Source of the DNA: Bacteroidales bacterium
Lineage (GTDB): Bacteria; Bacteroidota; Bacteroidia; Bacteroidales; UBA12077
NCBI GenBank assembly: GCA_019038645.1
Contig: JAHOYT010000046.1
Span: 1 to 64,000, forward strand
Length of the DNA: 64,000 nt
Direction of reading: 5' to 3'
The notes under the pieces are model-generated. The model saw only the letters and a program-made list of their open reading frames with translations. It did no database searches and had not been told where the DNA came from. Below are positions 1 through 64,000 of the stretch, one piece after another; within the stretch, counting starts at the first letter, position 1; the number at the start of each line of letters is the position of its first letter. The position numbers and the translations under genes are program-made.

Positions 1-50
1 GTTATATATATATTAAAAATTTATTTTTGTGATCATTTTATATATAGATT

Positions 51-956
51 ATGCTTAAATTAAAATATATTTTTCTAATTATATTTCTGTTTTATACTCT
101 GTTTTCGTTCTCACAAAATTTACCAAATTATGATTTTGAAGAATGGGAAGAAAGTAAATCTTTTAACAATCCTATTGATTGGGGAACTTCTAATTATTCT
201 GTATGGGGTATTTATAACTTTAATACGGTAATTCAGGAAGAGCTAGATACATATTCGGGTAATTCAAGTATAAAGCTTGAGACAATTGAAAAAAATATTG
301 CAGGAGAATATGTTAAGATTGCAGGTGTTATAACATTAGGAATTTTTGATGTAAATTTATCAACCAGAAAAGCTGAAATTAAGGGAGGGATTCCTTTTAC
401 TAACAGACCTTCAATTCTTTCAGGTTATTATAAATATTCAACAAGTGGTCTGGATAGCTGCATAATGAGTATATTTCTTACAAAACACAATACATCAACA
501 AAAAACAGAGATACGCTTGGGATTGGTGTTTTTACGTCCAACAAACAAGATGAATGGAGTATATTTGAAGCACCTGTAAAATATAGTTCTACGGAAACTC
601 CTGACAGTATGAACATTATTATTCTTTCATCTGATACAAGCATTTTTGACACCGGAAGTACATTATTTTTAGATAAATTATTTATTGATGCCAGCTTAAG
701 CGTTCCTGAAAAATTATTAATACCAGAAATTTATGTTTTCCCAAATCCGGCAACTGATTATTTTAAAATAAACTGTCCAAATATTTCTTTTTGTAAATAC
801 TCAATCATTGATGTTACCGGAAAAATTCTTATATCTTCAAAATATCACGCAACCGAAGAATTGATAAATATTTCAAATTTAAATCCGGGTTTATATTTTA
901 TACAAGTTACTATCCAAAATAACATTCCTGTTACTAAATCTATAATTATTAAATAA
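51..956 (+). CDS. T9SS-exported surface protein, function unknown
   Basis: Predicted cell-surface or secreted protein exported by the type IX secretion system. Residues 1-21 are a signal peptide ending near FSFSQ. The body (about 22-215) opens with a DFEEW motif and contains a PSILSGYYKY stretch; both recall the jelly-roll PCMD (putative carbohydrate metabolism) domains of Bacteroidota surface proteins, an assignment made by eye. Residues about 225-301 are a type A T9SS sorting domain: VFPNPATDYF, then DVTGK, then GLYFIQV and a KSIIIK end. No catalytic motif is recognisable. The next gene starts 6 bp after the stop and also carries a sorting domain, so the two are probably co-transcribed. The ATG chosen gives a clean signal peptide; no Shine-Dalgarno is visible in the AT-rich 50 bp ahead of it. 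Confidence 0.8.
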   Translation: MLKLKYIFLIIFLFYTLFSFSQNLPNYDFEEWEESKSFNNPIDWGTSNYSVWGIYNFNTVIQEELDTYSGNSSIKLETIEKNIAGEYVKIAGVITLGIFDVNLSTRKAEIKGGIPFTNRPSILSGYYKYSTSGLDSCIMSIFLTKHNTSTKNRDTLGIGVFTSNKQDEWSIFEAPVKYSSTETPDSMNIIILSSDTSIFDTGSTLFLDKLFIDASLSVPEKLLIPEIYVFPNPATDYFKINCPNISFCKYSIIDVTGKILISSKYHATEELINISNLNPGLYFIQVTIQNNIPVTKSIIIK

Positions 957-962
957 CTTCTA

Positions 963-2738
963 ATGAAAAGATTTTTTCTATATATAATCATCTTATTACT
1001 TAATCAATTTACACATGAAGCACTAAGTCAAATAATTAGCACTTCACCTGTACCAAATTCTAAACTTCATCATTCAGAAACGTCAGTTCTTATAAAATTT
1101 GCATCACCTGTGTATGAAGTTTCATTAAACAGTGAACGATTTAAAATGACAGGCACAACAAGTGGCGATTTAGAAATTAATTATAAATTATCAGAAGATA
1201 AAAAATCTATTATATTAAAATCCGATAAAATATTTGATTTAGGGGAAACTATAACTGTAAATATAAATTCAGGGATAATTTTGGAAAGTGGTTATAATGT
1301 TGACGCAACAGAATTCTCTTTTCAGATAAAAGAACAAAACGCACCTAAATCATCCTTGAACAATATAAAAAGTGAACAAAATTTATATTCTATTGACAAT
1401 TTCCCTTCATTAACAATAAATGTTAATGATAATCCTGCTGAAGGAAGAATTTTCTTTTACAATATTTCTCCATTAGAATCTGATAACGACAGGTTTTATG
1501 CGATAATGGAAAATGATGGAACACCTTTTTTTGCGAAACAGGATAACCATAAAGGCCTGAATTTTAATCTGCAAAAGAATGGCTATTTAACTATTTGGGA
1601 CGATAGAAACTTTTTAATGTTAGATTCTGCCTATAACGTAATAAAAACATTTGAATGTACGAATGGATATGATGCTGACTGGCATGAATTACAAGTATTA
1701 GAAAATGGACATGCTTTCTTAATTGCATATGATCAGCAAATTTTTGATATGAGTACAATTGTCCCCGGTGGTCGTGAGTCAGCTATTGTAGAAGGTATAA
1801 TTATTCAGGAGTTTGACAAACAAAACAATCTTGTATTTCAATGGAGAAGTTGGGATCATTTAGATATAACTGACGCCATAAATACTGTGTTTACAGATTT
1901 ATTTGTTTATTATACTCATGGAAATGCTATTGAAATAGATTACGATGGTAATATTCTGGTTTCCGTACTGGCAATGAATCAAATTATTAAAATTGACAGA
2001 AATACTGGCGATATTATCTGGCGACTTGGAGGAATAAATAGTGATTTTACTTTTACTAATGACGAAGGTTTCTGCCGACAACATGACATTAGAAGAATAT
2101 CAAACGGGAATATTACACTTTATGACAATGGAGTATGTCATACACCTCAAATTTCAAGAGCAAAAGAATATAAATTGGATGAAGTAAACAAAACAGCAAC
2201 ATTGGTTTGGGAATATAAACATCCTGAAGAGATTTTTTGTATTGCGATGGGAAATGTACAGAGACTTTCAAACGGAAATACATTCATTAACTGGGGTCAA
2301 CTTCCTATCGAAGCAATGCAGGGGGATGATCTATGGCCCTCAATTACTGAAGTAAGACCAGATAAGTCTATTGCATATGAAGTAACATTTAACGAGTTTT
2401 ATCACCTTATATATAGAAGTTACCGTTATGATTGGGATGTTGCTCCAATAAGCACTTCTAATGATCCACAACCAGAATTAGAAAAATTTGAACTTAGCAT
2501 TTTTCCTAATCCTTCTGCAGACTATATTAACTTATCTTTTAATACAGAAATATCGCGTACTATTGATATCAATATACTTAGTGCTTCCGGAGTGGTAGTA
2601 AAGAGATTTCATGATACATATATCGACCCAAACAATATTGTAAACATTAAAATATCTGAACTAAATCAGGGAGTTTATTTTTGTAGTGTGCTCTATAATA
2701 ATCAGCTTATAACAAAAAGATTTGTTATAATCAAATAA
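963..2738 (+). CDS. Arylsulfotransferase (ASST)-like T9SS cargo protein
   Basis: Secreted propeller protein of the arylsulfotransferase family, whose known members move sulfate between phenolic donors and acceptors outside the cytoplasm. A signal peptide (1-22) is followed by an Ig-like domain (about 24-125, starting STSPVPNSKL). The propeller (about 150-485) contains the family's short repeats: DADWHELQVLENGH (H241), YYTHGNAIEIDYDGNIL (H319), TGDIIWRLGG, and CRQHDIRRISNGNI (H374). Histidines in such motifs include the catalytic one in characterised ASSTs. Residues about 515-591 are a type A T9SS sorting domain (FPNPSADYINLSF ... GVYFCSV ... KRFVIIK). It follows the previous gene by 6 bp and converges on a sulfotransferase whose stop lies 2 bp away. 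Sulfate transfer is inferred; some family members have lost activity. Confidence 0.8.
   Translation: MKRFFLYIIILLLNQFTHEALSQIISTSPVPNSKLHHSETSVLIKFASPVYEVSLNSERFKMTGTTSGDLEINYKLSEDKKSIILKSDKIFDLGETITVNINSGIILESGYNVDATEFSFQIKEQNAPKSSLNNIKSEQNLYSIDNFPSLTINVNDNPAEGRIFFYNISPLESDNDRFYAIMENDGTPFFAKQDNHKGLNFNLQKNGYLTIWDDRNFLMLDSAYNVIKTFECTNGYDADWHELQVLENGHAFLIAYDQQIFDMSTIVPGGRESAIVEGIIIQEFDKQNNLVFQWRSWDHLDITDAINTVFTDLFVYYTHGNAIEIDYDGNILVSVLAMNQIIKIDRNTGDIIWRLGGINSDFTFTNDEGFCRQHDIRRISNGNITLYDNGVCHTPQISRAKEYKLDEVNKTATLVWEYKHPEEIFCIAMGNVQRLSNGNTFINWGQLPIEAMQGDDLWPSITEVRPDKSIAYEVTFNEFYHLIYRSYRYDWDVAPISTSNDPQPELEKFELSIFPNPSADYINLSFNTEISRTIDINILSASGVVVKRFHDTYIDPNNIVNIKISELNQGVYFCSVLYNNQLITKRFVIIK
2707..2730. 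repeat. Perfect 10-bp inverted repeat at the end of the ASST gene
   Basis: TTATAACAAA (2707-2716) and TTTGTTATAA (2721-2730) flank a 4-base loop. It lies inside the last codons of the ASST-like gene, between two convergent genes separated by 2 bp. The stem is almost pure A/T, so it would be a weak terminator at best. Confidence 0.4.
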
Positions 2739-2740
2739 TT

Positions 2741-3832
2741 TTACAAATCGTACTTTGAGTATATAAAGTTAAAGTCCCTGCTGACTTCTTCTTCCGTGAA
2801 ACCAAATTCCTGTAAACTGTATTTATGCTTTGCTTTAAAAGAAGGCTGTTTTAGAGCTTGATTTTTAATCGTATTCATCAGTTTTTGAGTAATTTCTATT
2901 TCAGAATAAACGCATATCTGTCTCATTGTATTTTCAAAATCATTTTTAAGATTTTTATGGCTAATTACTAACACATTTTCTCTTAGGTATGTATTAGAAG
3001 TCATTTGTTCGTCAAACAATTTATAAAAGCTTAAGGATGCATTATATAGATTCTTATAATACTGTTCCTTATAGTTATCTTTTAGATTACTAAAATCATT
3101 AATTTTTTCTTGTACACTTTTTGCCAAAGAGATGCTTGATGGAATAACCTCTTTTGGGTCACGCATTAATATTATAACTTTTGCTCCCTGGTAATTATTA
3201 AATATTTCATTTATATCCAGGATAAATGAAAAGGATTTTGAAAAAATCCTTTTATTAATATTGCTATATGCCAGGTTTTTTTTATGTAGTGTTTTTAGAT
3301 ACTTAACCGCACTTTTTTGGTTACTCGTATTTACCAGGTCACGTTTTACTTCTTCAAAATCTACAAAACTTTTCCATGCTGAAAAATAAAGCCAGTAAAA
3401 CATTCCCTTAAAACTTTTAAAAAACAAAGCAACATCATCTGTTTCAGCTTCTAACAATCCTGTTTTATGTATATTAGGGTCATATATCTCTTTTGGAAAT
3501 TTTCTTTGTAAGAAAGGTAATATTGGACTAATTAATTTTCTCAATGAAATTGACGGAAAAATCATTTCCCATAAAAACATTCCCTTAAACTCATTTGTAT
3601 TATTTAATATGAATTTATGAAGAAATGTGGTCCCGCTTCTGGGGTGTCCTATTAAGAATACTGGTTTAAGTAATCTGGCTCGTTTGTATTTATAATAAAA
3701 TAGAAAATCAAACAATTCCCCGGTAATGCGAATTATGCTATATAAAAACCTGTAAATCGGAATTATTAAATATTTAAATTTAAAACCAAATGTCTTAAAT
3801 AATATACAAAGTGTTTTAAAATGAATAATCAT
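2741..3832 (-). CDS. Sulfotransferase family protein (Sulfotransfer_3-like)
   Basis: Predicted PAPS-dependent sulfotransferase of unknown acceptor. The PAPS 5'-phosphosulfate loop is IGHPRSGTTF (61-70), and a 3'-phosphate-binding segment with VIILMRDPKEVIPSSISLAK lies near the middle. A hydrophobic N-terminal stretch (about 5-45) could tether the protein to the inner membrane. Length (363 aa) fits the family. The gene starts 1 bp after the stop of the KAS III-like gene on the same strand, so the two are almost certainly translated from one message, which suggests that the acceptor derives from a lipid or acyl product. Its 3' end converges on the ASST-like gene with 2 bp between stops. Sulfotransferase membership is secure; the substrate is unknown. 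Confidence 0.85.
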   Translation of the reverse strand: MIIHFKTLCILFKTFGFKFKYLIIPIYRFLYSIIRITGELFDFLFYYKYKRARLLKPVFLIGHPRSGTTFLHKFILNNTNEFKGMFLWEMIFPSISLRKLISPILPFLQRKFPKEIYDPNIHKTGLLEAETDDVALFFKSFKGMFYWLYFSAWKSFVDFEEVKRDLVNTSNQKSAVKYLKTLHKKNLAYSNINKRIFSKSFSFILDINEIFNNYQGAKVIILMRDPKEVIPSSISLAKSVQEKINDFSNLKDNYKEQYYKNLYNASLSFYKLFDEQMTSNTYLRENVLVISHKNLKNDFENTMRQICVYSEIEITQKLMNTIKNQALKQPSFKAKHKYSLQEFGFTEEEVSRDFNFIYSKYDL

Positions 3833-3833
3833 A

Positions 3834-4868
3834 TCACTTAACCCATTCAGCAGCTATGGTAAGCATTGTAAAACCAGCAGCTGCACTTGACATTATAATC
3901 TTACTACCGTTTTTTAAACGATTCTCTTTAATAATATGATCTAAGGTCATTGGGACACTTACATTTACTGTATTACCATATAAATGATGCGTTATGGGGG
4001 CTTTATTATGATTTATATTTAATATATCACAAATCTGATAAATAATTTTTCTGCTGGGCTGATGAGATATAAAATAATCTATATCATCAATGTCCCATCC
4101 TAATTCATTTACCACTTTCATTATTTCGCCGGGTACATGCTCAATTCCAAGATCAAAAACTTCTTTGCTTTGGGATGTAAACTTTCTGCCATTTACCGGC
4201 ACCTGGCATAGCTTATATGCGTTTGGTATTGACGTGTTATGCAGGTTAAGTAAACGAACACATCCCTTTTCCAATGCCTCACGGGTTAAAATCCATGCTG
4301 CCGCACCACTACCTAAAGTTAAACCTGCAGCCTTTACAGATAGTTCCTCAAAGCTTTGTATATCATAATTTATTGCTTCATCCGGAAAATCGGTAGTACA
4401 ACATAATGCAGTCTTAATTGACGGATCAGACATCATTAATGAAGTGGCAACATTTACGGATTGTAATAAACCAGCACATGCGTTAGTTACATCAAATATA
4501 TGTGCCTTTTCTATGCCCAAATTCGCAGCTACCTCCATAGCTGTTGCCGGTTCAAAATATTCTCTGTATATACCTCCATATATTACTAAGTCAACTGAAG
4601 AAACTTCAATATTGTTTTCTTCACATACCATCCGGGAGGCTTCAATTGCGTAATCTAAAGGTCGTTTACCATCTTCATTACCTAAATATCTGTTATCTGT
4701 ATCGCAGTATTTAAAAACAAACGAGATTCCGCTTTTTATTTTTCTAAATTCACTCTTATCACCTTTGAAGTTATCTTCAACCTTTTTAAATATTTCTTCA
4801 TTATTTACTTTGTTTTTAGCAAATTTAACAACCGGAGCTGATAAATATATATCTGTTTTGGCAAGCAT
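3834..4868 (-). CDS. 3-oxoacyl-ACP synthase III (FabH)-like condensing enzyme
   Basis: Thiolase-fold condensing enzyme of the KAS III family, which normally joins acyl-CoA and malonyl-ACP by decarboxylative condensation. The Cys-His-Asn triad is visible: C131 in DVTNACAGLLQSV, H269 in FISHQPSRKII, and N299 in HHLYGNTVNVSVP. Length (344 aa) fits the family. It is probably not the housekeeping fabH: it sits alone with a sulfotransferase, away from plsX or acyl carrier protein genes, and the usual FabH GNTSAAS motif reads GNTVNVS here. Such divergent KAS III proteins often serve specialised lipid, alkylresorcinol or secondary-metabolite pathways (inference). A perfect -7 box TATATTTG lies on the minus strand at 4917-4910, about 35 bp before the start codon region, without a clear -33 box. 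Confidence 0.8.
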   Translation of the reverse strand: MLAKTDIYLSAPVVKFAKNKVNNEEIFKKVEDNFKGDKSEFRKIKSGISFVFKYCDTDNRYLGNEDGKRPLDYAIEASRMVCEENNIEVSSVDLVIYGGIYREYFEPATAMEVAANLGIEKAHIFDVTNACAGLLQSVNVATSLMMSDPSIKTALCCTTDFPDEAINYDIQSFEELSVKAAGLTLGSGAAAWILTREALEKGCVRLLNLHNTSIPNAYKLCQVPVNGRKFTSQSKEVFDLGIEHVPGEIMKVVNELGWDIDDIDYFISHQPSRKIIYQICDILNINHNKAPITHHLYGNTVNVSVPMTLDHIIKENRLKNGSKIIMSSAAAGFTMLTIAAEWVK

Positions 4869-5249
4869 ATCTAATTAAATTATTAAAATATGTAGAAATT
4901 TAAATTAGGCAAATATACTAATAATAAATTTTGAATTATGAACATTATAAAGAATTATCATGGAATACTAATACCCTGAGCTTGTGAGCAATGGCACTAC
5001 CAATCCCATAATACCAGCAGTGAAGAGAAGGCTTTAGGTTTACCTTATTACTATAAAATAAATATTAGATCGAAAAATAATCAATGAATTAATATAAGAA
5101 TCAGAATCTAATTTTCATTGTTCTATTCTATAATATCACCTGAATTAAGTAAATCATTTTATTAAAAATTATTATTATTTTAAATTTGATTACAAGCAAA
5201 GCCTGATTAATTTCCCTGCAAACAATAGTTATGCATATATTTTATAAAC
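4869..5249. other. Spacer without a recognisable gene
   Basis: AT-rich spacer between the KAS III operon and the SusCD operon terminator. A patch at about 4975-5045 is richer in G+C than its surroundings but has no sustained open frame on either strand and no fold I recognise. It might be the remnant of a gene or a small RNA; nothing in the sequence decides this. Confidence 0.4.
4910..4917 (-). promoter_or_regulatory. Candidate -7 box for the KAS III/sulfotransferase operon
   Basis: Minus-strand TATATTTG matches the Bacteroidota TAnnTTTG box exactly, 42 bp upstream of the ATG. No TTTG lies at the expected 19-bp spacing, so this is half a promoter by sequence. Confidence 0.35.
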
Positions 5250-5278
5250 AAAAAGGGTGAGATAATCTCACCCTTTTT
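5250..5278 (-). terminator. Rho-independent terminator of the SusCD operon
   Basis: A 13-bp stem (AAAAAGGGTGAGA paired with TCTCACCCTTTTT) around a TAA loop. The flanking A and T runs would let it act in both directions. It lies 59 bp beyond the last SusCD-operon gene on the minus strand. Confidence 0.9.
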
Positions 5279-5336
5279 ATTATATATCGAAAAATACATT
5301 TAATGTTATTTTTCTTAAAGTACTCTTACAATTATT

Positions 5337-6332
5337 TTACAATTTTTGTAAATTATAAGAGAATGTACCAAAACTACCAGCAGCTACAGTAAGTTCCCAT
5401 CTAAGTTCTATTTTACCAATGCAACTTAAAACTAAACCGCCACCTTCAACAAAACCAGGACCATATCCCCAGTTATATGGAGGAGCACTGGCATCAAAGT
5501 GACATATATTTTGTCCACCATCAACATCAGCAAAAATGAATCCATCAGCAGGAACAGTAACTACAATTGCATAAGGTCCTGATCCATAATATTCATCAAA
5601 TTTAAACGGGTCAATCAGAGTTATCTGATCTGATCCCGGACCTGCCAATACTTCTATTGTAAGTCCTGTTAAACTTGGTCCGTAAGACTCTTCCCACCAA
5701 CTCTCATAAACTATTTCATAAGTTCCTGCAGCTTCAGCAGCATCAAATGGACAACCTACATAATAAGTTAATTCCTGCAACCATACACCATTTTGAATAT
5801 TTGCTAAAGCAGGGCTAAAACTATCTATATCCATTGCCACAATAGTATCATTTCCTGTAGTTTCAGAAATAGCTTCCACCATATATTCAGTTTCAGTAAC
5901 TATTTCAGTGCCATCAGCCATGAAAATATTACCTGTAATGAATGTAAAAGCATCTCCACCTTCTAAACTATTTAAAATATAATTTGACTCAAGAGGAAAT
6001 AAATCTGCAAGATCCTGCGTGTCGAAATTATATTCAGTAGGGAAACTGGTAATAGAAGTTACAAAAGCAGTATCAGGAACTCCTGTTGAAGCCTTCGTAA
6101 ATACCACAGATAATGCAATAGATCCTGCTGCTTCATCTGCTATTACATCTACAGTAAAACTACCTGCAAATACACCCGGATTATCCACTAAAATTAGCGG
6201 ATCTCCTAAAGAAATCAAGTTTTTAACTGCACCAGGTCCCATATCCGGCATAGAAGTCTCACCTTCCTCGCATGAGCTAAACAACAGCGCACCCAGAATG
6301 GTTACTAACATCAATTTTAATATTTTTTTCAT
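5337..6332 (-). CDS. Surface lipoprotein, third gene of the SusCD operon
   Basis: Predicted lipoprotein of 331 aa. The chosen start (MKKILKLMLV) gives a compact lipoprotein signal ending LLFSSC; an ATG 24 bp upstream (position 6356) is the alternative. The mature protein is acidic and beta-rich, with an N-terminal part (about 40-150) resembling an Ig-like lipoprotein domain and a C-terminal part rich in aromatic residues and glycine (PPYNWGYGPGF). I do not recognise a family. It follows the SusD-like gene by 36 bp on the same strand, just where SusE/SusF-like or other surface accessory lipoproteins sit, so a role in binding the same nutrient is inferred. The operon ends with a strong terminator 59 bp downstream. 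Confidence 0.75.
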   Translation of the reverse strand: MKKILKLMLVTILGALLFSSCEEGETSMPDMGPGAVKNLISLGDPLILVDNPGVFAGSFTVDVIADEAAGSIALSVVFTKASTGVPDTAFVTSITSFPTEYNFDTQDLADLFPLESNYILNSLEGGDAFTFITGNIFMADGTEIVTETEYMVEAISETTGNDTIVAMDIDSFSPALANIQNGVWLQELTYYVGCPFDAAEAAGTYEIVYESWWEESYGPSLTGLTIEVLAGPGSDQITLIDPFKFDEYYGSGPYAIVVTVPADGFIFADVDGGQNICHFDASAPPYNWGYGPGFVEGGGLVLSCIGKIELRWELTVAAGSFGTFSYNLQKL

Positions 6333-6368
6333 ATTTTCAATATTTAAAATTTTCATACTTTAATTTAA

Positions 6369-7979
6369 TTAAATATCCCAAAATAAATTCGCTGTTGTAA
6401 TAACTTTTTGAACAGGCGCATTGGCATTCAAATCAATCTCTGAATTTGGCCATGGGAAAGATAAAGGATATCCTCTTGTACACTGTGTTGGTACAGGTCC
6501 GCTACCATCACCACCATCTGATTGGAAACCACCATTTGAGTTTGCATCAAACATAACAGGATATCCGGTTCTTCTGTAATCAGTATAAGAATCTACTGAT
6601 GCTCCCCAGCTTTGAATCCACTTTTGAGTCATAATCATCTCATATTGTTCTTCAGCAGTTCCTGCATCATAAGCAGCCATAATACTGGCAATATATCCGC
6701 CATCTGCTATTGCAGGAGCACCACCAATTACACCAACTATTTGATTAATAAGGTCAAACGAAGCAGTAACACCATCTTCAAATGATGTTCTTGCATCTCC
6801 AATAGCTTCCTGAGACGCTAATTCAGCTTCAATGAATAAACGATCTGCATACGTAATGAATCTCATTGGTGCATTTCCTGTTCCGTGCTCAGCTCCTAAT
6901 GTTCCAACAGCTGATCCATCATCATATCTTCCACCAACCGGGTAATAACCGATCATAGTAAAAGTACTTCTTCCTGCGTGGTCACGATTTGTACCTTCAG
7001 AACCAAAATAAAGAGTTATAAAATCGCCATTCTCATATTCAGTAGGATTCTCTGAAGTAGCTCTGTATTGATTACAAAAGTAATAAGGTATTCTTGGATC
7101 TACTATAGTATTGTAAATATCAGCGTTTTCGCCATTTAATAATTCATAGAACCAGGGACTTATGTATGTACTGATTTGTGAACCTGAATATTCATCAACA
7201 AAACCAGGATTACGGTTTTCCGGATTACTTGTAGTTCCAAAGTACATCATAAAATCTTCACCACTCTCGATTAAATTACCAGCGAGTAATGTAGTAACAG
7301 CTGCAGAGCTAAACATACTTGTGTTTCGCACCTGATTATACAATTTCAATTTCAAAGTATTAGCTGCTTTAACCCATAAACTAATATCTCCACCATAAAT
7401 AAGATCATCATCACCTGGTGCATATTCGTTTACAGAAGTTGCATCATTTAAATTAGCAATACCTTCATCAATCATTGCAAATATCTCGCCATAAATTACT
7501 TCGTCGCTGTCAAATAAAGGAGAAATAATATCAGGATTATTTACTTCAAAATATGGTATATCTCCCCAAACATCAACCATCTGACTATAAGTATATGCCT
7601 TTAATATTTTTGCGATACCAACATATTGCATATAGTCATTTTCTGTACCAACCTCAATTAATAAATCAAGATCAGTTAACGGACGGGAATAAAAATAATC
7701 CCAGTATGTTTCTGCATCATCTGCAGCAATTCCATACTGATCAATACTTTCTCTTGTAGATATCTGATGTACATATACACCTGTGATATAACCCATATTC
7801 ATGTATCCGGTTGAAAGATAATCCGAAATATCATACTCTATACCCGGCAATAAAAGGTTAATATAAGGAACATCTGGCTGGTTAGGATTTTTGTTTACAT
7901 CTAACCAATCTCCGTTACAGCTTGTCAGCAATCCAAAGATTGTTAACAATATTAGTATTTTGTATTTCATAGTTCTCAT
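6369..7979 (-). CDS. SusD/RagB-like nutrient-binding outer membrane lipoprotein
   Basis: SusD-like lid protein that sits on the outer face of its SusC partner and captures the substrate. Lipoprotein signal: hydrophobic run followed by LLTSC, then NGDWLDVNKNPNQPD, a start typical of the SusD-like_2 group (Pfam PF12771-type). The helical TPR scaffold is suggested by segments such as MQYVGIAKILKAYTYSQMVD and the surrounding PYFE motif. Length (536 aa) is normal. A second ATG three codons in (7970) is an equally good start. It lies 19 bp downstream of the SusC gene stop. No glycoside hydrolase, sulfatase or peptidase is adjacent, so the ligand cannot be inferred from context; SusD-like_2 systems include ones that take up peptides. 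Confidence 0.95.
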   Translation of the reverse strand: MRTMKYKILILLTIFGLLTSCNGDWLDVNKNPNQPDVPYINLLLPGIEYDISDYLSTGYMNMGYITGVYVHQISTRESIDQYGIAADDAETYWDYFYSRPLTDLDLLIEVGTENDYMQYVGIAKILKAYTYSQMVDVWGDIPYFEVNNPDIISPLFDSDEVIYGEIFAMIDEGIANLNDATSVNEYAPGDDDLIYGGDISLWVKAANTLKLKLYNQVRNTSMFSSAAVTTLLAGNLIESGEDFMMYFGTTSNPENRNPGFVDEYSGSQISTYISPWFYELLNGENADIYNTIVDPRIPYYFCNQYRATSENPTEYENGDFITLYFGSEGTNRDHAGRSTFTMIGYYPVGGRYDDGSAVGTLGAEHGTGNAPMRFITYADRLFIEAELASQEAIGDARTSFEDGVTASFDLINQIVGVIGGAPAIADGGYIASIMAAYDAGTAEEQYEMIMTQKWIQSWGASVDSYTDYRRTGYPVMFDANSNGGFQSDGGDGSGPVPTQCTRGYPLSFPWPNSEIDLNANAPVQKVITTANLFWDI

Positions 7980-7998
7980 TTTTATACTTTTTTAGTCT

Positions 7999-10900
7999 TT
8001 ATAAATTAATAGTTAAACTAACACCATATCTGCGAACTGATGGTTGGTTTGAGTATTCAATACCCTGAACATTTGATGCTCCATAACCATTAAGTTCCGG
8101 ATCCAGATTAACATGTTCGGGTAAATTTGGTGTATAAAACCATAAGTTTTTACCGGAAAATGCAACAGTAACTCCCCCAAAAGGTAACTTACTTAGATAC
8201 TTGTCAGGAATTTGGTATGCAAGAGATACATCTGACAATCTTAAAACAGTGGCATCATAAACTCCCCATTCTCCGGAAGCATTGATAGCAAATGAATCCC
8301 CAAAATACAAGTCATTCATAGTAACCTGAGTATTATTTGGAATAGTATTTCCATCTTCATCTAAATATGCCTCTACAGTATTTGGATTACCATATACACC
8401 AGGAATAACGAATGTATGTTCTCTGTCCTCAGTATCTTTTGTTACACCACGTCCTAATAAACTAACAATTGAGTTTGACCATAAGTCTCCGCCATGAGTA
8501 TAGTTAAATAAGAAACTAAATGTAAGACCTTTATAACTTAAGGCATTCGTTACACCTAACTTGAAGTCAGGATTCGGATCACCAATAGTTTGTAACTCCG
8601 GATTTAGTATTAATGTTCCTGTACCAGGATCAATTAATAAATTTCCTTCATCATCACGTGCACTTACAGAACCTCTTAATATACCATAAGGTTGTCCTAC
8701 CTCAAATACAGGCATTGGATCACCAAATAAACCTTCAAGGGTAATTCTGTCATATCCGTCCGGTAAAGCAGTAACCTCACTAACATTATTATTAAATGCT
8801 GCAAAGATATTCCATTTTAAACCGTTATCAGCCATTTGAACTGGTGTTAAATCCAATCCAACTTCCCATCCTTTATTTGTGATTTCACCGGCATTCATTA
8901 CTTTGTATCTATAACCGGTTGAAGCTGGTACATTAATTGTAACAATCTGATCAGTTGATACTTTATTATACCAGGTTAAATCTAATCTGATTCTGTTATT
9001 AAAAAATGCTAAATCAGTACCAAATTCAAGTTCTGTTGTAAACTCAGGACTTAGGTCAGGAGAATAAGAAACATCAGGTATAGTTTGTGATGACTGACCG
9101 CTAAACGGGAAGTAATCAGTTCTTACATTGTATGTATTATATATAGAATACACACCAGCATCATTACCAACCTTACCCCAGCCTGCTCTAACTTTACCAA
9201 GATTTAAAATGTTATTCTCAATTCCTAAAGCTTGTGTGAAAATAAACGAAGCTGATATAGCAGGATAAAAATAACTGTTTTCTTCTGTTGGTAATGTTGA
9301 CGACCAGTCATTTCTTCCTGACATGTTAACATATAACCAGTTCTTGTAAGCTACAGAAACATCGGCTAATAAACCCCATAATCGTCTCTTTGAATAAGTA
9401 CCTCCATTTGGAGTTACTGATTGAGTATTATCTAAATCATAAACTCCGGGAGCAACTATAGTTTGACCAAAAAATGATTGTCTGTCAACTATACGCTGGT
9501 TAACGTTCCAGCCAGCAATTGCTGCTATGTTTATATCTTCATTAATATCCTTGTCAAAAGTTAAAAGAAGGTTAGACTCAAGTTCATTTGTCCAAACATC
9601 ATCATCTATAATACCTCCGTTACCATCATAAGCTCTTGAGCCCTGATCAACTATTTCCTGACGTCTTTGGATAAATGTATTGGAACCAACTTTATAGCTT
9701 ATGCCTAAGTAATCTGTTAAGTCATAGCTTAAACCAACATTAGCAACCATTCGGTCAACTTCTGTTGTAATTGTATTATGTTCCCAGGACCAAAGCGGAT
9801 TATCAAACTGTCCGGGTCCGTTTGGAGTTAAATTATCTCCTGTAATAGGATTAGTTGTTGGATAACCTGCAATATCCCAGGCTCTTCCTAACCAAAGTGT
9901 ACGGGCAAATGAAGACGCAGTACCTGCAGCAGTAGATTGGTTATTACCAAAAATTCCACCAACCTGAGTACTTTGTGTATAAGCAAAGTTCCCGTCTACT
10001 TTTAATCCGTTTTCAAGTTCAGTTACACCACCAATATTAACACTTCTTCTGTCAAATGATGAATTTGGAATATAACCATCATTATTTAATGAAGAAACAG
10101 TCAATGTTAATGCTGAGTTTTCATTTCCACCTGAAATTGCAATCGAGTTTTCAAATACACTTCCCTGATCGAATAAATCCTTAACGTTATCTGGTTGAGG
10201 TTTATACTCTACCATTCCGGTTGAAGAAAATAACTCAGGATAAGCTTCTAAGTACATAGGCCATGCAGGAATTGAATCTAACGAATCAAAACGTGGACCC
10301 CATGAACCATTTGCATTTGCATAAGCAAAATCAACACCATTACCATAAGTATCCTGGTAATCAGGTAAATTTGAGATTTGCTCTACAGCGTAGCTGGTTT
10401 TATACGTTACTTCCAGTCCTTTTCTTGAAATATCAGCACTACCAGTTTTTGTTTTAATAACAATAACTCCGTTAGAAGCACGTGATCCGTATAAAGCTGC
10501 AGCAGCGGCACCTTTTAAAACACTCATAGATGCAATGTTATTTGGGTCTAATGTTGAAATCCCACTTGAATAAGCACCACCACCTGAGCTAAGGTCTGAA
10601 GTTACAAATTCCTGATTACTATATGGAATACCATCTACCACAAATAATGGTTGGTTATTTCCATAAAATGATGAATTACCACGAATTGTAATCCTTGTTG
10701 AACTACCAGGAGCTCCACTTGTGCTTGCAATATCAACACCAGGAACTTTACCTTGTAGATTTCTCAACATATCAGGCTCTGTTTTTTGTTCTAATTGCTC
10801 TTCACTAACAGAAACAACAGAGTACCCTAAAGCTTTAGCTTCTCTGGATATACCGATGGCAGTAACAACAACTTGTTCCATTTCAAATGCCTCAGATTCC

Positions 10901-11184
10901 ATTTGAACATCAATTACAGAACGGCCATTGATTAGTTGTTCCTGAGTTGTCATACCCACAAAACTAAATACTAATGCTTCCGCACTGCCCGGTACAGTAA
11001 TATTATACTTACCATCGATGTCAGTTGTAGTACCAATAGTCGGGCTACCCTTTACAACTATAGATACTCCAGGGATTGACAAACCGTCTTCTGCGCCGGT
11101 TACCGTACCCGAGATTTGCACCTGTGCTGCTGCCTGAAATGCAACAAACAGCAAGAATGCAAGAAAAATTGTTAATTTTTTCAT
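7999..11184 (-). CDS. SusC/RagA family TonB-linked outer membrane transporter
   Basis: TonB-dependent 22-strand barrel that imports the ligand delivered by the SusD-like partner. The start at 11184 gives the signal peptide MKKLTIFLAFLLFVAFQAAA; an in-frame ATG at 11205 would add seven residues. A carboxypeptidase-regulatory-like domain follows (about 22-110: VSGTV-type GTVTGAEDGLSIPGVSIVVK ... QMESEAFEMEQVVVTAIG, the last part being the SusC signature and TonB box region). The plug (about 110-230) has RNLQGKVPGVDI, ITIRGNSSFYG and PLFVVDGIPY. The barrel ends at the terminal SLTINL. Length (1061 aa) is typical. The 249-bp leader holds three dyads at 11314-11335, 11351-11360 and 11402-11413 that could be regulatory. 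Confidence 0.97.
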   Translation of the reverse strand: MKKLTIFLAFLLFVAFQAAAQVQISGTVTGAEDGLSIPGVSIVVKGSPTIGTTTDIDGKYNITVPGSAEALVFSFVGMTTQEQLINGRSVIDVQMESEAFEMEQVVVTAIGISREAKALGYSVVSVSEEQLEQKTEPDMLRNLQGKVPGVDIASTSGAPGSSTRITIRGNSSFYGNNQPLFVVDGIPYSNQEFVTSDLSSGGGAYSSGISTLDPNNIASMSVLKGAAAAALYGSRASNGVIVIKTKTGSADISRKGLEVTYKTSYAVEQISNLPDYQDTYGNGVDFAYANANGSWGPRFDSLDSIPAWPMYLEAYPELFSSTGMVEYKPQPDNVKDLFDQGSVFENSIAISGGNENSALTLTVSSLNNDGYIPNSSFDRRSVNIGGVTELENGLKVDGNFAYTQSTQVGGIFGNNQSTAAGTASSFARTLWLGRAWDIAGYPTTNPITGDNLTPNGPGQFDNPLWSWEHNTITTEVDRMVANVGLSYDLTDYLGISYKVGSNTFIQRRQEIVDQGSRAYDGNGGIIDDDVWTNELESNLLLTFDKDINEDINIAAIAGWNVNQRIVDRQSFFGQTIVAPGVYDLDNTQSVTPNGGTYSKRRLWGLLADVSVAYKNWLYVNMSGRNDWSSTLPTEENSYFYPAISASFIFTQALGIENNILNLGKVRAGWGKVGNDAGVYSIYNTYNVRTDYFPFSGQSSQTIPDVSYSPDLSPEFTTELEFGTDLAFFNNRIRLDLTWYNKVSTDQIVTINVPASTGYRYKVMNAGEITNKGWEVGLDLTPVQMADNGLKWNIFAAFNNNVSEVTALPDGYDRITLEGLFGDPMPVFEVGQPYGILRGSVSARDDEGNLLIDPGTGTLILNPELQTIGDPNPDFKLGVTNALSYKGLTFSFLFNYTHGGDLWSNSIVSLLGRGVTKDTEDREHTFVIPGVYGNPNTVEAYLDEDGNTIPNNTQVTMNDLYFGDSFAINASGEWGVYDATVLRLSDVSLAYQIPDKYLSKLPFGGVTVAFSGKNLWFYTPNLPEHVNLDPELNGYGASNVQGIEYSNQPSVRRYGVSLTINL

Positions 11185-11313
11185 AGATAAAAATTTTAGG
11201 TTCATAAATAGTTATTTAAAAATATTCATTTTGCTAATGTAAAAAAAAAAAATCGAAACAAAAAAATCTTTAATTAATAAACTTCGTTTTTTCAACAATA
11301 TTAATAGCTTTAG

Positions 11314-11413
11314 GAGATTTAATACAAGTAATCTCTCATAAAAACCAAAGGCCTATAGGCTTGAATATCATCGATTTAACAAACAAAAAAACTTTCATAC
11401 CAAAGTATACTTT
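11314..11413. promoter_or_regulatory. Three dyads in the SusC leader region
   Basis: GAGATT (11314-11319) pairs with AATCTC (11330-11335). GCCTATAGGC (11351-11360) is a perfect 10-bp palindrome, and AAAGTATACTTT (11402-11413) a perfect 12-bp one. They lie between the SusC start and the end of the formimidoyltransferase gene, so they may be operators for the uptake operon or 3'-end structures of the upstream gene. No protein binding can be read from sequence. Confidence 0.3.
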
Positions 11414-11454
11414 TCAATTTAGGAAAATATAATAAAAACTGTTCTTTTTTCTTA

Positions 11455-13140
11455 CTAAATCTTGCTTTCAACTATTTTTAGTATGACTTTCTCCATTTCT
11501 TCCGTTTTCTGTTCAATTTCCAATGCTTTTTCGCTAACGGTCTGTACAAAGTAAACATCTTTCAGATCAGTAGAATTTATTTTAACATTAAGAAATGCGC
11601 CTTTAATACATGACCTTATAGCCAGTGCTCCCACTCCTGCATCTGACACTGAATTAGTGTTTCCAATTTCAGCCATCGCTTTTATCAACTCCAGAGCTTT
11701 ATAGGATACCTCCATTACTTTAAACGGCACTAAAATGGCATTTTTAGTTGCATCTTCTATTGCCTGATTTCGCTTTTCTTTTTCCTCATCAGATTTCTTA
11801 GGTAAGCTAAACGCTTCCATAATCTTATTAAATGCAATAGTATCCTCATCAACAAGGTTTACCAGCTCTGTTTGATATTGCATGCCTTTTTCAGCCCAGT
11901 CAGAAAACTCTTCCCATCGGTCATCCCATCCACGTTTATGCGCTGATAAATTAGCCACCATAGTTCCTAATGCAACTCCCATAGCACCCATATAAGCAGA
12001 AACAGATCCTCCGCCCGGTGCCGGAGATTCTGATGCGGTTTCATCAGCAAATTCTTTAAGGCTCATATCTACTAATTGCATTATCTTTTGATCTGCCGCG
12101 AGTTTATATTCAATAATCTTTTCTTCCGGTATAAATTCATACAGGTCATCTAATCCCATTGATTTAACAGCAATTTTAATAATATCCTTTTCAGGAATCC
12201 CAACCGACCTGTTTTGTTTCCTTAAAAAATATTTTCCGGCATCAATCATAGCTTGCAGAGGAATTAACCCAACCAGTTCCGATCCGGACACTCTGATGCC
12301 ACGATCCAATGCTTTTTTGAAAACCTCATCGTAGGCAATATGTACCGGAGTAACACTTATATTGGTAAGATTCATAGATATTTGAGCAACGCCGTATTCG
12401 TCAATAAACCAACCAATAGCTTTTACACTTTTTAATGATCCCGGAATCCAAACCTTTTCCCCTTTTTCGTCCAATACCTGTTTTCCTGTTACAGGATTCC
12501 CTTCACGTTTAACTCTGCCTTTTTCACGAACATCGAAAGCAATTGCATTAGCCCGTCTGGTAGAAGTTGAATTTAAGTTAACATTATACGCAACCAGAAA
12601 ATCCCGTGCACAAACTGCTGTAACACCAGCTTTAGCATTAAATTCCGCAGGACCAAAATCAGGTTTCCAATCAGGTTTTGAAAGTTTATCTTTTAAACCT
12701 TCATACTCACCTGCACGACAAACTGCCAGATTTCTTCGTTCTTCTATCAAAGCGGCATTTTCATAACAATATACCGGGATATTTAGCTCATCACCAATTC
12801 GTTTGGCTAGTTTTCTGGCATATTCAACTGTTTCTTCCATAGTTATGCCTGCAACAGGAACCAACGGACATACGTCTGTTGCACCAAAACGGGGATGAGC
12901 GCCTTTATGCTGTCTCATATCAATTAACTCTGATGCTTTTTTTACAGCAAGAAAAGCAGCATCACAAACTTCGTCAGGTGCACCAACCATTGTAACAACT
13001 GTTCTATTTGTTGCTTTTCCAGGATCAACATCTAATAAGCTTACTCCCTCAACAGATTCAATTTCATTGGTTATTTGTTTGATTATATCCATATTGTTCC
13101 CTTCACTAAAATTAGGAACACATTCTATTAGTTTTTTCAT
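11455..13140 (-). CDS. ftcD: Glutamate formimidoyltransferase / formimidoyl-THF cyclodeaminase
   Basis: Bifunctional enzyme of histidine degradation: it transfers the formimino group from N-formimidoyl-L-glutamate to tetrahydrofolate, then cyclises and deaminates the product to methenyl-THF. The transferase half (about 1-300) begins KKLIECVPNFSEGNN, then GKATNRTVVTMVGAP and HKGAHPRFGATDVCPLVP. The cyclodeaminase half (about 360-555) begins FADETASESPAPGGGSVSAY and includes NLSAHKRG. At 561 aa it matches the fused eukaryote-like form, also common in Bacteroidota. It is 148 bp downstream of imidazolonepropionase on the same strand, which makes the preceding pathway step. A perfect -7 box (TATGTTTG, 13215-13208, minus strand) lies about 70 bp before the start, so it may also have its own promoter. 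hutH and hutU are not in the window. Confidence 0.96.
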   Translation of the reverse strand: MKKLIECVPNFSEGNNMDIIKQITNEIESVEGVSLLDVDPGKATNRTVVTMVGAPDEVCDAAFLAVKKASELIDMRQHKGAHPRFGATDVCPLVPVAGITMEETVEYARKLAKRIGDELNIPVYCYENAALIEERRNLAVCRAGEYEGLKDKLSKPDWKPDFGPAEFNAKAGVTAVCARDFLVAYNVNLNSTSTRRANAIAFDVREKGRVKREGNPVTGKQVLDEKGEKVWIPGSLKSVKAIGWFIDEYGVAQISMNLTNISVTPVHIAYDEVFKKALDRGIRVSGSELVGLIPLQAMIDAGKYFLRKQNRSVGIPEKDIIKIAVKSMGLDDLYEFIPEEKIIEYKLAADQKIMQLVDMSLKEFADETASESPAPGGGSVSAYMGAMGVALGTMVANLSAHKRGWDDRWEEFSDWAEKGMQYQTELVNLVDEDTIAFNKIMEAFSLPKKSDEEKEKRNQAIEDATKNAILVPFKVMEVSYKALELIKAMAEIGNTNSVSDAGVGALAIRSCIKGAFLNVKINSTDLKDVYFVQTVSEKALEIEQKTEEMEKVILKIVESKI

Positions 13141-13207
13141 TTTATTTCGTTTTTTGTAATTACTTATCTTTATAATATAATATATGCTTTATTCTATAAC
13201 TTCAGAA

Positions 13208-13215
13208 CAAACATA
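13208..13215 (-). promoter_or_regulatory. Candidate -7 box ahead of ftcD
   Basis: Minus-strand TATGTTTG fits the TAnnTTTG box of Bacteroidota promoters, within the hutI-ftcD gap. No TTTG is present 19 bp upstream, so support is partial. Confidence 0.3.
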
Positions 13216-13288
13216 AATCTATGTAGAAGGATTGTATTTATTTTTTTAACTTTAAATCAATACGTTTATATAATATACCGACCATAAT

Positions 13289-14527
13289 TTAAATAACTTT
13301 TCCGTTCAAAATAATTTTATCAACTAAATTACTTGTATAAGCATAGGGCAAATATTCGTATGTAGGAATTTCTTTGGTTATGAATACATTGGCTACTTTC
13401 CCTTTCGCAATACTTCCCAAATCTTCGTGTAATCCCATGGCGTAGGCTCCATTTATTGTAGATGCATTAATAACTTCTTCCGGCAACATTTTTAATTTTA
13501 TTGTTCCCAACGACATTATAAATTTCATATTACCCGATGGCGATGAGCCAGGATTATAATCAGAAGCCAATGCAACAGGCAAACCTGCATTAATCATTTT
13601 ACGTACCGGAGGATCAATCATTCCAAGAAAGAAAGCAGCACCCGGCAATAATGTTGGCATTGTTTCTGAATCTAATAATGTTTTTATTTCGTCATCACCT
13701 GTAAACTCCAAATGATCAACTGATAAAGCATTGTATTTTACTCCAACCTGGATACCACCTGAATAATCTAATTCATTTGCATGAATCTTAGCCTTTAATC
13801 CATATTTCATTCCGGCAATTAAAATACGATCAGTTTGTTCAACTGTAAAGAATCCTTTATCGCAAAAAACATCAATGTAATCTGCCAACTCTTCTGCTGC
13901 AACCTGAGGTATCATTTCGTTAATAACAAGATCGACGTATTCGTCTTGTTTTCCTTTGTACTTTTCAGGAACCGCATGAGCTCCAAGAAATGTTGATTTG
14001 ATTATTATTGGTGTAGTTTCTTTTAAACGCTTGATAACCCGAAGCATTTTCAGCTCATCTTCAACGGTTAATCCATACCCACTTTTTATTTCAACTGCAC
14101 CTGTTCCGAAACCAATAATTTCAATAATGCGTTGCAGAGCCTGTTCGTAAAGTGAATCTTCTGAAGTGTCATGAAGGAGTTTTGCTGAATTTAAGATTCC
14201 ACCTCCCCGCTTAGCAATTTCTTCATATGACAAACCTCTTATTTTATCACCATATTCTATTTCGCGGCTTCCTGCATAAACAAGGTGCGTGTGTGAATCA
14301 CAAAATGAAGGAAAAACCATTTTCCCTTCAGCATCAATTACTTCACCAATAAAATTATCTGTGTTGAGTTCAGACATTTTTCCAAAATCAGAAATTCTAT
14401 CCTCATTGATTAAAAGATATGCATCTTCAATAGTATCTAACTTTTGCATATCGTTTCCTGCAACCCATTTACGTGTTTTATATTCAACATTTATTAAACT
14501 CTTTATATTTTTTATTAATAAACTCAT
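13289..14527 (-). CDS. hutI: Imidazolonepropionase
   Basis: Third enzyme of histidine degradation, hydrolysing 4-imidazolone-5-propionate to N-formimidoyl-L-glutamate. Amidohydrolase-fold metal site: H79 and H81 in FCDSHTHLVYAG, H249 in IHANELDYSGG, H272 in VDHLEF, and D323 in ASDYNPGSSPSGN; the last motif is diagnostic for HutI. Length (412 aa) is normal. It is read in the same direction as ftcD, which uses its product, and diverges from the YfcC/DcuC-type carrier. The two divergent starts are 123 bp apart, so a shared regulatory region is likely, but I see no clear operator in it. Confidence 0.97.
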   Translation of the reverse strand: MSLLIKNIKSLINVEYKTRKWVAGNDMQKLDTIEDAYLLINEDRISDFGKMSELNTDNFIGEVIDAEGKMVFPSFCDSHTHLVYAGSREIEYGDKIRGLSYEEIAKRGGGILNSAKLLHDTSEDSLYEQALQRIIEIIGFGTGAVEIKSGYGLTVEDELKMLRVIKRLKETTPIIIKSTFLGAHAVPEKYKGKQDEYVDLVINEMIPQVAAEELADYIDVFCDKGFFTVEQTDRILIAGMKYGLKAKIHANELDYSGGIQVGVKYNALSVDHLEFTGDDEIKTLLDSETMPTLLPGAAFFLGMIDPPVRKMINAGLPVALASDYNPGSSPSGNMKFIMSLGTIKLKMLPEEVINASTINGAYAMGLHEDLGSIAKGKVANVFITKEIPTYEYLPYAYTSNLVDKIILNGKVI

Positions 14528-14650
14528 ACAAGAATTTTTATATTATGATTTGGTACGAAATTACAAAAATCATCGTGATATAAATAAAAAATTTCCTGTT
14601 GTATAACTTAAATCCTATTTTTACAAATTCTTAAGAAAACAAATCAGGAC

Positions 14651-16258
14651 ATGAAAAAGAAAAGGGCAATCCCGCATACTTTTGTAATTGTATTTTTTAT
14701 AATCATATTTTCAGCAATATTAACCTGGTTTATTCCGGGTGGAGAATTCGACAGAGAAATAATAACCCTAACGGATGGAACCACAAAAGAAGTTATTGTT
14801 AAAGATTCTTTCCATTACACTGAAAATGTACCACAGACCTGGGAAATTTTCTCTGCCTTTTTTGGTGGTTTTGTTGACAAATCGGATATAATCATTTTTA
14901 TTTTAATGATTGGCGGTGCTTTCTGGATAATGAATGACAGTAAAGCTATAGATGTTGGTATTTTTACTTTCCTAAAGAAAACAAAGCGAGTAGAGCATTA
15001 TAAATTATTCAAATTTCTTGGAATTGAGAATATCATCATAACATTAATCATGATTATGTTTTCCATATTCGGAGCCGTATTTGGGATGAGTGAAGAAACT
15101 ATTGCGTTTGTTATCATTTTTGTTCCGCTGGCACTTTCTATGGGATACGATTCTATTGTTGGTGTTAATATGTGTTTTGTAGCTGCCGGATTAGGTTTCG
15201 CAGGAGCATTATTAAATCCTTTTACAATTGGAATTGCTCAGGGCTTATCGGGAATTCCTTTATTTACCGGTATTGAATACAGATTGTTTACCTGGGTTGT
15301 TTTAAATTTTGTTGGAATTATATATGTAATAAGATATGCCAGAAAAGTAAAAAAGAAGCCGGAAAGTTCGTTAGTATTTGAAGATGATAATGTTAACTGG
15401 AGAAATAAAGAACATATTGATCCTGAACACATGAAATATTATACTCCGGTTTCAGCATGGATAATTTATGGAATAATTTCGGTTGTACTTGTAATTATTT
15501 CATTTATTAACTCAAGTACAACATTATCCATAGGTAATTCATCAACAACCATTCCTGCTATTCCTATATTAACAGGGATGTTCATTATACTGGGTCCTCT
15601 TGTTTTGAGAAAATCTGTACACTTTTTCATTTTAAATATTTTGCTTTTTACTATTTTATTCCTGATCGTTGGTGTAATGGGATACGGATGGTATGTAATG
15701 GAAATTGCAACATTATTCTTTGCAATGGGACTTGCTGCAGGCATAGCAAACAACAAATCGCCCAATAATATTACTAAATTATTTATTGCAGGTGTAAAAG
15801 ATATATCGTCGGCAGCATTAATTGTAGGTTTAGCAGGAGGAATAATTATCGTACTACAGGAAGGCAAAATTATTGATACTATTTTACATTCGGTTTCACA
15901 ATCGATGAAAACAATGGGTAAAGTTGGTTCCATTGGAGTTATGTATTTAATACAAACATTTATTAATATTATTATTCCTTCAGGCAGTGCCAAAGCAGCG
16001 CTTACTATGCCAATTATGGCTCCATTTTCTGATTTAATTGGAATATCGCGACAAGCTACAGTTGTGGCTTTTCAATTTGGCGATGGATTTACAAATATGA
16101 TTACACCAACATCGGGAGTATTGATCGGAGTTCTTGGTGTTGCAAAAATTCCATATGAAAAATGGGTGAAATGGGTTACTCCGTTTATGATCATCTTAAT
16201 TATACTAGGATTTCTGTTATTAATTCCAACGGTATTAATGGACCTTAATGGATTTTAA
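14651..16258 (+). CDS. YfcC/DcuC-family membrane carrier
   Basis: Polytopic inner-membrane protein of the C4-dicarboxylate carrier/YfcC family, with about 12 hydrophobic segments. The N-terminus (IPHTFVIVFFIIIFSAILTW followed by FIPGGEF) is the family signature; later conserved parts are GMSEETIAFVIIFVPLALSMG, NPFTIGIAQGLSGIP and IIPSGSAKAALTMPIMAPFSD. Length (535 aa) is slightly longer than usual because of hydrophilic loops near 250. YfcC-type proteins are annotated as putative basic amino acid antiporters; being divergent from histidine-degradation genes makes import of histidine or export of a product such as glutamate a reasonable guess, but this is inference. The Omp85-like gene follows 16 bp downstream. 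Confidence 0.9.
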   Translation: MKKKRAIPHTFVIVFFIIIFSAILTWFIPGGEFDREIITLTDGTTKEVIVKDSFHYTENVPQTWEIFSAFFGGFVDKSDIIIFILMIGGAFWIMNDSKAIDVGIFTFLKKTKRVEHYKLFKFLGIENIIITLIMIMFSIFGAVFGMSEETIAFVIIFVPLALSMGYDSIVGVNMCFVAAGLGFAGALLNPFTIGIAQGLSGIPLFTGIEYRLFTWVVLNFVGIIYVIRYARKVKKKPESSLVFEDDNVNWRNKEHIDPEHMKYYTPVSAWIIYGIISVVLVIISFINSSTTLSIGNSSTTIPAIPILTGMFIILGPLVLRKSVHFFILNILLFTILFLIVGVMGYGWYVMEIATLFFAMGLAAGIANNKSPNNITKLFIAGVKDISSAALIVGLAGGIIIVLQEGKIIDTILHSVSQSMKTMGKVGSIGVMYLIQTFINIIIPSGSAKAALTMPIMAPFSDLIGISRQATVVAFQFGDGFTNMITPTSGVLIGVLGVAKIPYEKWVKWVTPFMIILIILGFLLLIPTVLMDLNGF

Positions 16259-16274
16259 ACTTAACTATTTTAAT

Positions 16275-17660
16275 ATGAAAAGATTTATTTTTATTAGCCT
16301 CTCAATCCTATTATCTTCTTTAGCTTTTACGGCATACAGTCAGGAAGATAGTTTAGCAACAAAAAATAATAAAGAAGAAAAAATTAAAGACGGCTGGACG
16401 TTCGGAGCTGTTCCGGTAATTGCGTATGATAGCGATTTAGGTTTTAAATACGGTGGATTAGTTAATTTTTACAATTATGGAAAACCTACAAGTTATCCTG
16501 AATATTTACAATCAATTTACCTTGAAATCTCAAGAACAACCAAAGGAAGTGGTATAAACCAAATCTCTTTTGACTCAGAGCATATGTTTCCCAATAAACC
16601 AATTAGAATAACCGGTGATTTTAGTTACTTAACTGATCAGGCACTTGATTTTTACGGATTTAATGGGTATCAGTCGGCTTATATTTCTGAATTTGAAGAT
16701 GATAACCTTGACAATTCTCTTTATAAATCAAGAATGTATTACCGTATGGAACGAAAAATGATTCGTTTCACTGCTGATTTTTCAGGTAATTTGTTTGGTG
16801 AAAACATAAAATGGGTTGCAGGATTTGCTCATGTCAATCATAAAATGGGTTCAGTTGATGTTAATGCCCTAAATGAAGGGTTAGACCAGGATGATCTTTT
16901 ACCTTCAATTGATAGCATTCCAGGATTATACGATGAATATGTAAATTGGGGAATTATCTCACAAAAAGAAGCTGATGGAGGTAAAATTAATTGTATAAAG
17001 TTAGGAACTGTTTATGATACGAGAGATAATGAAGCAAATCCAATGTCAGGTATCTGGTCTGAAATTATTATTGTAACCGCTCCAAAATTTTTAGACAATT
17101 ATGAAAATGATTATACTCAGTTATCCTTAACGCATCGTCAGTATTTTACCTTAATAAAAAGTAAATTATCTTTAGCGTACCGATTAGGTTATCAGGGAAC
17201 CATTGCCGGAGAAACTCCATTTTACATGCTTCCGTATTTAAATTTCTCATATAATCCATCGATTGTTATTGAAGGACTTGGAGGATCTAAATCTATAAGA
17301 GGTGTTTTAAGAGATCGTGTTATTGGAGATGGGATTGTGTTTGGAAATATTGAATTCAGATGGAAATTTATTAAAACAGTAATAAAAAATCAGAATTTGT
17401 ATATCGCACTTAGCACTTTTACAGATTTTGGAAAAGTAGTACAAGAAACCAAAATTGATAAATCAAATATTCCTGATGATGGCAGTGTTGATCTTGATAA
17501 CTATTTCGATTCGAACAGTGATAAACTACACTTAGGTTATGGATTAGGTTTACATTTTGCGTTAAATGAAAACTTTATTGTGGCTTTCGATTATGGTTTA
17601 GCTAACGATATTCGTGATGGTTCAAGTGGTTTATATATTGGGATGAATTTTTTATTCTAG
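16275..17660 (+). CDS. BamA/TamA-like outer membrane barrel protein without POTRA domains
   Basis: Predicted outer-membrane beta-barrel of the bacterial surface antigen (Omp85) type. The start at 16275 gives the signal peptide MKRFIFISLSILLSSLAFTA; an in-frame ATG at 16248, overlapping the carrier gene, would only add nine hydrophilic residues. The mature protein lacks room for POTRA domains. The barrel shows TVYDTRDNEANPMSG, a typical Omp85 strand pattern, then GGSKSIRGVLRDR, which resembles the VRGY/F-type loop-6 motif, and ends in an aromatic residue (MNFLF). Length is 461 aa. Related short proteins in Bacteroidota are of unknown function. It is very probably co-transcribed with the YfcC-type carrier ahead of it. 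Confidence 0.85.
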   Translation: MKRFIFISLSILLSSLAFTAYSQEDSLATKNNKEEKIKDGWTFGAVPVIAYDSDLGFKYGGLVNFYNYGKPTSYPEYLQSIYLEISRTTKGSGINQISFDSEHMFPNKPIRITGDFSYLTDQALDFYGFNGYQSAYISEFEDDNLDNSLYKSRMYYRMERKMIRFTADFSGNLFGENIKWVAGFAHVNHKMGSVDVNALNEGLDQDDLLPSIDSIPGLYDEYVNWGIISQKEADGGKINCIKLGTVYDTRDNEANPMSGIWSEIIIVTAPKFLDNYENDYTQLSLTHRQYFTLIKSKLSLAYRLGYQGTIAGETPFYMLPYLNFSYNPSIVIEGLGGSKSIRGVLRDRVIGDGIVFGNIEFRWKFIKTVIKNQNLYIALSTFTDFGKVVQETKIDKSNIPDDGSVDLDNYFDSNSDKLHLGYGLGLHFALNENFIVAFDYGLANDIRDGSSGLYIGMNFLF

Positions 17661-17714
17661 ATTCCAGAATAAGTATCGGGTAATCGGGATATAAATTCGA
17701 CAAGTTAATGTAAA

Positions 17715-17910
17715 CTACCACCACCAAAGGTGGTGGCTTTCAAAAACTGTTAACGCTATAAGCGTTCATAATAATACGAACAAGTTCTCATTAACACCTA
17801 AAACATTTCGAAAAATAGATTCCTGCCTTCGCAGGAATGACAAAACGGCAAAGCCAAAAATACACCTGCCTTGCCGGCAGGCAGGTTATCACCGCCGAAG
17901 GCGATGGTTT
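17715..17910. repeat. Cluster of five short hairpins between convergent genes
   Basis: Five compact dyads in under 200 bp: CCACCACC-AAA-GGTGGTGG (17718-17736); AACGCT-ATA-AGCGTT (17752-17766); ATTCCTGC-CTTC-GCAGGAAT (17819-17838); ACCTGCC/GGCAGGT (17864-17886, with an alternative CCTGCC-TTGCC-GGCAGG pairing); and a CGCC-GAA-GGCG hairpin (17893-17903). Loops are 3-4 bases in four of five, and the G+C content is far above the surrounding DNA. Hairpins with CTTC/TTC loops of this sort are found as dispersed intergenic repeats in many bacteria. The set probably ends transcription of both neighbours, but it looks like more than a terminator. Confidence 0.6.
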
Positions 17911-17925
17911 TTAATTGAAATAAAA

Positions 17926-19077
17926 TTAAATCAGCTTTAATAGTTCAGCAACAATAAAGCCAAGATAATTTCCTATTGCATAACCAATAATACCGACGGT
18001 TAAGCCGGAAACAATTATTTCACGATTTTTTATCGCACCTGCAATAACCGGAACAAAAGGTGGCGAACAAATCAATGCTGTTGAAGTAATAATCACTGTA
18101 TCGGCATCAATTTTAAAAATTTTGGAAATCGCAATGTGCAAAAACAGTGAGCCAAAAATAACAAATGTTATATAAGCAAATAAGTTTGGAGATGAGCTAT
18201 TAAAAGTATCTATATCGGCCATAGAAGCTATTACAATACTAAAAACTAGTATTAAATACATTCCAAGATCAAAAGTTTTTTCGAGCTTATTAACTTTTGG
18301 TAATAAGGAACTCAATATTCCTAATGTGGTAATTGTAAGAATTACAACAGCCATTTCTGATTCTTCAGGAATTATCAAAGATAAACTTCCCCCAAGGGCA
18401 AATATTAAAGCAGATAATCCTAATCCCTTTAATAATGATATTCTATATGATTTTTTCCAGAACCCCCAATAATTATCATTATGGAGCATATTTTCATTTT
18501 GAGAATCATTAATCTTTCGAAAGCTTTTATACTTAGGTAAAAATATTTGAAAAAACTTTTGCCCGATAGTTATCAAAAATAAAAGGTAGATGGCCGAAAT
18601 AACCATATCAAAAGTATGGGTTATAATAAAAATATCAGGATCAACATCTAAAACCATTTTTAATGATGCCAAATTTGGTGTTCCCCCGGAATATAATCCT
18701 ACAAGCAATCCTCCTATTTTCCAAAACTCCTTAATTCCACCTCCTTTAAAAATAATATATCCTATTGTGACTACAAAAACAACGCTTATTAAAGCAATAA
18801 ACATGGAAAGTACTGTTTTACCTGCGATTTTAAACCAAGCACGTATATTAGCCGAAAACAATAACAGAGGGATTGCTAATGGAATGGTTACCATAGTCAT
18901 TATATCCTGAACTTTTCCGCTTTCTTCAGGTAAAATACCAATATTCCCTAGTACCAGTCCAAAACCGTAAGCAAGTAGAACAGAACCTATTTTATTTACA
19001 AATGGAAATTTATGACATAAGTATAAAATAACAACCGGAAAAAATAAATAGAACAGAGAAAGTAAAATTAAAGACAT
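17926..19077 (-). CDS. DUF819 family integral membrane protein
   Basis: Inner-membrane protein with about ten hydrophobic segments, of the DUF819 (YjcL-like) family of unknown transport function. Family-like parts: LLAYGFGLVLGNIGIL near residue 35-50, TIPLAIPLLLFSANI, then GLYSGGTPNLASLKMVLD, and near the C-terminus ALICSPPFVPVIAGAIKNRE with IGYAIGNYLGF. Length (383 aa) is typical. The repeated small-residue and Pro/Asn-rich turns in both halves suggest an inverted-repeat transporter fold, but no substrate has been assigned to the family. Its 3' end faces the hairpin cluster. It is downstream of fabI on the same strand; a terminator at 19135-19170 separates them. Confidence 0.88.
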   Translation of the reverse strand: MSLILLSLFYLFFPVVILYLCHKFPFVNKIGSVLLAYGFGLVLGNIGILPEESGKVQDIMTMVTIPLAIPLLLFSANIRAWFKIAGKTVLSMFIALISVVFVVTIGYIIFKGGGIKEFWKIGGLLVGLYSGGTPNLASLKMVLDVDPDIFIITHTFDMVISAIYLLFLITIGQKFFQIFLPKYKSFRKINDSQNENMLHNDNYWGFWKKSYRISLLKGLGLSALIFALGGSLSLIIPEESEMAVVILTITTLGILSSLLPKVNKLEKTFDLGMYLILVFSIVIASMADIDTFNSSSPNLFAYITFVIFGSLFLHIAISKIFKIDADTVIITSTALICSPPFVPVIAGAIKNREIIVSGLTVGIIGYAIGNYLGFIVAELLKLI

Positions 19078-19134
19078 AATGATTGTTTAGAATTGAGCAG
19101 AAATCTACATGAAAAATAAAAATAACCAACCTTA

Positions 19135-19170
19135 AAAATAAAAAAAACCAGTAAAATTTATTATTACTGG
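19135..19170 (-). terminator. Rho-independent terminator of fabI
   Basis: Read on the minus strand: CCAGTAA (19170-19164), nine-base loop, TTACTGG (19154-19148), then an eight-base T run interrupted by one A and followed by more Ts. It begins 12 bp after the fabI stop and separates it from the DUF819 gene. Confidence 0.85.
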
Positions 19171-19181
19171 CTTAGTTTTAT

Positions 19182-20048
19182 TTAAAATTCCTCAAATTTA
19201 TGTGTTACATCATTAAATTCGTAATATTCATCCAGACTTTTAGTATATACATCCATTGCTCTTCTGCTCATACCCATACTTGAAAATCCACCATCGTGGA
19301 AAATATTTTGCATGGTTATTTTTTTAGTCAGGTCTGAGAACATCGCAATACAATAATCTGCACATTCTTCTGCTGTTGCATTACCCAACGGTGACATCCG
19401 GTTTGAAAAATCGACCAAGCCATCGAATCCCATTATTCCTTGTCCGGCAGTTGTTGGAGTTGGCGACTGCGAAATCGTATTTATTCTGATTTTTTTCTCT
19501 CTTCCGTAAATATATCCAAAACTACGTGCTATTGATTCAAGTAAAGATTTTGCATCGGCCATATCGTTATAACCATATAAAGTACGTTGTGCAGCAACAT
19601 ATGAAAGTGCCAAAACTGAACCCCAGTCATTAAGTGCATCCATTTTTCTTGAAACCTGTAAAATCTTATGAAAAGATAATGCAGAAACATCAAGAGTTTT
19701 CAGAAAATATTCATAATTAAGGTTGTCGTAAGTAATCCCTTTTCTAACATTTGGCGACATTCCGATTGAGTGCAAAATAAAGTCGAATTTGCCTCCGAAT
19801 CTCTCCATTGATTTTTTAATAAGATTTTCAATATCTTCAATTTTGGTTGCATCTGCAGGGATAACTTCTGTATTGCAGGCTTCTGCAAGTTTTTCTGTAT
19901 CTCCCAGGCGTATTGCAAAAGGTGCATTTGTAAGAACAATTTCCGCTCCTTCTTCATAAGCTTTTTCAGCTACTTTCCATGCAATAGATTTATCGTTCAA
20001 TGCACCAAAAATTAATCCTTTTTTACCTTTTAATAAATTAAATGCCAT
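19182..20048 (-). CDS. fabI: Enoyl-[acyl-carrier-protein] reductase (FabI type)
   Basis: Cytoplasmic NAD(P)H-dependent short-chain reductase performing the last step of each fatty-acid elongation cycle. The N-terminal nucleotide-binding part reads KGKKGLIFGALNDKSIAWKV. Y150, Y160 and K167 (ALSYVAAQRTLYGYNDMADAK) reproduce the FabI arrangement Y-x9-Y-x6-K. HSIGMSP and, near the C-terminus, NIFHDGGFSSMGM follow. Length (288 aa) is somewhat longer than E. coli FabI, as usual in Bacteroidota. It is a single gene ended by a terminator 12 bp beyond its stop; the 320 bp upstream contain a large imperfect inverted repeat. Confidence 0.96.
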   Translation of the reverse strand: MAFNLLKGKKGLIFGALNDKSIAWKVAEKAYEEGAEIVLTNAPFAIRLGDTEKLAEACNTEVIPADATKIEDIENLIKKSMERFGGKFDFILHSIGMSPNVRKGITYDNLNYEYFLKTLDVSALSFHKILQVSRKMDALNDWGSVLALSYVAAQRTLYGYNDMADAKSLLESIARSFGYIYGREKKIRINTISQSPTPTTAGQGIMGFDGLVDFSNRMSPLGNATAEECADYCIAMFSDLTKKITMQNIFHDGGFSSMGMSRRAMDVYTKSLDEYYEFNDVTHKFEEF

Positions 20049-20368
20049 GATTATTTTTTTTGTTTGTTCAAGTTACATACAATTATTTAAAAATAATGTT
20101 CACATTAAGCAAATTATAAATAACTAATATAATAAACTTAACGTTTTAGTGTCTTAAAATTCCAACCCTTTCATTTTTTTGCAGAAAATTCCAAATAACA
20201 ATAAACAAAAAACAAATAAATCCCAATAAATCAATATTTAATAACCAAAATTATGTTTGGAATTTTTAAATTGGAATTTGATATTTTATTTGATATTTGG
20301 AATTTGAATTTTGTAATTTCCAACTTATCAGAATTAGTTATTTTAGACTTTAACTTATTCCTTTATTT
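20049..20368. other. Spacer between recN and fabI with an inverted repeat
   Basis: No gene seen. Most of it is an AT-rich imperfect palindrome (annotated separately). The rest, 20049-20185, is the probable fabI leader and promoter region. No clear terminator for recN is visible in 20306-20368. Confidence 0.5.
20186..20305. repeat. Large imperfect inverted repeat, AT-rich
   Basis: The left arm (20186-20227) begins AAATTCCAAATAACAATAAA and ends CCCAAT. The reverse complement of the right arm (20270-20305) begins AAATTCCAAATATCAAATAA and ends CCAAT, so the arms align with few mismatches and one length change. The centre (20228-20269) is unpaired. The right arm also contains a direct repeat of TTGGAATTTG-like units (20271-20280, 20297-20306). 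Low-complexity TTTGGAATTT/AAATTCCAAA elements of this kind recur between genes in many environmental genomes; copy number here cannot be tested from one window. Confidence 0.6.
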
Positions 20369-22024
20369 TTATTTTGACAATAAAACTCTTGCGTTTTGAA
20401 TAGCAGCATCAGAGAGTGCTTCCCCACTCAACATTTTTGCAATTTCGTTTATTCTTTCTTCCTGAGATAACAACTTAATGTATGTATTTGTAGTTTCATG
20501 ATTGTCTTTTTTATAAACCAGATAATGATAATCTCCTTTACTTGCTATTTGAGGTAAATGCGTAATATTAATTACCTGCATATTTTCTGACATACGTTTA
20601 ATTATTGAACCCATTTTATCAGCAATTTCGCCTGATGTTCCGGTATCAATTTCATCAAAAATTATCGTAGGCAAGGTTGTGGTTTCAACAATTAAAGATT
20701 TAATACTTATCATTAATCTTGACATTTCTCCTCCTGAGGCAACTTTTGACAATTCTTCCAAAGCAACATTTTTATTGGCTGAAAATAAAAATCTGATAAT
20801 TTCTTTTCCTGTTGGTAAAAATTCTTCGGAAGGTATTTGCTCAACTTTAAAATCAGCATTCGGAATTCCCAATTGTTTTAATATCTCAATAACCTTATTT
20901 TCTATTTTAGTAATAACGTTCTTTCTATTCCGGGAAATCTGATTTGCTAACTCAGATAATTTTATATGTAAAGCATTAAGTTCCTTTTTAATTTTTTCGG
21001 TTTCAAAGTCGTAAGAATTAATAGTATCGATTTTTTGCTGTAATTCATTCTTTATTTTAATTAACTCTTTAACCGTAGCAACTTTGTGTTTTTGTTCCAG
21101 TGAGTAAATATTATCTAATCGTTCGCGAATAAATTCGATTCTTGCAGGATCGTGTTCTATTTTTTCGTTTAACCGTTCTAATTCATTATTAACATCCTGA
21201 AGTTCAATGTAAACCGAATCGATTCGTTTAACTATATCATCACCTTCCTTTAAATATTTTGAGATAGATTCAACAGAGTCTTTAGTTTGCTTTAAATTAG
21301 ATATTATGGAAATATCTTCACCTGCCAGTAAATTATAACTATTGGAAAGACTTGATTTTATTTCTTCGGCATGATTTAATTTTTCAATTTCTGCCTCAAG
21401 CTCTTCCTGTTCTCCTTCAACTAATTTTAAAGCTTCCAGCTGATCGAACTGAAACTGATAATAATCCAGATCAGCTTTTGCTTTATCGGCATTATCAATT
21501 AGTTTTTTATATTCTGATGTTAATATATTATACTCTTCATATTTATTTCTGTAATTATCAAGTAATTCCTGATGATCAGCAAAAGAATCGACCAGACTTA
21601 ACTGAAAATGATCGTCACCTAAAAGCAGACTTTCGTGTTGTGAATGTATATCGATCAAATTATTATTTAAATCTTTTAGAATAGTAAGATTAACAGGTGT
21701 ATCGTTAATAAAAGCTCTTGATTTACCATTGTCGGTAATTTCCCTTCTGATTGTTGTTAAGTCTTCGTAGTCTAAATCATTTTGTTTAAAAAATTCCTCG
21801 ATTTTATAATGTTTGATCCTGAATTTTGCTTCTACAAAACATTTTCGGCGTTTATCTTTTAAAACAGAAGTATCGGCTCTCTGACCAAGAACAAGAGATA
21901 AAGCACCAAGTAATATTGTTTTACCTGCACCTGTTTCTCCCGTGATAATATTCAGACCTTTGTTAAAATCAATTTCTAACTCATTGATTAAAGCATAGTT
22001 CTGAATATTGATTGATTGAAGCAT
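20369..22024 (-). CDS. recN: DNA repair protein RecN
   Basis: SMC-like ATPase acting in double-strand break repair. Walker A at 29-36 (GETGAGKT), head motif ALSLVLGQRADTS, a long coiled-coil middle (about 150-370), and the C-terminal head with VASGGEMSRLMISIKSL (ABC signature) and TIIFDEIDTGTSGEIADKMG (Walker B). INITHLPQIASKGDYHYLV carries the switch histidine. Length (551 aa) is normal. It is the last gene of the bamD-omega-coaBC-porD-recN set, 100 bp after porD. A perfect -7 box (TAAGTTTG, 22060-22053, minus strand) sits 29 bp before its ATG, so it may also be transcribed alone. Confidence 0.97.
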   Translation of the reverse strand: MLQSINIQNYALINELEIDFNKGLNIITGETGAGKTILLGALSLVLGQRADTSVLKDKRRKCFVEAKFRIKHYKIEEFFKQNDLDYEDLTTIRREITDNGKSRAFINDTPVNLTILKDLNNNLIDIHSQHESLLLGDDHFQLSLVDSFADHQELLDNYRNKYEEYNILTSEYKKLIDNADKAKADLDYYQFQFDQLEALKLVEGEQEELEAEIEKLNHAEEIKSSLSNSYNLLAGEDISIISNLKQTKDSVESISKYLKEGDDIVKRIDSVYIELQDVNNELERLNEKIEHDPARIEFIRERLDNIYSLEQKHKVATVKELIKIKNELQQKIDTINSYDFETEKIKKELNALHIKLSELANQISRNRKNVITKIENKVIEILKQLGIPNADFKVEQIPSEEFLPTGKEIIRFLFSANKNVALEELSKVASGGEMSRLMISIKSLIVETTTLPTIIFDEIDTGTSGEIADKMGSIIKRMSENMQVINITHLPQIASKGDYHYLVYKKDNHETTNTYIKLLSQEERINEIAKMLSGEALSDAAIQNARVLLSK

Positions 22025-22052
22025 AAATTTCTGTTTATCTAAATAATAAATA

Positions 22053-22060
22053 CAAACTTA
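22053..22060 (-). promoter_or_regulatory. Candidate -7 box ahead of recN
   Basis: Minus-strand TAAGTTTG fits TAnnTTTG, 29 bp upstream of the recN ATG within the porD-recN gap. No -33 TTTG at 19-bp spacing, so only partial support. Confidence 0.3.
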
Positions 22061-22124
22061 CTAAAAAAAGATTATGAATAATCTTTTTAAAAGCGCAATA
22101 ATACTATAATGTCATTCGTGATTT

Positions 22125-23024
22125 TTACTCCTTGATTTTCTTGTATTTATCAACATGTGCCGGATCAATTTCTACTAAAATTTTATATACGCGATCAGCT
22201 TCGGCCATAAATGATTCAGAGAAAATATTTACTAATTCGTCCGATTTAGCAATCATCATTAAATCATAAAAAAATAAATACGGATCGGGTTTTTGACGAA
22301 AAATTTTTTGTAATAAATCAAGACTTTCCGCAATTTCCGTTCGTCCGGTTGCCTCTTTACTATCCATTACATCCAAACCTAATCTGTGGTAGCGGTATAG
22401 AAACTCTCTTAAACCCCTATATCTGTCATTCAAAATATTTTCTATCAACCAGTATCTGTTTTTTCTGCTTTCAAATGCTTTCCATCCTTTTTCCTGTGCA
22501 TTTTGAGCATAATTAACTATTTGTTCAGCTTTCTGGAAATATTCTGTTCCTCCTGACATAGAAAATGTATCATAATCCAGACCTATAATGATATAGGCAT
22601 AATATGCCAAAACAGAAGTTAAATTCGCTCTGTGTTCCGTTTCACTAAACTCAAGTGTTTCGAATTCAATGTAGTTAAATCTAAAATCGTCGTCTTTAAA
22701 ATTTAATATAGTAGTATTATACGATGTGTTAAATACAGGTCTACGTGACTGAATCTGTATACTTCCATTAAACTCATCGCCACTATGATCCTGTAGGTTA
22801 ATCAATATATTACAATCAATTCGTTCTTCATTTGTGTAAACATGATTCGTCCAAGCTGTATTATTCATGAATTCATAAATGGCTGTTTGCAAAGTTTGAA
22901 ACACTTGTTTATTTGTACCCTGTATCTGCGATGATATAACCTGAACATTACATCTTAACTCCTGGCTATAAGTTGTTAAAGCAAAAAATATTATTAATAA
23001 AACAAATGCCGTTCTTTTTATCAT
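22125..23024 (-). CDS. DUF4835 family protein (type IX secretion PorD-like)
   Basis: Secreted or periplasmic protein of the DUF4835 family, annotated in many Bacteroidota as the T9SS protein PorD. Signal peptide 1-20 (cleavage near TTYSQ), then ELRCNVQVISSQIQGTNKQV, the usual family opening, NTAWTNHVYTNEERIDCNIL, and a middle with SVLAYYAYIIIGLDYDTFS. Length (299 aa) is typical. Its ATG overlaps the coaBC stop by 4 bp (ATGA), so translation is coupled. Two T9SS cargo proteins are present in this window, so a T9SS role is plausible. Family assignment is from pattern recognition; the PorD name is from memory of current annotation. Confidence 0.85.
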   Translation of the reverse strand: MIKRTAFVLLIIFFALTTYSQELRCNVQVISSQIQGTNKQVFQTLQTAIYEFMNNTAWTNHVYTNEERIDCNILINLQDHSGDEFNGSIQIQSRRPVFNTSYNTTILNFKDDDFRFNYIEFETLEFSETEHRANLTSVLAYYAYIIIGLDYDTFSMSGGTEYFQKAEQIVNYAQNAQEKGWKAFESRKNRYWLIENILNDRYRGLREFLYRYHRLGLDVMDSKEATGRTEIAESLDLLQKIFRQKPDPYLFFYDLMMIAKSDELVNIFSESFMAEADRVYKILVEIDPAHVDKYKKIKE

Positions 23025-24226
23025 TTTTTCAATTTACTAATTAATACTTCAATAATATCAGTCGCTACTTCCTTTTTCGGTTTAAGATCAAATTTAAAAG
23101 TACTGTCCTGCTTATCGATAATACTAATTTTATTTGTATTATGTCCAAATCCTGCACCTTCATCTTTTAATGAATTTAAAACGATAAAATCAAGGTTTTT
23201 ATTTTTGATTTTCTTTTTGGCATTCTCAAATTCATCGTTTGTTTCTAATGCAAACCCAACAAGAACTTGATTTTTTTTCTTTATTCGGCCAAGCTCTGCA
23301 GCAATATCCTTATTAGGCTCAAAGACAATCTGCATTTCTGCATTACTTCGTTTTACTTTTTTGTCAAATTGAACTGCGGGTTTATAATCTGCAACAGCAG
23401 CAGACATAATTGCTCCATCGCAATCAGGAAAATGTTTTACTGAAACATCATACATTTCCTGTGCTGTTTGAATATTAATTCTGGTAATTAATGAATTTGA
23501 AATTTCAAGATTGGTTGGTCCGGCAACTAAAATAACTTCCGCGCCCAGATTTGCTAATTCTTCGGCTATGGCGAAGCCCATTTTCCCTGAGCTATAATTT
23601 CCAATAAATCTTACAGGATCAATTGGTTCAAAAGTTGGGCCGGCAGTAACCAGAATCTTTTTAGACTTTAGTTTTTTTTTTGAAGTAAAGAATTCGATTA
23701 CTTTTTCAGTAATGGCTTCAGGTTCTGCCATCCTGCCTTTCCCTGATAAACCACTGGCTAATTCCCCACTATCCGGCTCAATAATTATATTACCGTATGA
23801 TTTTAGGGTTTCAATATTTTTTAGATTAGCCGGATGCTTAAACATATCCAGATCCATTGCCGGAGCAATCATTACAGGACATTTTGCAGATAAATATGTA
23901 GTAATTAATAAATTATCGGCAACAGCATGCGCCATTTTGCCCATTGAATTTGCAGTAGCAGGTGCTATTACAAATAAATCTGACCACGATCCCAGATCTA
24001 CATGACTATTCCATTGACCATTTTCAGGATCAAAAAACTCAACGAGAATAGGATTTTTTGATAAAGTTGCCATGGTTAAAGGTGTAATGAATTCTTTCGC
24101 CAGCTTTGTCATAACGACCTTTACTTCAGCACCTTCTTTCACAAGCAACCTTACAAGAATAGCAGCCTTATAGGCCGCTATTCCTCCGGTAATTCCCAAT
24201 AAAATATTTTTTCCTTTTAGCTTCAT
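23021..24226 (-). CDS. coaBC: Phosphopantothenoylcysteine decarboxylase / phosphopantothenate-cysteine ligase
   Basis: Bifunctional coenzyme A biosynthesis enzyme: CoaB couples phosphopantothenate to cysteine and CoaC (FMN flavoprotein) decarboxylates the product. The CoaC half (about 1-185) begins KGKNILLGITGGIAAYKA and includes HVDLGSWSDLFVIAPATANS (active-site His and PASANT-like motif) and SAKCPVMIAPAMDLDM with the catalytic Cys. The CoaB half (about 190-401) begins KKILVTAGPTFEPIDPVRFI, then NYSSGKMG, and later VLVGFALET. Length (401 aa) is normal. It starts 21 bp after the omega subunit gene and overlaps porD by 4 bp. Confidence 0.97.
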   Translation of the reverse strand: MKLKGKNILLGITGGIAAYKAAILVRLLVKEGAEVKVVMTKLAKEFITPLTMATLSKNPILVEFFDPENGQWNSHVDLGSWSDLFVIAPATANSMGKMAHAVADNLLITTYLSAKCPVMIAPAMDLDMFKHPANLKNIETLKSYGNIIIEPDSGELASGLSGKGRMAEPEAITEKVIEFFTSKKKLKSKKILVTAGPTFEPIDPVRFIGNYSSGKMGFAIAEELANLGAEVILVAGPTNLEISNSLITRINIQTAQEMYDVSVKHFPDCDGAIMSAAVADYKPAVQFDKKVKRSNAEMQIVFEPNKDIAAELGRIKKKNQVLVGFALETNDEFENAKKKIKNKNLDFIVLNSLKDEGAGFGHNTNKISIIDKQDSTFKFDLKPKKEVATDIIEVLISKLKK

Positions 24227-24247
24227 GAGCTAATTATTAGAACCATA

Positions 24248-24577
24248 CTATTCGTTTTCTTCAACTTCAGGTTTTCTATAATAAACCTGATCATCAGTGT
24301 ATTCCTGCATTGCAATTAATGTAGGCTTAGGTAATCTTTCATAAAATCTTGAAATTTCAATCTGCTCTCTGTTTTCAAAAACCTCTTCAAGATTATCAGT
24401 ATAAGAAGCAAACTCTTCCAATTTTCTATTCAGCTCTTCTTTAAGCTCACTACCAATCTGATTAGCTCTTTTAGATACTATAGCTACAGTTTCATAAATA
24501 TTACCTGTAACACTCCCAATTTCGTTTAAATTTCGGGTAATGGTTGTAACAGGAGCTTTTGTCTTTTTGTAATCCAT
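24248..24577 (-). CDS. rpoZ: RNA polymerase omega subunit (Bacteroidota type)
   Basis: Small subunit that aids assembly of RNA polymerase. At 109 aa it is longer than the proteobacterial omega and matches the Bacteroidota form. SVTGNIYETVAIVSKRANQI is the conserved omega/Rpb6 helix; KEELNRKLEEFASYTDN follows, then the C-terminal RFYERLPKPTLIAMQEY typical of the phylum. It lies between bamD (29 bp upstream) and coaBC (21 bp downstream), the usual neighbours in these genomes, which strongly supports the call. Confidence 0.9.
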   Translation of the reverse strand: MDYKKTKAPVTTITRNLNEIGSVTGNIYETVAIVSKRANQIGSELKEELNRKLEEFASYTDNLEEVFENREQIEISRFYERLPKPTLIAMQEYTDDQVYYRKPEVEENE

Positions 24578-24606
24578 ACTTTATATTATGTTAAACAATA
24601 TTAATT

Positions 24607-25383
24607 CTATAATTTTAACTTTGAACTATTAAACATTCCGGTAGCATCTTCCATGTATCCACTTTCAGGAAATTCATCTAAAAATGAATAATACTCATCA
24701 ACTGTTGACTGATACCTTTCAATTTTTTTATACGGAACACTGTTTTCCGCTAATAAAAACTTTGATCTAAGTATAAGATACATTATTTCCTCTCTGTACT
24801 TCGTCTCAGGAAAATCATCAAGGCTAATATTTAAAGCAATTATTGAAGCTTTATAGTTGCCAAGATCATAATATAATTTAGCACTCTGAAATGATTTATC
24901 AATAAGTTTATTTCTTAAATCTTCAATTATTCTGATACATTCACCTGATCTACCGCTATTAGGATACCTTGACATATATATACTTATAGCAGATATGGCC
25001 TGATAGGTATTTGTTTGATCAAGACTTGACCTGGGAGTCTGTAAATATGTACAATACGCACTCATATATTCGGATTCTTCTGCAAATGGGCTATTTCCAA
25101 AGGCATTTTTAAACTCGTTAAAATAATGCGCTGCCAATAAATAATTTTTTTGGTAATAATTACAATATGCTCCATAAAAGAAAACCGTGTCTGCCTGAAC
25201 AGTTCCTTTTAAAACTGGTTTTAATTGTTCAAATATTCCCTCAGCTCTCATATAGTCTTCCTCTGCATAATACTCAAGAGCTTTATCATATTTTAATCTA
25301 TAATCCCTGCTCTTTAATATTTTCTCATATTTACATGATGAAACTATTACTATCAGTAATATTAGTGGAATAAATCTTTTCAT
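24607..25383 (-). CDS. bamD: Outer membrane assembly lipoprotein BamD
   Basis: TPR lipoprotein of the BAM complex, which inserts beta-barrel proteins into the outer membrane. The start at 25383 gives MKRFIPLILLIVIVSSC, a proper lipoprotein signal. The in-frame ATG at 25410 is unlikely because it lies within or ahead of the promoter box at 25400-25407. Typical BamD pattern: YDKALEYYAEEDYMRAEGIF (TPR 1), ADTVFFYGAYCNYYQKNYLL with HYFNEF (TPR 2), PFAEESEYMSAYCTY, and a C-terminal YYSFLDEFPESGYMEDA. Length 258 aa is normal. First gene of the bamD-rpoZ-coaBC-porD-recN set, preceded by a good promoter. Confidence 0.93.
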   Translation of the reverse strand: MKRFIPLILLIVIVSSCKYEKILKSRDYRLKYDKALEYYAEEDYMRAEGIFEQLKPVLKGTVQADTVFFYGAYCNYYQKNYLLAAHYFNEFKNAFGNSPFAEESEYMSAYCTYLQTPRSSLDQTNTYQAISAISIYMSRYPNSGRSGECIRIIEDLRNKLIDKSFQSAKLYYDLGNYKASIIALNISLDDFPETKYREEIMYLILRSKFLLAENSVPYKKIERYQSTVDEYYSFLDEFPESGYMEDATGMFNSSKLKL

Positions 25384-25399
25384 TTTTTCAAACATTTTG

Positions 25400-25430
25400 C
25401 AAATGTACAATTTTAGTTTAGAATGCTAAA
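25400..25430 (-). promoter_or_regulatory. Promoter of the bamD operon
   Basis: Minus strand: TTTA (25430-25427), 19 bp, TACATTTG (25407-25400). This fits the Bacteroidota consensus TTTG-N19-TAnnTTTG with one mismatch at -33. Transcription would start near 25395, leaving a short leader before the ATG at 25383 and excluding the ATG at 25410. Confidence 0.55.
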
Positions 25431-25476
25431 ATTTAATTACACTAAACGCTTATTTTAATTAATTTATTTTCATCGA

Positions 25477-25507
25477 CTTGCTATTATTTTAAAAAAATGT
25501 AATTTTG
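25477..25507 (+). promoter_or_regulatory. Promoter of the alpha-oxoamine synthase gene
   Basis: CTTG (25477-25480), 19 bp, TAATTTTG (25500-25507): the TTTG-N19-TAnnTTTG consensus with one mismatch. The predicted start of transcription lies near 25513, about 30 bp ahead of the GTG start codon at 25544. Confidence 0.55.
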
Positions 25508-25543
25508 TGGCACAAAAATAATAATTAATTAAATCTTAAGATC

Positions 25544-26794
25544 GTGGATATTTTTAGCAAGATAAAAGAAAACATGGGTTCTTTGGGCCAATATATGAAA
25601 CAAGCCCACGGATATTTTACATTTCCTAAACTTGAAGGTGAAGTTCATCCTAAAATGAAATTTAGGGGTAAAGAAGTTCTTACCTGGAGTTTAAATAATT
25701 ATATTGGATTAGCAAATCATCCGGAAGTAAGAAAAGTAGATGCTGAAGCCGCAAAAGAATATGGATTAGGATATCCGATGGGTGCAAGAATGATGTCTGG
25801 TCAGACAAGTAAACATGAAGAACTTGAGAATAAATTGGCTGAATTTGTAGGTAAAGAAGATGCGTATCTTTTAAATTTTGGATACCAGGGAATGGTTTCA
25901 ATTATTGACGCATTAGTTTCAAGGAAAGATGTAATTGTTTATGACAATGAATCGCATGCGTGTATTATGGATGGTGTTTTCCTTCACAAAGCTAAGGGTG
26001 GAAAAAGTTTTGTATATGCTCACAATGACATGGGAAAATGTGAAAAAATGTTAGAATTTGCTACAAAACGTGTTAAAGAAACAGGTGGAGGTATTCTATT
26101 AATAACTGAAGGTGTATTTGGCATGGCTGGCGATTTAGGTAAACTAAAAGAAATTGTTGCTTTAAAAGAAAAATACAATTTCCGAATACTTGTTGATGAT
26201 GCTCATGGTTTTGGTACAATGGGTGAAACTGGTGCTGGTGCAGGAGAACATTTTGGAGTACAGGATGGAATAGATGTATATTTTGCAACTTTTGCAAAAG
26301 CTATGGCGGGGATAGGTGCATTTGTAGCCTCAACAGAAGAAGTTACAAATTTTTTAAGATATAATTTAAGATCTCAGATTTTTGCTAAATCTTTACCAAT
26401 GCCTATAGTTATTGGTTCTTTAAAAAGATTAGAACTTCTTAAAACAGAAACAAAATTAAGAGAAAACTTGTGGAATGTTGTTAATGCCTTACAATCAGGA
26501 TTGCGCAATGCAGGTTTTGATATTGGTGTTACCGAATCTCCTGTAACACCTGTATACTTTTCAGGCAGTGTAGCTGAAGGAACGAATATTACTATGGATT
26601 TAAGAGAAAACTACAATGTTTTCTGTTCAATAGTTATTTATCCTGTTATACCAAAAGGTCAGTTATTACTTAGATTAATTCCAACAGCAATGCATACACT
26701 CGAAGATGTAGAATATACGATCAATGCTTTTAAAGCAGTAAATAAAAAATTATTAAACGGAGAGTATAGTAAGGAACAAATTGCTAATATATAA
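25544..26794 (+). CDS. Alpha-oxoamine synthase (serine palmitoyltransferase/KBL-like)
   Basis: PLP-dependent enzyme condensing an acyl thioester with an amino acid and releasing CO2; the family holds serine palmitoyltransferase, cysteate acyltransferase, BioF and glycine C-acetyltransferase. PLP-site residues: H138 (DNESHAC, ring stacking), D218 and H221 (LVDDAHGFG), K252 (FATFAKAMAG, Schiff base). Also GYPMGARMMSGQTSKHEELE near 77-95. Start is GTG, giving MDIFSKIKEN; an upstream promoter fits it. Length (416 aa) is near the family norm. It stands alone, not among biotin or threonine genes, which favours a lipid role; Bacteroidota make sphingolipids or sulfonolipids by this chemistry. The substrate is not decided by sequence. 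Confidence 0.85.
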   Translation: MDIFSKIKENMGSLGQYMKQAHGYFTFPKLEGEVHPKMKFRGKEVLTWSLNNYIGLANHPEVRKVDAEAAKEYGLGYPMGARMMSGQTSKHEELENKLAEFVGKEDAYLLNFGYQGMVSIIDALVSRKDVIVYDNESHACIMDGVFLHKAKGGKSFVYAHNDMGKCEKMLEFATKRVKETGGGILLITEGVFGMAGDLGKLKEIVALKEKYNFRILVDDAHGFGTMGETGAGAGEHFGVQDGIDVYFATFAKAMAGIGAFVASTEEVTNFLRYNLRSQIFAKSLPMPIVIGSLKRLELLKTETKLRENLWNVVNALQSGLRNAGFDIGVTESPVTPVYFSGSVAEGTNITMDLRENYNVFCSIVIYPVIPKGQLLLRLIPTAMHTLEDVEYTINAFKAVNKKLLNGEYSKEQIANI

Positions 26795-26813
26795 TTCAGA
26801 ATTAAATAAAGAC

Positions 26814-26841
26814 AAAAGCCGTTTCATTTGAAACGGCTTTT
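26814..26841. terminator. Bidirectional terminator between convergent genes
   Basis: AAAAGCCGTTTC (26814-26825), ATTT loop, GAAACGGCTTTT (26830-26841): a 12-bp perfect stem with A run before and T run after. Serves the oxoamine synthase gene (+) and trxB (-). Confidence 0.93.
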
Positions 26842-26862
26842 TCTATGTAAAAAAATACTTTT

Positions 26863-27855
26863 TTATTCCTGAGAACCCAAAAATCTTTCAGCATCAATGG
26901 CCGCTTTACAACCAGAACCTGCCGCAGTAATTGCCTGACGATAATGCGGATCCATAACATCACCACAAGCAAATACGCCATCAATTTTTGTTTTTGAACT
27001 ACCTGGTTCAGTAATAATATAACCTACTTCATCTGTTTCTAAATAATCTTTAAAAATACCAGAGTTTGGCTTATGACCAATTGCTGCAAAGAAACCATGA
27101 ATATCAATTTTTACTTCCCCGCCTTTACCATTAACAAGAATAGCTCCGTTAACACCGCTCATATCACCTACTATTTCCTTGGTTGTATGTTCAAAAAGAA
27201 CTTCAATATTCTTAGTATTCATTACTTTCTCTACCATTGCTTTTGAAGCACGCATATAATCCTTTCTGATTATTAGATAAACTTTATTACAAATTCCTGC
27301 AAGATATGTAGCTTCTTCGGCAGCTGTGTCGCCACCTCCAACAACAGCAACATCTTTTCCCTTATAGAAAAAACCATCGCATGTTGCACAAGCAGAAACT
27401 CCCTGACCTTTATATTTTGTTTCTGATTCTAATCCCAGATATTTAGCAGTTGCACCTGTAGCAATAATTAAAGTTTCTGCTTCAATAATTTTTTTATTAT
27501 CAATTGTTACTTTAAATGGTCTTTTTGTTAAATCTGTTGAAGTAGCAATTCCAAACCTTACGTCCGTTCCGAATCTTTCTGCCTGCTTTTTTAAATCTTC
27601 CATCATTACCGGACCTGTAACTCCTTCCGGGTAACCTGGATAATTCTCAACTTCAGTAGTTGTGGTTAACTGTCCGCCCGGTTCTAATCCTTCATATAAA
27701 ACAGGGCTAAGATTTGCCCTTGCTGCATATATAGCAGCTGTATATCCTGCCGGACCCGATCCAATTATTAAACACTTCACTTTTTCAATTTCAGAACTTA
27801 TACTATTCTGAGTTTTATCGTCTTCAATATTGTCTAATGATTTAAATAATGCCAT
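26863..27855 (-). CDS. trxB: Thioredoxin-disulfide reductase
   Basis: FAD enzyme reducing thioredoxin with NADPH. FAD-binding GSGPAGYTAAIYAARANLSP (33-52); redox pair C156 and C159 in SACATCDGFFYKG; NADPH-binding VVGGGDTAAEEATYLAGI; C-terminal FAD motif GVFACGDVMDPHYRQAITAA. Length is 330 aa, with about 25 extra N-terminal residues before the Rossmann strand, which is common in this phylum. Single gene facing the oxoamine synthase gene, sharing its terminator. The gene upstream is a tRNA on the opposite strand. Confidence 0.97.
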   Translation of the reverse strand: MALFKSLDNIEDDKTQNSISSEIEKVKCLIIGSGPAGYTAAIYAARANLSPVLYEGLEPGGQLTTTTEVENYPGYPEGVTGPVMMEDLKKQAERFGTDVRFGIATSTDLTKRPFKVTIDNKKIIEAETLIIATGATAKYLGLESETKYKGQGVSACATCDGFFYKGKDVAVVGGGDTAAEEATYLAGICNKVYLIIRKDYMRASKAMVEKVMNTKNIEVLFEHTTKEIVGDMSGVNGAILVNGKGGEVKIDIHGFFAAIGHKPNSGIFKDYLETDEVGYIITEPGSSKTKIDGVFACGDVMDPHYRQAITAAGSGCKAAIDAERFLGSQE

Positions 27856-27998
27856 TTTCTTATTTTTTATAATTAATTGATTAATTTATCTTAACTAAAC
27901 ATCTAACTATGTTAATTCTTGATATTTCTTGTAATCAATAAATATACCATATTTTATTTTGCATATTTAGAATTGATAAGTATTTTTACAACTCAGTC

Positions 27999-28074
27999 CG
28001 GGATGTAGCTCAGCCAGGTTTAGAGTACGCGTCTGGGGGGCGTGGGGTCGGAAGTTCGAATCTTCTCATCCCGA
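27999..28074 (+). tRNA. tRNA-Pro (anticodon GGG)
   Basis: Full cloverleaf. Acceptor CGGGATG pairs with CATCCCG; D arm GCTC/GAGT; anticodon stem CGCGT/GCGTG with two G-T pairs around loop CTGGGGG, giving anticodon GGG; T arm GGAAG-TTCGAAT-CTTCT. Discriminator base A at 28074. The CCA end is not encoded (CAAAAA follows), so it must be added after transcription. A strong hairpin terminator begins two bases after the tRNA. Confidence 0.95.
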
Positions 28075-28076
28075 CA

Positions 28077-28106
28077 AAAAGCCATAAAGATATCTTTATG
28101 GCTTTT
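28077..28106 (+). terminator. Terminator of the tRNA-Pro gene
   Basis: AAAAGCCATAAAGA (28077-28090), TA, TCTTTATGGCTTTT (28093-28106): 14-bp near-perfect stem ending in Ts. It ends tRNA transcription just before the nuclease gene, so that gene needs its own promoter. Confidence 0.9.
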
Positions 28107-28185
28107 AATTTTTCTGTCGAATTGTCAGTTCAGTATTGTCATAAATAATCGTATTTTTATAATCTTTAATTTTAAAAAAGATATT

Positions 28186-29193
28186 ATGAAAAAATTATTC
28201 ATCATAATAATTATTGGTTTCTATTCAATTATTTTATTTGGTCAGAATGATAAATTAAGTGCAACAATAGTTTTCTATAATGTTGAAAATTTATTTGATA
28301 CAATTAATGACCCAAATACCGCAGATGAAAGTTTCACACCGGAAGGTAGAAACAACTGGACTAATAAAAGATATACAAAAAAGCTTAATGATATTGCTTC
28401 TGTAATTAGTTCTGTTAATACTGAAGAGCTTCCGGCTCTTGCAGGGTTTTGTGAAGTTGAGAATCGTAAAGTACTTGAGGATTTAACAAAAACTACAGTT
28501 TTAAAATCTAAAAATTATAAGATTGTTCACGAAGAAAGTCCTGATGCCAGAGGAATTGATGTTGGCTTAATATATTGCCCTGATGAGTTTACATATTTAT
28601 TACACAAAAAAATTCCTGTAAATACCGGTACAGAATATAAAGTTAGAGATATCCTGTACACAAAAGGTATTCTTTATGAGACTGACACTATTCATATTTT
28701 TGTTAATCATTGGAAATCAAGAAGCGGAGGAGTGGAAAAAACAGAACCTCAAAGAATAAAATGTGCCCAAACTCTTAGAAAAGAGGTTGATTCTATTTTA
28801 TCAGTAAATAAAAATGTAAAAATTCTGATAATGGGTGATCTTAATGATGAACCAAAAAATAAAAGCGTTTTTGAAACTCTGGGTGCAAATAACTCAAACA
28901 AACCCGAATCATTATACAATTTAATGCTCCCTTTATCGGAAAACGGTGAAGGAACTCATTGTTACAGAGGAGAATGGAGCATGCTGGATCATTTAATTGT
29001 ATCTAATAATTTATTAAATAATAATTCCGGCTTTATTTTAGATGATAAAAGAGGACAAATATTCAGAGCAGACTGGATAACTTATGAAAGTAAAGAAGGT
29101 TATAAAAGCCCGGGCAGAACTTACGGAGGACCAAATTATTACGGAGGTTACAGCGACCATTATCCGGTATTTGTAACTCTAATAAAGCATTAG
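28186..29193 (+). CDS. Secreted endonuclease/exonuclease/phosphatase-family protein
   Basis: Probable extracytoplasmic nuclease or phosphatase of the EEP (DNase I-like) fold. Start at 28186 gives a signal peptide (KKLFIIIIIGFYSIILFGQ); an open frame reaching back to 28042 runs through the tRNA and its terminator and is not credible. Motifs: ATIVFYNVENLFDTINDP (first metal-site Asn/Glu region), AGFCEVENRKV (catalytic Glu), FVNHWKSRSGG, ILIMGDLNDEPKN (Asp/Asn pair) and GGYSDHYPVFVT (C-terminal SDH with catalytic His). Length 335 aa. It ends 5 bp before uvrB, so the two are likely co-transcribed; whether the substrate is DNA, RNA or a phosphoester is not decided by sequence. Confidence 0.9.
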   Translation: MKKLFIIIIIGFYSIILFGQNDKLSATIVFYNVENLFDTINDPNTADESFTPEGRNNWTNKRYTKKLNDIASVISSVNTEELPALAGFCEVENRKVLEDLTKTTVLKSKNYKIVHEESPDARGIDVGLIYCPDEFTYLLHKKIPVNTGTEYKVRDILYTKGILYETDTIHIFVNHWKSRSGGVEKTEPQRIKCAQTLRKEVDSILSVNKNVKILIMGDLNDEPKNKSVFETLGANNSNKPESLYNLMLPLSENGEGTHCYRGEWSMLDHLIVSNNLLNNNSGFILDDKRGQIFRADWITYESKEGYKSPGRTYGGPNYYGGYSDHYPVFVTLIKH

Positions 29194-29198
29194 TTTTA

Positions 29199-31223
29199 AT
29201 GAAATTAAAACTATCATCAGAATACATCCCAACAGGGGATCAACCTGAAGCTATTAAACAGCTTTCTGAAGGAGTTATGCGGGGCGATAAATACCAGACA
29301 TTACTTGGTGTTACCGGGTCAGGAAAAACATTTACCGTAGCCAATGTTATTGAAAAAGTTGAAAGACCAACATTAGTTTTAAGTCATAATAAAACTCTTG
29401 CAGCACAATTATACGGTGAGTTTAAGCAATTTTTTCCTGATAACGCAGTGGAGTATTTTGTTTCATATTATGATTATTACCAACCAGAAGCTTATCTGCC
29501 TATAACTGATACCTACATTGAAAAAGATTTATCAATTAATGAAGAAATTGAAAAACTCAGGTTAAGTACGACTTCCTCATTATTATCAGGAAGAAGAGAT
29601 GTTATAGTTGTTTCGTCGGTTTCGTGCATATATGGTATTGGAAATCCGGAAGACTTTCATAGCAACACCATTACAATAAGGAAAGGTCAGACTATTGACC
29701 GAAACCAATTTTTACGACAGCTTGTTGGAAGTTTATATTCACGGAGTGAGCTTGATTTTAAGCCAGGTATATTCAGGGTAAAAGGCGATACAATAGACAT
29801 TTATCTTGCATACAATGATCTTGCTTACCGGGTTATTTTCTGGGGTGATGAAATCGAAGAAATCGAATCTTTTAATCCGGTAAATAATACACCAATTGAA
29901 AAATTAGATACCGGAATAATATATCCTGCGAACATTTTTGTTACTACCAAAGATCGCATGAACAGTGCTATACGTGAAATTCAGGATGATTTATTTAAAC
30001 AAAACGAGTATTTTAATTCTATTGGGAAAAAACATGAGGCTAAAAGAATAAAAGACAGAGTTGAGTATGATTTAGAGATGATTAAAGAACTTGGATATTG
30101 TTCAGGAATTGAAAACTACTCGCGTTATTTTGACGGAAGAAAACCCGGAACAAGGCCTTTTTGTTTGTTGGATTATTTTCCTGAAGACTTTCTTACTGTT
30201 ATAGATGAAAGTCATGTTACACTGCCACAGGTAAGAGCCATGTACGGAGGAGATAACTCACGAAAAAAAAATCTTGTTGAATATGGATTTCGGTTACCTG
30301 CTGCTATCGATAACAGACCTTTAAAATTTGAAGAATTCGAAGAATTAACAAATCAGATGCTATTTGTGAGTGCAACTCCCGCTGATTATGAATTTGAAAA
30401 ATGTGAAGGGATCATTGTTGAGCAACTAATCCGCCCGACAGGATTACTAGATCCTGAAATTGAGGTGCGGCCTTCTATAAATCAAATTGATGATTTAATG
30501 GAGGAAATAAACTTTCAGACTAAAAAAAATCAGAGAGTTTTAGTTACAACTTTAACCAAGAGAATGGCCGAAGAATTAACAAAATATTTATCGCGGTTTG
30601 AAATAAAATGCAGATATATTCATTCGGATATTATTACACTTGAACGTGTTGAAATAATGGATCAGCTACGCAACGGAACTTTTGATGTTCTGATTGGCGT
30701 TAATCTTTTACGGGAAGGTCTGGATTTACCGGAAGTTGCACTGGTAGCAATACTTGACGCCGATAAAGAAGGATTTTTAAGATCTGCAAGATCGTTAACT
30801 CAGACAGCAGGAAGAGCAGCCAGAAATATTGATGGTAAAGTTATCATGTATGCTGACAAAATCACAAAATCAATGCAACAGACTATAGATCAAACCACAA
30901 ACCGAAGAGAGAAACAGCTTGCCTATAATGAAAAAAATGGAATAACTCCAAAACAAATTATGAAGGCATCAGGATCCTTAATGGGTAATAATTTTAGAAC
31001 CGAAAGAAAAGGGAAAATATATTCTGAACCCGATAGTTTAAATATAGCAGCAGATCCAATTGTAAAGTACATGGATAAAATGGCTTTAGAAAAAGCAATT
31101 GAAAAAACCAGCCTGTCAATGGGGAAAGCTGCAAAAGAATTAAATTTTCAGGAAGCCGCCCGTTTAAGGGATGAAATGTTTGCCTTACAGGAGTTGTTAA
31201 AAAAGAAAGGGAAAACCATCTGA
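29199..31223 (+). CDS. uvrB: Excinuclease ABC subunit B
   Basis: Damage-verifying helicase-like subunit of nucleotide excision repair. Walker A GVTGSGKT (37-44); beta-hairpin region with VSYYDYYQPEAYLP; YCSGIENYSRYF and DYFPEDFLTVIDESHVT; helicase motifs V/VI as VLIGVNLLREGLDLPEVALV and QTAGRAARN; UVR domain at the C-terminus (about 635-670, KAAKELNFQEAARLRDEM). Length (674 aa) is normal. It starts 5 bp after the nuclease gene. A small hairpin, CCATCT-GAA-AGATGG (31216-31230), overlaps the stop codon but has no T run. Converges on rpoD. Confidence 0.98.
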   Translation: MKLKLSSEYIPTGDQPEAIKQLSEGVMRGDKYQTLLGVTGSGKTFTVANVIEKVERPTLVLSHNKTLAAQLYGEFKQFFPDNAVEYFVSYYDYYQPEAYLPITDTYIEKDLSINEEIEKLRLSTTSSLLSGRRDVIVVSSVSCIYGIGNPEDFHSNTITIRKGQTIDRNQFLRQLVGSLYSRSELDFKPGIFRVKGDTIDIYLAYNDLAYRVIFWGDEIEEIESFNPVNNTPIEKLDTGIIYPANIFVTTKDRMNSAIREIQDDLFKQNEYFNSIGKKHEAKRIKDRVEYDLEMIKELGYCSGIENYSRYFDGRKPGTRPFCLLDYFPEDFLTVIDESHVTLPQVRAMYGGDNSRKKNLVEYGFRLPAAIDNRPLKFEEFEELTNQMLFVSATPADYEFEKCEGIIVEQLIRPTGLLDPEIEVRPSINQIDDLMEEINFQTKKNQRVLVTTLTKRMAEELTKYLSRFEIKCRYIHSDIITLERVEIMDQLRNGTFDVLIGVNLLREGLDLPEVALVAILDADKEGFLRSARSLTQTAGRAARNIDGKVIMYADKITKSMQQTIDQTTNRREKQLAYNEKNGITPKQIMKASGSLMGNNFRTERKGKIYSEPDSLNIAADPIVKYMDKMALEKAIEKTSLSMGKAAKELNFQEAARLRDEMFALQELLKKKGKTI

Positions 31224-31254
31224 AAGATGGCCCGCTAAATAAATAAAAATAATT

Positions 31255-32115
31255 TTAACCCAAATACGATTTTAATAATTTACTTCTTGTAGAATGTCTT
31301 AATCGTCTTATAGCTTTTTCTTTAATCTGACGTACTCTTTCTCTTGTTAATCCAAAATTATCTCCAATTTCTTCCAAAGTCATTTCTGAAACACCAATAC
31401 CAAAGAAATACTTTAGTATATCACGTTCTCTGTCAGTTAATGTAGCCAGCGCTCTATCAATTTCACGAATTAAGGATTCTGTTATTAGAGTATTGTCTGC
31501 ATTAGGCGAATCATCATTATGAAGAACGTCCAGCAAACTACTATCTTCACCTGTTTTAAAGGGAGCATCCATTGATACATGACGACCAGAAACACGCATT
31601 GTATCAACTACTTTATCTTTTGGTAATTCCAGCTTATCTGCTAATTCATCAGGCGATGGAGTTCTTTCATTTTCCTGTTCAAATCTCGAAAATGCCTTGT
31701 TAATTTTATTCAATGAACCTACCTGATTTAAAGGTAAACGTACAATTCGTGATTGTTCGGCAAGTGCCTGTAAAATTGATTGTCTGATCCACCATACAGC
31801 ATAAGAAATAAATTTGAATCCACGTGTTTCATCAAATTTTTCAGCAGCTTTTATTAGTCCAAGATTACCCTCATTTATAAGATCAGGAAGAGTAAGGCCC
31901 TGATTCTGATATTGTTTGGCAACAGAAACTACAAATCGCAAATTTGCTTTTGTAAGTTTTTCCAGCGCAAGCCTGTCTCCTTTCTTAATTCTTTGCGCTA
32001 ATTCAACTTCCTCTTCAACTGTGATTAATCCCTCACGTCCAATTTCCTGTAAATATTTATCAAGAGAAGCGCTTTCTCTGTTAGTAATTGATTTTGTAAT
32101 TTTAAGCTGTCTCAT
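31255..32115 (-). CDS. rpoD: Primary RNA polymerase sigma factor (Bacteroidota RpoD/SigA)
   Basis: Housekeeping sigma-70 of the short Bacteroidota type (286 aa), lacking the long region 1.1 of E. coli RpoD. Region 1.2 [18 protein letters not shown]; region 2 [38 protein letters not shown] and [18 protein letters not shown]; region 3 [20 protein letters not shown]; region 4 [15 protein letters not shown] and [20 protein letters not shown]. The ATG at 32115 (MRQLKI, the usual N-terminus) is chosen over a TTG two codons upstream. This sigma reads the unusual TTTG/TAnnTTTG promoters found elsewhere in the window. Converges on uvrB. Confidence 0.97.
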
Positions 32116-32226
32116 TGGCAATAAAAAGTTTCACAAAATGTATTCAATTATACTTTACATGTAAGCTGACATGCAAATTAAAACAAAAACCACAAAACTG
32201 ACAACCGCGTAATAAAATTAATAAGC

Positions 32227-33714
32227 TTATTCCAGTTTTATCTGAAACACGTAAATATATCTTCCTCCAGGATACAACCCCTCTAACTCAACAAGAGCTC
32301 CACTTTCCTCTCTGCCTAATATTTTCTTTATATCATCAACTTTAAATACCTTTTCTCCCTGTAACTTTATAATAACAAAACCTTCTTTTATACCGGCTTT
32401 ACTGAAGGCACCTTTTTTTATTCCGGTAATTTTTATGCCATTATTAATACCCAGCCTTCTTTTGTCATTATTATCTATTTGTTGAAATGAAGCACCCAGA
32501 ATGGAAAAGAACTCGTCGGTTGTAACAATTTTCGTGTTTCCATGCATGTTACGTAAAAGAACCTCAATTTGTTTCCTTTTATTATTTCTTTTAACTGTAA
32601 TATAAATTATCTCACCAGGGCGATATTTTCCAATTTGCTCAGTTAGTTCGGCGATACTATTGATTTTTACTTTATTAACTTCAATTACGACGTCGCCTTC
32701 TTTCATTTCGGCTTCCTTTGCAGCTCCTTTATCGTTTACTGATGATATTAAAACACCTTCAATTTTATTCAGATTATATCTTTTTGCTATTTCATTATTC
32801 ACATCAAGGATGGAAACACCTAATACTGCTCTTTGCACTTCACCGAAATTAATAATATCTGCAACAACTTTTTTAACAATATTAACCGGAATAGCAAATG
32901 AATATCCTGAGTATGCGCCTGATGGTGAAATAATTGCAGAATTAATGCCAACCAATTCACCCTTCAGATTAACAAGTGCACCACCACTATTTCCCTTATT
33001 AACAGCAGCATCTGTCTGTATATATGACTCTATAGGATAATTACTCTGATCACTTAAAATATGAATATTTCTTGCTTTTGCGCTTACAATTCCGGCAGTT
33101 ACAGTAGAAGTAAGATTAAAAGGATTTCCAACAGCCAGAACCCATTCGCCGACCTTTATTACATCCGAATTACCAAAAGAGAAATACGGAAGTTCTGTTG
33201 ATTCCACTTTTAGCAAAGCAAGGTCAGTTCCGGGATCAGAACCAACGATTTCTGCCGTAAATGTTCTTTTATCATTTAAAATGATCTGAATTTCATCCGA
33301 ATTTTCGACAACATGATAATTTGTAACAATATAACCATCCTTCGAAATTATTACTCCAGAACCAAAAGATACAGAAGGTTGTGCATAAGTATCTCCAAAT
33401 ATCCACTCATAAATTGGATTTTTATAATAATCGTTGTTTTCCAAATTATATTTAGAAGTTACGTGTACAACAGCATGAATACTATTTTCTGCTGCCAGAG
33501 TAAAATCCATTATTTCTCCGTTTAATGCAGCAGGAATTCTGGAATAATTAACCTGATTGGAATCTTCTAATACACCAGTTGCTCTTTGTTTTTTTATATC
33601 AGAATCAGGTCCGTGGATAATTGTTTCCTGAAAAAAGTTTGTATAAATTATTATTGTTAATAAAGCGGATAAACCGGCTATGAGTATATTCCCTATTAAT
33701 GTTTTAGCTTTCAT
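32227..33714 (-). CDS. Do/DegQ-family periplasmic serine protease
   Basis: HtrA-type envelope protease and chaperone. Start at 33714 (ATG, MKAKTLIGN) is preferred to an in-frame GTG at 33753; it gives an N-terminal signal anchor (about 6-26). Counted from this start, the triad is H134 (VTNYHVVENS), D164 (GTDLALLKVE) and S244 (VNKGNSGGALVN). PDZ 1 covers about 300-385 (GVLISSVNDKGAAKEAEMKE), and PDZ 2 about 400-490 (IKKGAFSKAGIKEGFVIIKL). Length 495 aa. Divergent from dapF; a perfect -7 box TAAATTTG lies on the minus strand at 33826-33819, without a matched -33 box. Confidence 0.95.
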   Translation of the reverse strand: MKAKTLIGNILIAGLSALLTIIIYTNFFQETIIHGPDSDIKKQRATGVLEDSNQVNYSRIPAALNGEIMDFTLAAENSIHAVVHVTSKYNLENNDYYKNPIYEWIFGDTYAQPSVSFGSGVIISKDGYIVTNYHVVENSDEIQIILNDKRTFTAEIVGSDPGTDLALLKVESTELPYFSFGNSDVIKVGEWVLAVGNPFNLTSTVTAGIVSAKARNIHILSDQSNYPIESYIQTDAAVNKGNSGGALVNLKGELVGINSAIISPSGAYSGYSFAIPVNIVKKVVADIINFGEVQRAVLGVSILDVNNEIAKRYNLNKIEGVLISSVNDKGAAKEAEMKEGDVVIEVNKVKINSIAELTEQIGKYRPGEIIYITVKRNNKRKQIEVLLRNMHGNTKIVTTDEFFSILGASFQQIDNNDKRRLGINNGIKITGIKKGAFSKAGIKEGFVIIKLQGEKVFKVDDIKKILGREESGALVELEGLYPGGRYIYVFQIKLE

Positions 33715-33868
33715 AACATTATTGTTTTTTAATAATTGTTTTTTGAATCTCACAAATCAAAATTAACACCTTTGAGTCCAAAATATTTCGGTTTAACATT
33801 ATTTAACGAAACATTGTACAAATTTAACTATTTGTCAATTTATTCATAAGTTTACAAAAAAATACGCA

Positions 33869-34648
33869 ATGACTATTAATTTCTTTAAATATCAGGGCAC
33901 CGGTAACGATTTTATTATTATAGATAACCGGGACAACAAAATTTCTCTGAACAAAATTCAGGTTAACAAATTGTGTGACAGAAGATTTGGTATTGGAGCT
34001 GATGGTTTAATGTTATTGGAAAACCATGCTAATCTGGATTTTAATATGAAATATTATAATTCGGATGGGATTGAAAGTACAATGTGTGGAAACGGAGGCC
34101 GTTGTCTGGTTTCATTTGCGAAGACTCTTGGAATATTTAGCAACGAAACAAATTTTAATGCTATAGACGGATCTCATAAGGCTGTGGTAAAAGAAAACAA
34201 TATTGTTTCACTACAGATGCAGGATGTAACAGATATTAGAATCGTAAATAAAAACTACTTTATTAACACAGGATCACCACATTATGTAACTTTCAGAGAT
34301 GAAATTAAAGAAATAGACGTATACAATCGTGGAAGAGAAATAAGGTATAGTAAAGAATTTTCGCCTGAAGGTACTAACGTAAATTTTGTTGAATATCAGA
34401 ATAATAAGATTTTTGTGAGAACTTATGAAAGAGGAGTTGAAAATGAAACTTTATCGTGCGGAACCGGAGTTACTGCTTCTGCTATATGTGCATCTCTTCA
34501 TTCAAAATCCAGAAAAAACTCATATAACATTATTACTCAAGGTGGTAATTTGAGTGTTTCTTTTAATAAGCAAAGTAAAAATACTTTTTCTGATGTTTGG
34601 TTAACAGGTCCTGCTACTTTTGTTTATAAAGGAGAAATTTATATTTAA
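33869..34648 (+). CDS. dapF: Diaminopimelate epimerase
   Basis: PLP-independent racemase converting LL- to meso-diaminopimelate for lysine and peptidoglycan. Both catalytic cysteines are present: C73 (STMCGNGGRCL) and C197 (ETLSCGTGVTAS). N-terminal FFKYQGTGNDFIIIDN is the family signature. Length 259 aa, normal. It is divergent from the HtrA-type protease, followed 49 bp later by an S9 hydrolase on the same strand. The LL-DAP aminotransferase often next to dapF in this phylum is not here. Confidence 0.97.
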   Translation: MTINFFKYQGTGNDFIIIDNRDNKISLNKIQVNKLCDRRFGIGADGLMLLENHANLDFNMKYYNSDGIESTMCGNGGRCLVSFAKTLGIFSNETNFNAIDGSHKAVVKENNIVSLQMQDVTDIRIVNKNYFINTGSPHYVTFRDEIKEIDVYNRGREIRYSKEFSPEGTNVNFVEYQNNKIFVRTYERGVENETLSCGTGVTASAICASLHSKSRKNSYNIITQGGNLSVSFNKQSKNTFSDVWLTGPATFVYKGEIYI

Positions 34649-34697
34649 ACAAATGCTGATTTTCAAAGTCTAATCCTAAAATCAAATCTTACTAAAC

Positions 34698-35786
34698 ATG
34701 AAAAATCTAAATCATTTTTTCATTTTTATTTTTGTTTTTGCTATAAGCCTGAATGCCAAAGGGCAAACAAATGAAAGTAAAGATGTAATCATTGAGAAGT
34801 TAAATGATCAGCTTGAATATCTGAATCATCGTCTTGACAGAATTGAAAAAATAACTGATGACGTACTTTGGTACAATAAAGTTGGAGACATAGCTTATAT
34901 TGATAAAGTTTATATTTACGGTCCTCCTAAATGGAAAGAAAAGAATCCTACAGCGCAGGGAGCGGGAAATCCGGTTAAGTTCTGGGCATACACGTTTATC
35001 CCTAAAGATATTGATCCGGCTAAAAAATATCCGCTGATCGTATTGCCTCACGGTGGCGTACACGCAGACTTTACTACATATTATACTCATATTATTCGTG
35101 AATTAATGGCCCAGCAATATATTGTTGTGGCAGCAGAATATCGAGGCAGTACTGGTTACGGAAAAGGTCATTATGAAAAAATTGATTACGGAGGATTAGA
35201 AACTGAAGATGTTGATGCAAGCCGTCAGTTTATGATTGATAATTATGAAATTGTAGACAAAAACAGAGTTGGAATAATTGGCTGGAGTCATGGTGGATTA
35301 ATTTCATTAATGAATATTTTTGATCATCCTGAAAATTATAAGGTAGCTTTTGCAGGAGTTCCTGTTAGCGATTTAATTGCACGAATGGGATATCAGACGC
35401 AAGGCTACCGCGATTTATATTCCGTCGATTATCATATAGGGAAAACAGCCTTTGAGGATGTTAATGAATACAGACGCAGATCTCCTGCATGGAATACTCA
35501 TAAATACAAAGGAACTCCTCTGTTAATACATACAAATACAATTGATGATGATGTTAACGTTCTGGAAGTAGAACATTTAATTAAATCACTGAAGGCTGAA
35601 GGTAAAAGTTTTGATTATGAAATTTTTCAGGCAGTTCCTGGCGGACATTCATTTGACAGAATGGATACAAAACATGCCAGAGAAGTACGTGTTAAAATTT
35701 ATAAATTTTTAGATCAATATTTAAACCCTCCAAAAAAAATAACATCAGTGCGGGATTTGGAAAAAGCAGCTTATAAATTTAATTAA
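34698..35786 (+). CDS. Secreted alpha/beta hydrolase, prolyl-oligopeptidase (S9) type
   Basis: Predicted periplasmic or surface peptidase/esterase. Signal peptide 1-23 (FIFVFAISLNAKG). A short coiled segment (about 28-55) precedes the hydrolase domain. Catalytic S197 in GIIGWSHGGLIS, Asp in IDDDVNVLE (283-285), and H317 in VPGGHSFDR. Oxyanion-hole region LPHGGVHADF and the AAEYRGSTGYGKGHYEKID segment resemble S9 acylaminoacyl peptidases, but the N-terminal propeller is missing (362 aa total), so it is either a minimal S9 peptidase or an esterase. Probably co-transcribed with dapF; a strong bidirectional terminator follows. Confidence 0.88.
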   Translation: MKNLNHFFIFIFVFAISLNAKGQTNESKDVIIEKLNDQLEYLNHRLDRIEKITDDVLWYNKVGDIAYIDKVYIYGPPKWKEKNPTAQGAGNPVKFWAYTFIPKDIDPAKKYPLIVLPHGGVHADFTTYYTHIIRELMAQQYIVVAAEYRGSTGYGKGHYEKIDYGGLETEDVDASRQFMIDNYEIVDKNRVGIIGWSHGGLISLMNIFDHPENYKVAFAGVPVSDLIARMGYQTQGYRDLYSVDYHIGKTAFEDVNEYRRRSPAWNTHKYKGTPLLIHTNTIDDDVNVLEVEHLIKSLKAEGKSFDYEIFQAVPGGHSFDRMDTKHAREVRVKIYKFLDQYLNPPKKITSVRDLEKAAYKFN

Positions 35787-35849
35787 ATATCTATTAATTA
35801 AGAATTTATACAAAATTTCGTATTGCTGTTATAATTCCGATAAGTAATA

Positions 35850-35879
35850 AAAAAAGGCGATAAAAATATCGCCTTTTTT
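35850..35879. terminator. Bidirectional terminator between the S9 hydrolase and gyrB
   Basis: A run then GGCGATA (35856-35862), AAAA loop, TATCGCC (35867-35873), then six Ts. Flanking A/T tracts extend the stem and allow termination in both directions. Confidence 0.92.
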
Positions 35880-35898
35880 CTAATATCATTATTAATTC

Positions 35899-38213
<2,315 letters not shown>

Positions 38214-39878
38214 TTAAAAGGAATATGTGATACCTGCCAAAATATTAAAACCGTATGTGGGATAGAGACTCCATTCATAGTAATTATCAGATAATAAGTT
38301 GTTTAACTGCAGAAATCCTGATAATACTTTTGAATAGCGATACTCAGCTCCAATATTTATATCAATTGCAGATTCCAGTTCCCCGAAACTTACTAAATTA
38401 TCGGGATTCGAATATCGTTTTCCAATAGCTAAAATATCCCCTTTTAATACTATTTTTTGACGTAAATTGTATCTGGTGGTAAAGGATAAATCAAAAGAGG
38501 GCTTATGCCACGGCTTAGTCTCATTTGTCATTTCATATTCACGGTAATTAGCTTTAACGTGGAAAACCAGTTCTTCTGATGGTGAAACAGAAATCTCACC
38601 AAAATAATGAACAAGTTTTATATCATCGTAAACAACTCCAAACTGATTACCTGCACTATCTGTATTTATGAAATCGTTGATAAAAAATGGCATATCATCT
38701 ATTAAGGAGTATGAAACTTTAAAATTATAATATGTTGTTGAATTAAAATTCCCTCTTATTCCTCCGTATAAAATAATTTTATGATCTGTATTAATAACAG
38801 CTGTTCCCGGAACAATAAACGGATTTATCCTACTTATTCTCTGAAAATTATTTATTTCAAGCTTTCCGTCAACTCCTGCATATGGAATTAAATAATGATT
38901 GGCTATATCGTATTCAAAGTTAGCAACAGGATAATAAAATGCCTTTGAGTTATCTCCACGAATATCAGAGAATGTATTTATACCAGCTTTTACTCTCCAT
39001 TGCCCTCCAAATTTTCCCAGCCATGGTTTAATCTGAATTATTGTATTATTAACTGAATCAATACTTTCGCTAGTGGAAAAATGATCAATTACAAGATCAA
39101 CACCTACCATTTCAGATGAAAAAATCTTATTCAAACCTCCCTCAACTTTAAATTCCAGCTCGTCGTTTTCAAAATTATCCTTTATATAATCAAGATTAAA
39201 ACCAAATTCATAATTTATATGTGTGGAATCAACGTAATTGCTTTTATAATTTGCACCTAAATTCAGTGATAAATAATTTTGTTTAATATCTTCCTTTTCA
39301 AAAGTAGTATCAATGCTGGTTTCATAACCATAAAAATATCTTGTATTACTCATCAATCCCATTTCGCCACTTATGATGGAATTTTTAAGAAATTTCTTCC
39401 CGAAAAACCTGAGATCATTATCACTAAATCCGGCAAATTCTTTTTCATTATTGTCAAATTGTGCCTGACCCACCGAGTTTAAAAATTTGTAATAAGCACC
39501 AATAGAATAATCTTTTGATCTTTTGTTGTTTACATAAGCCTCTATCATTGGCAATACTTTTGTACCCACACCAACTTTCACATAACTATTATATAGAGTT
39601 GAAAGCGGCTCCCCTACCATTTTAGCAGGTTTAATCGGATTAATAGTATATCCTATGTTCATTGGTTTAGTTTGTAGAATATATTTTATTTCCGGCACCA
39701 TTTTTACTGTATCGGTTATTTTAGGTAAATGTGTAATTTTATATGCATCAGAAATTGTAGGTTCATAAGGTTTAACAACCTGGACTTCTTTAACCAGCTT
39801 TTCCTGTGCATAAAGTGTTTCAGTAAAGAAACCTATTAGTGCTATAATGTGAATGTATATAAATATTTTTCGGTTCAT
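38214..39878 (-). CDS. Outer membrane beta-barrel protein paired with a TPR protein
   Basis: Predicted outer-membrane barrel of 554 aa. Signal peptide 1-24 (cleaved near TLYAQ). Residues about 25-60 (KEVQVVKPYEPTISDAYKI) form a conserved periplasmic lead-in; most of the remainder shows alternating aromatic/polar strands ending in GITYSF, the usual barrel end. No plug domain, so it is not a TonB receptor even though relatives are sometimes so labelled. It starts 17 bp after the stop of the large TPR protein on the same strand. This pairing recurs in Bacteroidota as far as I recall, with no established function; a role in envelope assembly or secretion is inferred from the architecture only. 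Confidence 0.75.
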   Translation of the reverse strand: MNRKIFIYIHIIALIGFFTETLYAQEKLVKEVQVVKPYEPTISDAYKITHLPKITDTVKMVPEIKYILQTKPMNIGYTINPIKPAKMVGEPLSTLYNSYVKVGVGTKVLPMIEAYVNNKRSKDYSIGAYYKFLNSVGQAQFDNNEKEFAGFSDNDLRFFGKKFLKNSIISGEMGLMSNTRYFYGYETSIDTTFEKEDIKQNYLSLNLGANYKSNYVDSTHINYEFGFNLDYIKDNFENDELEFKVEGGLNKIFSSEMVGVDLVIDHFSTSESIDSVNNTIIQIKPWLGKFGGQWRVKAGINTFSDIRGDNSKAFYYPVANFEYDIANHYLIPYAGVDGKLEINNFQRISRINPFIVPGTAVINTDHKIILYGGIRGNFNSTTYYNFKVSYSLIDDMPFFINDFINTDSAGNQFGVVYDDIKLVHYFGEISVSPSEELVFHVKANYREYEMTNETKPWHKPSFDLSFTTRYNLRQKIVLKGDILAIGKRYSNPDNLVSFGELESAIDINIGAEYRYSKVLSGFLQLNNLLSDNYYEWSLYPTYGFNILAGITYSF

Positions 39879-39895
39879 ATTTCAAATTCTTAATT

Positions 39896-42800
39896 TCAAA
39901 AATTAATTGTATCTGTCTTAGATTCAAAAAGTTCGTCGTACTGGCCGTCTGTATTCTCCTCAAAGTTTAATTTAAGCTCATCGCTTCCTTTTTGCTCTAT
40001 TTTCAGTTTTTCATCGTCATTAATTAAGTTATATTTTTGAGTAGCCAAAGAAACAATTTCATCTCCTGCTTCCGGATTATAATTTTCGATTATACTTTTT
40101 AACGTATGTGTTGCCTGAAATTTATCATCTTTTTTCAGATACACATCAGCCAGTAAAATAAAAGACTTTGCTAACCAGTATTCCTGTGAAGTATTCTGAG
40201 ATGCGAAATCGAATATTTCATGCTCAGCTACATCAAACTGATTATCATTAAAATAAATCTCGCAAATTAGATATTTTGATTCTGCACCTTCGCTACTGTT
40301 AACCTCTTCAGAAATTATTCTGAACTCATCCAGAGCAAGTTCATATTTTTTAACCGAATTTAACGCCTTCCCTTTTTTGTAATGAGCTTCACGCTTATAT
40401 TCGCCCGATATTTTTTCTGTATGCAAAACCTTATCAGCTGATTCGATTACATTGTCATATTTATTTAATTTGTAATTACATCTCAGCTGCCCAATTCGCG
40501 ATTCAATAAGATGATTTTTAACTTCAGCAATCTGATCAAGTTTTTGATAATTTGACAATGCATTTTCATAATTCTCCGCTTCATAATTAATTGAAGCAGC
40601 AACTAACAACGCCTGCTCTGAAAATGTATTTTTAGGTTTATCAATTACAAAATTGTACGATTTTAAGGCACTTTCTGCATTTCCGTTCCTGCTCTGACAA
40701 TCAGCCATATAAAAATGAGAATTCAATACAAATGAGCCATCAGGGAATCTTATTAAATAATCGTTAAACTGAAGTATTGACTTTTCACAATCGCCTGCCA
40801 TATAAAGTTTTTCAGCTGAGATATATGTCAAAGAATCCTGCTCACTAAGACTTATATCCGCAAATTCTCCTAATCCGTTTACATAAGCAAAATATGAATC
40901 CACATCGTTCATATCAACATAAATATTTTTTATTCCGGTTAAAGCATTTTTCGCCTCTGAAGTTCCGGGAAATTCTGCTACTACTCTCTGATAATATTTT
41001 AATGCTTCTGTATTCTTATCATTATTATAATTTATTAAACCCAGTTGCACTAAAGATTTCTTAACATAACTACTTGAAGGATATTCTTCAACTAAACGAA
41101 TGTATTTTTCAAGAGCTTTATCAGGATTCTGCATAACAATATGGCTTTTTGCCATTTCAAACAAAGCATCATCAATGTATGCTGATTCAGGATGTTCATC
41201 AAGTAAACGTTGCAGGCTGGTTATCTTTTTCTCAGGTCGGGTTAATAATCCTAAAGCAAAACCACGCTGGAAAAGTGCATAATCCTTGTCCATTAATCCG
41301 TTTTCAACGGCTTTATCGTAAAATTCTATAGCAAGCCAATAGGTTCTGCTAATAAAATAGCTGTCACCGATGCGATTATAACTGTCCGTAACTGATTTTG
41401 ACTTTTCGTTTTTAGTAAATCCGATATACTTTCTGAACCACTGAATAGAATTAGGATAATCTTTTAGTTTGAAATATGAATATCCCACGTTATAATGAGC
41501 CATATTATATTCCTGTAATTGAAAGGAACCGCTCGTGGTCAGGAAATTATTATATGATTCTATGGCATTATTAAAATCACCTAACTGATAATATGCCTCT
41601 GCTTTCCAGTAATTAGTTTGTGCCGAAATTAATCTGTTATATCCAGGATATTCGAGTGATTTATTAAAAGTTTCAATTGCTTCAGAATAATACAGGTTAT
41701 TAAAAAGTTCAAGACCACGATAATATGCTACTTTTTGGTAAGCTTCTTTCATTCCGTGATCTTTGTCTGATATTTTTTCCAGAGAATTTAAAGCTTCTTT
41801 GTAATTACTGGTATACAAATATGCCATTACCAAAAAATTATATGCGTCATCCAGGCGATCTGAAGTCGGATAAAGTTTTATAAACTTGTGGAATGCACCA
41901 ATAGCCTCGTTAAATGGAGAATGATATAATTCATAAGTTAATAATGCATAATTGAAAAGAGCCTCTTCTTTTATTTCCGGATCAAAATCAAGTATTGATG
42001 CAAATTCAAATGCCAGTCTGGCTTTATTTTTCTGATCAATCTCTATATAACAATCAGCAATATGAAAATATGCATTCTGTGCCAGTAAATCTTCTTTATC
42101 CAATACCTTTTCAAAAGAAACTGAGGCACTATCATACAGTTCCAGTTTATAGTAGCAATATCCAAGCTGGTAATAATCTTTCCGTGAAACAAACTTAGCT
42201 TTGTCTTCATGCTTTTGAAGATATTCTATTGCATCTGAAAATTGTTGTTTCTTATAATAAGAATCACCTATAACTTTTGCTATTTCCGGTGTTCTTTTTG
42301 CGCTTGCAGATTCGAGCAAAGCAGGTGCATACTCAATAACCTCATCATATCTGCCCTGCAAATAATAAATCTGAGTAATGTAATATGGAACAACCGGAGC
42401 AAATGTTTCATTTTCACTTAACTGATTAAATCCTTGTAATGCTGTTTCGTAGTTTTTATCCTGATAAGCAATATGAGAATAATAGTAACCGGCAGGCGCA
42501 GAAAATTTTGTGCTTTCATCTTTTATTTCGTAGAAAGCAAGGCTGGCTTTATCAAATTTCTTTCGCATGAAATAACTATACCCGAGTTTAAAATAATATT
42601 CGGATAATTCCTCTTCGTTAAGTTTATCCTTGTTCAATTTATCAAACCACAAAATAGCCTGATGGTATTGTTTCTGACGATATTGAAATTTCCCCATATG
42701 AAAATACGCTGCATTCACTTTAGAATTTTCGGGATGTTCGGCAATAAAACGTGAAATCATATATTCAGCATCTTCATTAAATAATTCAATTGCACATAAT

Positions 42801-43036
42801 GCCGAGTAAAACTCTGCATTTGCTTTAAATTCTGAATTAAAATCGCCATAGGATATTATAGCATTTTGGAAATGTTTCTGTGCAACACCATACTTTTCTT
42901 TTTCAAATAATTCCAGTCCTGTTTTGTATTCCAGGTCCGAATCAGTATATATCATGGATTTCTGAGCAAACAGCCCAATGCTCATAATCAATAACAGGCT
43001 TATTATAAGTGTTTTAAAATATTTTTCTTGTATCAT
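39896..43036 (-). CDS. Large exported tetratricopeptide-repeat protein
   Basis: Periplasmic or outer-membrane-associated TPR protein of 1046 aa. Signal peptide 1-24 (IISLLLIMSIGLFAQ). From about residue 35 to 990, TPR units follow one another; examples are YKTGLELFEKEKYGVAQKHF, KFDKASLAFYEIKDESTKF, YYQLGDFNNAIESYNNFL, NPDKALEKYIRLVEEYPSSS and NTEALKYYQRVVAEFPGTSE. The many VEEYPSS/AEFPGTS-like ends recall YbgF/BamD-type repeats. The acidic C-terminus (about 1000-1046) is not TPR. It lies 17 bp upstream of the barrel gene and is almost certainly co-transcribed. TPR proteins of this type scaffold envelope complexes; the partner here is probably the barrel. Confidence 0.88.
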   Translation of the reverse strand: MIQEKYFKTLIISLLLIMSIGLFAQKSMIYTDSDLEYKTGLELFEKEKYGVAQKHFQNAIISYGDFNSEFKANAEFYSALCAIELFNEDAEYMISRFIAEHPENSKVNAAYFHMGKFQYRQKQYHQAILWFDKLNKDKLNEEELSEYYFKLGYSYFMRKKFDKASLAFYEIKDESTKFSAPAGYYYSHIAYQDKNYETALQGFNQLSENETFAPVVPYYITQIYYLQGRYDEVIEYAPALLESASAKRTPEIAKVIGDSYYKKQQFSDAIEYLQKHEDKAKFVSRKDYYQLGYCYYKLELYDSASVSFEKVLDKEDLLAQNAYFHIADCYIEIDQKNKARLAFEFASILDFDPEIKEEALFNYALLTYELYHSPFNEAIGAFHKFIKLYPTSDRLDDAYNFLVMAYLYTSNYKEALNSLEKISDKDHGMKEAYQKVAYYRGLELFNNLYYSEAIETFNKSLEYPGYNRLISAQTNYWKAEAYYQLGDFNNAIESYNNFLTTSGSFQLQEYNMAHYNVGYSYFKLKDYPNSIQWFRKYIGFTKNEKSKSVTDSYNRIGDSYFISRTYWLAIEFYDKAVENGLMDKDYALFQRGFALGLLTRPEKKITSLQRLLDEHPESAYIDDALFEMAKSHIVMQNPDKALEKYIRLVEEYPSSSYVKKSLVQLGLINYNNDKNTEALKYYQRVVAEFPGTSEAKNALTGIKNIYVDMNDVDSYFAYVNGLGEFADISLSEQDSLTYISAEKLYMAGDCEKSILQFNDYLIRFPDGSFVLNSHFYMADCQSRNGNAESALKSYNFVIDKPKNTFSEQALLVAASINYEAENYENALSNYQKLDQIAEVKNHLIESRIGQLRCNYKLNKYDNVIESADKVLHTEKISGEYKREAHYKKGKALNSVKKYELALDEFRIISEEVNSSEGAESKYLICEIYFNDNQFDVAEHEIFDFASQNTSQEYWLAKSFILLADVYLKKDDKFQATHTLKSIIENYNPEAGDEIVSLATQKYNLINDDEKLKIEQKGSDELKLNFEENTDGQYDELFESKTDTINF

Positions 43037-43252
43037 GGTTCAGTCCTTGAAATTCGCATAAATTTATAAAGAATAAACATAACTGTTTGTGTATTCAGCT
43101 CTTTTTAATTAACATAAAACTGTTAATTTCGGAAAATATTACCTGTGAATTATTAAAATTGTTAATATGTTTCCTGAAATTACATCAGGAAATATTTTCA
43201 ATATGAAACTAACTTTTTTTATCTACATTTGTGTTTACGCAAATAACATACC

Positions 43253-43456
43253 ATGTATTTTTTAAAAACGCAGGGAACAGATAAGATACCCGACTATATT
43301 CAGATTAGAGATGATCAGTTTGTTTTATTAGCTCATTTTAAAACAAATAATCCTGAAAACAATATAAAAAAATATGGCCTTGAAAAATATATGGAAAAAA
43401 TTAAATTATTAATTGAATCTACTCCCTTTGGTATTTTAAAAAAAATTGACTTGTAA
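43253..43456 (+). CDS. Conserved small protein translationally coupled to ftsE
   Basis: 67-aa soluble protein (starts MYFLKTQGTDKIPDYIQIRD, ends FGILKKIDL), predicted alpha/beta with no signal or membrane segment. Its TAA stop overlaps the ftsE ATG by one base (TAATG), the arrangement typical of coupled genes, and codon use looks like its neighbours, so it is a real gene. I do not recognise a family with a known function. The coupling suggests that it is produced with FtsE, perhaps to assist FtsEX in divisome control (inference). Confidence 0.75.
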   Translation: MYFLKTQGTDKIPDYIQIRDDQFVLLAHFKTNNPENNIKKYGLEKYMEKIKLLIESTPFGILKKIDL

Positions 43457-44166
43457 TGGCTCTAGATACAATAATTGAATTCGAAAATGCAAATATTTTC
43501 CAGAAAGATAATTTAATTCTGAAAGATGTTAACTTAACTATAAAAAAAGGAGAGTTTGTATATTTTATTGGTAAAGTTGGTAGCGGAAAAACCAGCCTTA
43601 TTAAAACAATTAATGCAGAGATTCCTTTAAAAGAAGGTAAAGCACGGATTGCAGGTTTTGATTTAACCAAACTAAAAACAAAACAGACACCGCTGTTAAG
43701 AAGGAAGTTGGGAATTGTTTTTCAGGATTTCAAGTTATTAACTGACAGGACTGTTTTTGACAATCTTCAGTTTGTATTAAAAGCTACAGGTTGGAAAAAT
43801 AAAAATGATATTAACGATAGAATAGCTGAAGTGCTTGAAAAAGTTAACCTAAGTTACAAAGGTTATAAAATGCCACATCAGTTATCCGGAGGAGAACAAC
43901 AGCGAGTTGTAATAGCCCGTGCATTACTTAACAATCCTGAAATTATACTGGCGGATGAGCCAACCGGTAATCTGGATCCTGAAACTTCAGAGAACCTCAT
44001 GGAGTTGTTATTTCATATAAGTAATAATGGACGGGCAGTAATCATGGTAACTCATGACTACAATATGGTTAAAAAATTTACTGCACGAACCATAAAATTT
44101 GAAAACGGAAAAGTTACGGAACAAGATCAGGTTAAGGAAATTGATTTTGAGAGTCTTAAGGAGTAA
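43456..44166 (+). CDS. ftsE: Cell-division ATP-binding protein FtsE
   Basis: ABC-type ATPase partner of FtsX at the septum. Walker A GKVGSGKT (39-46), Q-loop [13 protein letters not shown], signature [20 protein letters not shown], Walker [17 protein letters not shown], and the switch His in MVTHDYNMV. FtsE-like [20 protein letters not shown] is diagnostic. Length 236 aa. Translationally coupled to the small upstream gene. ftsX is not adjacent; instead the last 11 bp overlap the tail of the flippase gene on the other strand. FtsE rather than LolD is chosen from the [12 protein letters not shown] segment. Confidence 0.9.
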
Positions 44167-45430
44167 CTTTTTTAAACAGATATATAATTTCTTTTAGATC
44201 TTTAGCTGTTGGAAGAAACTGCACAAATTTCACTTTGCTTATTTTTATAAAACTAAGCACTTTTATTAAAGTTGTTGCAAAATATGATAATGATGCTGCA
44301 ATTCCAGCTCCAATTATTCCATACGCAGGTGTTAAAATTAACAAAGAAATAATAATAACCAGTAAACCAACAACACTACTTATACTATTTATATAATGCT
44401 TTCCGGTACCTGAAAAATAAGAGCTTATAATAAATGAGATACTAAAAAACAATACCCCAGGTGATAAAAACAGAATTACTTTTTGCATACTTCCAAACTC
44501 ATGTCCAAATACAAATTCATAAAATCCGGAAGGAATAATAATCAAAATAATTATTGCAATACATGCCAGGAAGCCTGCAAGCTTTATAAACTTAAGTGAA
44601 AGAATTATAGTATATTTTTTATCTTTCGAATTTACAATCCATGAATGTTGCACATAAGCAATGCTTCGGCTAATTATCCAAATAGCCTCAATTATTGAAA
44701 CTGCATTTGAATATATTCCCACTTCTGAAATATTTGTAAAATAGCTTAAAAAATAATAGGCAAGTCTAAAACTTAAAACCTGCGCCAAAATATCTAATTG
44801 ATTATAACCACCATACTTGAAATGCTTTTTTATACCAATAAAATATTTATATGCAGGAAATTTATATACAGAATTAATGTAATATTTCCATGTAAATTTA
44901 TAGCTGAGTAATGCAGATATTCCATAACCAAAATATAAAGCAGTAATATATGAATTTACTTCTAATCTTTTTTTGTAAACTATTAAGAATAAAATTAATA
45001 GCAAAGTTATTATTACCTGAGACAAGCTAACATAATTTACTTCTTTAATACTTTTTTTGGCGTGTAGTATTGAATTATTTATACTTGAAACTGAAAGTAT
45101 TAAAGTTAAAACAACAACGTGAGTGACATATTCATTTGAAACAATATGAGTTATACTCATAAATAGCAATGCAGCAAAAGATATAGTTATACTCCACAAA
45201 TATGAAGGAATAATCAACAAGGAAAAGTGCAATCTTGGTATTAAATATGTCAATCCTCCAGAGCCAATAATTCCTGTGAGTATTATGAATACAGAAATAG
45301 TTGTTAGAATTAATCCCTGGCTTCCTTTTCCTTCGGCACCAAGATAATTTGAGATAATAATTGCAATAATCAGATTTAAAATTCCTGATAGAATCTTCGT
45401 AATAAAAGTATTTACTATTTGTTTAATCAT
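44156..45430 (-). CDS. Polysaccharide flippase-like membrane protein (MATE/Wzx superfamily)
   Basis: Integral membrane protein of 424 aa with about 12 segments. The N-terminal segment ILSGILNLIIAIIISNYLGA-EGKG is the typical oligosaccharide-flippase start; GGLTYLIPRL, NAVSIIEAIWIISRSIAYVQ and GIIGAGIAASLSYFATT are further family features. It is presumed to move lipid-linked sugar units across the inner membrane for a surface glycan. Its ATG overlaps the end of the glycosyltransferase gene by 8 bp, so the pair is coupled. Its end overlaps the ftsE end by 11 bp on the other strand. Exact lipid substrate unknown. Confidence 0.85.
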   Translation of the reverse strand: MIKQIVNTFITKILSGILNLIIAIIISNYLGAEGKGSQGLILTTISVFIILTGIIGSGGLTYLIPRLHFSLLIIPSYLWSITISFAALLFMSITHIVSNEYVTHVVVLTLILSVSSINNSILHAKKSIKEVNYVSLSQVIITLLLILFLIVYKKRLEVNSYITALYFGYGISALLSYKFTWKYYINSVYKFPAYKYFIGIKKHFKYGGYNQLDILAQVLSFRLAYYFLSYFTNISEVGIYSNAVSIIEAIWIISRSIAYVQHSWIVNSKDKKYTIILSLKFIKLAGFLACIAIIILIIIPSGFYEFVFGHEFGSMQKVILFLSPGVLFFSISFIISSYFSGTGKHYINSISSVVGLLVIIISLLILTPAYGIIGAGIAASLSYFATTLIKVLSFIKISKVKFVQFLPTAKDLKEIIYLFKKVTP

Positions 45431-46568
45431 TTAATACTGTCCGATAAATATTGGAATATTCCTGACCTATTTTCTCATAACTAAAATTTGATACCGCATA
45501 ATTGCGAAGTGCTTTTTTATCATAATCGTTGTGATGATCCAAAAGATAATTCATCTTCTCTAACAAGGCATTTTCATCTCCTTTTTTAATTAAAATACCT
45601 TTCTCAAGATCGAGATGTTCGTGAATACCACCTACATCTGTTGATAGAACCGGTAACCCGGAAGCCAGTGCCTCAACAATTACACATGGCAGATTCTCGT
45701 AATTACTAAACAAAACTAAAAATGCGGACTGAGCCATATATTGTGCTACTTCAGAGTAATCCTTTTTTCCAAGAAACTTAACAAAAGAACCAATCAGATT
45801 AAGGGAATGCGCTAGTTCTATAATCTTTTCATTTCCTTCTGAATGAATAATACTTAAAACAAAATCTTTTCTTGTTTTACTTAATTTTGAAACGACTCTT
45901 AAAATACCTGATATATTTTTATGATCATCCCTGATATGAGATACATGAAGAATTTGTTTTTTTCCCTGATTTGCTACATCCCCCCATTTGAAAATATCAG
46001 TTTCCACAACATTAGGAATAACATCATAATTACCATTTATGCCTGATTCTATCATTGAATCTTTTAAATTATGCGTAACAGGAATAATATATTTTGCCTT
46101 TTTTCCAATGTAACAATATATTGATTTATTAAATCGTGAAAAGCCTTTGAATGTATTATTTAAAAATCCTGTCCAATGTTCAGTAAAAACATATGGGATT
46201 TTATAAATTGAAGATAAAATATAAGCGACAATTCCAATTGGATATAATACATTAGCATGGATTAAATCGGGGTTGCCATATTTTTTCCTGATGTAATTAA
46301 ATCCCTTAAAATAATAAAACAAATAGCTTAACTTACTAAACCACTTACTATTAAAATAGTAAATAAGTTCGTGATAGTTATTTTCTGAATGCTCAGTAAG
46401 ATTGTATTTAGTAGTAAGATTCTTGTCTTTTATAACGTGAAAACTCACAACTTTAGAATACAGACTTACAGCTTTTGCATGTCTTTTCACAAAATCTCCC
46501 CGAAACGGAAATATTTCAGATGGAAACCACGTTGATAAAAAAAGTATAGTATATTTATCAGATTTCAT
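45423..46568 (-). CDS. GT4-family glycosyltransferase
   Basis: Retaining GT-B glycosyltransferase of the GT4 family (381 aa), presumably adding a sugar to a lipid carrier. N-terminal ILFLSTWFPSEIFPFRGDFV is typical of the family; the C-terminal domain has ILHVSHIRDDHKNISGILRV, then a donor-binding segment ending ENLPCVIVEALASGLPVLST followed by DVGGIHEHL, with the EX7E motif spanning VEALASGLPV. Overlaps the flippase gene by 8 bp. The upstream 49 bp is the whole spacer to the divergent sulfotransferase gene, so their promoters must be close or shared. Confidence 0.9.
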   Translation of the reverse strand: MKSDKYTILFLSTWFPSEIFPFRGDFVKRHAKAVSLYSKVVSFHVIKDKNLTTKYNLTEHSENNYHELIYYFNSKWFSKLSYLFYYFKGFNYIRKKYGNPDLIHANVLYPIGIVAYILSSIYKIPYVFTEHWTGFLNNTFKGFSRFNKSIYCYIGKKAKYIIPVTHNLKDSMIESGINGNYDVIPNVVETDIFKWGDVANQGKKQILHVSHIRDDHKNISGILRVVSKLSKTRKDFVLSIIHSEGNEKIIELAHSLNLIGSFVKFLGKKDYSEVAQYMAQSAFLVLFSNYENLPCVIVEALASGLPVLSTDVGGIHEHLDLEKGILIKKGDENALLEKMNYLLDHHNDYDKKALRNYAVSNFSYEKIGQEYSNIYRTVLND

Positions 46569-46617
46569 ATATTAAAATAATATCTAAAACTATCGAAAAT
46601 TAAATGATGATCAAAAC

Positions 46618-47487
46618 ATGAGTGTAAATATGCTTATTATTGGTGCTGGCAGAAGTGGCACAACAACATTATACGAACATTTAAAATCTCATCCTGATAT
46701 TTGTTTTTCTAATATTAAAGAAATCCCTTTTTTTTCTGTTGAGGATATTTACCAGAGAGGAGAATCTTATTATCACTCCTTTTTTAAACCAATAAATCAG
46801 AAAATAACCGCATCTTCAGATACTTACTTATTAATTGATAATGATGCACCATTAAGAATTTCCACTTATAATCCTGACATGAAGTTTATTATCATGCTTC
46901 GTGAACCTGTTGCACGTTCATACTCTTCTTTTAATTATGCAATAAATAACGGGCATGAAAATAAAACTACCACTTTTAGAGATTCTTTTACTTATGAAAA
47001 AGAAAAAATCAGCAATCAGGATATTATTATAAGAAATAACCTGGGACACTTTTATACAGGGCTTTACCATAAGCATATTAAATACTGGATGCAATTTTTC
47101 CAACAAGAGAATTTCTTGCTTATAAAAACCACTGATTTGAGCGAAAATTATGAGAAAGTCTTAAAAAATGTAAGCAAATTCTTAAATATTGAAGAGTTCC
47201 CAAAAAAAGCTGAAATAAGAACGAATAAAGCATCAGGAGTAAAATTTATATTTTTACACAAACTTCTGATTGACAGAGACTCGAAACTAAGGAAGCTTAT
47301 AAGTAGAATTTCTCCAGACTCTTTTAAAAAATCTGTTTTTAATTCAGGAATTATCCAAAGATTAAAGCGCCTTAATAAAAAGGAGTATTTGTACGAGCCA
47401 ATTAGCAAAGAAGACAAGAAATTTGTGGAGAAGCATTTCGAAGAAGATTTACAATTACTTAAGGATGAATTCGGTATTAGTTTTTAA
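46618..47487 (+). CDS. Sulfotransferase domain protein of the glycan cluster
   Basis: PAPS-dependent sulfotransferase (289 aa), with the 5'-phosphosulfate loop IIGAGRSGTTTLYEHLKSHP at the start and a 3'-phosphate loop KFIIMLREPVARSYSSFNY (about 82-100). KEIPFFS following the first loop is typical of heparan-sulfate-type (NDST/HS3ST-like) and bacterial carbohydrate sulfotransferases. It is read opposite to all neighbouring glycan genes, starting 49 bp from the GT4 gene and ending 3 bp before the tail of the first deacetylase gene. It very likely sulfates the polysaccharide made by this cluster, which is inference from context. Confidence 0.9.
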   Translation: MSVNMLIIGAGRSGTTTLYEHLKSHPDICFSNIKEIPFFSVEDIYQRGESYYHSFFKPINQKITASSDTYLLIDNDAPLRISTYNPDMKFIIMLREPVARSYSSFNYAINNGHENKTTTFRDSFTYEKEKISNQDIIIRNNLGHFYTGLYHKHIKYWMQFFQQENFLLIKTTDLSENYEKVLKNVSKFLNIEEFPKKAEIRTNKASGVKFIFLHKLLIDRDSKLRKLISRISPDSFKKSVFNSGIIQRLKRLNKKEYLYEPISKEDKKFVEKHFEEDLQLLKDEFGISF

Positions 47488-47490
47488 ACC

Positions 47491-48474
47491 TTAACCTCTA
47501 TTAATTACATTTTTCCTGATTAATTTTTTACCTAAATACACTAAATATTCCTTGGTAATTATTTGCTTTACAGATAAATTTAATTCTTCAATGGGAATTC
47601 TCTGCAAGTGTTTTGAATAAAGTTCATCTTTTAATCCGGCACAACCAAAAGATAAATCGACCCTAGGATTCTCTGATGAATGAATAGTCTCAAAAAATCG
47701 CTTTGAAACATTATAGTCTGTAAATGGAAATGCAAAGAGATTGTATTTTGGATTAAAATTACTTTTTATCCACTGAGTGCTTTCTGCCGTTTGTTTAATT
47801 TGCTCCTCAAAAGAAATTTTATAATACTCCGGATGGTCTGTACTATGCGCTCCTACGGAGAATCCTTGACTTATCAAGCTTTCTATTTGAGTTTTTGAAA
47901 GATATGGCTGATTAATTTCGAGAAATTCATCAAAATCATAATTAAGTTTATCAGCTAATTTATCAATAAGCAAAGTATTATTATAATCAATATTTAATAT
48001 GGCTTCACAGATTTTCTCTTTCACCACGTGCTTATCAAAAAGCTTAAGGCTAATATCCTTAATTACTTTGTCGTTTGTATTTTTCGCTATTATTTCTTCT
48101 ACTAATAAACTGGCTTTGTATCGATAAAATAGTTTCTTATTATCGACAAAATCAGAATTAACGAAAAAAACAGCAGGTATTCCCTTTTGTTTTAAAATTG
48201 GAGCAATAATATCATATACTTCTTTTAAGCCATCATCAAACGTAAATAAAACAGAATTTCTTTTTACATCACTCTGATTATTAATTGAATCTACTATTGT
48301 CTCTACATTAATTGGTTCATAATATTTCAAAATAAAATCGATATCATTAACAAATTGTTTGGTAGTCCGAACTGAATATAAATTTTTGATGTGCCCCAAT
48401 TTACTATCACTCACCACATGATATAATGGCAATAGCAATCTCTTACCTGACAATTTTATTAAACTCCTAAGCAT
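47491..48474 (-). CDS. Polysaccharide deacetylase (NodB-type)
   Basis: Carbohydrate esterase 4 family, removing N-acetyl groups from a glycan. NodB motif 1 VLFTFDDGLKEVYD (TFDDG at 78-82), motif 2 GAHSTDHPEY (metal-binding His pair). The N-terminus (LPLYHVVSDSKLGH) resembles membrane-proximal deacetylases such as PgaB-like and PIA-modifying enzymes. Length 327 aa. Its ATG overlaps the stop of the FemAB-like gene (TAATG), a coupling signal. Ends 3 bp from the sulfotransferase gene, convergently. Confidence 0.88.
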   Translation of the reverse strand: MLRSLIKLSGKRLLLPLYHVVSDSKLGHIKNLYSVRTTKQFVNDIDFILKYYEPINVETIVDSINNQSDVKRNSVLFTFDDGLKEVYDIIAPILKQKGIPAVFFVNSDFVDNKKLFYRYKASLLVEEIIAKNTNDKVIKDISLKLFDKHVVKEKICEAILNIDYNNTLLIDKLADKLNYDFDEFLEINQPYLSKTQIESLISQGFSVGAHSTDHPEYYKISFEEQIKQTAESTQWIKSNFNPKYNLFAFPFTDYNVSKRFFETIHSSENPRVDLSFGCAGLKDELYSKHLQRIPIEELNLSVKQIITKEYLVYLGKKLIRKNVINRG

Positions 48475-49364
48475 TACACCAATTTATTAATGGGCCAAAT
48501 TAATTTATTTCGCTTATAATGATAATATTTAACCGGAACAGCACCAAATCCGCTAAAAAATCTTGCTAAATTATCAATGGTGCCTCCTTCAAAATCGAAA
48601 ACTTCCTTCTTTTCTGCATATTTTTGAATAATCGAATCTATCAATAAAAACATCGCCGATTTTTCTTTCCCGAATTCATTCGATGATGAAACTAAAAATG
48701 TTAATCGGTTTTTGTAATTAATCAGAAATACTACCGCAAGAATATCGTTTTGATTATTAGTAACACTATAGCTTTCTCCAATTCCTTTATTAACAGCTGA
48801 TTCTATAATACTTAACAACTTTTGATAATGCCATTTACTTAAATCATTTACCGGATTTCCTTTTTTAAAGTTCCAAAGTTCCTTTGGTGAAATATTCTCA
48901 ACTACATTCAGCTCCTGCTTTTTTGCCTTATTGATATTTCGTTTTGTATTTGTAGAAAAATTGCTTCTAATGCTTTCAAAATTTGAAGTCAGATTTAATT
49001 CAAAATTAGTTCTTTCAGTACAGTATTTTCCGGAGTCAAAGTCTAAGTTTAAAGCAATAAACCTGTATTTTGAAGGAATTAATTTTAAGAAATCTGTAGT
49101 TGCTATTTTTGCATTACTTTCCTTATAATAAGCACCTAACTGCTGACAAAATGGTGGTTGAATTAAATATTTTAAGCCATATTTTTTCTTTACCGGTAAA
49201 GGCATTATGGCCTTATAATCTCCATCAATTAAAGCTTCCCAACCTGGCGAAACAATATCTAAATACCACGAAAGTGAATACACCAAACCATTATCTGATT
49301 TTTCAATTACGAAATCCCATTTTTGTTTATCAATCTGATTATGTTTGAGGTATTTTATTTCCAA
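48474..49364 (-). CDS. FemAB/GNAT-like acyltransferase of the glycan cluster
   Basis: 296-aa protein of the GNAT/FemAB-like superfamily (PF13480-type), usually part of capsule or exopolysaccharide loci. SYSLSWYLDIV-like opening (LVYSLSWYLDIVSPGWEALI), GLKYLIQPPFCQQLGAYYKE, STNTKRNINKAKKQEL in the centre, and FEGGTIDNLARFFSGFGA near the end, are family features. No signal peptide. Translationally coupled to the first deacetylase gene by a one-base overlap of stop and ATG. The acyl or aminoacyl donor is unknown. Confidence 0.8.
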   Translation of the reverse strand: MEIKYLKHNQIDKQKWDFVIEKSDNGLVYSLSWYLDIVSPGWEALIDGDYKAIMPLPVKKKYGLKYLIQPPFCQQLGAYYKESNAKIATTDFLKLIPSKYRFIALNLDFDSGKYCTERTNFELNLTSNFESIRSNFSTNTKRNINKAKKQELNVVENISPKELWNFKKGNPVNDLSKWHYQKLLSIIESAVNKGIGESYSVTNNQNDILAVVFLINYKNRLTFLVSSSNEFGKEKSAMFLLIDSIIQKYAEKKEVFDFEGGTIDNLARFFSGFGAVPVKYYHYKRNKLIWPINKLV

Positions 49365-49409
49365 TGTAAAGTTATTTTTCAGTAATAATTATAAAATATA
49401 TTCTTAAAA

Positions 49410-50189
49410 TTATGAATATGACTGATAACACCGGATCCTTTTTCCACCCTTTGCTGCCATGATAATACCATAATTGTTTTTACCATAGATCCATTTTCGA
49501 TTTAATAAAGTTTTAACGAAAAATCCCCACCATAATAATTGATGCATACGTCTAAATTTCGTTTTAAAACCATATTTGTGAAGATAATCAATTATTACTT
49601 CAAAATCAGGCCTGCCATTTATTGTTCCCGACTCATCATATCTCCCTGCAATTATAGTAAGATTTATATCTTTAGATTCAGATAAAATATTATGCATCCC
49701 TTTTAATGCTTCAAATTCAGCTCCATTTATAGTCAGGTTAATGTGGCTAATTTTCTGTATATCAACATTTAAATCACTTATAATATTATCAAGGCTATCC
49801 ATTTCAACCCTAATTTCTTTATCAATAAAACTTACTGAACTATCGATCGGTACATTATTTAATTGATTCCAACTTGTAGATTCACCTAAAAGCAACTTAC
49901 AATCTCCTTTCTCAGAAAAAACTGCTTTTTGTATTAATGTTATATTAATCTTTTTTTCATTCAAGATTTTCTGAGCAATATTAATATTTCGTGGATCAGG
50001 ATCGATTCCAATTATCCGTCCGTTTGGTTTCACCCTGTTATACATAGTAAACAAATCGCTGGTAACAGGCGCAATCATATCAAAGCCAAGCTGAATCCCG
50101 ATTTCATCTTTTTTTAGGTTTGGAAATTTTAATGCAGAATCAGTTCTAATAAAAATTTTCCAGATAAATTGTTTTAAATACTTAATCAT
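49410..50189 (-). CDS. FkbM-family methyltransferase
   Basis: SAM-dependent methyltransferase of 259 aa, likely O-methylating a sugar. Divergent glycine-rich loop around DEIGIQLGFDMIAPVTSDLF, then GRIIGIDPDPRNINIAQKIL (acidic SAM ribose contact), VEMDSLDNIISDLN and HINLTINGAEFEALKGMHNI, the FkbM signature segment (usually IDVEGAE). The G-G motif is weaker than usual, so activity is not certain. Lies 45 bp upstream of the FemAB-like gene and 92 bp downstream of the second deacetylase gene, same strand. Confidence 0.8.
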   Translation of the reverse strand: MIKYLKQFIWKIFIRTDSALKFPNLKKDEIGIQLGFDMIAPVTSDLFTMYNRVKPNGRIIGIDPDPRNINIAQKILNEKKINITLIQKAVFSEKGDCKLLLGESTSWNQLNNVPIDSSVSFIDKEIRVEMDSLDNIISDLNVDIQKISHINLTINGAEFEALKGMHNILSESKDINLTIIAGRYDESGTINGRPDFEVIIDYLHKYGFKTKFRRMHQLLWWGFFVKTLLNRKWIYGKNNYGIIMAAKGGKRIRCYQSYS

Positions 50190-50281
50190 TAAAACTGCCA
50201 GCTTAAATTTGTTAATAAAACTCTATTTATACTTAATTATACCTAAAAACATTAGCAGCTTTATGAATTTCCTATGCGAAG

Positions 50282-51586
50282 TTATTTTTCAAAAATGATT
50301 TCAAGCATCTTTTTATACACTGGCTCCCATCCTTTCCAGTATCCATGATCACTAAGTGATTCGTTATGCCACAGACTTATAAATGTGCCTTTTACCTTCT
50401 TAACTTTATTAATAATTTCACCAATTAGATCAATCGCCTCGTCAATATTCAATTTTAAATATTGATTTAAGGTAGTATCCATAACATAAAAAGGATAAAT
50501 CATTAATTCGGTTTCTTTTTCGTTATATAAATCATAAAAAAGAAATGGCGTACAGGTTCCTGCTCTGAATCCCACATCAGTTGCATATCCTAACGTGTAA
50601 TCCTCTTTAATTCCCAGTTTCAATAAATTCTGATAAGTTTCAGTAAATAGTAATTTCAAAAAATGCTGTCTGCTTTTTGTTATTGATGTACAAGTTATAC
50701 CTGACAAATATTCAAATTCCTTTTTTAACTGATCAAAACTTTCATTAGACTCATAAGAAGGATGAATACCTATTTCTGAAATCGCACAAATTTCTTTTAT
50801 CAATTCCTGAAACGCTTCATTATCGAGCGGGAGGTTTTTATCGTATGTATTATAATTACCTACCAGAAAGAACCATAAAGGATTTATATTATACTGTTTA
50901 TGCAAAGCATCAAGATATCCGTAAGTATCAAAAGGATCTTTTTCTCCTGTTAAAGCCTGAAAACGTTTTATATTTTCATCAAAATCAAGCTTAAGTAAAT
51001 CTCTCATTGCAGCGCCAATTGTTCTTACCGTTCCCTTATATAAATATGCGTATGCATTATCTATATCAATTGTAGAAATATACTTAAACTCCCTGGTACA
51101 GGTTTTGAATCCAGGGAATTTTTCTGTAAGCATGCCAGATAATTTACATACCCACTGATCTACAACCGGGTCTTGCAAAAATCCATTTTTACCTGCCAGA
51201 CTCTGATTTGCTTCAAATCTACCGTGCTGATCTGCACTAAAAGGTAAATATTCTTCGTATCGGCTAACTAAATAAAAAGCAGCCGCAAATAAATCGAAAG
51301 GTAAATCCGGGCTTCCCGAAGTCTGAAAAAATATTTTGTTATTTTCCCAGGAACTAACTTCAATCTTTTTTTGCAAGATACTGGTCTCGAACAACAAACC
51401 TGCCGGAATAATCTGAATACATCCATCGATTAATTCATCTGAATAATTTATTTTCGCTAAATCTGATGATGCAAATTCATCTTTATCAGTGATGAGTTTG
51501 TAATCAACTCCCTGTATATCATTAAAAATAAATCTTAAGATATAATCGAGTCGCGACGAAGTTTTTTGTGCGTATATTAAAACCAA
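50282..51586 (-). CDS. Polysaccharide deacetylase family protein with N-terminal DUF7033-like domain
   Basis: 434-aa protein. The N-terminal part (about 1-165) is like the DUF7033 domain often fused to deacetylases; the C-terminal part carries CE4-like motifs, STIDIDNAYAYLYKG in place of TFDDG and EIGIHPSYES for the His motif. SLWHNESLSDHGYWKGW at the end is the family signature. The start codon is TTG (MVLIYAQKTS), no ATG being available before residue 150. It is 45 bp downstream of mutS2 on the same strand, so it may be read from the mutS2 transcript. Confidence 0.85.
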   Translation of the reverse strand: MVLIYAQKTSSRLDYILRFIFNDIQGVDYKLITDKDEFASSDLAKINYSDELIDGCIQIIPAGLLFETSILQKKIEVSSWENNKIFFQTSGSPDLPFDLFAAAFYLVSRYEEYLPFSADQHGRFEANQSLAGKNGFLQDPVVDQWVCKLSGMLTEKFPGFKTCTREFKYISTIDIDNAYAYLYKGTVRTIGAAMRDLLKLDFDENIKRFQALTGEKDPFDTYGYLDALHKQYNINPLWFFLVGNYNTYDKNLPLDNEAFQELIKEICAISEIGIHPSYESNESFDQLKKEFEYLSGITCTSITKSRQHFLKLLFTETYQNLLKLGIKEDYTLGYATDVGFRAGTCTPFLFYDLYNEKETELMIYPFYVMDTTLNQYLKLNIDEAIDLIGEIINKVKKVKGTFISLWHNESLSDHGYWKGWEPVYKKMLEIIFEK

Positions 51587-51630
51587 TGTATTAAGGATTT
51601 AGTTTATCCCAAATTTACAAAATTTTATTA

Positions 51631-54120
51631 TCATTCAAATTCAATAATAGTAATTCCTGAACCACCAAACTGAACACTTTCGTCATGATATGATTTGATT
51701 ACATCAACAGTATCAAGGTATTGACGAATTAATTGTCGTAAAATACCATCACCTTTCCCATGTAATATTTTTACCGTATTAACATTGATTACAATGGCTT
51801 CATCGATAAAATCATTAACAATTTGTAATGCTTCTTCGGCCCGCTTTCCACGAACGTCAATTTCGGGTTTAAATTTTAAACGACGTTCACCAAAATCCCA
51901 CGATGAGCTACGTCCTGATCCGGAAGCGTTTCCTGATAATTGCTTGTATCTTTTTTCAGATATTTTCTCTAAACGTTTAATATCCAGTGTGGTTATCATA
52001 TTACCAAAGGCAACCATTATACTTTTGCCATTCACGTCAAGCACTTCACCTACAGAATCCTGCCCGAATAATTTTACCTTATCACCTTTTTCATAGCTAT
52101 TTGAATTCGGAGCCTTTTGAACCTCAACTTTATCTGAATCTTGTTTATCAGATTTTTTCTTTCCAAATTTTTCACGCTGTTTTAACTTCTCAATTTTACG
52201 ATTAATTCTTTTTTCTTCTTCTGAATCAATTGTGCTTAATTGTTCTTTAAAGTCTGTGAGGTTCTTACGTGCTGTCTTCGTTTTTTCTTTGTCGGCCTGA
52301 TTTTCTTTTATTTCGCGAATTGTATTTTCAATTTGTTTATTAACTCCTGCCAATAATGCTTCTGCATCTTCTTTTGCCTTTCCGGCAATTTCTTTTCGTG
52401 TTTTTTCTGCTGACTCAAGCTCTGTTGTATATCTTGAAATTTGCTCTTCAAGTTTTTTCTCCGATTTTCTGATATTATCACGTTTTGTTTCCCAGTAACG
52501 CTTATCTCGTAAAATATCTTTCAGGTTTTTATCAAAATCGATATGATCTTTACCTATTTTATCGGTTGCTTTTTTAAGAATATCTTCAGGCAATCCAATT
52601 TTTCGTGCAATCTCAAAGGCAAAAGAACTACCGGGTTCACCAATTGACAAACGAAATAAAGGTTGAATTTTTGCTGTATCAAACAACATTGCTCCATTTT
52701 CAATTCCACTTGTTGCCGAAGCAAAATGTTTTAATGATGTATAATGTGTCGTTATTACACCCTGAACTTTTTTGTGATTTAACGAATCCAGAATTGCCTC
52801 GGCAATAGCACCACCAAGCATTGGTTCAGTACCCGATCCAAATTCATCTATTAAAATTAAAGTTCCGCTATTTGCCGACTTTAAGAAATTTTTCATATTC
52901 AGCAAATATGAACTATAAGTACTTAAATCATTTTCAATGGACTGATCATCACCAATATTCAAAAATAGATTATGAAATATACCTATTTCGGAATTTTCGT
53001 TCATAGGAACTAAAAGCCCGCATTGAAACATATATTGCAGTAAACCAACCGTTTGCAAACAAACTGATTTTCCGCCGGCATTAGGGCCTGAAATAAGTAA
53101 TATTCTCTGATTATCATCATTTAATTCAATATCCAAAGGAACTACAGTGCGCGACTCCTCTTTAAACGACAAATAAAGTAATGGATGAACAGCCTGTTTC
53201 CACTGAACCATCGGACGATCGTTAAATATTGGTTTTATTCCGTTCAGTTTATTAGCAAGTAATGCTTTAGAACGAATAAAATCAATAGTTCCCATGTAAT
53301 CATAAGCCAAAAACAAATCATCGATGTAAGGACGAATATCATCTGCAAAAAGAGTAAGAATCTTTACAATTTCACGGCGTTCAGCATAATAAAGCTCCCT
53401 AATATCATTATTAATTTCAACTATTTCTGAAGGCTCAATGTAAGCAGTTTTTCCAGTTGCTGATTCGTCAAGTATGAGTCCTTTTATTTTTCTTTTATGC
53501 GATGCATCGACAGGTATCGTTGCTCTGCCATCACGAATAGATAAAGAAACATCCTGTTCAACTATTCCGTTTTTTTGAGCATCTTTTAAAATAGCATGCA
53601 GGCGTTTCGAAACAGCACTTTCCTTGTCGCGAATATTTTTTCGGATTATATTTAGCTCAGGCGATGCATTGTCTTTGATCTTTCCATGTTTTGTAATAAT
53701 TGCATCAATACGATCGAAAATAAAAGGATAAAGTTTTACATTCTCCGTCAGTTTTTGCAAATAAGGGTACTTTTCATCTTCTTTGCGTGCCTTAAAAAAT
53801 TTAAGTATTGCATTTATTGTTTCCAACGATCGTTTCAGATCAAATAACTCTTCGGATAAAAGATAAGTTCCCACTATCTTTATCTTTGTTAATGCAGGAG
53901 TTAAATCAATAAAGTGATTTAATGGAAAATCCTCTTCCATTAACATTATTTGTTTAAACTCACTAACCTGACTAACCAGAGTTTCAATAAAAGAATATTT
54001 GTTTGAAAATCGAATTTTATCAACCCGCATTTGCCCCAGGTTACTTAAGCAACCACCTTTTAGCATATCACGGATTTTATCAAACCCTATTTTTTGTTCA
54101 AAATTTTCCGGGTAAAGCAC
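51631..54120 (-). CDS. mutS2: MutS2 family ATPase/endonuclease with Smr domain
   Basis: MutS2-type protein; in other bacteria MutS2 suppresses recombination and rescues collided ribosomes. GTG start gives the canonical MLYPENFEQKIGFDKIRDML. Walker A GPNAGGKS (345-352), Walker B TLILIDEFGSGTEPMLGGAI, signature GEPGSSFAFEIARKIGLPED, coiled coil about 520-640, and Smr nuclease domain at the C-terminus (about 755-829, DVRGKRAEEALQIVNDFIDE and LHGKGDGILR). Length 829 aa. Followed by the glycan genes on the same strand. Confidence 0.96.
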   Translation of the reverse strand: MLYPENFEQKIGFDKIRDMLKGGCLSNLGQMRVDKIRFSNKYSFIETLVSQVSEFKQIMLMEEDFPLNHFIDLTPALTKIKIVGTYLLSEELFDLKRSLETINAILKFFKARKEDEKYPYLQKLTENVKLYPFIFDRIDAIITKHGKIKDNASPELNIIRKNIRDKESAVSKRLHAILKDAQKNGIVEQDVSLSIRDGRATIPVDASHKRKIKGLILDESATGKTAYIEPSEIVEINNDIRELYYAERREIVKILTLFADDIRPYIDDLFLAYDYMGTIDFIRSKALLANKLNGIKPIFNDRPMVQWKQAVHPLLYLSFKEESRTVVPLDIELNDDNQRILLISGPNAGGKSVCLQTVGLLQYMFQCGLLVPMNENSEIGIFHNLFLNIGDDQSIENDLSTYSSYLLNMKNFLKSANSGTLILIDEFGSGTEPMLGGAIAEAILDSLNHKKVQGVITTHYTSLKHFASATSGIENGAMLFDTAKIQPLFRLSIGEPGSSFAFEIARKIGLPEDILKKATDKIGKDHIDFDKNLKDILRDKRYWETKRDNIRKSEKKLEEQISRYTTELESAEKTRKEIAGKAKEDAEALLAGVNKQIENTIREIKENQADKEKTKTARKNLTDFKEQLSTIDSEEEKRINRKIEKLKQREKFGKKKSDKQDSDKVEVQKAPNSNSYEKGDKVKLFGQDSVGEVLDVNGKSIMVAFGNMITTLDIKRLEKISEKRYKQLSGNASGSGRSSSWDFGERRLKFKPEIDVRGKRAEEALQIVNDFIDEAIVINVNTVKILHGKGDGILRQLIRQYLDTVDVIKSYHDESVQFGGSGITIIEFE

Positions 54121-54304
54121 TTCCTTATTTTTTGATAAATATACAATTCTGCAAAATTAAAGTTTTTAAAACTTTGTAACGGCAAATTAAAAAAAAATCA
54201 TACAGTTTAGAAACAATTATTACTTATGTTAATAAAATAACAAGCTTTTTTAGGTTTTATGATTTAATTATTTTTTATTTGTTTTTTAAATTAAAAATGT
54301 TCAA

Positions 54305-54652
54305 ATGTTTCAGGTTGGATTGTTTTCGACATTTATTCCCTATCTATTATTTGCTTTTGCATATATTGGATTTTTAGGAACTAATGCTTTAAACAAAAAT
54401 CAATATATTGATTGTCCTGATTTACCAGCTGGATATGAGATTTCTTTTATAGATGAATATCGCACAGTATCCTCTTTTTATTCCAGTGAAAAAGATGAAA
54501 TAAATGTTTCATCTTATTTGATTGAGCCCAAACTAAATCTTAAAGAGATTAATTCTCACACCAAATTTAGTCACTTCGACAGATTTGATATTGAAAATTT
54601 ATTCACTAATGGCTACATTTTAGCCAGACCTCCTCCTCCAATAAACGCATAA
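54305..54652 (+). CDS. Small single-pass membrane protein ahead of the heme-type receptor
   Basis: 115-aa protein starting MFQVGLFSTFIPYLLFAFAY, a transmembrane helix or uncleaved signal (about 4-25), followed by a polar domain and ending ARPPPPINA. I recognise no family. It lies 150 bp upstream of the receptor start on the same strand, and a similar kind of small protein with a proline-rich tail is, as I recall, often found ahead of TonB-dependent receptors in Bacteroidota. The proline-rich end could be a periplasmic interaction motif. Function unknown; possibly an uptake accessory protein. ATG at 54305 is the only start that keeps the helix. Confidence 0.6.
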   Translation: MFQVGLFSTFIPYLLFAFAYIGFLGTNALNKNQYIDCPDLPAGYEISFIDEYRTVSSFYSSEKDEINVSSYLIEPKLNLKEINSHTKFSHFDRFDIENLFTNGYILARPPPPINA

Positions 54653-54801
54653 GTTTCTTATAAAACATTTCGATTTAGCTTAATACTTTTTTACAAAAGC
54701 TATAACAATTCTATTTATTTAATAGCTAATACTAAGCAAATTAAGATGCAAGAATTATTTTGCCGATCTTATTTTGTAAAGTATTAATCACAACAAATCA
54801 T

Positions 54802-57099
54802 ATGCATTTCTGTAAGTTCATTATTTTCATTACTATATTTATTATAGGCTATAGCAATATTTCGTTTGCTCAAGAAGAAAATAAATATAAATTAAAAGTG
54901 CTTCAAGAAAGCACCAATCAGCCTATTCAATATGCCAATGTAATTTGGCGTGATCTTAAAAATATTCAATTACAAGGAGGTACTATATCCGATACTCAAG
55001 GAGATATTCAAATTAATAAAATAAATAACGATGTAGTAATACTTTCAGTTTCGTGTTTAGGTTATAAATCATTTAATGACACTGTTTTGCTTTCGCAAAC
55101 ACAAGAAATCTATTTACATGAAGATATTTTTAATTTGGAACAGGTTACTGTTACAGGAACCAGAACTCCATATACATTAAAGAAAGCACCGGTACTTACA
55201 CAAATAATTTCTAATAAGGAAATTGAAACTGTTGATGCCATTACAATATTAAATGTTCTGGAAACCGAAATTCCTGGATTTGAAATGTCCCAGAAAGGAT
55301 ACGGGGCAGCAATAAGTATGCAAGGTTTGGATGCAAACTACACCCTAATTCTAATGGATGGTGAGCGTATGGCTGGTGAAACCGAAGGGAATATTGATTA
55401 TTCAAAAATTAATGCTGGTAATATTGAACGAATTGAAATTATTCGTGGAGCTAGTTCTACATTATATGGATCAAGTGCAATGGGTGGCGTTATTAACATT
55501 ATTACCAAAAAACCTAAAAACAAAATAGATTTGAATGTTAATTTGAGATATGCAGAATTAAATCAGCAAAATTTCACAAAATTAGAACTGGAACAAGAAG
55601 ATGACGGTGATACCCGGTTATATAAACGAAGACATGACTTACCAAACTTAAATGGGAATATAAATTTCGGAATCCGAAATGAAAAATTTTACAGTAATAC
55701 CTTCCTAAATTTTAAAAGCGCAGATGGATATCAACTTTATGATTCTAAAAGCAATTTAAAATACTATCCCACATCTGACACTACCATAATTGATAATGAG
55801 AATACGGGTACTGCTACAAGCAATATTAACGGTTTTATGGATTACACTATTTCGCAAAAGCTAGGCTATGACTCCGGGGGAAAATGGGCACATGAATTAA
55901 GAGCTAATTATTACGAGCACGAAGATTTTGATTTTGATAATAATAGTATTCACAACCTGTTCAGAAACTTTTCCATTGCCGGAAATACAAAGTATAGTTT
56001 CAATTCTGAACAAGGACTAAACCTTACATTAAATCATGATACTTACAATAAGTATGATGTATTCGACAAATCAAATGTTGAAAACCAAATGTATAGACAA
56101 ACTTTTAATAATATTAAATTAAGCTATACAGGAAAATTAGGGGAAAAACATAATTTACTGGCTGGTTTTGAAAACTTGTATGAAGAATTAGGTACTGATA
56201 TGTTCGATTCGACTCAAATAATGCATAACAAAAGTACAAACGATATTGTATTGCTTTTACAGGATGAGTTTAGCGTAACTGAAAATATTATGATTGTGGC
56301 AGGAATTAGAAATGGCTGGCATACAGCTTATAATTACTACATTACTCCATCTGTTACTGCCAAATACTCATTGAATCCATTTAATATTAGATTATCATAT
56401 GCAAGAGGATTCCGTTCTCCAAGTTTAAAAGAGCTTTATACCAATTGGGATCACTTAGGTATGTTTCAAATTATTGGCAATCCTGACTTAACACCAGAAC
56501 AAAATAACTATTATGCATTTTCTACTGATTACACAAATATTAAGAATCATATTAATGTAACACTAATAGCTTCTTACAACCATATTTATAATAAAATTGG
56601 CGGCTACTGGACTGATAATCAGAAACTATTCGTTTACACTAACCTGGATGAATTGTCAGCATTTAACATAGAATCTATTTTAAAATGGAAATTCTATAAA
56701 GGTTTTACATTAAAAAGCGGCTACGTTTATTCATGGATAGAACAAAAAAATGAAGAGTATAATTTATCTGCACTCAGTCCGCATGCTTTCACTTCACAAC
56801 TTTCTTACAGTTTAACACACAATAAATATCAATTAACTGCAAATATTTCCGGTAAAATAACCGGTAATAAGGAGTATCATGTTTTGGATGATGATGACGG
56901 GTACTTTCCGGGAGAATATTATCGTGTTAAACTACCAACATATTCAATCTGGAATGTAACAATTAACCAAAACTATTTAAGATATTCAATAAATGCCGGA
57001 GTAAAAAACTTATTTGATTATATGGCCCCAATTACAAATTTTAATACATCGACAAGCCCTGGCAGAAGATTTTTTATAAGCATAGGATATAAATTTTAA
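54802..57099 (+). CDS. TonB-dependent receptor, heme-receptor-like
   Basis: Outer-membrane receptor of 765 aa. Start at 54802 gives the signal peptide (HFCKFIIFITIFIIGYSNIS); an in-frame TTG at 54760 is unlikely. Residues about 25-115 form a carboxypeptidase-regulatory-like domain, ending near VTVTGTRTPYTL; the plug (about 120-230) has SMQGLDANYTLILMDGERMA and IEIIRGASSTLYGSSAMGGV. The barrel carries YARGFRSPSLKELYTNWDHL and GNPDLTPEQN, corresponding to the FRAP and NPNL boxes of heme receptors such as HmuR, with a His (WDHLG) between, as heme-binding receptors have. Ends in an aromatic residue (GYKF). A HmuY-like lipoprotein follows 33 bp later, which supports heme uptake. Confidence 0.85.
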   Translation: MHFCKFIIFITIFIIGYSNISFAQEENKYKLKVLQESTNQPIQYANVIWRDLKNIQLQGGTISDTQGDIQINKINNDVVILSVSCLGYKSFNDTVLLSQTQEIYLHEDIFNLEQVTVTGTRTPYTLKKAPVLTQIISNKEIETVDAITILNVLETEIPGFEMSQKGYGAAISMQGLDANYTLILMDGERMAGETEGNIDYSKINAGNIERIEIIRGASSTLYGSSAMGGVINIITKKPKNKIDLNVNLRYAELNQQNFTKLELEQEDDGDTRLYKRRHDLPNLNGNINFGIRNEKFYSNTFLNFKSADGYQLYDSKSNLKYYPTSDTTIIDNENTGTATSNINGFMDYTISQKLGYDSGGKWAHELRANYYEHEDFDFDNNSIHNLFRNFSIAGNTKYSFNSEQGLNLTLNHDTYNKYDVFDKSNVENQMYRQTFNNIKLSYTGKLGEKHNLLAGFENLYEELGTDMFDSTQIMHNKSTNDIVLLLQDEFSVTENIMIVAGIRNGWHTAYNYYITPSVTAKYSLNPFNIRLSYARGFRSPSLKELYTNWDHLGMFQIIGNPDLTPEQNNYYAFSTDYTNIKNHINVTLIASYNHIYNKIGGYWTDNQKLFVYTNLDELSAFNIESILKWKFYKGFTLKSGYVYSWIEQKNEEYNLSALSPHAFTSQLSYSLTHNKYQLTANISGKITGNKEYHVLDDDDGYFPGEYYRVKLPTYSIWNVTINQNYLRYSINAGVKNLFDYMAPITNFNTSTSPGRRFFISIGYKF

Positions 57100-57132
57100 C
57101 AAAATAATTATTCACTACTAAACCAAAAAAAG

Positions 57133-57741
57133 ATGAAAAGAACTAGTTTATTATTAATTACTGTATTATTTAGTGCAGTTTATTTATTTACAGCATGCGA
57201 GGAAGAAGATAATATAATTCCGGCTACTGTAGGAACCATAACGGTCGATGCATCCGATTATAGCAGTTGGGTATATTTTTCATTTAAAGATGATACAGTT
57301 GTAACTGTGACAGATTTTGAGAACTCTACTGATTGGGATATAGGTTTCCATCGCTCTGATTTAAGACTAAATTGTGGAATGTCTGGCACAGGACTTGGGG
57401 GGAGTTATGCTACAGGGATAACCAACTTTGATGAAGTTATTACTGCTCCGGAAACAGGTTATTCACTAAACGATATGATTGAAATTGCTACTGACATTTC
57501 AACTTTTCCTCCGGGTATGGAAACTGTACCGGGCGATACTATTCTGGCTAACTGGATTAGTTTTGAAATAGGAGCAAGTGGCCCGGAATATACTTATAGC
57601 AACGAAATTTTCATTATAAAAACGGCGGATGGCAAATATGCAAAAATATGGCTAAAAGATTACTTTAACGATGAAGCACAAGGTGGTCATATAACCATGA
57701 AATATTTGTATCAAACTGAAGGAAATACAAAATTGGATTAA
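57133..57741 (+). CDS. HmuY-like heme-binding lipoprotein
   Basis: Predicted surface lipoprotein of 202 aa with lipobox LFTAC (C22). Resembles HmuY-family proteins: VDASDYSSWVYFSFKDDTVV and NSTDWDIGFHRSDLRLNCGM, then GTGLGGSYATG. HmuY of Porphyromonas passes heme to HmuR, and here a receptor with heme-type motifs is just upstream. The only histidines are H73 and one near residue 185; the middle region where HmuY places its two heme-binding histidines has none, but has Met115 and Met129. Some HmuY relatives use Met ligands, so this may be one, or the ligand may differ. A strong terminator follows at 57770-57796. Confidence 0.75.
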   Translation: MKRTSLLLITVLFSAVYLFTACEEEDNIIPATVGTITVDASDYSSWVYFSFKDDTVVTVTDFENSTDWDIGFHRSDLRLNCGMSGTGLGGSYATGITNFDEVITAPETGYSLNDMIEIATDISTFPPGMETVPGDTILANWISFEIGASGPEYTYSNEIFIIKTADGKYAKIWLKDYFNDEAQGGHITMKYLYQTEGNTKLD

Positions 57742-57769
57742 ATAATTTCACTTATACTAATTACAAAAT

Positions 57770-57796
57770 AAAGTCTCTCAAATTTGAGAGACTTTT
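57770..57796 (+). terminator. Terminator of the heme-type locus
   Basis: AAAGTCTCTCA (57770-57780), AATT loop, TGAGAGACTTT (57785-57795), then a T and an AT-rich tract: an 11-bp perfect stem. Lies 29 bp after the HmuY-like gene. Confidence 0.9.
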
Positions 57797-57903
57797 ATTA
57801 TATAGCGAAATTCTCATACTAAATTAATAAATAGTTTTTCTTTAAAACTTGACTAATTATCATTTGTCTTGTAACTTGAGGCCATAATTTAAAAACTTAA
57901 AAT

Positions 57904-58623
57904 TTGAAGAAACATCAAACCTTAATCTATATAACGCTTTTTGCAATTTCAATGGGAATTTTTGAAGGTGCTGTTGTGATCTATCTCAGAGCTCTTTATT
58001 ATCCTGCAGGATTTGCTTTTCCTCTAACACCAATTGACAATTATATTGCAATTACTGAAATAGTACGCGAATTTGCTTCATTAATTATGTTGCTATCCGT
58101 TGGAATTATTGCAGGTAAAAACTTTTCACAACGATTTGCCTGGTTTATATATTCATTCGCAGTTTGGGATATTATCTATTATGTGTTTTTGTGGTTAATG
58201 TTATCATGGCCGGAAAGTCTCTTAACCTGGGATATTCTGTTTCTTTTGCCTGTTACGTGGACAGGTCCTGTTATAGCTCCTGTATTAGTATCTATATTAA
58301 TGATTTTGTTAGCTATGGTTATTTATTACTTTAATCTTAAAAGCAATTTTAAAGTAAGAATATTACGAAAAGAGTGGATGATGTTAATACTTGGGTCCTT
58401 TTTTGTTTTTGTATCATTTATTTGGGATTATTGCCAGTTTCTTATCAAGAATATTTCATTATCCGAATTACGGGAAAAATCATTTACAAACAAACTTTTC
58501 GATCTTTCAGTAAAATATGTTCCTGAAAAATTTACATGGATTATTTTTCTTTCAGGAGTACTGGTGTTGTGTTTTGCTTTATCTCTATTTGTTTTAAGAA
58601 ATAAAAAAAGCGAAACTTACTAG
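57904..58623 (+). CDS. Integral membrane protein of unknown function
   Basis: 239-aa protein with about six or seven transmembrane segments and a TTG start (MKKHQTLIYITLFAISMGIF). GIFEGAVVIYLRALYYPAGF near residue 18-37 contains a Glu and Arg within the first membrane region; EIVREFASLIMLLSVGIIAG, SQRFAWFIYSFAVWDIIYYV and WDILFLLPVTWTGPVIAPVL follow. I do not recognise the family. It is a single gene between two terminators, so it has its own control; the TTG start and the hydrophobic charge pairs suggest a transporter or sensor, but no function is proposed. Confidence 0.7.
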   Translation: MKKHQTLIYITLFAISMGIFEGAVVIYLRALYYPAGFAFPLTPIDNYIAITEIVREFASLIMLLSVGIIAGKNFSQRFAWFIYSFAVWDIIYYVFLWLMLSWPESLLTWDILFLLPVTWTGPVIAPVLVSILMILLAMVIYYFNLKSNFKVRILRKEWMMLILGSFFVFVSFIWDYCQFLIKNISLSELREKSFTNKLFDLSVKYVPEKFTWIIFLSGVLVLCFALSLFVLRNKKSETY

Positions 58624-58636
58624 CTGCGCTTTTTTT
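58603..58636 (+). terminator. Terminator overlapping the end of the membrane-protein gene
   Basis: AAAAAAAGCG (58603-58612) pairs with CGCTTTTTTT (58627-58636) around a 14-base loop that includes the stop codon. Works in both directions between the convergent membrane-protein and S9 peptidase genes. Confidence 0.7.
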
Positions 58637-58650
58637 ATGTTTAATAATCC

Positions 58651-60777
58651 TTATTTTTTAATTCCAAGTTGTTGAAAAATAAATGCATATTCCATTGCAT
58701 ATTCCTTAAGTGCTTCAAATCTTCCTGATGCTCCTCCATGTCCTACATCCATATTAGTATGCAACAATAAAACATTATCATCAGTTTTTGATTCCCTTAA
58801 TTTAGCAACCCATTTTGCAGGTTCCCAATATTGAACTTGAGAATCGTGCAAGCCTGTTGTAACAAGCATTGCCGGATAATCTTGTTCTTTTACCTGATCA
58901 TAAGGAGAATAAGATAACATATAATCATAATATTCTTTGTTCTTAGGATTACCCCACTCGTCAAACTCACTGGTTGTTAACGGAATGCTTTCATCCAGCA
59001 TTGTAGTAATTACGTCAACAAATGGAACTGCTGCTATAACTCCCTTATAAAGTTCAGGCTGCATATTCACTATTGCGCCCATTAATAATCCACCAGCACT
59101 TCCTCCCATTGCAAATAACTTTTCAGAGCTGGTATACTTTGATTCAATCAAAAATTCAGCACAATCATTAAAATCTGTAAACGTATTTTTCTTATTAAGT
59201 AACTTACCATCTTCGTACCACGGGCGACCTAAATATTGTCCACCACGAACATGTGCCAGTGCATAAACAAATCCACGATCAAGAAGGCTTAAACGTACTG
59301 TGCTAAAATACGGATCCATAGTAGCTCCGTATGAACCATAAGCATAAATTAATGCAGGATTATTCCCGTTCAGTTCAATTCCTTTGCGATAAACAACAGA
59401 CATAGGTATTTTAGTTCCATCATCAGCAGTTGCCCATAGCCTTTTTGTTTCATAATTGGCAGGGTTAAAATTACCAATAACTTCCTGTTGTTTTTTGAGC
59501 TCTTTCTCACGTGTTTTCATGTTATAGTCGAAAGTAGAACTCGGAGTTGTCATTGATGAGTATCCAAATCTCAATAAATCAGTACCTAATTCAGGATTAG
59601 TTGAAACATATGCCATATAAACTTCTTCCTCAAAATTTATATAATGTTCTTCTTTGGTTTTCTGGTTAATAATTCTAATTTTTGAAAGACCCTGTTCACG
59701 TTCTTCTACTACTAAAAACTCTTTAAATAACTCAATACTTTCAAGAAAAACATCTTCTCTGTGAGCAATTAACTCTTCCCAGTTTTCTTTTTCAGTTTTC
59801 TTAACTGAAGTTCTCATTAAACGGAAATTTTTGGCATCCAGATTTGTTTTAATGTAAAAACAATCTCCAAAATGAGATACTGAATATTCAAGTCCTCTTT
59901 CTCTTTTCTGAATAATTTTAAAATCTCCATTTGGATCATCTGTATCCAAAAATTGGTATTCTTCAGCCATCGTACTGTAAGAACTTATGATTATATATTT
60001 ATCTGATTTAGTTCTCCAAACACTTGTTCCAAAAGTTTCATCAGATTCGTTGAATATTTCTTTATCCTTAGCAAAATCTTCGCCCAAAGTATGTCTGAAA
60101 ATCTTATTTGATCTTAATGTTCCGTCATCTTTTGTTGTATAAAACATTGTTTTATTATCATTAGCCCACGCAACAGAACCTGTGGTTACAATCAATTTAT
60201 CTTTACATATCTCTCCTGTTTCCAGATTCTTAATATTTATAGTATATTTTCTACGGCTAACTGTATCAACTCCATATGCTAAAAGTTTATTGTCAGGGCT
60301 TATGCTCAAACCTCTTACTCTATAATAATCATATCCTGTCGCCATTTCATTTACATTCAGCATAATTTCCTCTTCGGCTTCTAATGAAGTTTTCTTTCGG
60401 CAATAAATCGGATATTCTTTCCCTTCCTCGTATCGGGTGTAATAAAAGTATCCATTCTTTTCATAAGGTACTGACTCATCTGTCTCTTTAATTCTCGATT
60501 TCATTTCATGAAAAAGATTCTCCTGAAATTTTTCGGTTGGTTTCAATACTGATTTCGTATATGCATTTTCATCTTCGAGGTATTTTATAACCTCCGGATT
60601 TTCTCTTTCATTTAACCAAAAATAATTATCTATTCTAGTATCTTCATGAATAGTTAATTCCTTTGCTATCTTTTTTGCAATAGGAGGATTCATCTTAGTT
60701 TCACCTGTACATGATGACATAATTATTATAATCAAAATAATTATACCTATATTTTTAATCGAAATATCTTTTCTCAT
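58651..60777 (-). CDS. Prolyl oligopeptidase-family lipoprotein (oligopeptidase B-like)
   Basis: Serine peptidase of family S9A, cutting short peptides, probably after basic residues. Lipoprotein signal ends IIIIMSSC (C23), so it is an envelope enzyme. The propeller (about 80-410) follows an N-terminal stretch HEDTRIDNYFWLNERENPEV, typical of oligopeptidase B. The catalytic domain (about 440-708) has the nucleophile in MGGSAGGLLMGAIVNMQPEL, the Asp near TGLHDSQVQYWEPAKWVAKL and the His in NMDVGHGGASGR. Length 708 aa matches the family. Single gene; convergent with the membrane-protein gene. Confidence 0.95.
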   Translation of the reverse strand: MRKDISIKNIGIIILIIIIMSSCTGETKMNPPIAKKIAKELTIHEDTRIDNYFWLNERENPEVIKYLEDENAYTKSVLKPTEKFQENLFHEMKSRIKETDESVPYEKNGYFYYTRYEEGKEYPIYCRKKTSLEAEEEIMLNVNEMATGYDYYRVRGLSISPDNKLLAYGVDTVSRRKYTINIKNLETGEICKDKLIVTTGSVAWANDNKTMFYTTKDDGTLRSNKIFRHTLGEDFAKDKEIFNESDETFGTSVWRTKSDKYIIISSYSTMAEEYQFLDTDDPNGDFKIIQKRERGLEYSVSHFGDCFYIKTNLDAKNFRLMRTSVKKTEKENWEELIAHREDVFLESIELFKEFLVVEEREQGLSKIRIINQKTKEEHYINFEEEVYMAYVSTNPELGTDLLRFGYSSMTTPSSTFDYNMKTREKELKKQQEVIGNFNPANYETKRLWATADDGTKIPMSVVYRKGIELNGNNPALIYAYGSYGATMDPYFSTVRLSLLDRGFVYALAHVRGGQYLGRPWYEDGKLLNKKNTFTDFNDCAEFLIESKYTSSEKLFAMGGSAGGLLMGAIVNMQPELYKGVIAAVPFVDVITTMLDESIPLTTSEFDEWGNPKNKEYYDYMLSYSPYDQVKEQDYPAMLVTTGLHDSQVQYWEPAKWVAKLRESKTDDNVLLLHTNMDVGHGGASGRFEALKEYAMEYAFIFQQLGIKK

Positions 60778-60878
60778 AATTATTTAGTTTTTAGATTTAA
60801 TGTAAATTTATGTATTATTTTATTGTTATTTAATGCTTTTAAAATTCTATACATTCATTATATCAATTAATTGTTACT

Positions 60879-61079
60879 ATGTACGAAAGAAAACTTACAA
60901 GATCGCGCGATAAGTTTATTGCAGGCGTTTGCGCAGGAATAGCTGAGTATTTTGGCTGGGATATTGCTTTGGTTAGAATCCTTTATCTGGTTATTAGTAT
61001 TTTTAGTGCAGCGTTTCCCGGAATAATTGTATATGTTATACTATGGATTGTAATGCCTGAAAAACAAAACTTGTATTAA
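60879..61079 (+). CDS. PspC-domain small membrane protein
   Basis: 66-aa protein, PspC domain: KLTRSRDKFIAGVCAGIAEY, FGWDIALVRILYLVISIFSA (aromatic/Gly and helix), then a membrane segment ending VILWIVMPEKQN. PspC proteins are envelope-stress sensors or regulators of PspA in other bacteria; no pspA or pspB is nearby. Start is ATG, 101 bp from the divergent peptidase gene. Confidence 0.92.
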   Translation: MYERKLTRSRDKFIAGVCAGIAEYFGWDIALVRILYLVISIFSAAFPGIIVYVILWIVMPEKQNLY

Positions 61080-61404
61080 TTTTATTTTACTGCGTCATTT
61101 TCAAGAATTTTCTTTTATGGTGAAAACCCACGTAGTTAAACTTATTTAAGTAAATCTCGTCAAACAATCATGTTATTTCGTCAATATTTTTTGTTTTTGC
61201 TATAATTTTTGAATGCTTTTTAAACGAAATTATCTTGACCTTAACCTTATTTCATGAGAAAGCAACTAATACTCTCTCCTGTTTTTTTATTATATACTTT
61301 TAATATTCATTTATTTAAATTGTGCAGAATCTGCTATATTTACCACCAAGCCCAAAATACATTTAGAATCAATGCTAAAAAAATTTAGATATATTTGAGT
61401 TATA
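61080..61404. other. Spacer ahead of the hybrid kinase, no gene
   Basis: No gene or strong hairpin. At 61120-61135 a short ACCCACGTAGTT-like tract is followed by ACTTATTTAAGT (61140-61151), an imperfect dyad that could be an operator. A perfect -7 box TATATTTG lies at 61390-61397, 8 bp before the kinase ATG, which is too close for a leader and so probably not functional, unless the message is leaderless. Confidence 0.35.
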
Positions 61405-63282
61405 ATGAGGAAAATTACCAGAATTTTAAATAACATAATAACAGGAGGGATTTCCAGAAGCTATGAATCAGAGGTCCTAAGAAAAACTATTATCATAAAT
61501 TTGTTTTCTGTTATAGGAATTATATTCATGGTTTTTTATGGAATTAAAACGATTGTCAATTATAATGTTACTTATGGTCTAATCATATTTTCATTTGGAG
61601 CTTTCATTTTATGTGCGTTTTTGTATATGCGTATTACAAAAAAGTTTATTGTAACAGGGCATTCTCTTGTAATTATGTTTGGTGTATTTCTTCATTACTT
61701 ATTAATTAATGGAGGGGAAGATAATACTGCATTTTTATGGTATTATATATTTCCTGTAATTAGTTTATTTATTTTAGGATTAAGTAGAGGAATAATCTTT
61801 ATAGCTATTCTTTTTACAATTACGGTTTCTCTTTTATTTATTGATCCGGATTTTATGGCTGATTATGGTAATAATCTGAGATCAAGATTCATACCTACAT
61901 TCATTGCGGTTACATCTATGTCAATAATTTTTGAGTTTGTAAGAAAAAATACTTATAAAGCATTAACCGAAACCAATAATAAAAAAACATTTTATTTGAA
62001 TAAAGTTATGGAGCAACAACAGGAAATTGTTCTCCAATCTGCTAAATTAAAAATTGCAAATAAAGAACTTGAGCAACACAGAAATCAATTAGAAGAACTA
62101 GTACAGAAAAGAACCGAGGAATTAGAAATTGCCAAAGAAAAAGCAGAAGAATCTGATAAGCTTAAATCAGCCTTTCTTGCGAATATGTCGCACGAAATTA
62201 GAACCCCGATGAATGCTATTATAGGTTTTTCCAATTTGTTAATTGATCCTGAAATTGAGGAAAATTTAAAAAAGGAAATGGTTTCTCATTTAATTACTAA
62301 CACAAACTCATTAATGAAATTGATTGAAGATATTATTAATATCTCAAAAATTGAATCCGGTCAACTTACAGCAAATATTAAAAAAGTTGATATTCACCAG
62401 GCACTGACCGAAATTCATGAAGAATTTATTGAAAAAAATGAGTTCTCTGAAAAAAACCGCATTGAGCTTATCCCTGATAATGATTTGAATAATGAACTAT
62501 TGGAAATTAATACAGATATTTCACATTTTAAACAAATATTTTCAAATCTTTTAGATAATGCTTTTAAGTTTACCGATAAAGGCAAAATTCATTTCGGATA
62601 TAATAAAGTAATTAATGGCAATAAAGAATTTCTCCAATTCTATGTAAAAGATTCAGGAATAGGTTTGTCTGAAAAACAACAGGACTTAATATTCCATCGT
62701 TTTAACAAAGCTGAAATTAGTAAGCAAAAACTATATCGTGGAGCTGGTTTAGGATTAAGCATAAGCAAAAGTCTTGTGGAAATACTTGGGGGAGAAATAT
62801 GGGTTAAGTCTGAAGAAAACAGAGGCGCAATATTTAATTTTACAATACCTTATAATAACTCTGAAACAATAGAAAAAAAATTTAAATCCAGGAAGAATAT
62901 TTCGACCGGATACAATTGGGAAAACAAATCGATATTAATTGCCGAAGATGAAGAAAGCAATTTTCAATATCTGAATATATTACTAACCAAAACAGGTGCA
63001 AATGTTTTTCACGCTAAAAACGGTCAGGAAGCTATTGATATTGTTAAAACCCAAAATGTCGATGCTATATTAATGGATATTAAAATGCCCATAATGAATG
63101 GACTGGAGGCTACCAAACATATTAAAGCTTTGGGCAGGAAAATCCCAATTATAGCACAAACAGCATTTACGTTTGAGTTTGAAGAAAATATAAGTATCGA
63201 CTCCGGATGCGATGCGTACATACCAAAACCAGTACGTGGCGCAAAATTACTTTCGTTACTGGATGAATTCTTCAACGAATAG
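61405..63282 (+). CDS. Hybrid sensor histidine kinase/response regulator
   Basis: Membrane-bound signalling protein of 625 aa. Residues about 25-180 form five or six membrane segments without a large periplasmic domain. A coiled coil (about 195-250) links to HisKA with phospho-acceptor H263 ([20 protein letters not shown]), HATPase with N-box [33 protein letters not shown] and [18 protein letters not shown], then a receiver domain (about 508-622) with D558 in [17 protein letters not shown] and acidic pair in [10 protein letters not shown]. No DNA-binding domain, so a separate partner is needed. The incomplete propeller-type sensor gene follows 116 bp later. Confidence 0.95.
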
Positions 63283-63398
63283 TTAACGTATATCACCTCA
63301 TTGTTGTTATCTACCAAAAACATAAAGACTTATTTGCTAAAGTTCTTTTTTTTCAATAATTTATCACTGTTTTAAATCAAACCTAAACCTTACTTTGG

Positions 63399-64000
63399 AT
63401 GAGATATATATGTATTTATATATTAGCTTTTGGTATAAGTATTATTTCTTTCAATCTTTTTTCACAAAACAATTCAGAACAAGGCAATCCATTCATTACC
63501 AATTATTCTCCAAGAGATTACAAAGGCTCCGGACAAAACTGGGCCATTGTTCAGGATAGTCGTGGTGTTATGTATTTTGGAAACGGAGATAAGGGCATTA
63601 TGCAATTTGATGGTGAGAATTTTCGGTTTTCAAGAATACCAAATAACTCAACGGTACGATCCCTGGCAATTGATAAAAATGACAGAATTTATATTGGAGG
63701 AATAGGCGAAATAGGATATTTACAATCAGATAGCAGCGGCAAATTAAAATATATTTCATATCTCGATAAATTAGACGAAAAAGATAAAAAATTCTCTGAT
63801 GTGTGGGCAACATTTAATACTTCTGATGGAACTTATTTTTATACAGATAATATAATCTTTTTCATAAATGATAATGAAGTAAAAACCTGGTATCCAAAAA
63901 ATTCATCTTTTTTTCTTGCTTATATGGCAAATAATGAATTATACGTGCATGAATCCGGTTATGGATTAATGCGTATAAACCCTGATTGGGAACTTGAATT
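63399..64000 (+). CDS. Propeller-type two-component sensor/regulator, N-terminal part only
   Basis: Partial gene, open in frame to the window end (200 codons seen). ATG at 63399 gives a signal peptide (RYICIYILAFGISIISFNLF, cleaved near SQ). What follows, such as GSGQNWAIVQDSRGVMYFGN, GIMQFDGENFRFSRIPNNST and SLAIDKNDRIYIGGIGEIGY, is typical of two-component-regulator propeller repeats (Reg_prop). Such sensors end with a Y_Y_Y domain and then a histidine kinase or DNA-binding domain, beyond the window. Close spacing to the hybrid kinase (116 bp) suggests related signalling. The likely function is ligand sensing in the periplasm. Confidence 0.85.
   Translation, partial: MRYICIYILAFGISIISFNLFSQNNSEQGNPFITNYSPRDYKGSGQNWAIVQDSRGVMYFGNGDKGIMQFDGENFRFSRIPNNSTVRSLAIDKNDRIYIGGIGEIGYLQSDSSGKLKYISYLDKLDEKDKKFSDVWATFNTSDGTYFYTDNIIFFINDNEVKTWYPKNSSFFLAYMANNELYVHESGYGLMRINPDWELE

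Follow-up and report, generated by a model that had tools for sequence, protein, structure and literature searches.

To our knowledge, how heme uptake and synthesis are tuned to supply in these bacteria is little understood. Within the window, i.e. the whole stretch of 64,000 nucleotides from a Bacteroidales bacterium that was analysed, a small ORF, a TonB-dependent receptor and a HmuY-family lipoprotein form one unit; what does the small ORF at its head do? Our best reading, to which we give a probability of roughly 70%, is that its product is an arrest leader which links the expression of heme operons to the supply of heme; both the stalling and the response to heme we infer from sequence.

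The receptor and the lipoprotein

The small ORF (115 aa; 54305..54652, + strand) ends 149 nt before the receptor, whose start we take as ATG 54802 (a longer alternative would begin at TTG 54760), in agreement with the roughly 150 bp given in the earlier note. The receptor itself (54802..57099, + strand; Plug 3.4e-22, barrel 2.2e-24) carries FRSP (residue 537 from ATG 54802) and NPDL (560) boxes with a histidine between them, as had been noticed before, and matches the TonB-hemin model at 1.7e-34, this being one of several receptor models matched, all under their own cut-offs. With the boxes present and the TonB-hemin match below cut-off, the assignment of this HmuR-like receptor to the heme type is tentative. 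The lipoprotein that follows (57133..57741, + strand) scores 98.7 bits against Pfam HmuY (PF14064, E 4.7e-28; curated cut-off 27) and matches the solved HmuY structure 3h8t (E 5.2e-34), so that the HmuY assignment is not due to chance; together with the adjacent receptor, these matches make the description of a HmuY/HmuR-like locus right as far as sequence tells. A terminator-like inverted repeat (57770..57795, no strand assigned) is the likely end of the unit.

The earlier note had also suggested that the lipoprotein might bind heme through methionines. It does lack histidines in the region where HmuY holds heme, H73 and H186 being its only ones, and M115 and M129 are present. The Porphyromonas gingivalis ligands His134 and His166 are not kept; in our reading of the 3h8t alignment, an isoleucine stands opposite H166 and M129 lies near the first ligand site. 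Membership in the HmuY family favours the suggestion, as does the use of two methionines by other HmuY homologues, e.g. Tfo or Bvu, described in PMC8911585. In the three closest relatives found, on the other hand, the position of M115 holds S, S and T (0/3 kept) and that of M129 holds M, K and a gap (1/3 kept); conservation thus gives no support, and we regard methionine ligation as a weak proposal. An AlphaFold model of the lipoprotein, built on 4 sequences, had a pLDDT of 32, too low for use. Nor is the small ORF an unrelated neighbour, since it is conserved with heme operons (below), and we regard the combined picture of a HmuY/HmuR locus with methionine heme ligation beside an unrelated ORF as very improbable.

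A family of small proteins conserved at both ends

Profile searches yielded 40 family members, all in one order, and the 29 aligned members match no family in Pfam or NCBIfam; the family is apparently undescribed. That the window's small ORF is real is borne out by these homologues with conserved ends and by its own C-terminus, ARPPPPINA, which contains the ARPPPP tail reported earlier and is the only RPPP-type tail among 97 window ORFs of 50-300 aa. First of all, the members have in common an N-terminus that is hydrophobic and carries no charge, MFxxGLFSTHxPY…Y, and position counts over 36 members together with hydropathy place the hydrophobic segment with its GLFSTxxPY...Y motif at residues 5-28 in the window (54317..54388, + strand). 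Charge is absent from residues 2-12 in 35/36 members, a mean 19-residue N-terminal hydropathy of at least 1.6 is reached in 31/36 (a measure of hydropathy only), and residues 27-46 are net acidic on average. His10, the candidate ligand, is present in only 18/36 and is Phe in the window.

Second, R[PG]P[PT] stands 2-9 residues ahead of the stop in 31 of 33 members (26 RPPP, 3 RPPT, 2 RGPP), and the arginine is missing in two of 39 readable tails (NPPP in G034, LSPP in G675). In the window, the RPPPP codons R108-P112 (54626..54640, + strand), 3 residues ahead of the stop codon, form the proposed stall site. By comparison, a slightly looser pattern finds such a tail in a single one of the 508 other ORFs in these loci, and only one R[PGA]PP tail outside the family turns up in the 1739 ORFs of 70-260 aa from all collected loci. 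An FSRPPP tail with a different N-terminus and operon occurs in G434 (L179) and was left uncounted.

Third, the spacer between the two ends is unconserved in sequence and near-constant in length: in the centre, some 75-80 residues vary with little constraint while their number is kept, and the tail arginine falls at residue 102-121 in 35/36 members (for three whose ATG is absent from the first profile column, numbering starts at that column). Both ends are under purifying selection, with a pN/pS of 0.24 at the N-terminus and 0.23 in the tail against 0.65 in the middle; the Arg and Pro codons of the tail vary among members. A Gibbs search for a sensor motif in the middle region scored barely higher than the best of the shuffled sets (at width 7, 242.5 vs 234-242; at width 9, 275.9 vs 259-273), and its matches were not aligned. 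The family thus has the features of the RxPP-arrest class, namely a near-stop core, a hydrophobic N-terminus, a spacer of more than 30 residues and operon linkage (37/37), and its products are probably ribosome-stalling leader peptides.

Operon context and distribution

At least 2.4 kb of DNA is available downstream of 37 members, and every one of these heads a TonB-receptor or heme operon on its own strand: 22 are TonB–MFS operons (21 with HemN/HemG), 10 are hemACDBL, three, including the window, are HmuY/HmuR, and two have a receptor alone. In 36 of them, what follows is an intact-looking receptor, hemA or HmuY; in G037, it is a receptor remnant, followed by MFS-HemN-HemG-HemH. The small protein alone led to 36 of the 37, G490 having first been met in the hemA test. 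Contig ends place three members outside this set: G477, with 15 nt downstream, G565, cut before the tail, and G642, whose sequence up to the contig end, 400 nt, gives no match to any of 14 operon proteins tested. Rows L007, L008, L056, L129-L133, L141, L142, L150 and L154 were left out of the counts, as were G374, G414 and G574 (as assessed from the table) and the weak unopened profile rows at E ≥0.0087 (those opened were G675, G408:C4, G534 and G057, the last as L141).

Constant synteny with heme genes and a hydrophobic segment would equally be expected of an ordinary small membrane protein that aids heme uptake or synthesis and has its RPPP tail for protein function. Such a role is quite improbable, however, given central residues that are largely free while their count is kept, a position that is always 5' of the operon (37/37), operon types that differ in their enzymes and receptors, and tail codons that take part in RNA pairing (below). 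It is also conceivable, if unlikely, that the ORF is an arrest leader whose signal is not heme: membrane insertion, through YidC/Sec or the proton-motive force, would relieve the stall, and heme would matter only via respiration's need for it. The uncharged N-tail (35/36) and the narrow spacing fit this proposal, short narrow spacing being tied to YidC-monitoring peptides such as MifM in PMC10987492, and so does the lack of a conserved ligand set (His10 in 18/36) or of a middle motif. Yet the 37 operons are all of the TonB-receptor/heme kind and none is sec or yidC, a restriction to heme that would not be obvious under such a signal, and residues 27-46, net acidic on average, do not favour a C-in tail.

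The leader is patchy, being present at 2/20 hemA loci in the order and in 2/20 genomes in the window's genus. The earlier note had looked to conservation of the small gene beside related receptors, and this part did not hold at the three closest HmuY-linked receptor loci (0/3, L004-L006); it did hold in the wider sense that all 37 relatives head TonB-receptor or heme operons, and for this reason the small protein, left without a role there, can be given a likely one. At the phylum level (296 genomes), the first profile found only two weak extra matches, in frames of 614 and 384 residues; at the class level (197 genomes), no member came up beyond the window's own, the 5 other matches lying in frames that differed or were interrupted, as seen from translation for three and from the table for two, and plasmid records held no match to the small protein. 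In a hemA control of 30 loci outside the class, one locus (L081) contains a frame of 233 residues whose RAPP is followed by 11 more before the stop; it runs antisense to hemA and is not a family member. Many bacteria in the order apparently cannot initiate heme synthesis: of 79 genomes sampled from it, 59 give no hemA match at E ≤1e-30, and neither hemA nor hemH was found in the window genome.

RNA pairing and the output of the proposed leader

At the level of the family, pairing between the tail codons and the region of the downstream start exceeds chance: in a composition-corrected test, 9/32 members reach p<0.05 (Fisher 2.7e-6), whereas seven other region pairs give Fisher values of 0.02-0.99 in the same test, the control at 0.02 lying inside the uORF. 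There is no sign of such pairing (z above -0.5) in 12/32; the tail-start stem is strong in leaders of the G649, G571, G021 and G013 types. Other choices of segment are weaker (tail -6..+24, p 0.0095; -3..+30, p 0.11; after-stop 0..33, p 0.34). The corrected test was preferred because, in the uncorrected one, p values of 0.0018 and 0.029 came from two controls within the uORF; L148 and L149 were given new start positions for these tests. In the window, pairing is predicted between the 5' arm GCATA (54647..54651, + strand) and the receptor start codon region at 54801-54805, though weakly (p 0.27, not significant alone). The window's leader RNA is strongly folded (z -3.86, with equal stability in 0/200 shuffles), and a strong hairpin (54727..54786, + strand; predicted fold, -18.7 kcal/mol) stands immediately 5' of the receptor start codon. 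A promoter-like TAnnTTTG precedes the uORF by no more than 200 nt in 15/34, falls inside it in 5/34 and stands between uORF and gene in 0/34. Rfam finds no riboswitch in the window, its sole match being a tRNA at 27999.

The pairing also bears on the leader's output, which could be Rho transcription termination instead of the freeing of a start codon. CruR, which heads a TonB receptor operon, is described as acting through Rho (PMC9426467), the window and 22 others of the 32 have no individually significant tail-start pairing, and no intrinsic-terminator-like site is listed on the + strand between the uORF and the receptor. Against this stand the family-wide pairing beyond chance, significant singly in 9/32, and the strong folding of the window's leader; we therefore lean away from a Rho output while counting it a real possibility.

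A proposed mechanism

Under our preferred reading of an arrest leader for heme, the nascent product would stall the ribosome at its C-terminal RPPP, and the stalled ribosome would sustain expression of the downstream heme genes; in part of the family, it would do so by sitting on uORF codons which, when free, pair with the region of the downstream start, as in SecM-secA. With little heme, the stall would keep the operon on, and with enough heme, its relief would turn the operon off, a polarity that is sensible because one leader heads both the hemACDBL synthesis operons and the TonB-MFS-HemN-HemG and HmuY/HmuR operons for the uptake of heme or porphyrin. The sensor end is likely to be the conserved N-terminal membrane segment, which would either bind heme or report a heme-dependent membrane state, and the unconserved spacer would keep it some 80 residues ahead of the stall arginine. 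A point against this reading is that ordinary polyproline stalls are relieved by EF-P; the resistance to EF-P that has been reported concerns RAPP-type arrest. RPPP is described as a strong stall in E. coli that lacks EF-P (PMC4176338), and arrest sequences are described to include RxPP, where x is G, A, S or P (PMC12992588).

These bacteria may, in short, sense heme through a protein still under synthesis on the ribosome. We put at even odds the broader claim that nascent-chain sensors of heme, or of a heme-dependent membrane state, act across the order in one leader design, on the synthesis operon and on several heme or porphyrin uptake operons alike, and stall at RPPP to switch the operon. 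Our literature searches found no precedent for a heme-responsive arrest peptide. If confirmed, this would add heme to copper among the signals read by nascent peptides and RPPP to RAPP and RGPP among natural regulatory arrest cores, and the leader family would serve as an easy marker of heme operons in the genomes of these bacteria.

Comparison with known systems

The HmuY gene comes first in L062 and L064 and in P. gingivalis, whereas in the window the receptor is first. The window locus furthermore keeps neither of the His ligands and has a leader ORF, while it shares with HmuY/HmuR of P. gingivalis the combination of a receptor and a HmuY-family lipoprotein (PMC8911585).

The family resembles the RAPP/RGPP small ORFs (PMC12992588) in its tail class, its localization signal and the TonB receptors downstream. 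That survey counted RAPP and RGPP, with neither RPPP nor heme occurring in its main text, and our two members ending in RGPP could be among its ORFs. SecM, MifM, VemP and other Sec/YidC arrest peptides likewise have a membrane or secretion signal, a spacer and a conserved C-terminal arrest core (PMC10987492), and SecM also has a stem between leader and start. They head sec or yidC genes, however, and the Bacteroidota clusters described among them end in NSP or NAP (PMC10987492), whereas members of the window family precede heme operons and have a few residues after their RPPP.

The best analogy for the small-ORF leader is with the copper uORFs CruR and CutF, heme taking the place of copper. 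CruR (DUF2946) is the copper-responsive uORF of Bordetella pertussis, with Rho termination as its output (PMC9426467); our family, on the other hand, has no DUF2946 match (0 Pfam families for 29 aligned members), has RPPP in place of RAPP and heads heme rather than copper operons, and the window protein has a single Cys and no CXXC copper motif. CutF of Rhodobacter capsulatus differs in its copper-binding motif, in the multicopper oxidase downstream and in that copper strengthens the delay, as described in PMC9973294. The CutF-like survey includes Bacteroidota, so that the two groups may overlap, and CutF is, like our candidate leader, an exported nascent protein with a proline-rich C-terminus, followed by a stem-loop that shields the ribosome-binding site of the next gene (PMC9973294).

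A heme locus headed by a small ORF

The small ORF called at 54305-54652 (+ strand, 115 residues) is probably the first on its transcript, because the upstream gene, which starts at 54120 and has matches to MutS and Smr domains, is divergent. Downstream on the same strand is a TonB receptor that ends at 57099 and whose best start is ATG 54802; it matches Plug and barrel families and has FRSP and NPDL boxes. Several receptor models match it, including TonB-hemin (1.7e-34), each under its own cut-off. Next come a lipoprotein of the HmuY family (57133-57741, +) and, 3' of it, a terminator-like inverted repeat (57770-57795). Past this repeat, after the heme unit, lies a 239-residue hydrophobic protein (57904-58623, +) with no Pfam match.

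The HmuY-like nature of the lipoprotein, proposed in an earlier note, is borne out by PF14064 (4.7e-28) and by structure 3h8t (5.2e-34); its own predicted structure was unusable (pLDDT 32). HmuY of P. gingivalis uses H134 and H166 as ligands, and in Tfo and Bvu two Met are usable as ligands, according to PMC8911585. In the 3h8t alignment, read by eye, an Ile stands opposite H166 and M129 lies close to the first site. Heme ligation through Met115 and Met129, as the note had suggested, is no conserved feature, since the three closest relatives found have S, S and T at the first position and M, K and a gap at the second.

A family of probable leader peptides

In a genome search, the small-ORF sequence alone found a same-genus relative (41% identical) and one distant relative, and a first profile of three sequences added nothing further at the phylum level. 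A DNA pattern for MFQxGLF matched 15 of 393 genomes, mostly in other proteins, and gave three new members; successive profiles of six and then 29 sequences (among the latter that of genome G490, first met in the hemA-locus test) brought the family to 40 members in 40 genomes. The final order-level search gave matches at E<=0.001 in 40 of 393 genomes, of which 36 were counted as members and four (G374, G414, G574 and G434) left out. A class-level search of 197 genomes, few from this order, recovered the window's own member and no other, and the 29 aligned members had zero matches in Pfam and NCBIfam at E<=0.01.

Conservation is found at both ends of the peptide. At the N-terminus (n=36), Gly5, the anchor of the alignment, is present in 36 members, Phe7 in 30, Pro12 in 31, Tyr13 and Tyr20 in 29 each, and His10 in 18; residues 2-12 are uncharged in 35/36. 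A 19-residue hydropathy mean of at least 1.6 occurs near the N-terminus in 31/36, and a second such stretch past residue 40 in one. At the C-terminus, 31 of 33 members carry R[PG]P[PT] (26 RPPP, 3 RPPT, 2 RGPP) followed by 2-9 residues, or 37/39 once six further tails are added; the departures are NPPP (G034) and LSPP (G675). A comparable tail is seen in one of 508 other ORFs (80-200 residues) at the same loci, and among 1739 ORFs of 70-260 residues from all loci collected, an R[PGA]PP with no more than 12 residues after it before the stop occurs once outside the family. The tail arginine is residue 102-121 in 35/36 members, and no motif was found in the middle region despite this narrow position. 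Pooled pN/pS over 11 pairs is 0.24 for the N-terminus, 0.65 for the middle and 0.23 for the tail, ratios that are rough because synonymous differences are near saturation. The Arg and Pro codons of the tail vary between members; selection therefore acts on the peptide.

In G570, a tandem-repeat ORF with CENVSPAKVFSFH-type repeats and an LARPP end lies directly upstream of the leader (locus L026, about 6790-7255; L021, from 966).

Operons behind the proposed leader

The neighbour survey comprised the 37 members whose contigs run on for 2.4 kb or more past the small ORF. The leader heads TonB-MFS operons in 22 of them, hemA-C-D-B-L in 10, HmuY/HmuR in three (the window, G459 and G604) and, in two members of one genus, a lone receptor like that of the TonB-MFS operons. 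Pfam assigns the first gene of 26 members to Plug (16), GlutR (8) or HmuY (2). HemN (18) and/or HemG (20) accompany 21 of the 22 TonB-MFS operons, and HemH nine; this content is unsettled in G021 because the contig ends, and the G037 receptor is a remnant. In G642, with 400 nt to the contig end, none of the operon proteins was matched. NCBIfam cut-offs are passed by representative hemN, protoporphyrinogen oxidase, hemH, hemA, hemC, porphobilinogen synthase and hemL, while HemD and the MFS protein, the latter RhtX/FptX/AmpG-like, match under cut-off. The order TonB receptor, MFS, HemN, HemG and often HemH recurs (loci L024, L060, L065 and L073 among others), and such operons could import porphyrin precursors and finish heme from them. 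At L146 and L178 (G047 and G448), the leader and a lone receptor are followed by opposite-strand genes that by eye resemble an ABC transport set.

The expectation that the small gene accompanies related receptors holds in part: it heads the three HmuY/HmuR units, but is present at 0/3 of the closest HmuY receptor loci. Seen from the downstream genes, its occurrence is patchy. Of the 79 genomes sampled from the order, just 20 gave a hemA match at E<=1e-30, and 2/20 hemA loci have the leader; 30 hemA loci outside the class have no family member. Neither hemA nor hemH was found at E<=0.001 in the window genome, so that the organism is probably a heme auxotroph.

RNA signals

The promoter-like TAnnTTTG, which we take to be the Bacteroidota -7 element, occurs in the 200 nt ahead of the leader ORF in 15/34 cases, inside that ORF in 5/34 and in the gap to the next gene in 0/34; the window has no copy ahead of its leader ORF. 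Against dinucleotide-shuffled tails, codons in and around the tail pair with the downstream start region at p<0.05 in 9 of 32 members (Fisher 2.7e-6; 9.5e-6 with a narrower window), with seven other region pairs as controls giving p 0.02 to 0.99. By energy, the strongest pairings are those of G649, G571, G021 and G013. The window's stem has just five pairs and is not significant (p 0.27). Folded over its full length, however, the window's leader is of unusual stability (z -3.86, matched by 0/200 shuffles), and a 60-nt hairpin ends 15 nt ahead of ATG 54802.

Proposed mechanism and known arrest systems

We infer that the ribosome would stall on the RPPP of the leader and that the stall would keep the operon on under heme shortage. 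Relief would come from heme, or from a membrane state that depends on heme, acting on the conserved N-terminal segment. The grounds for this proposal are as follows. In E. coli without EF-P, RPPP stalled ribosomes more strongly than any other XPPP motif tried in one protein context and ranked among the strong stallers in a second (PMC4176338), and PMC12992588 describes arrest sequences of the RxPP type (x = Gly, Ala, Ser or Pro), partial replacement of Ala by Pro in ApdA and ApdP, and resistance of RAPP-type arrest to EF-P. RGPP naturally replaces RPPP at the same position in G021 and G022, from the window's own taxonomic family, which ties the leader tail to the RAPP/RGPP class.

Among the entries listed by literature searches, which took in no preprints and left out many subscription papers, none reports an arrest peptide or leader linked to heme in Bacteroidota. 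PMC12992588 counts RAPP and RGPP uORFs, with TonB-linked ones across Gram-negative bacteria, and finds copper-linked ones absent from some groups, for example Bacteroidota. Neither RPPP nor heme was found in that main text, so most of the leader family appears to have been missed; the two RGPP members might already fall within that survey. RPPP appears a single time in PMC10987492, where it serves as a search string. In G434, a 132-residue His-rich protein with an unrelated N-terminus and the end KLFSRPPPYILLNI (L179:8422-8817, - strand) precedes a CusA/CzcA-type metal efflux operon by 154 nt; it looks like a metal-efflux leader sharing the family's stall tail, in the very phylum where the survey found copper-linked uORFs lacking.

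Hosts of CutF-like proteins include Bacteroidota (PMC9973294), and a partial overlap with the leader family is thus possible. CutF of Rhodobacter capsulatus (PMC9973294) and CruR of Bordetella pertussis (PMC9426467) are both copper uORFs that work along the lines proposed here for the heme leader, and the two have opposite polarity in their response to copper.
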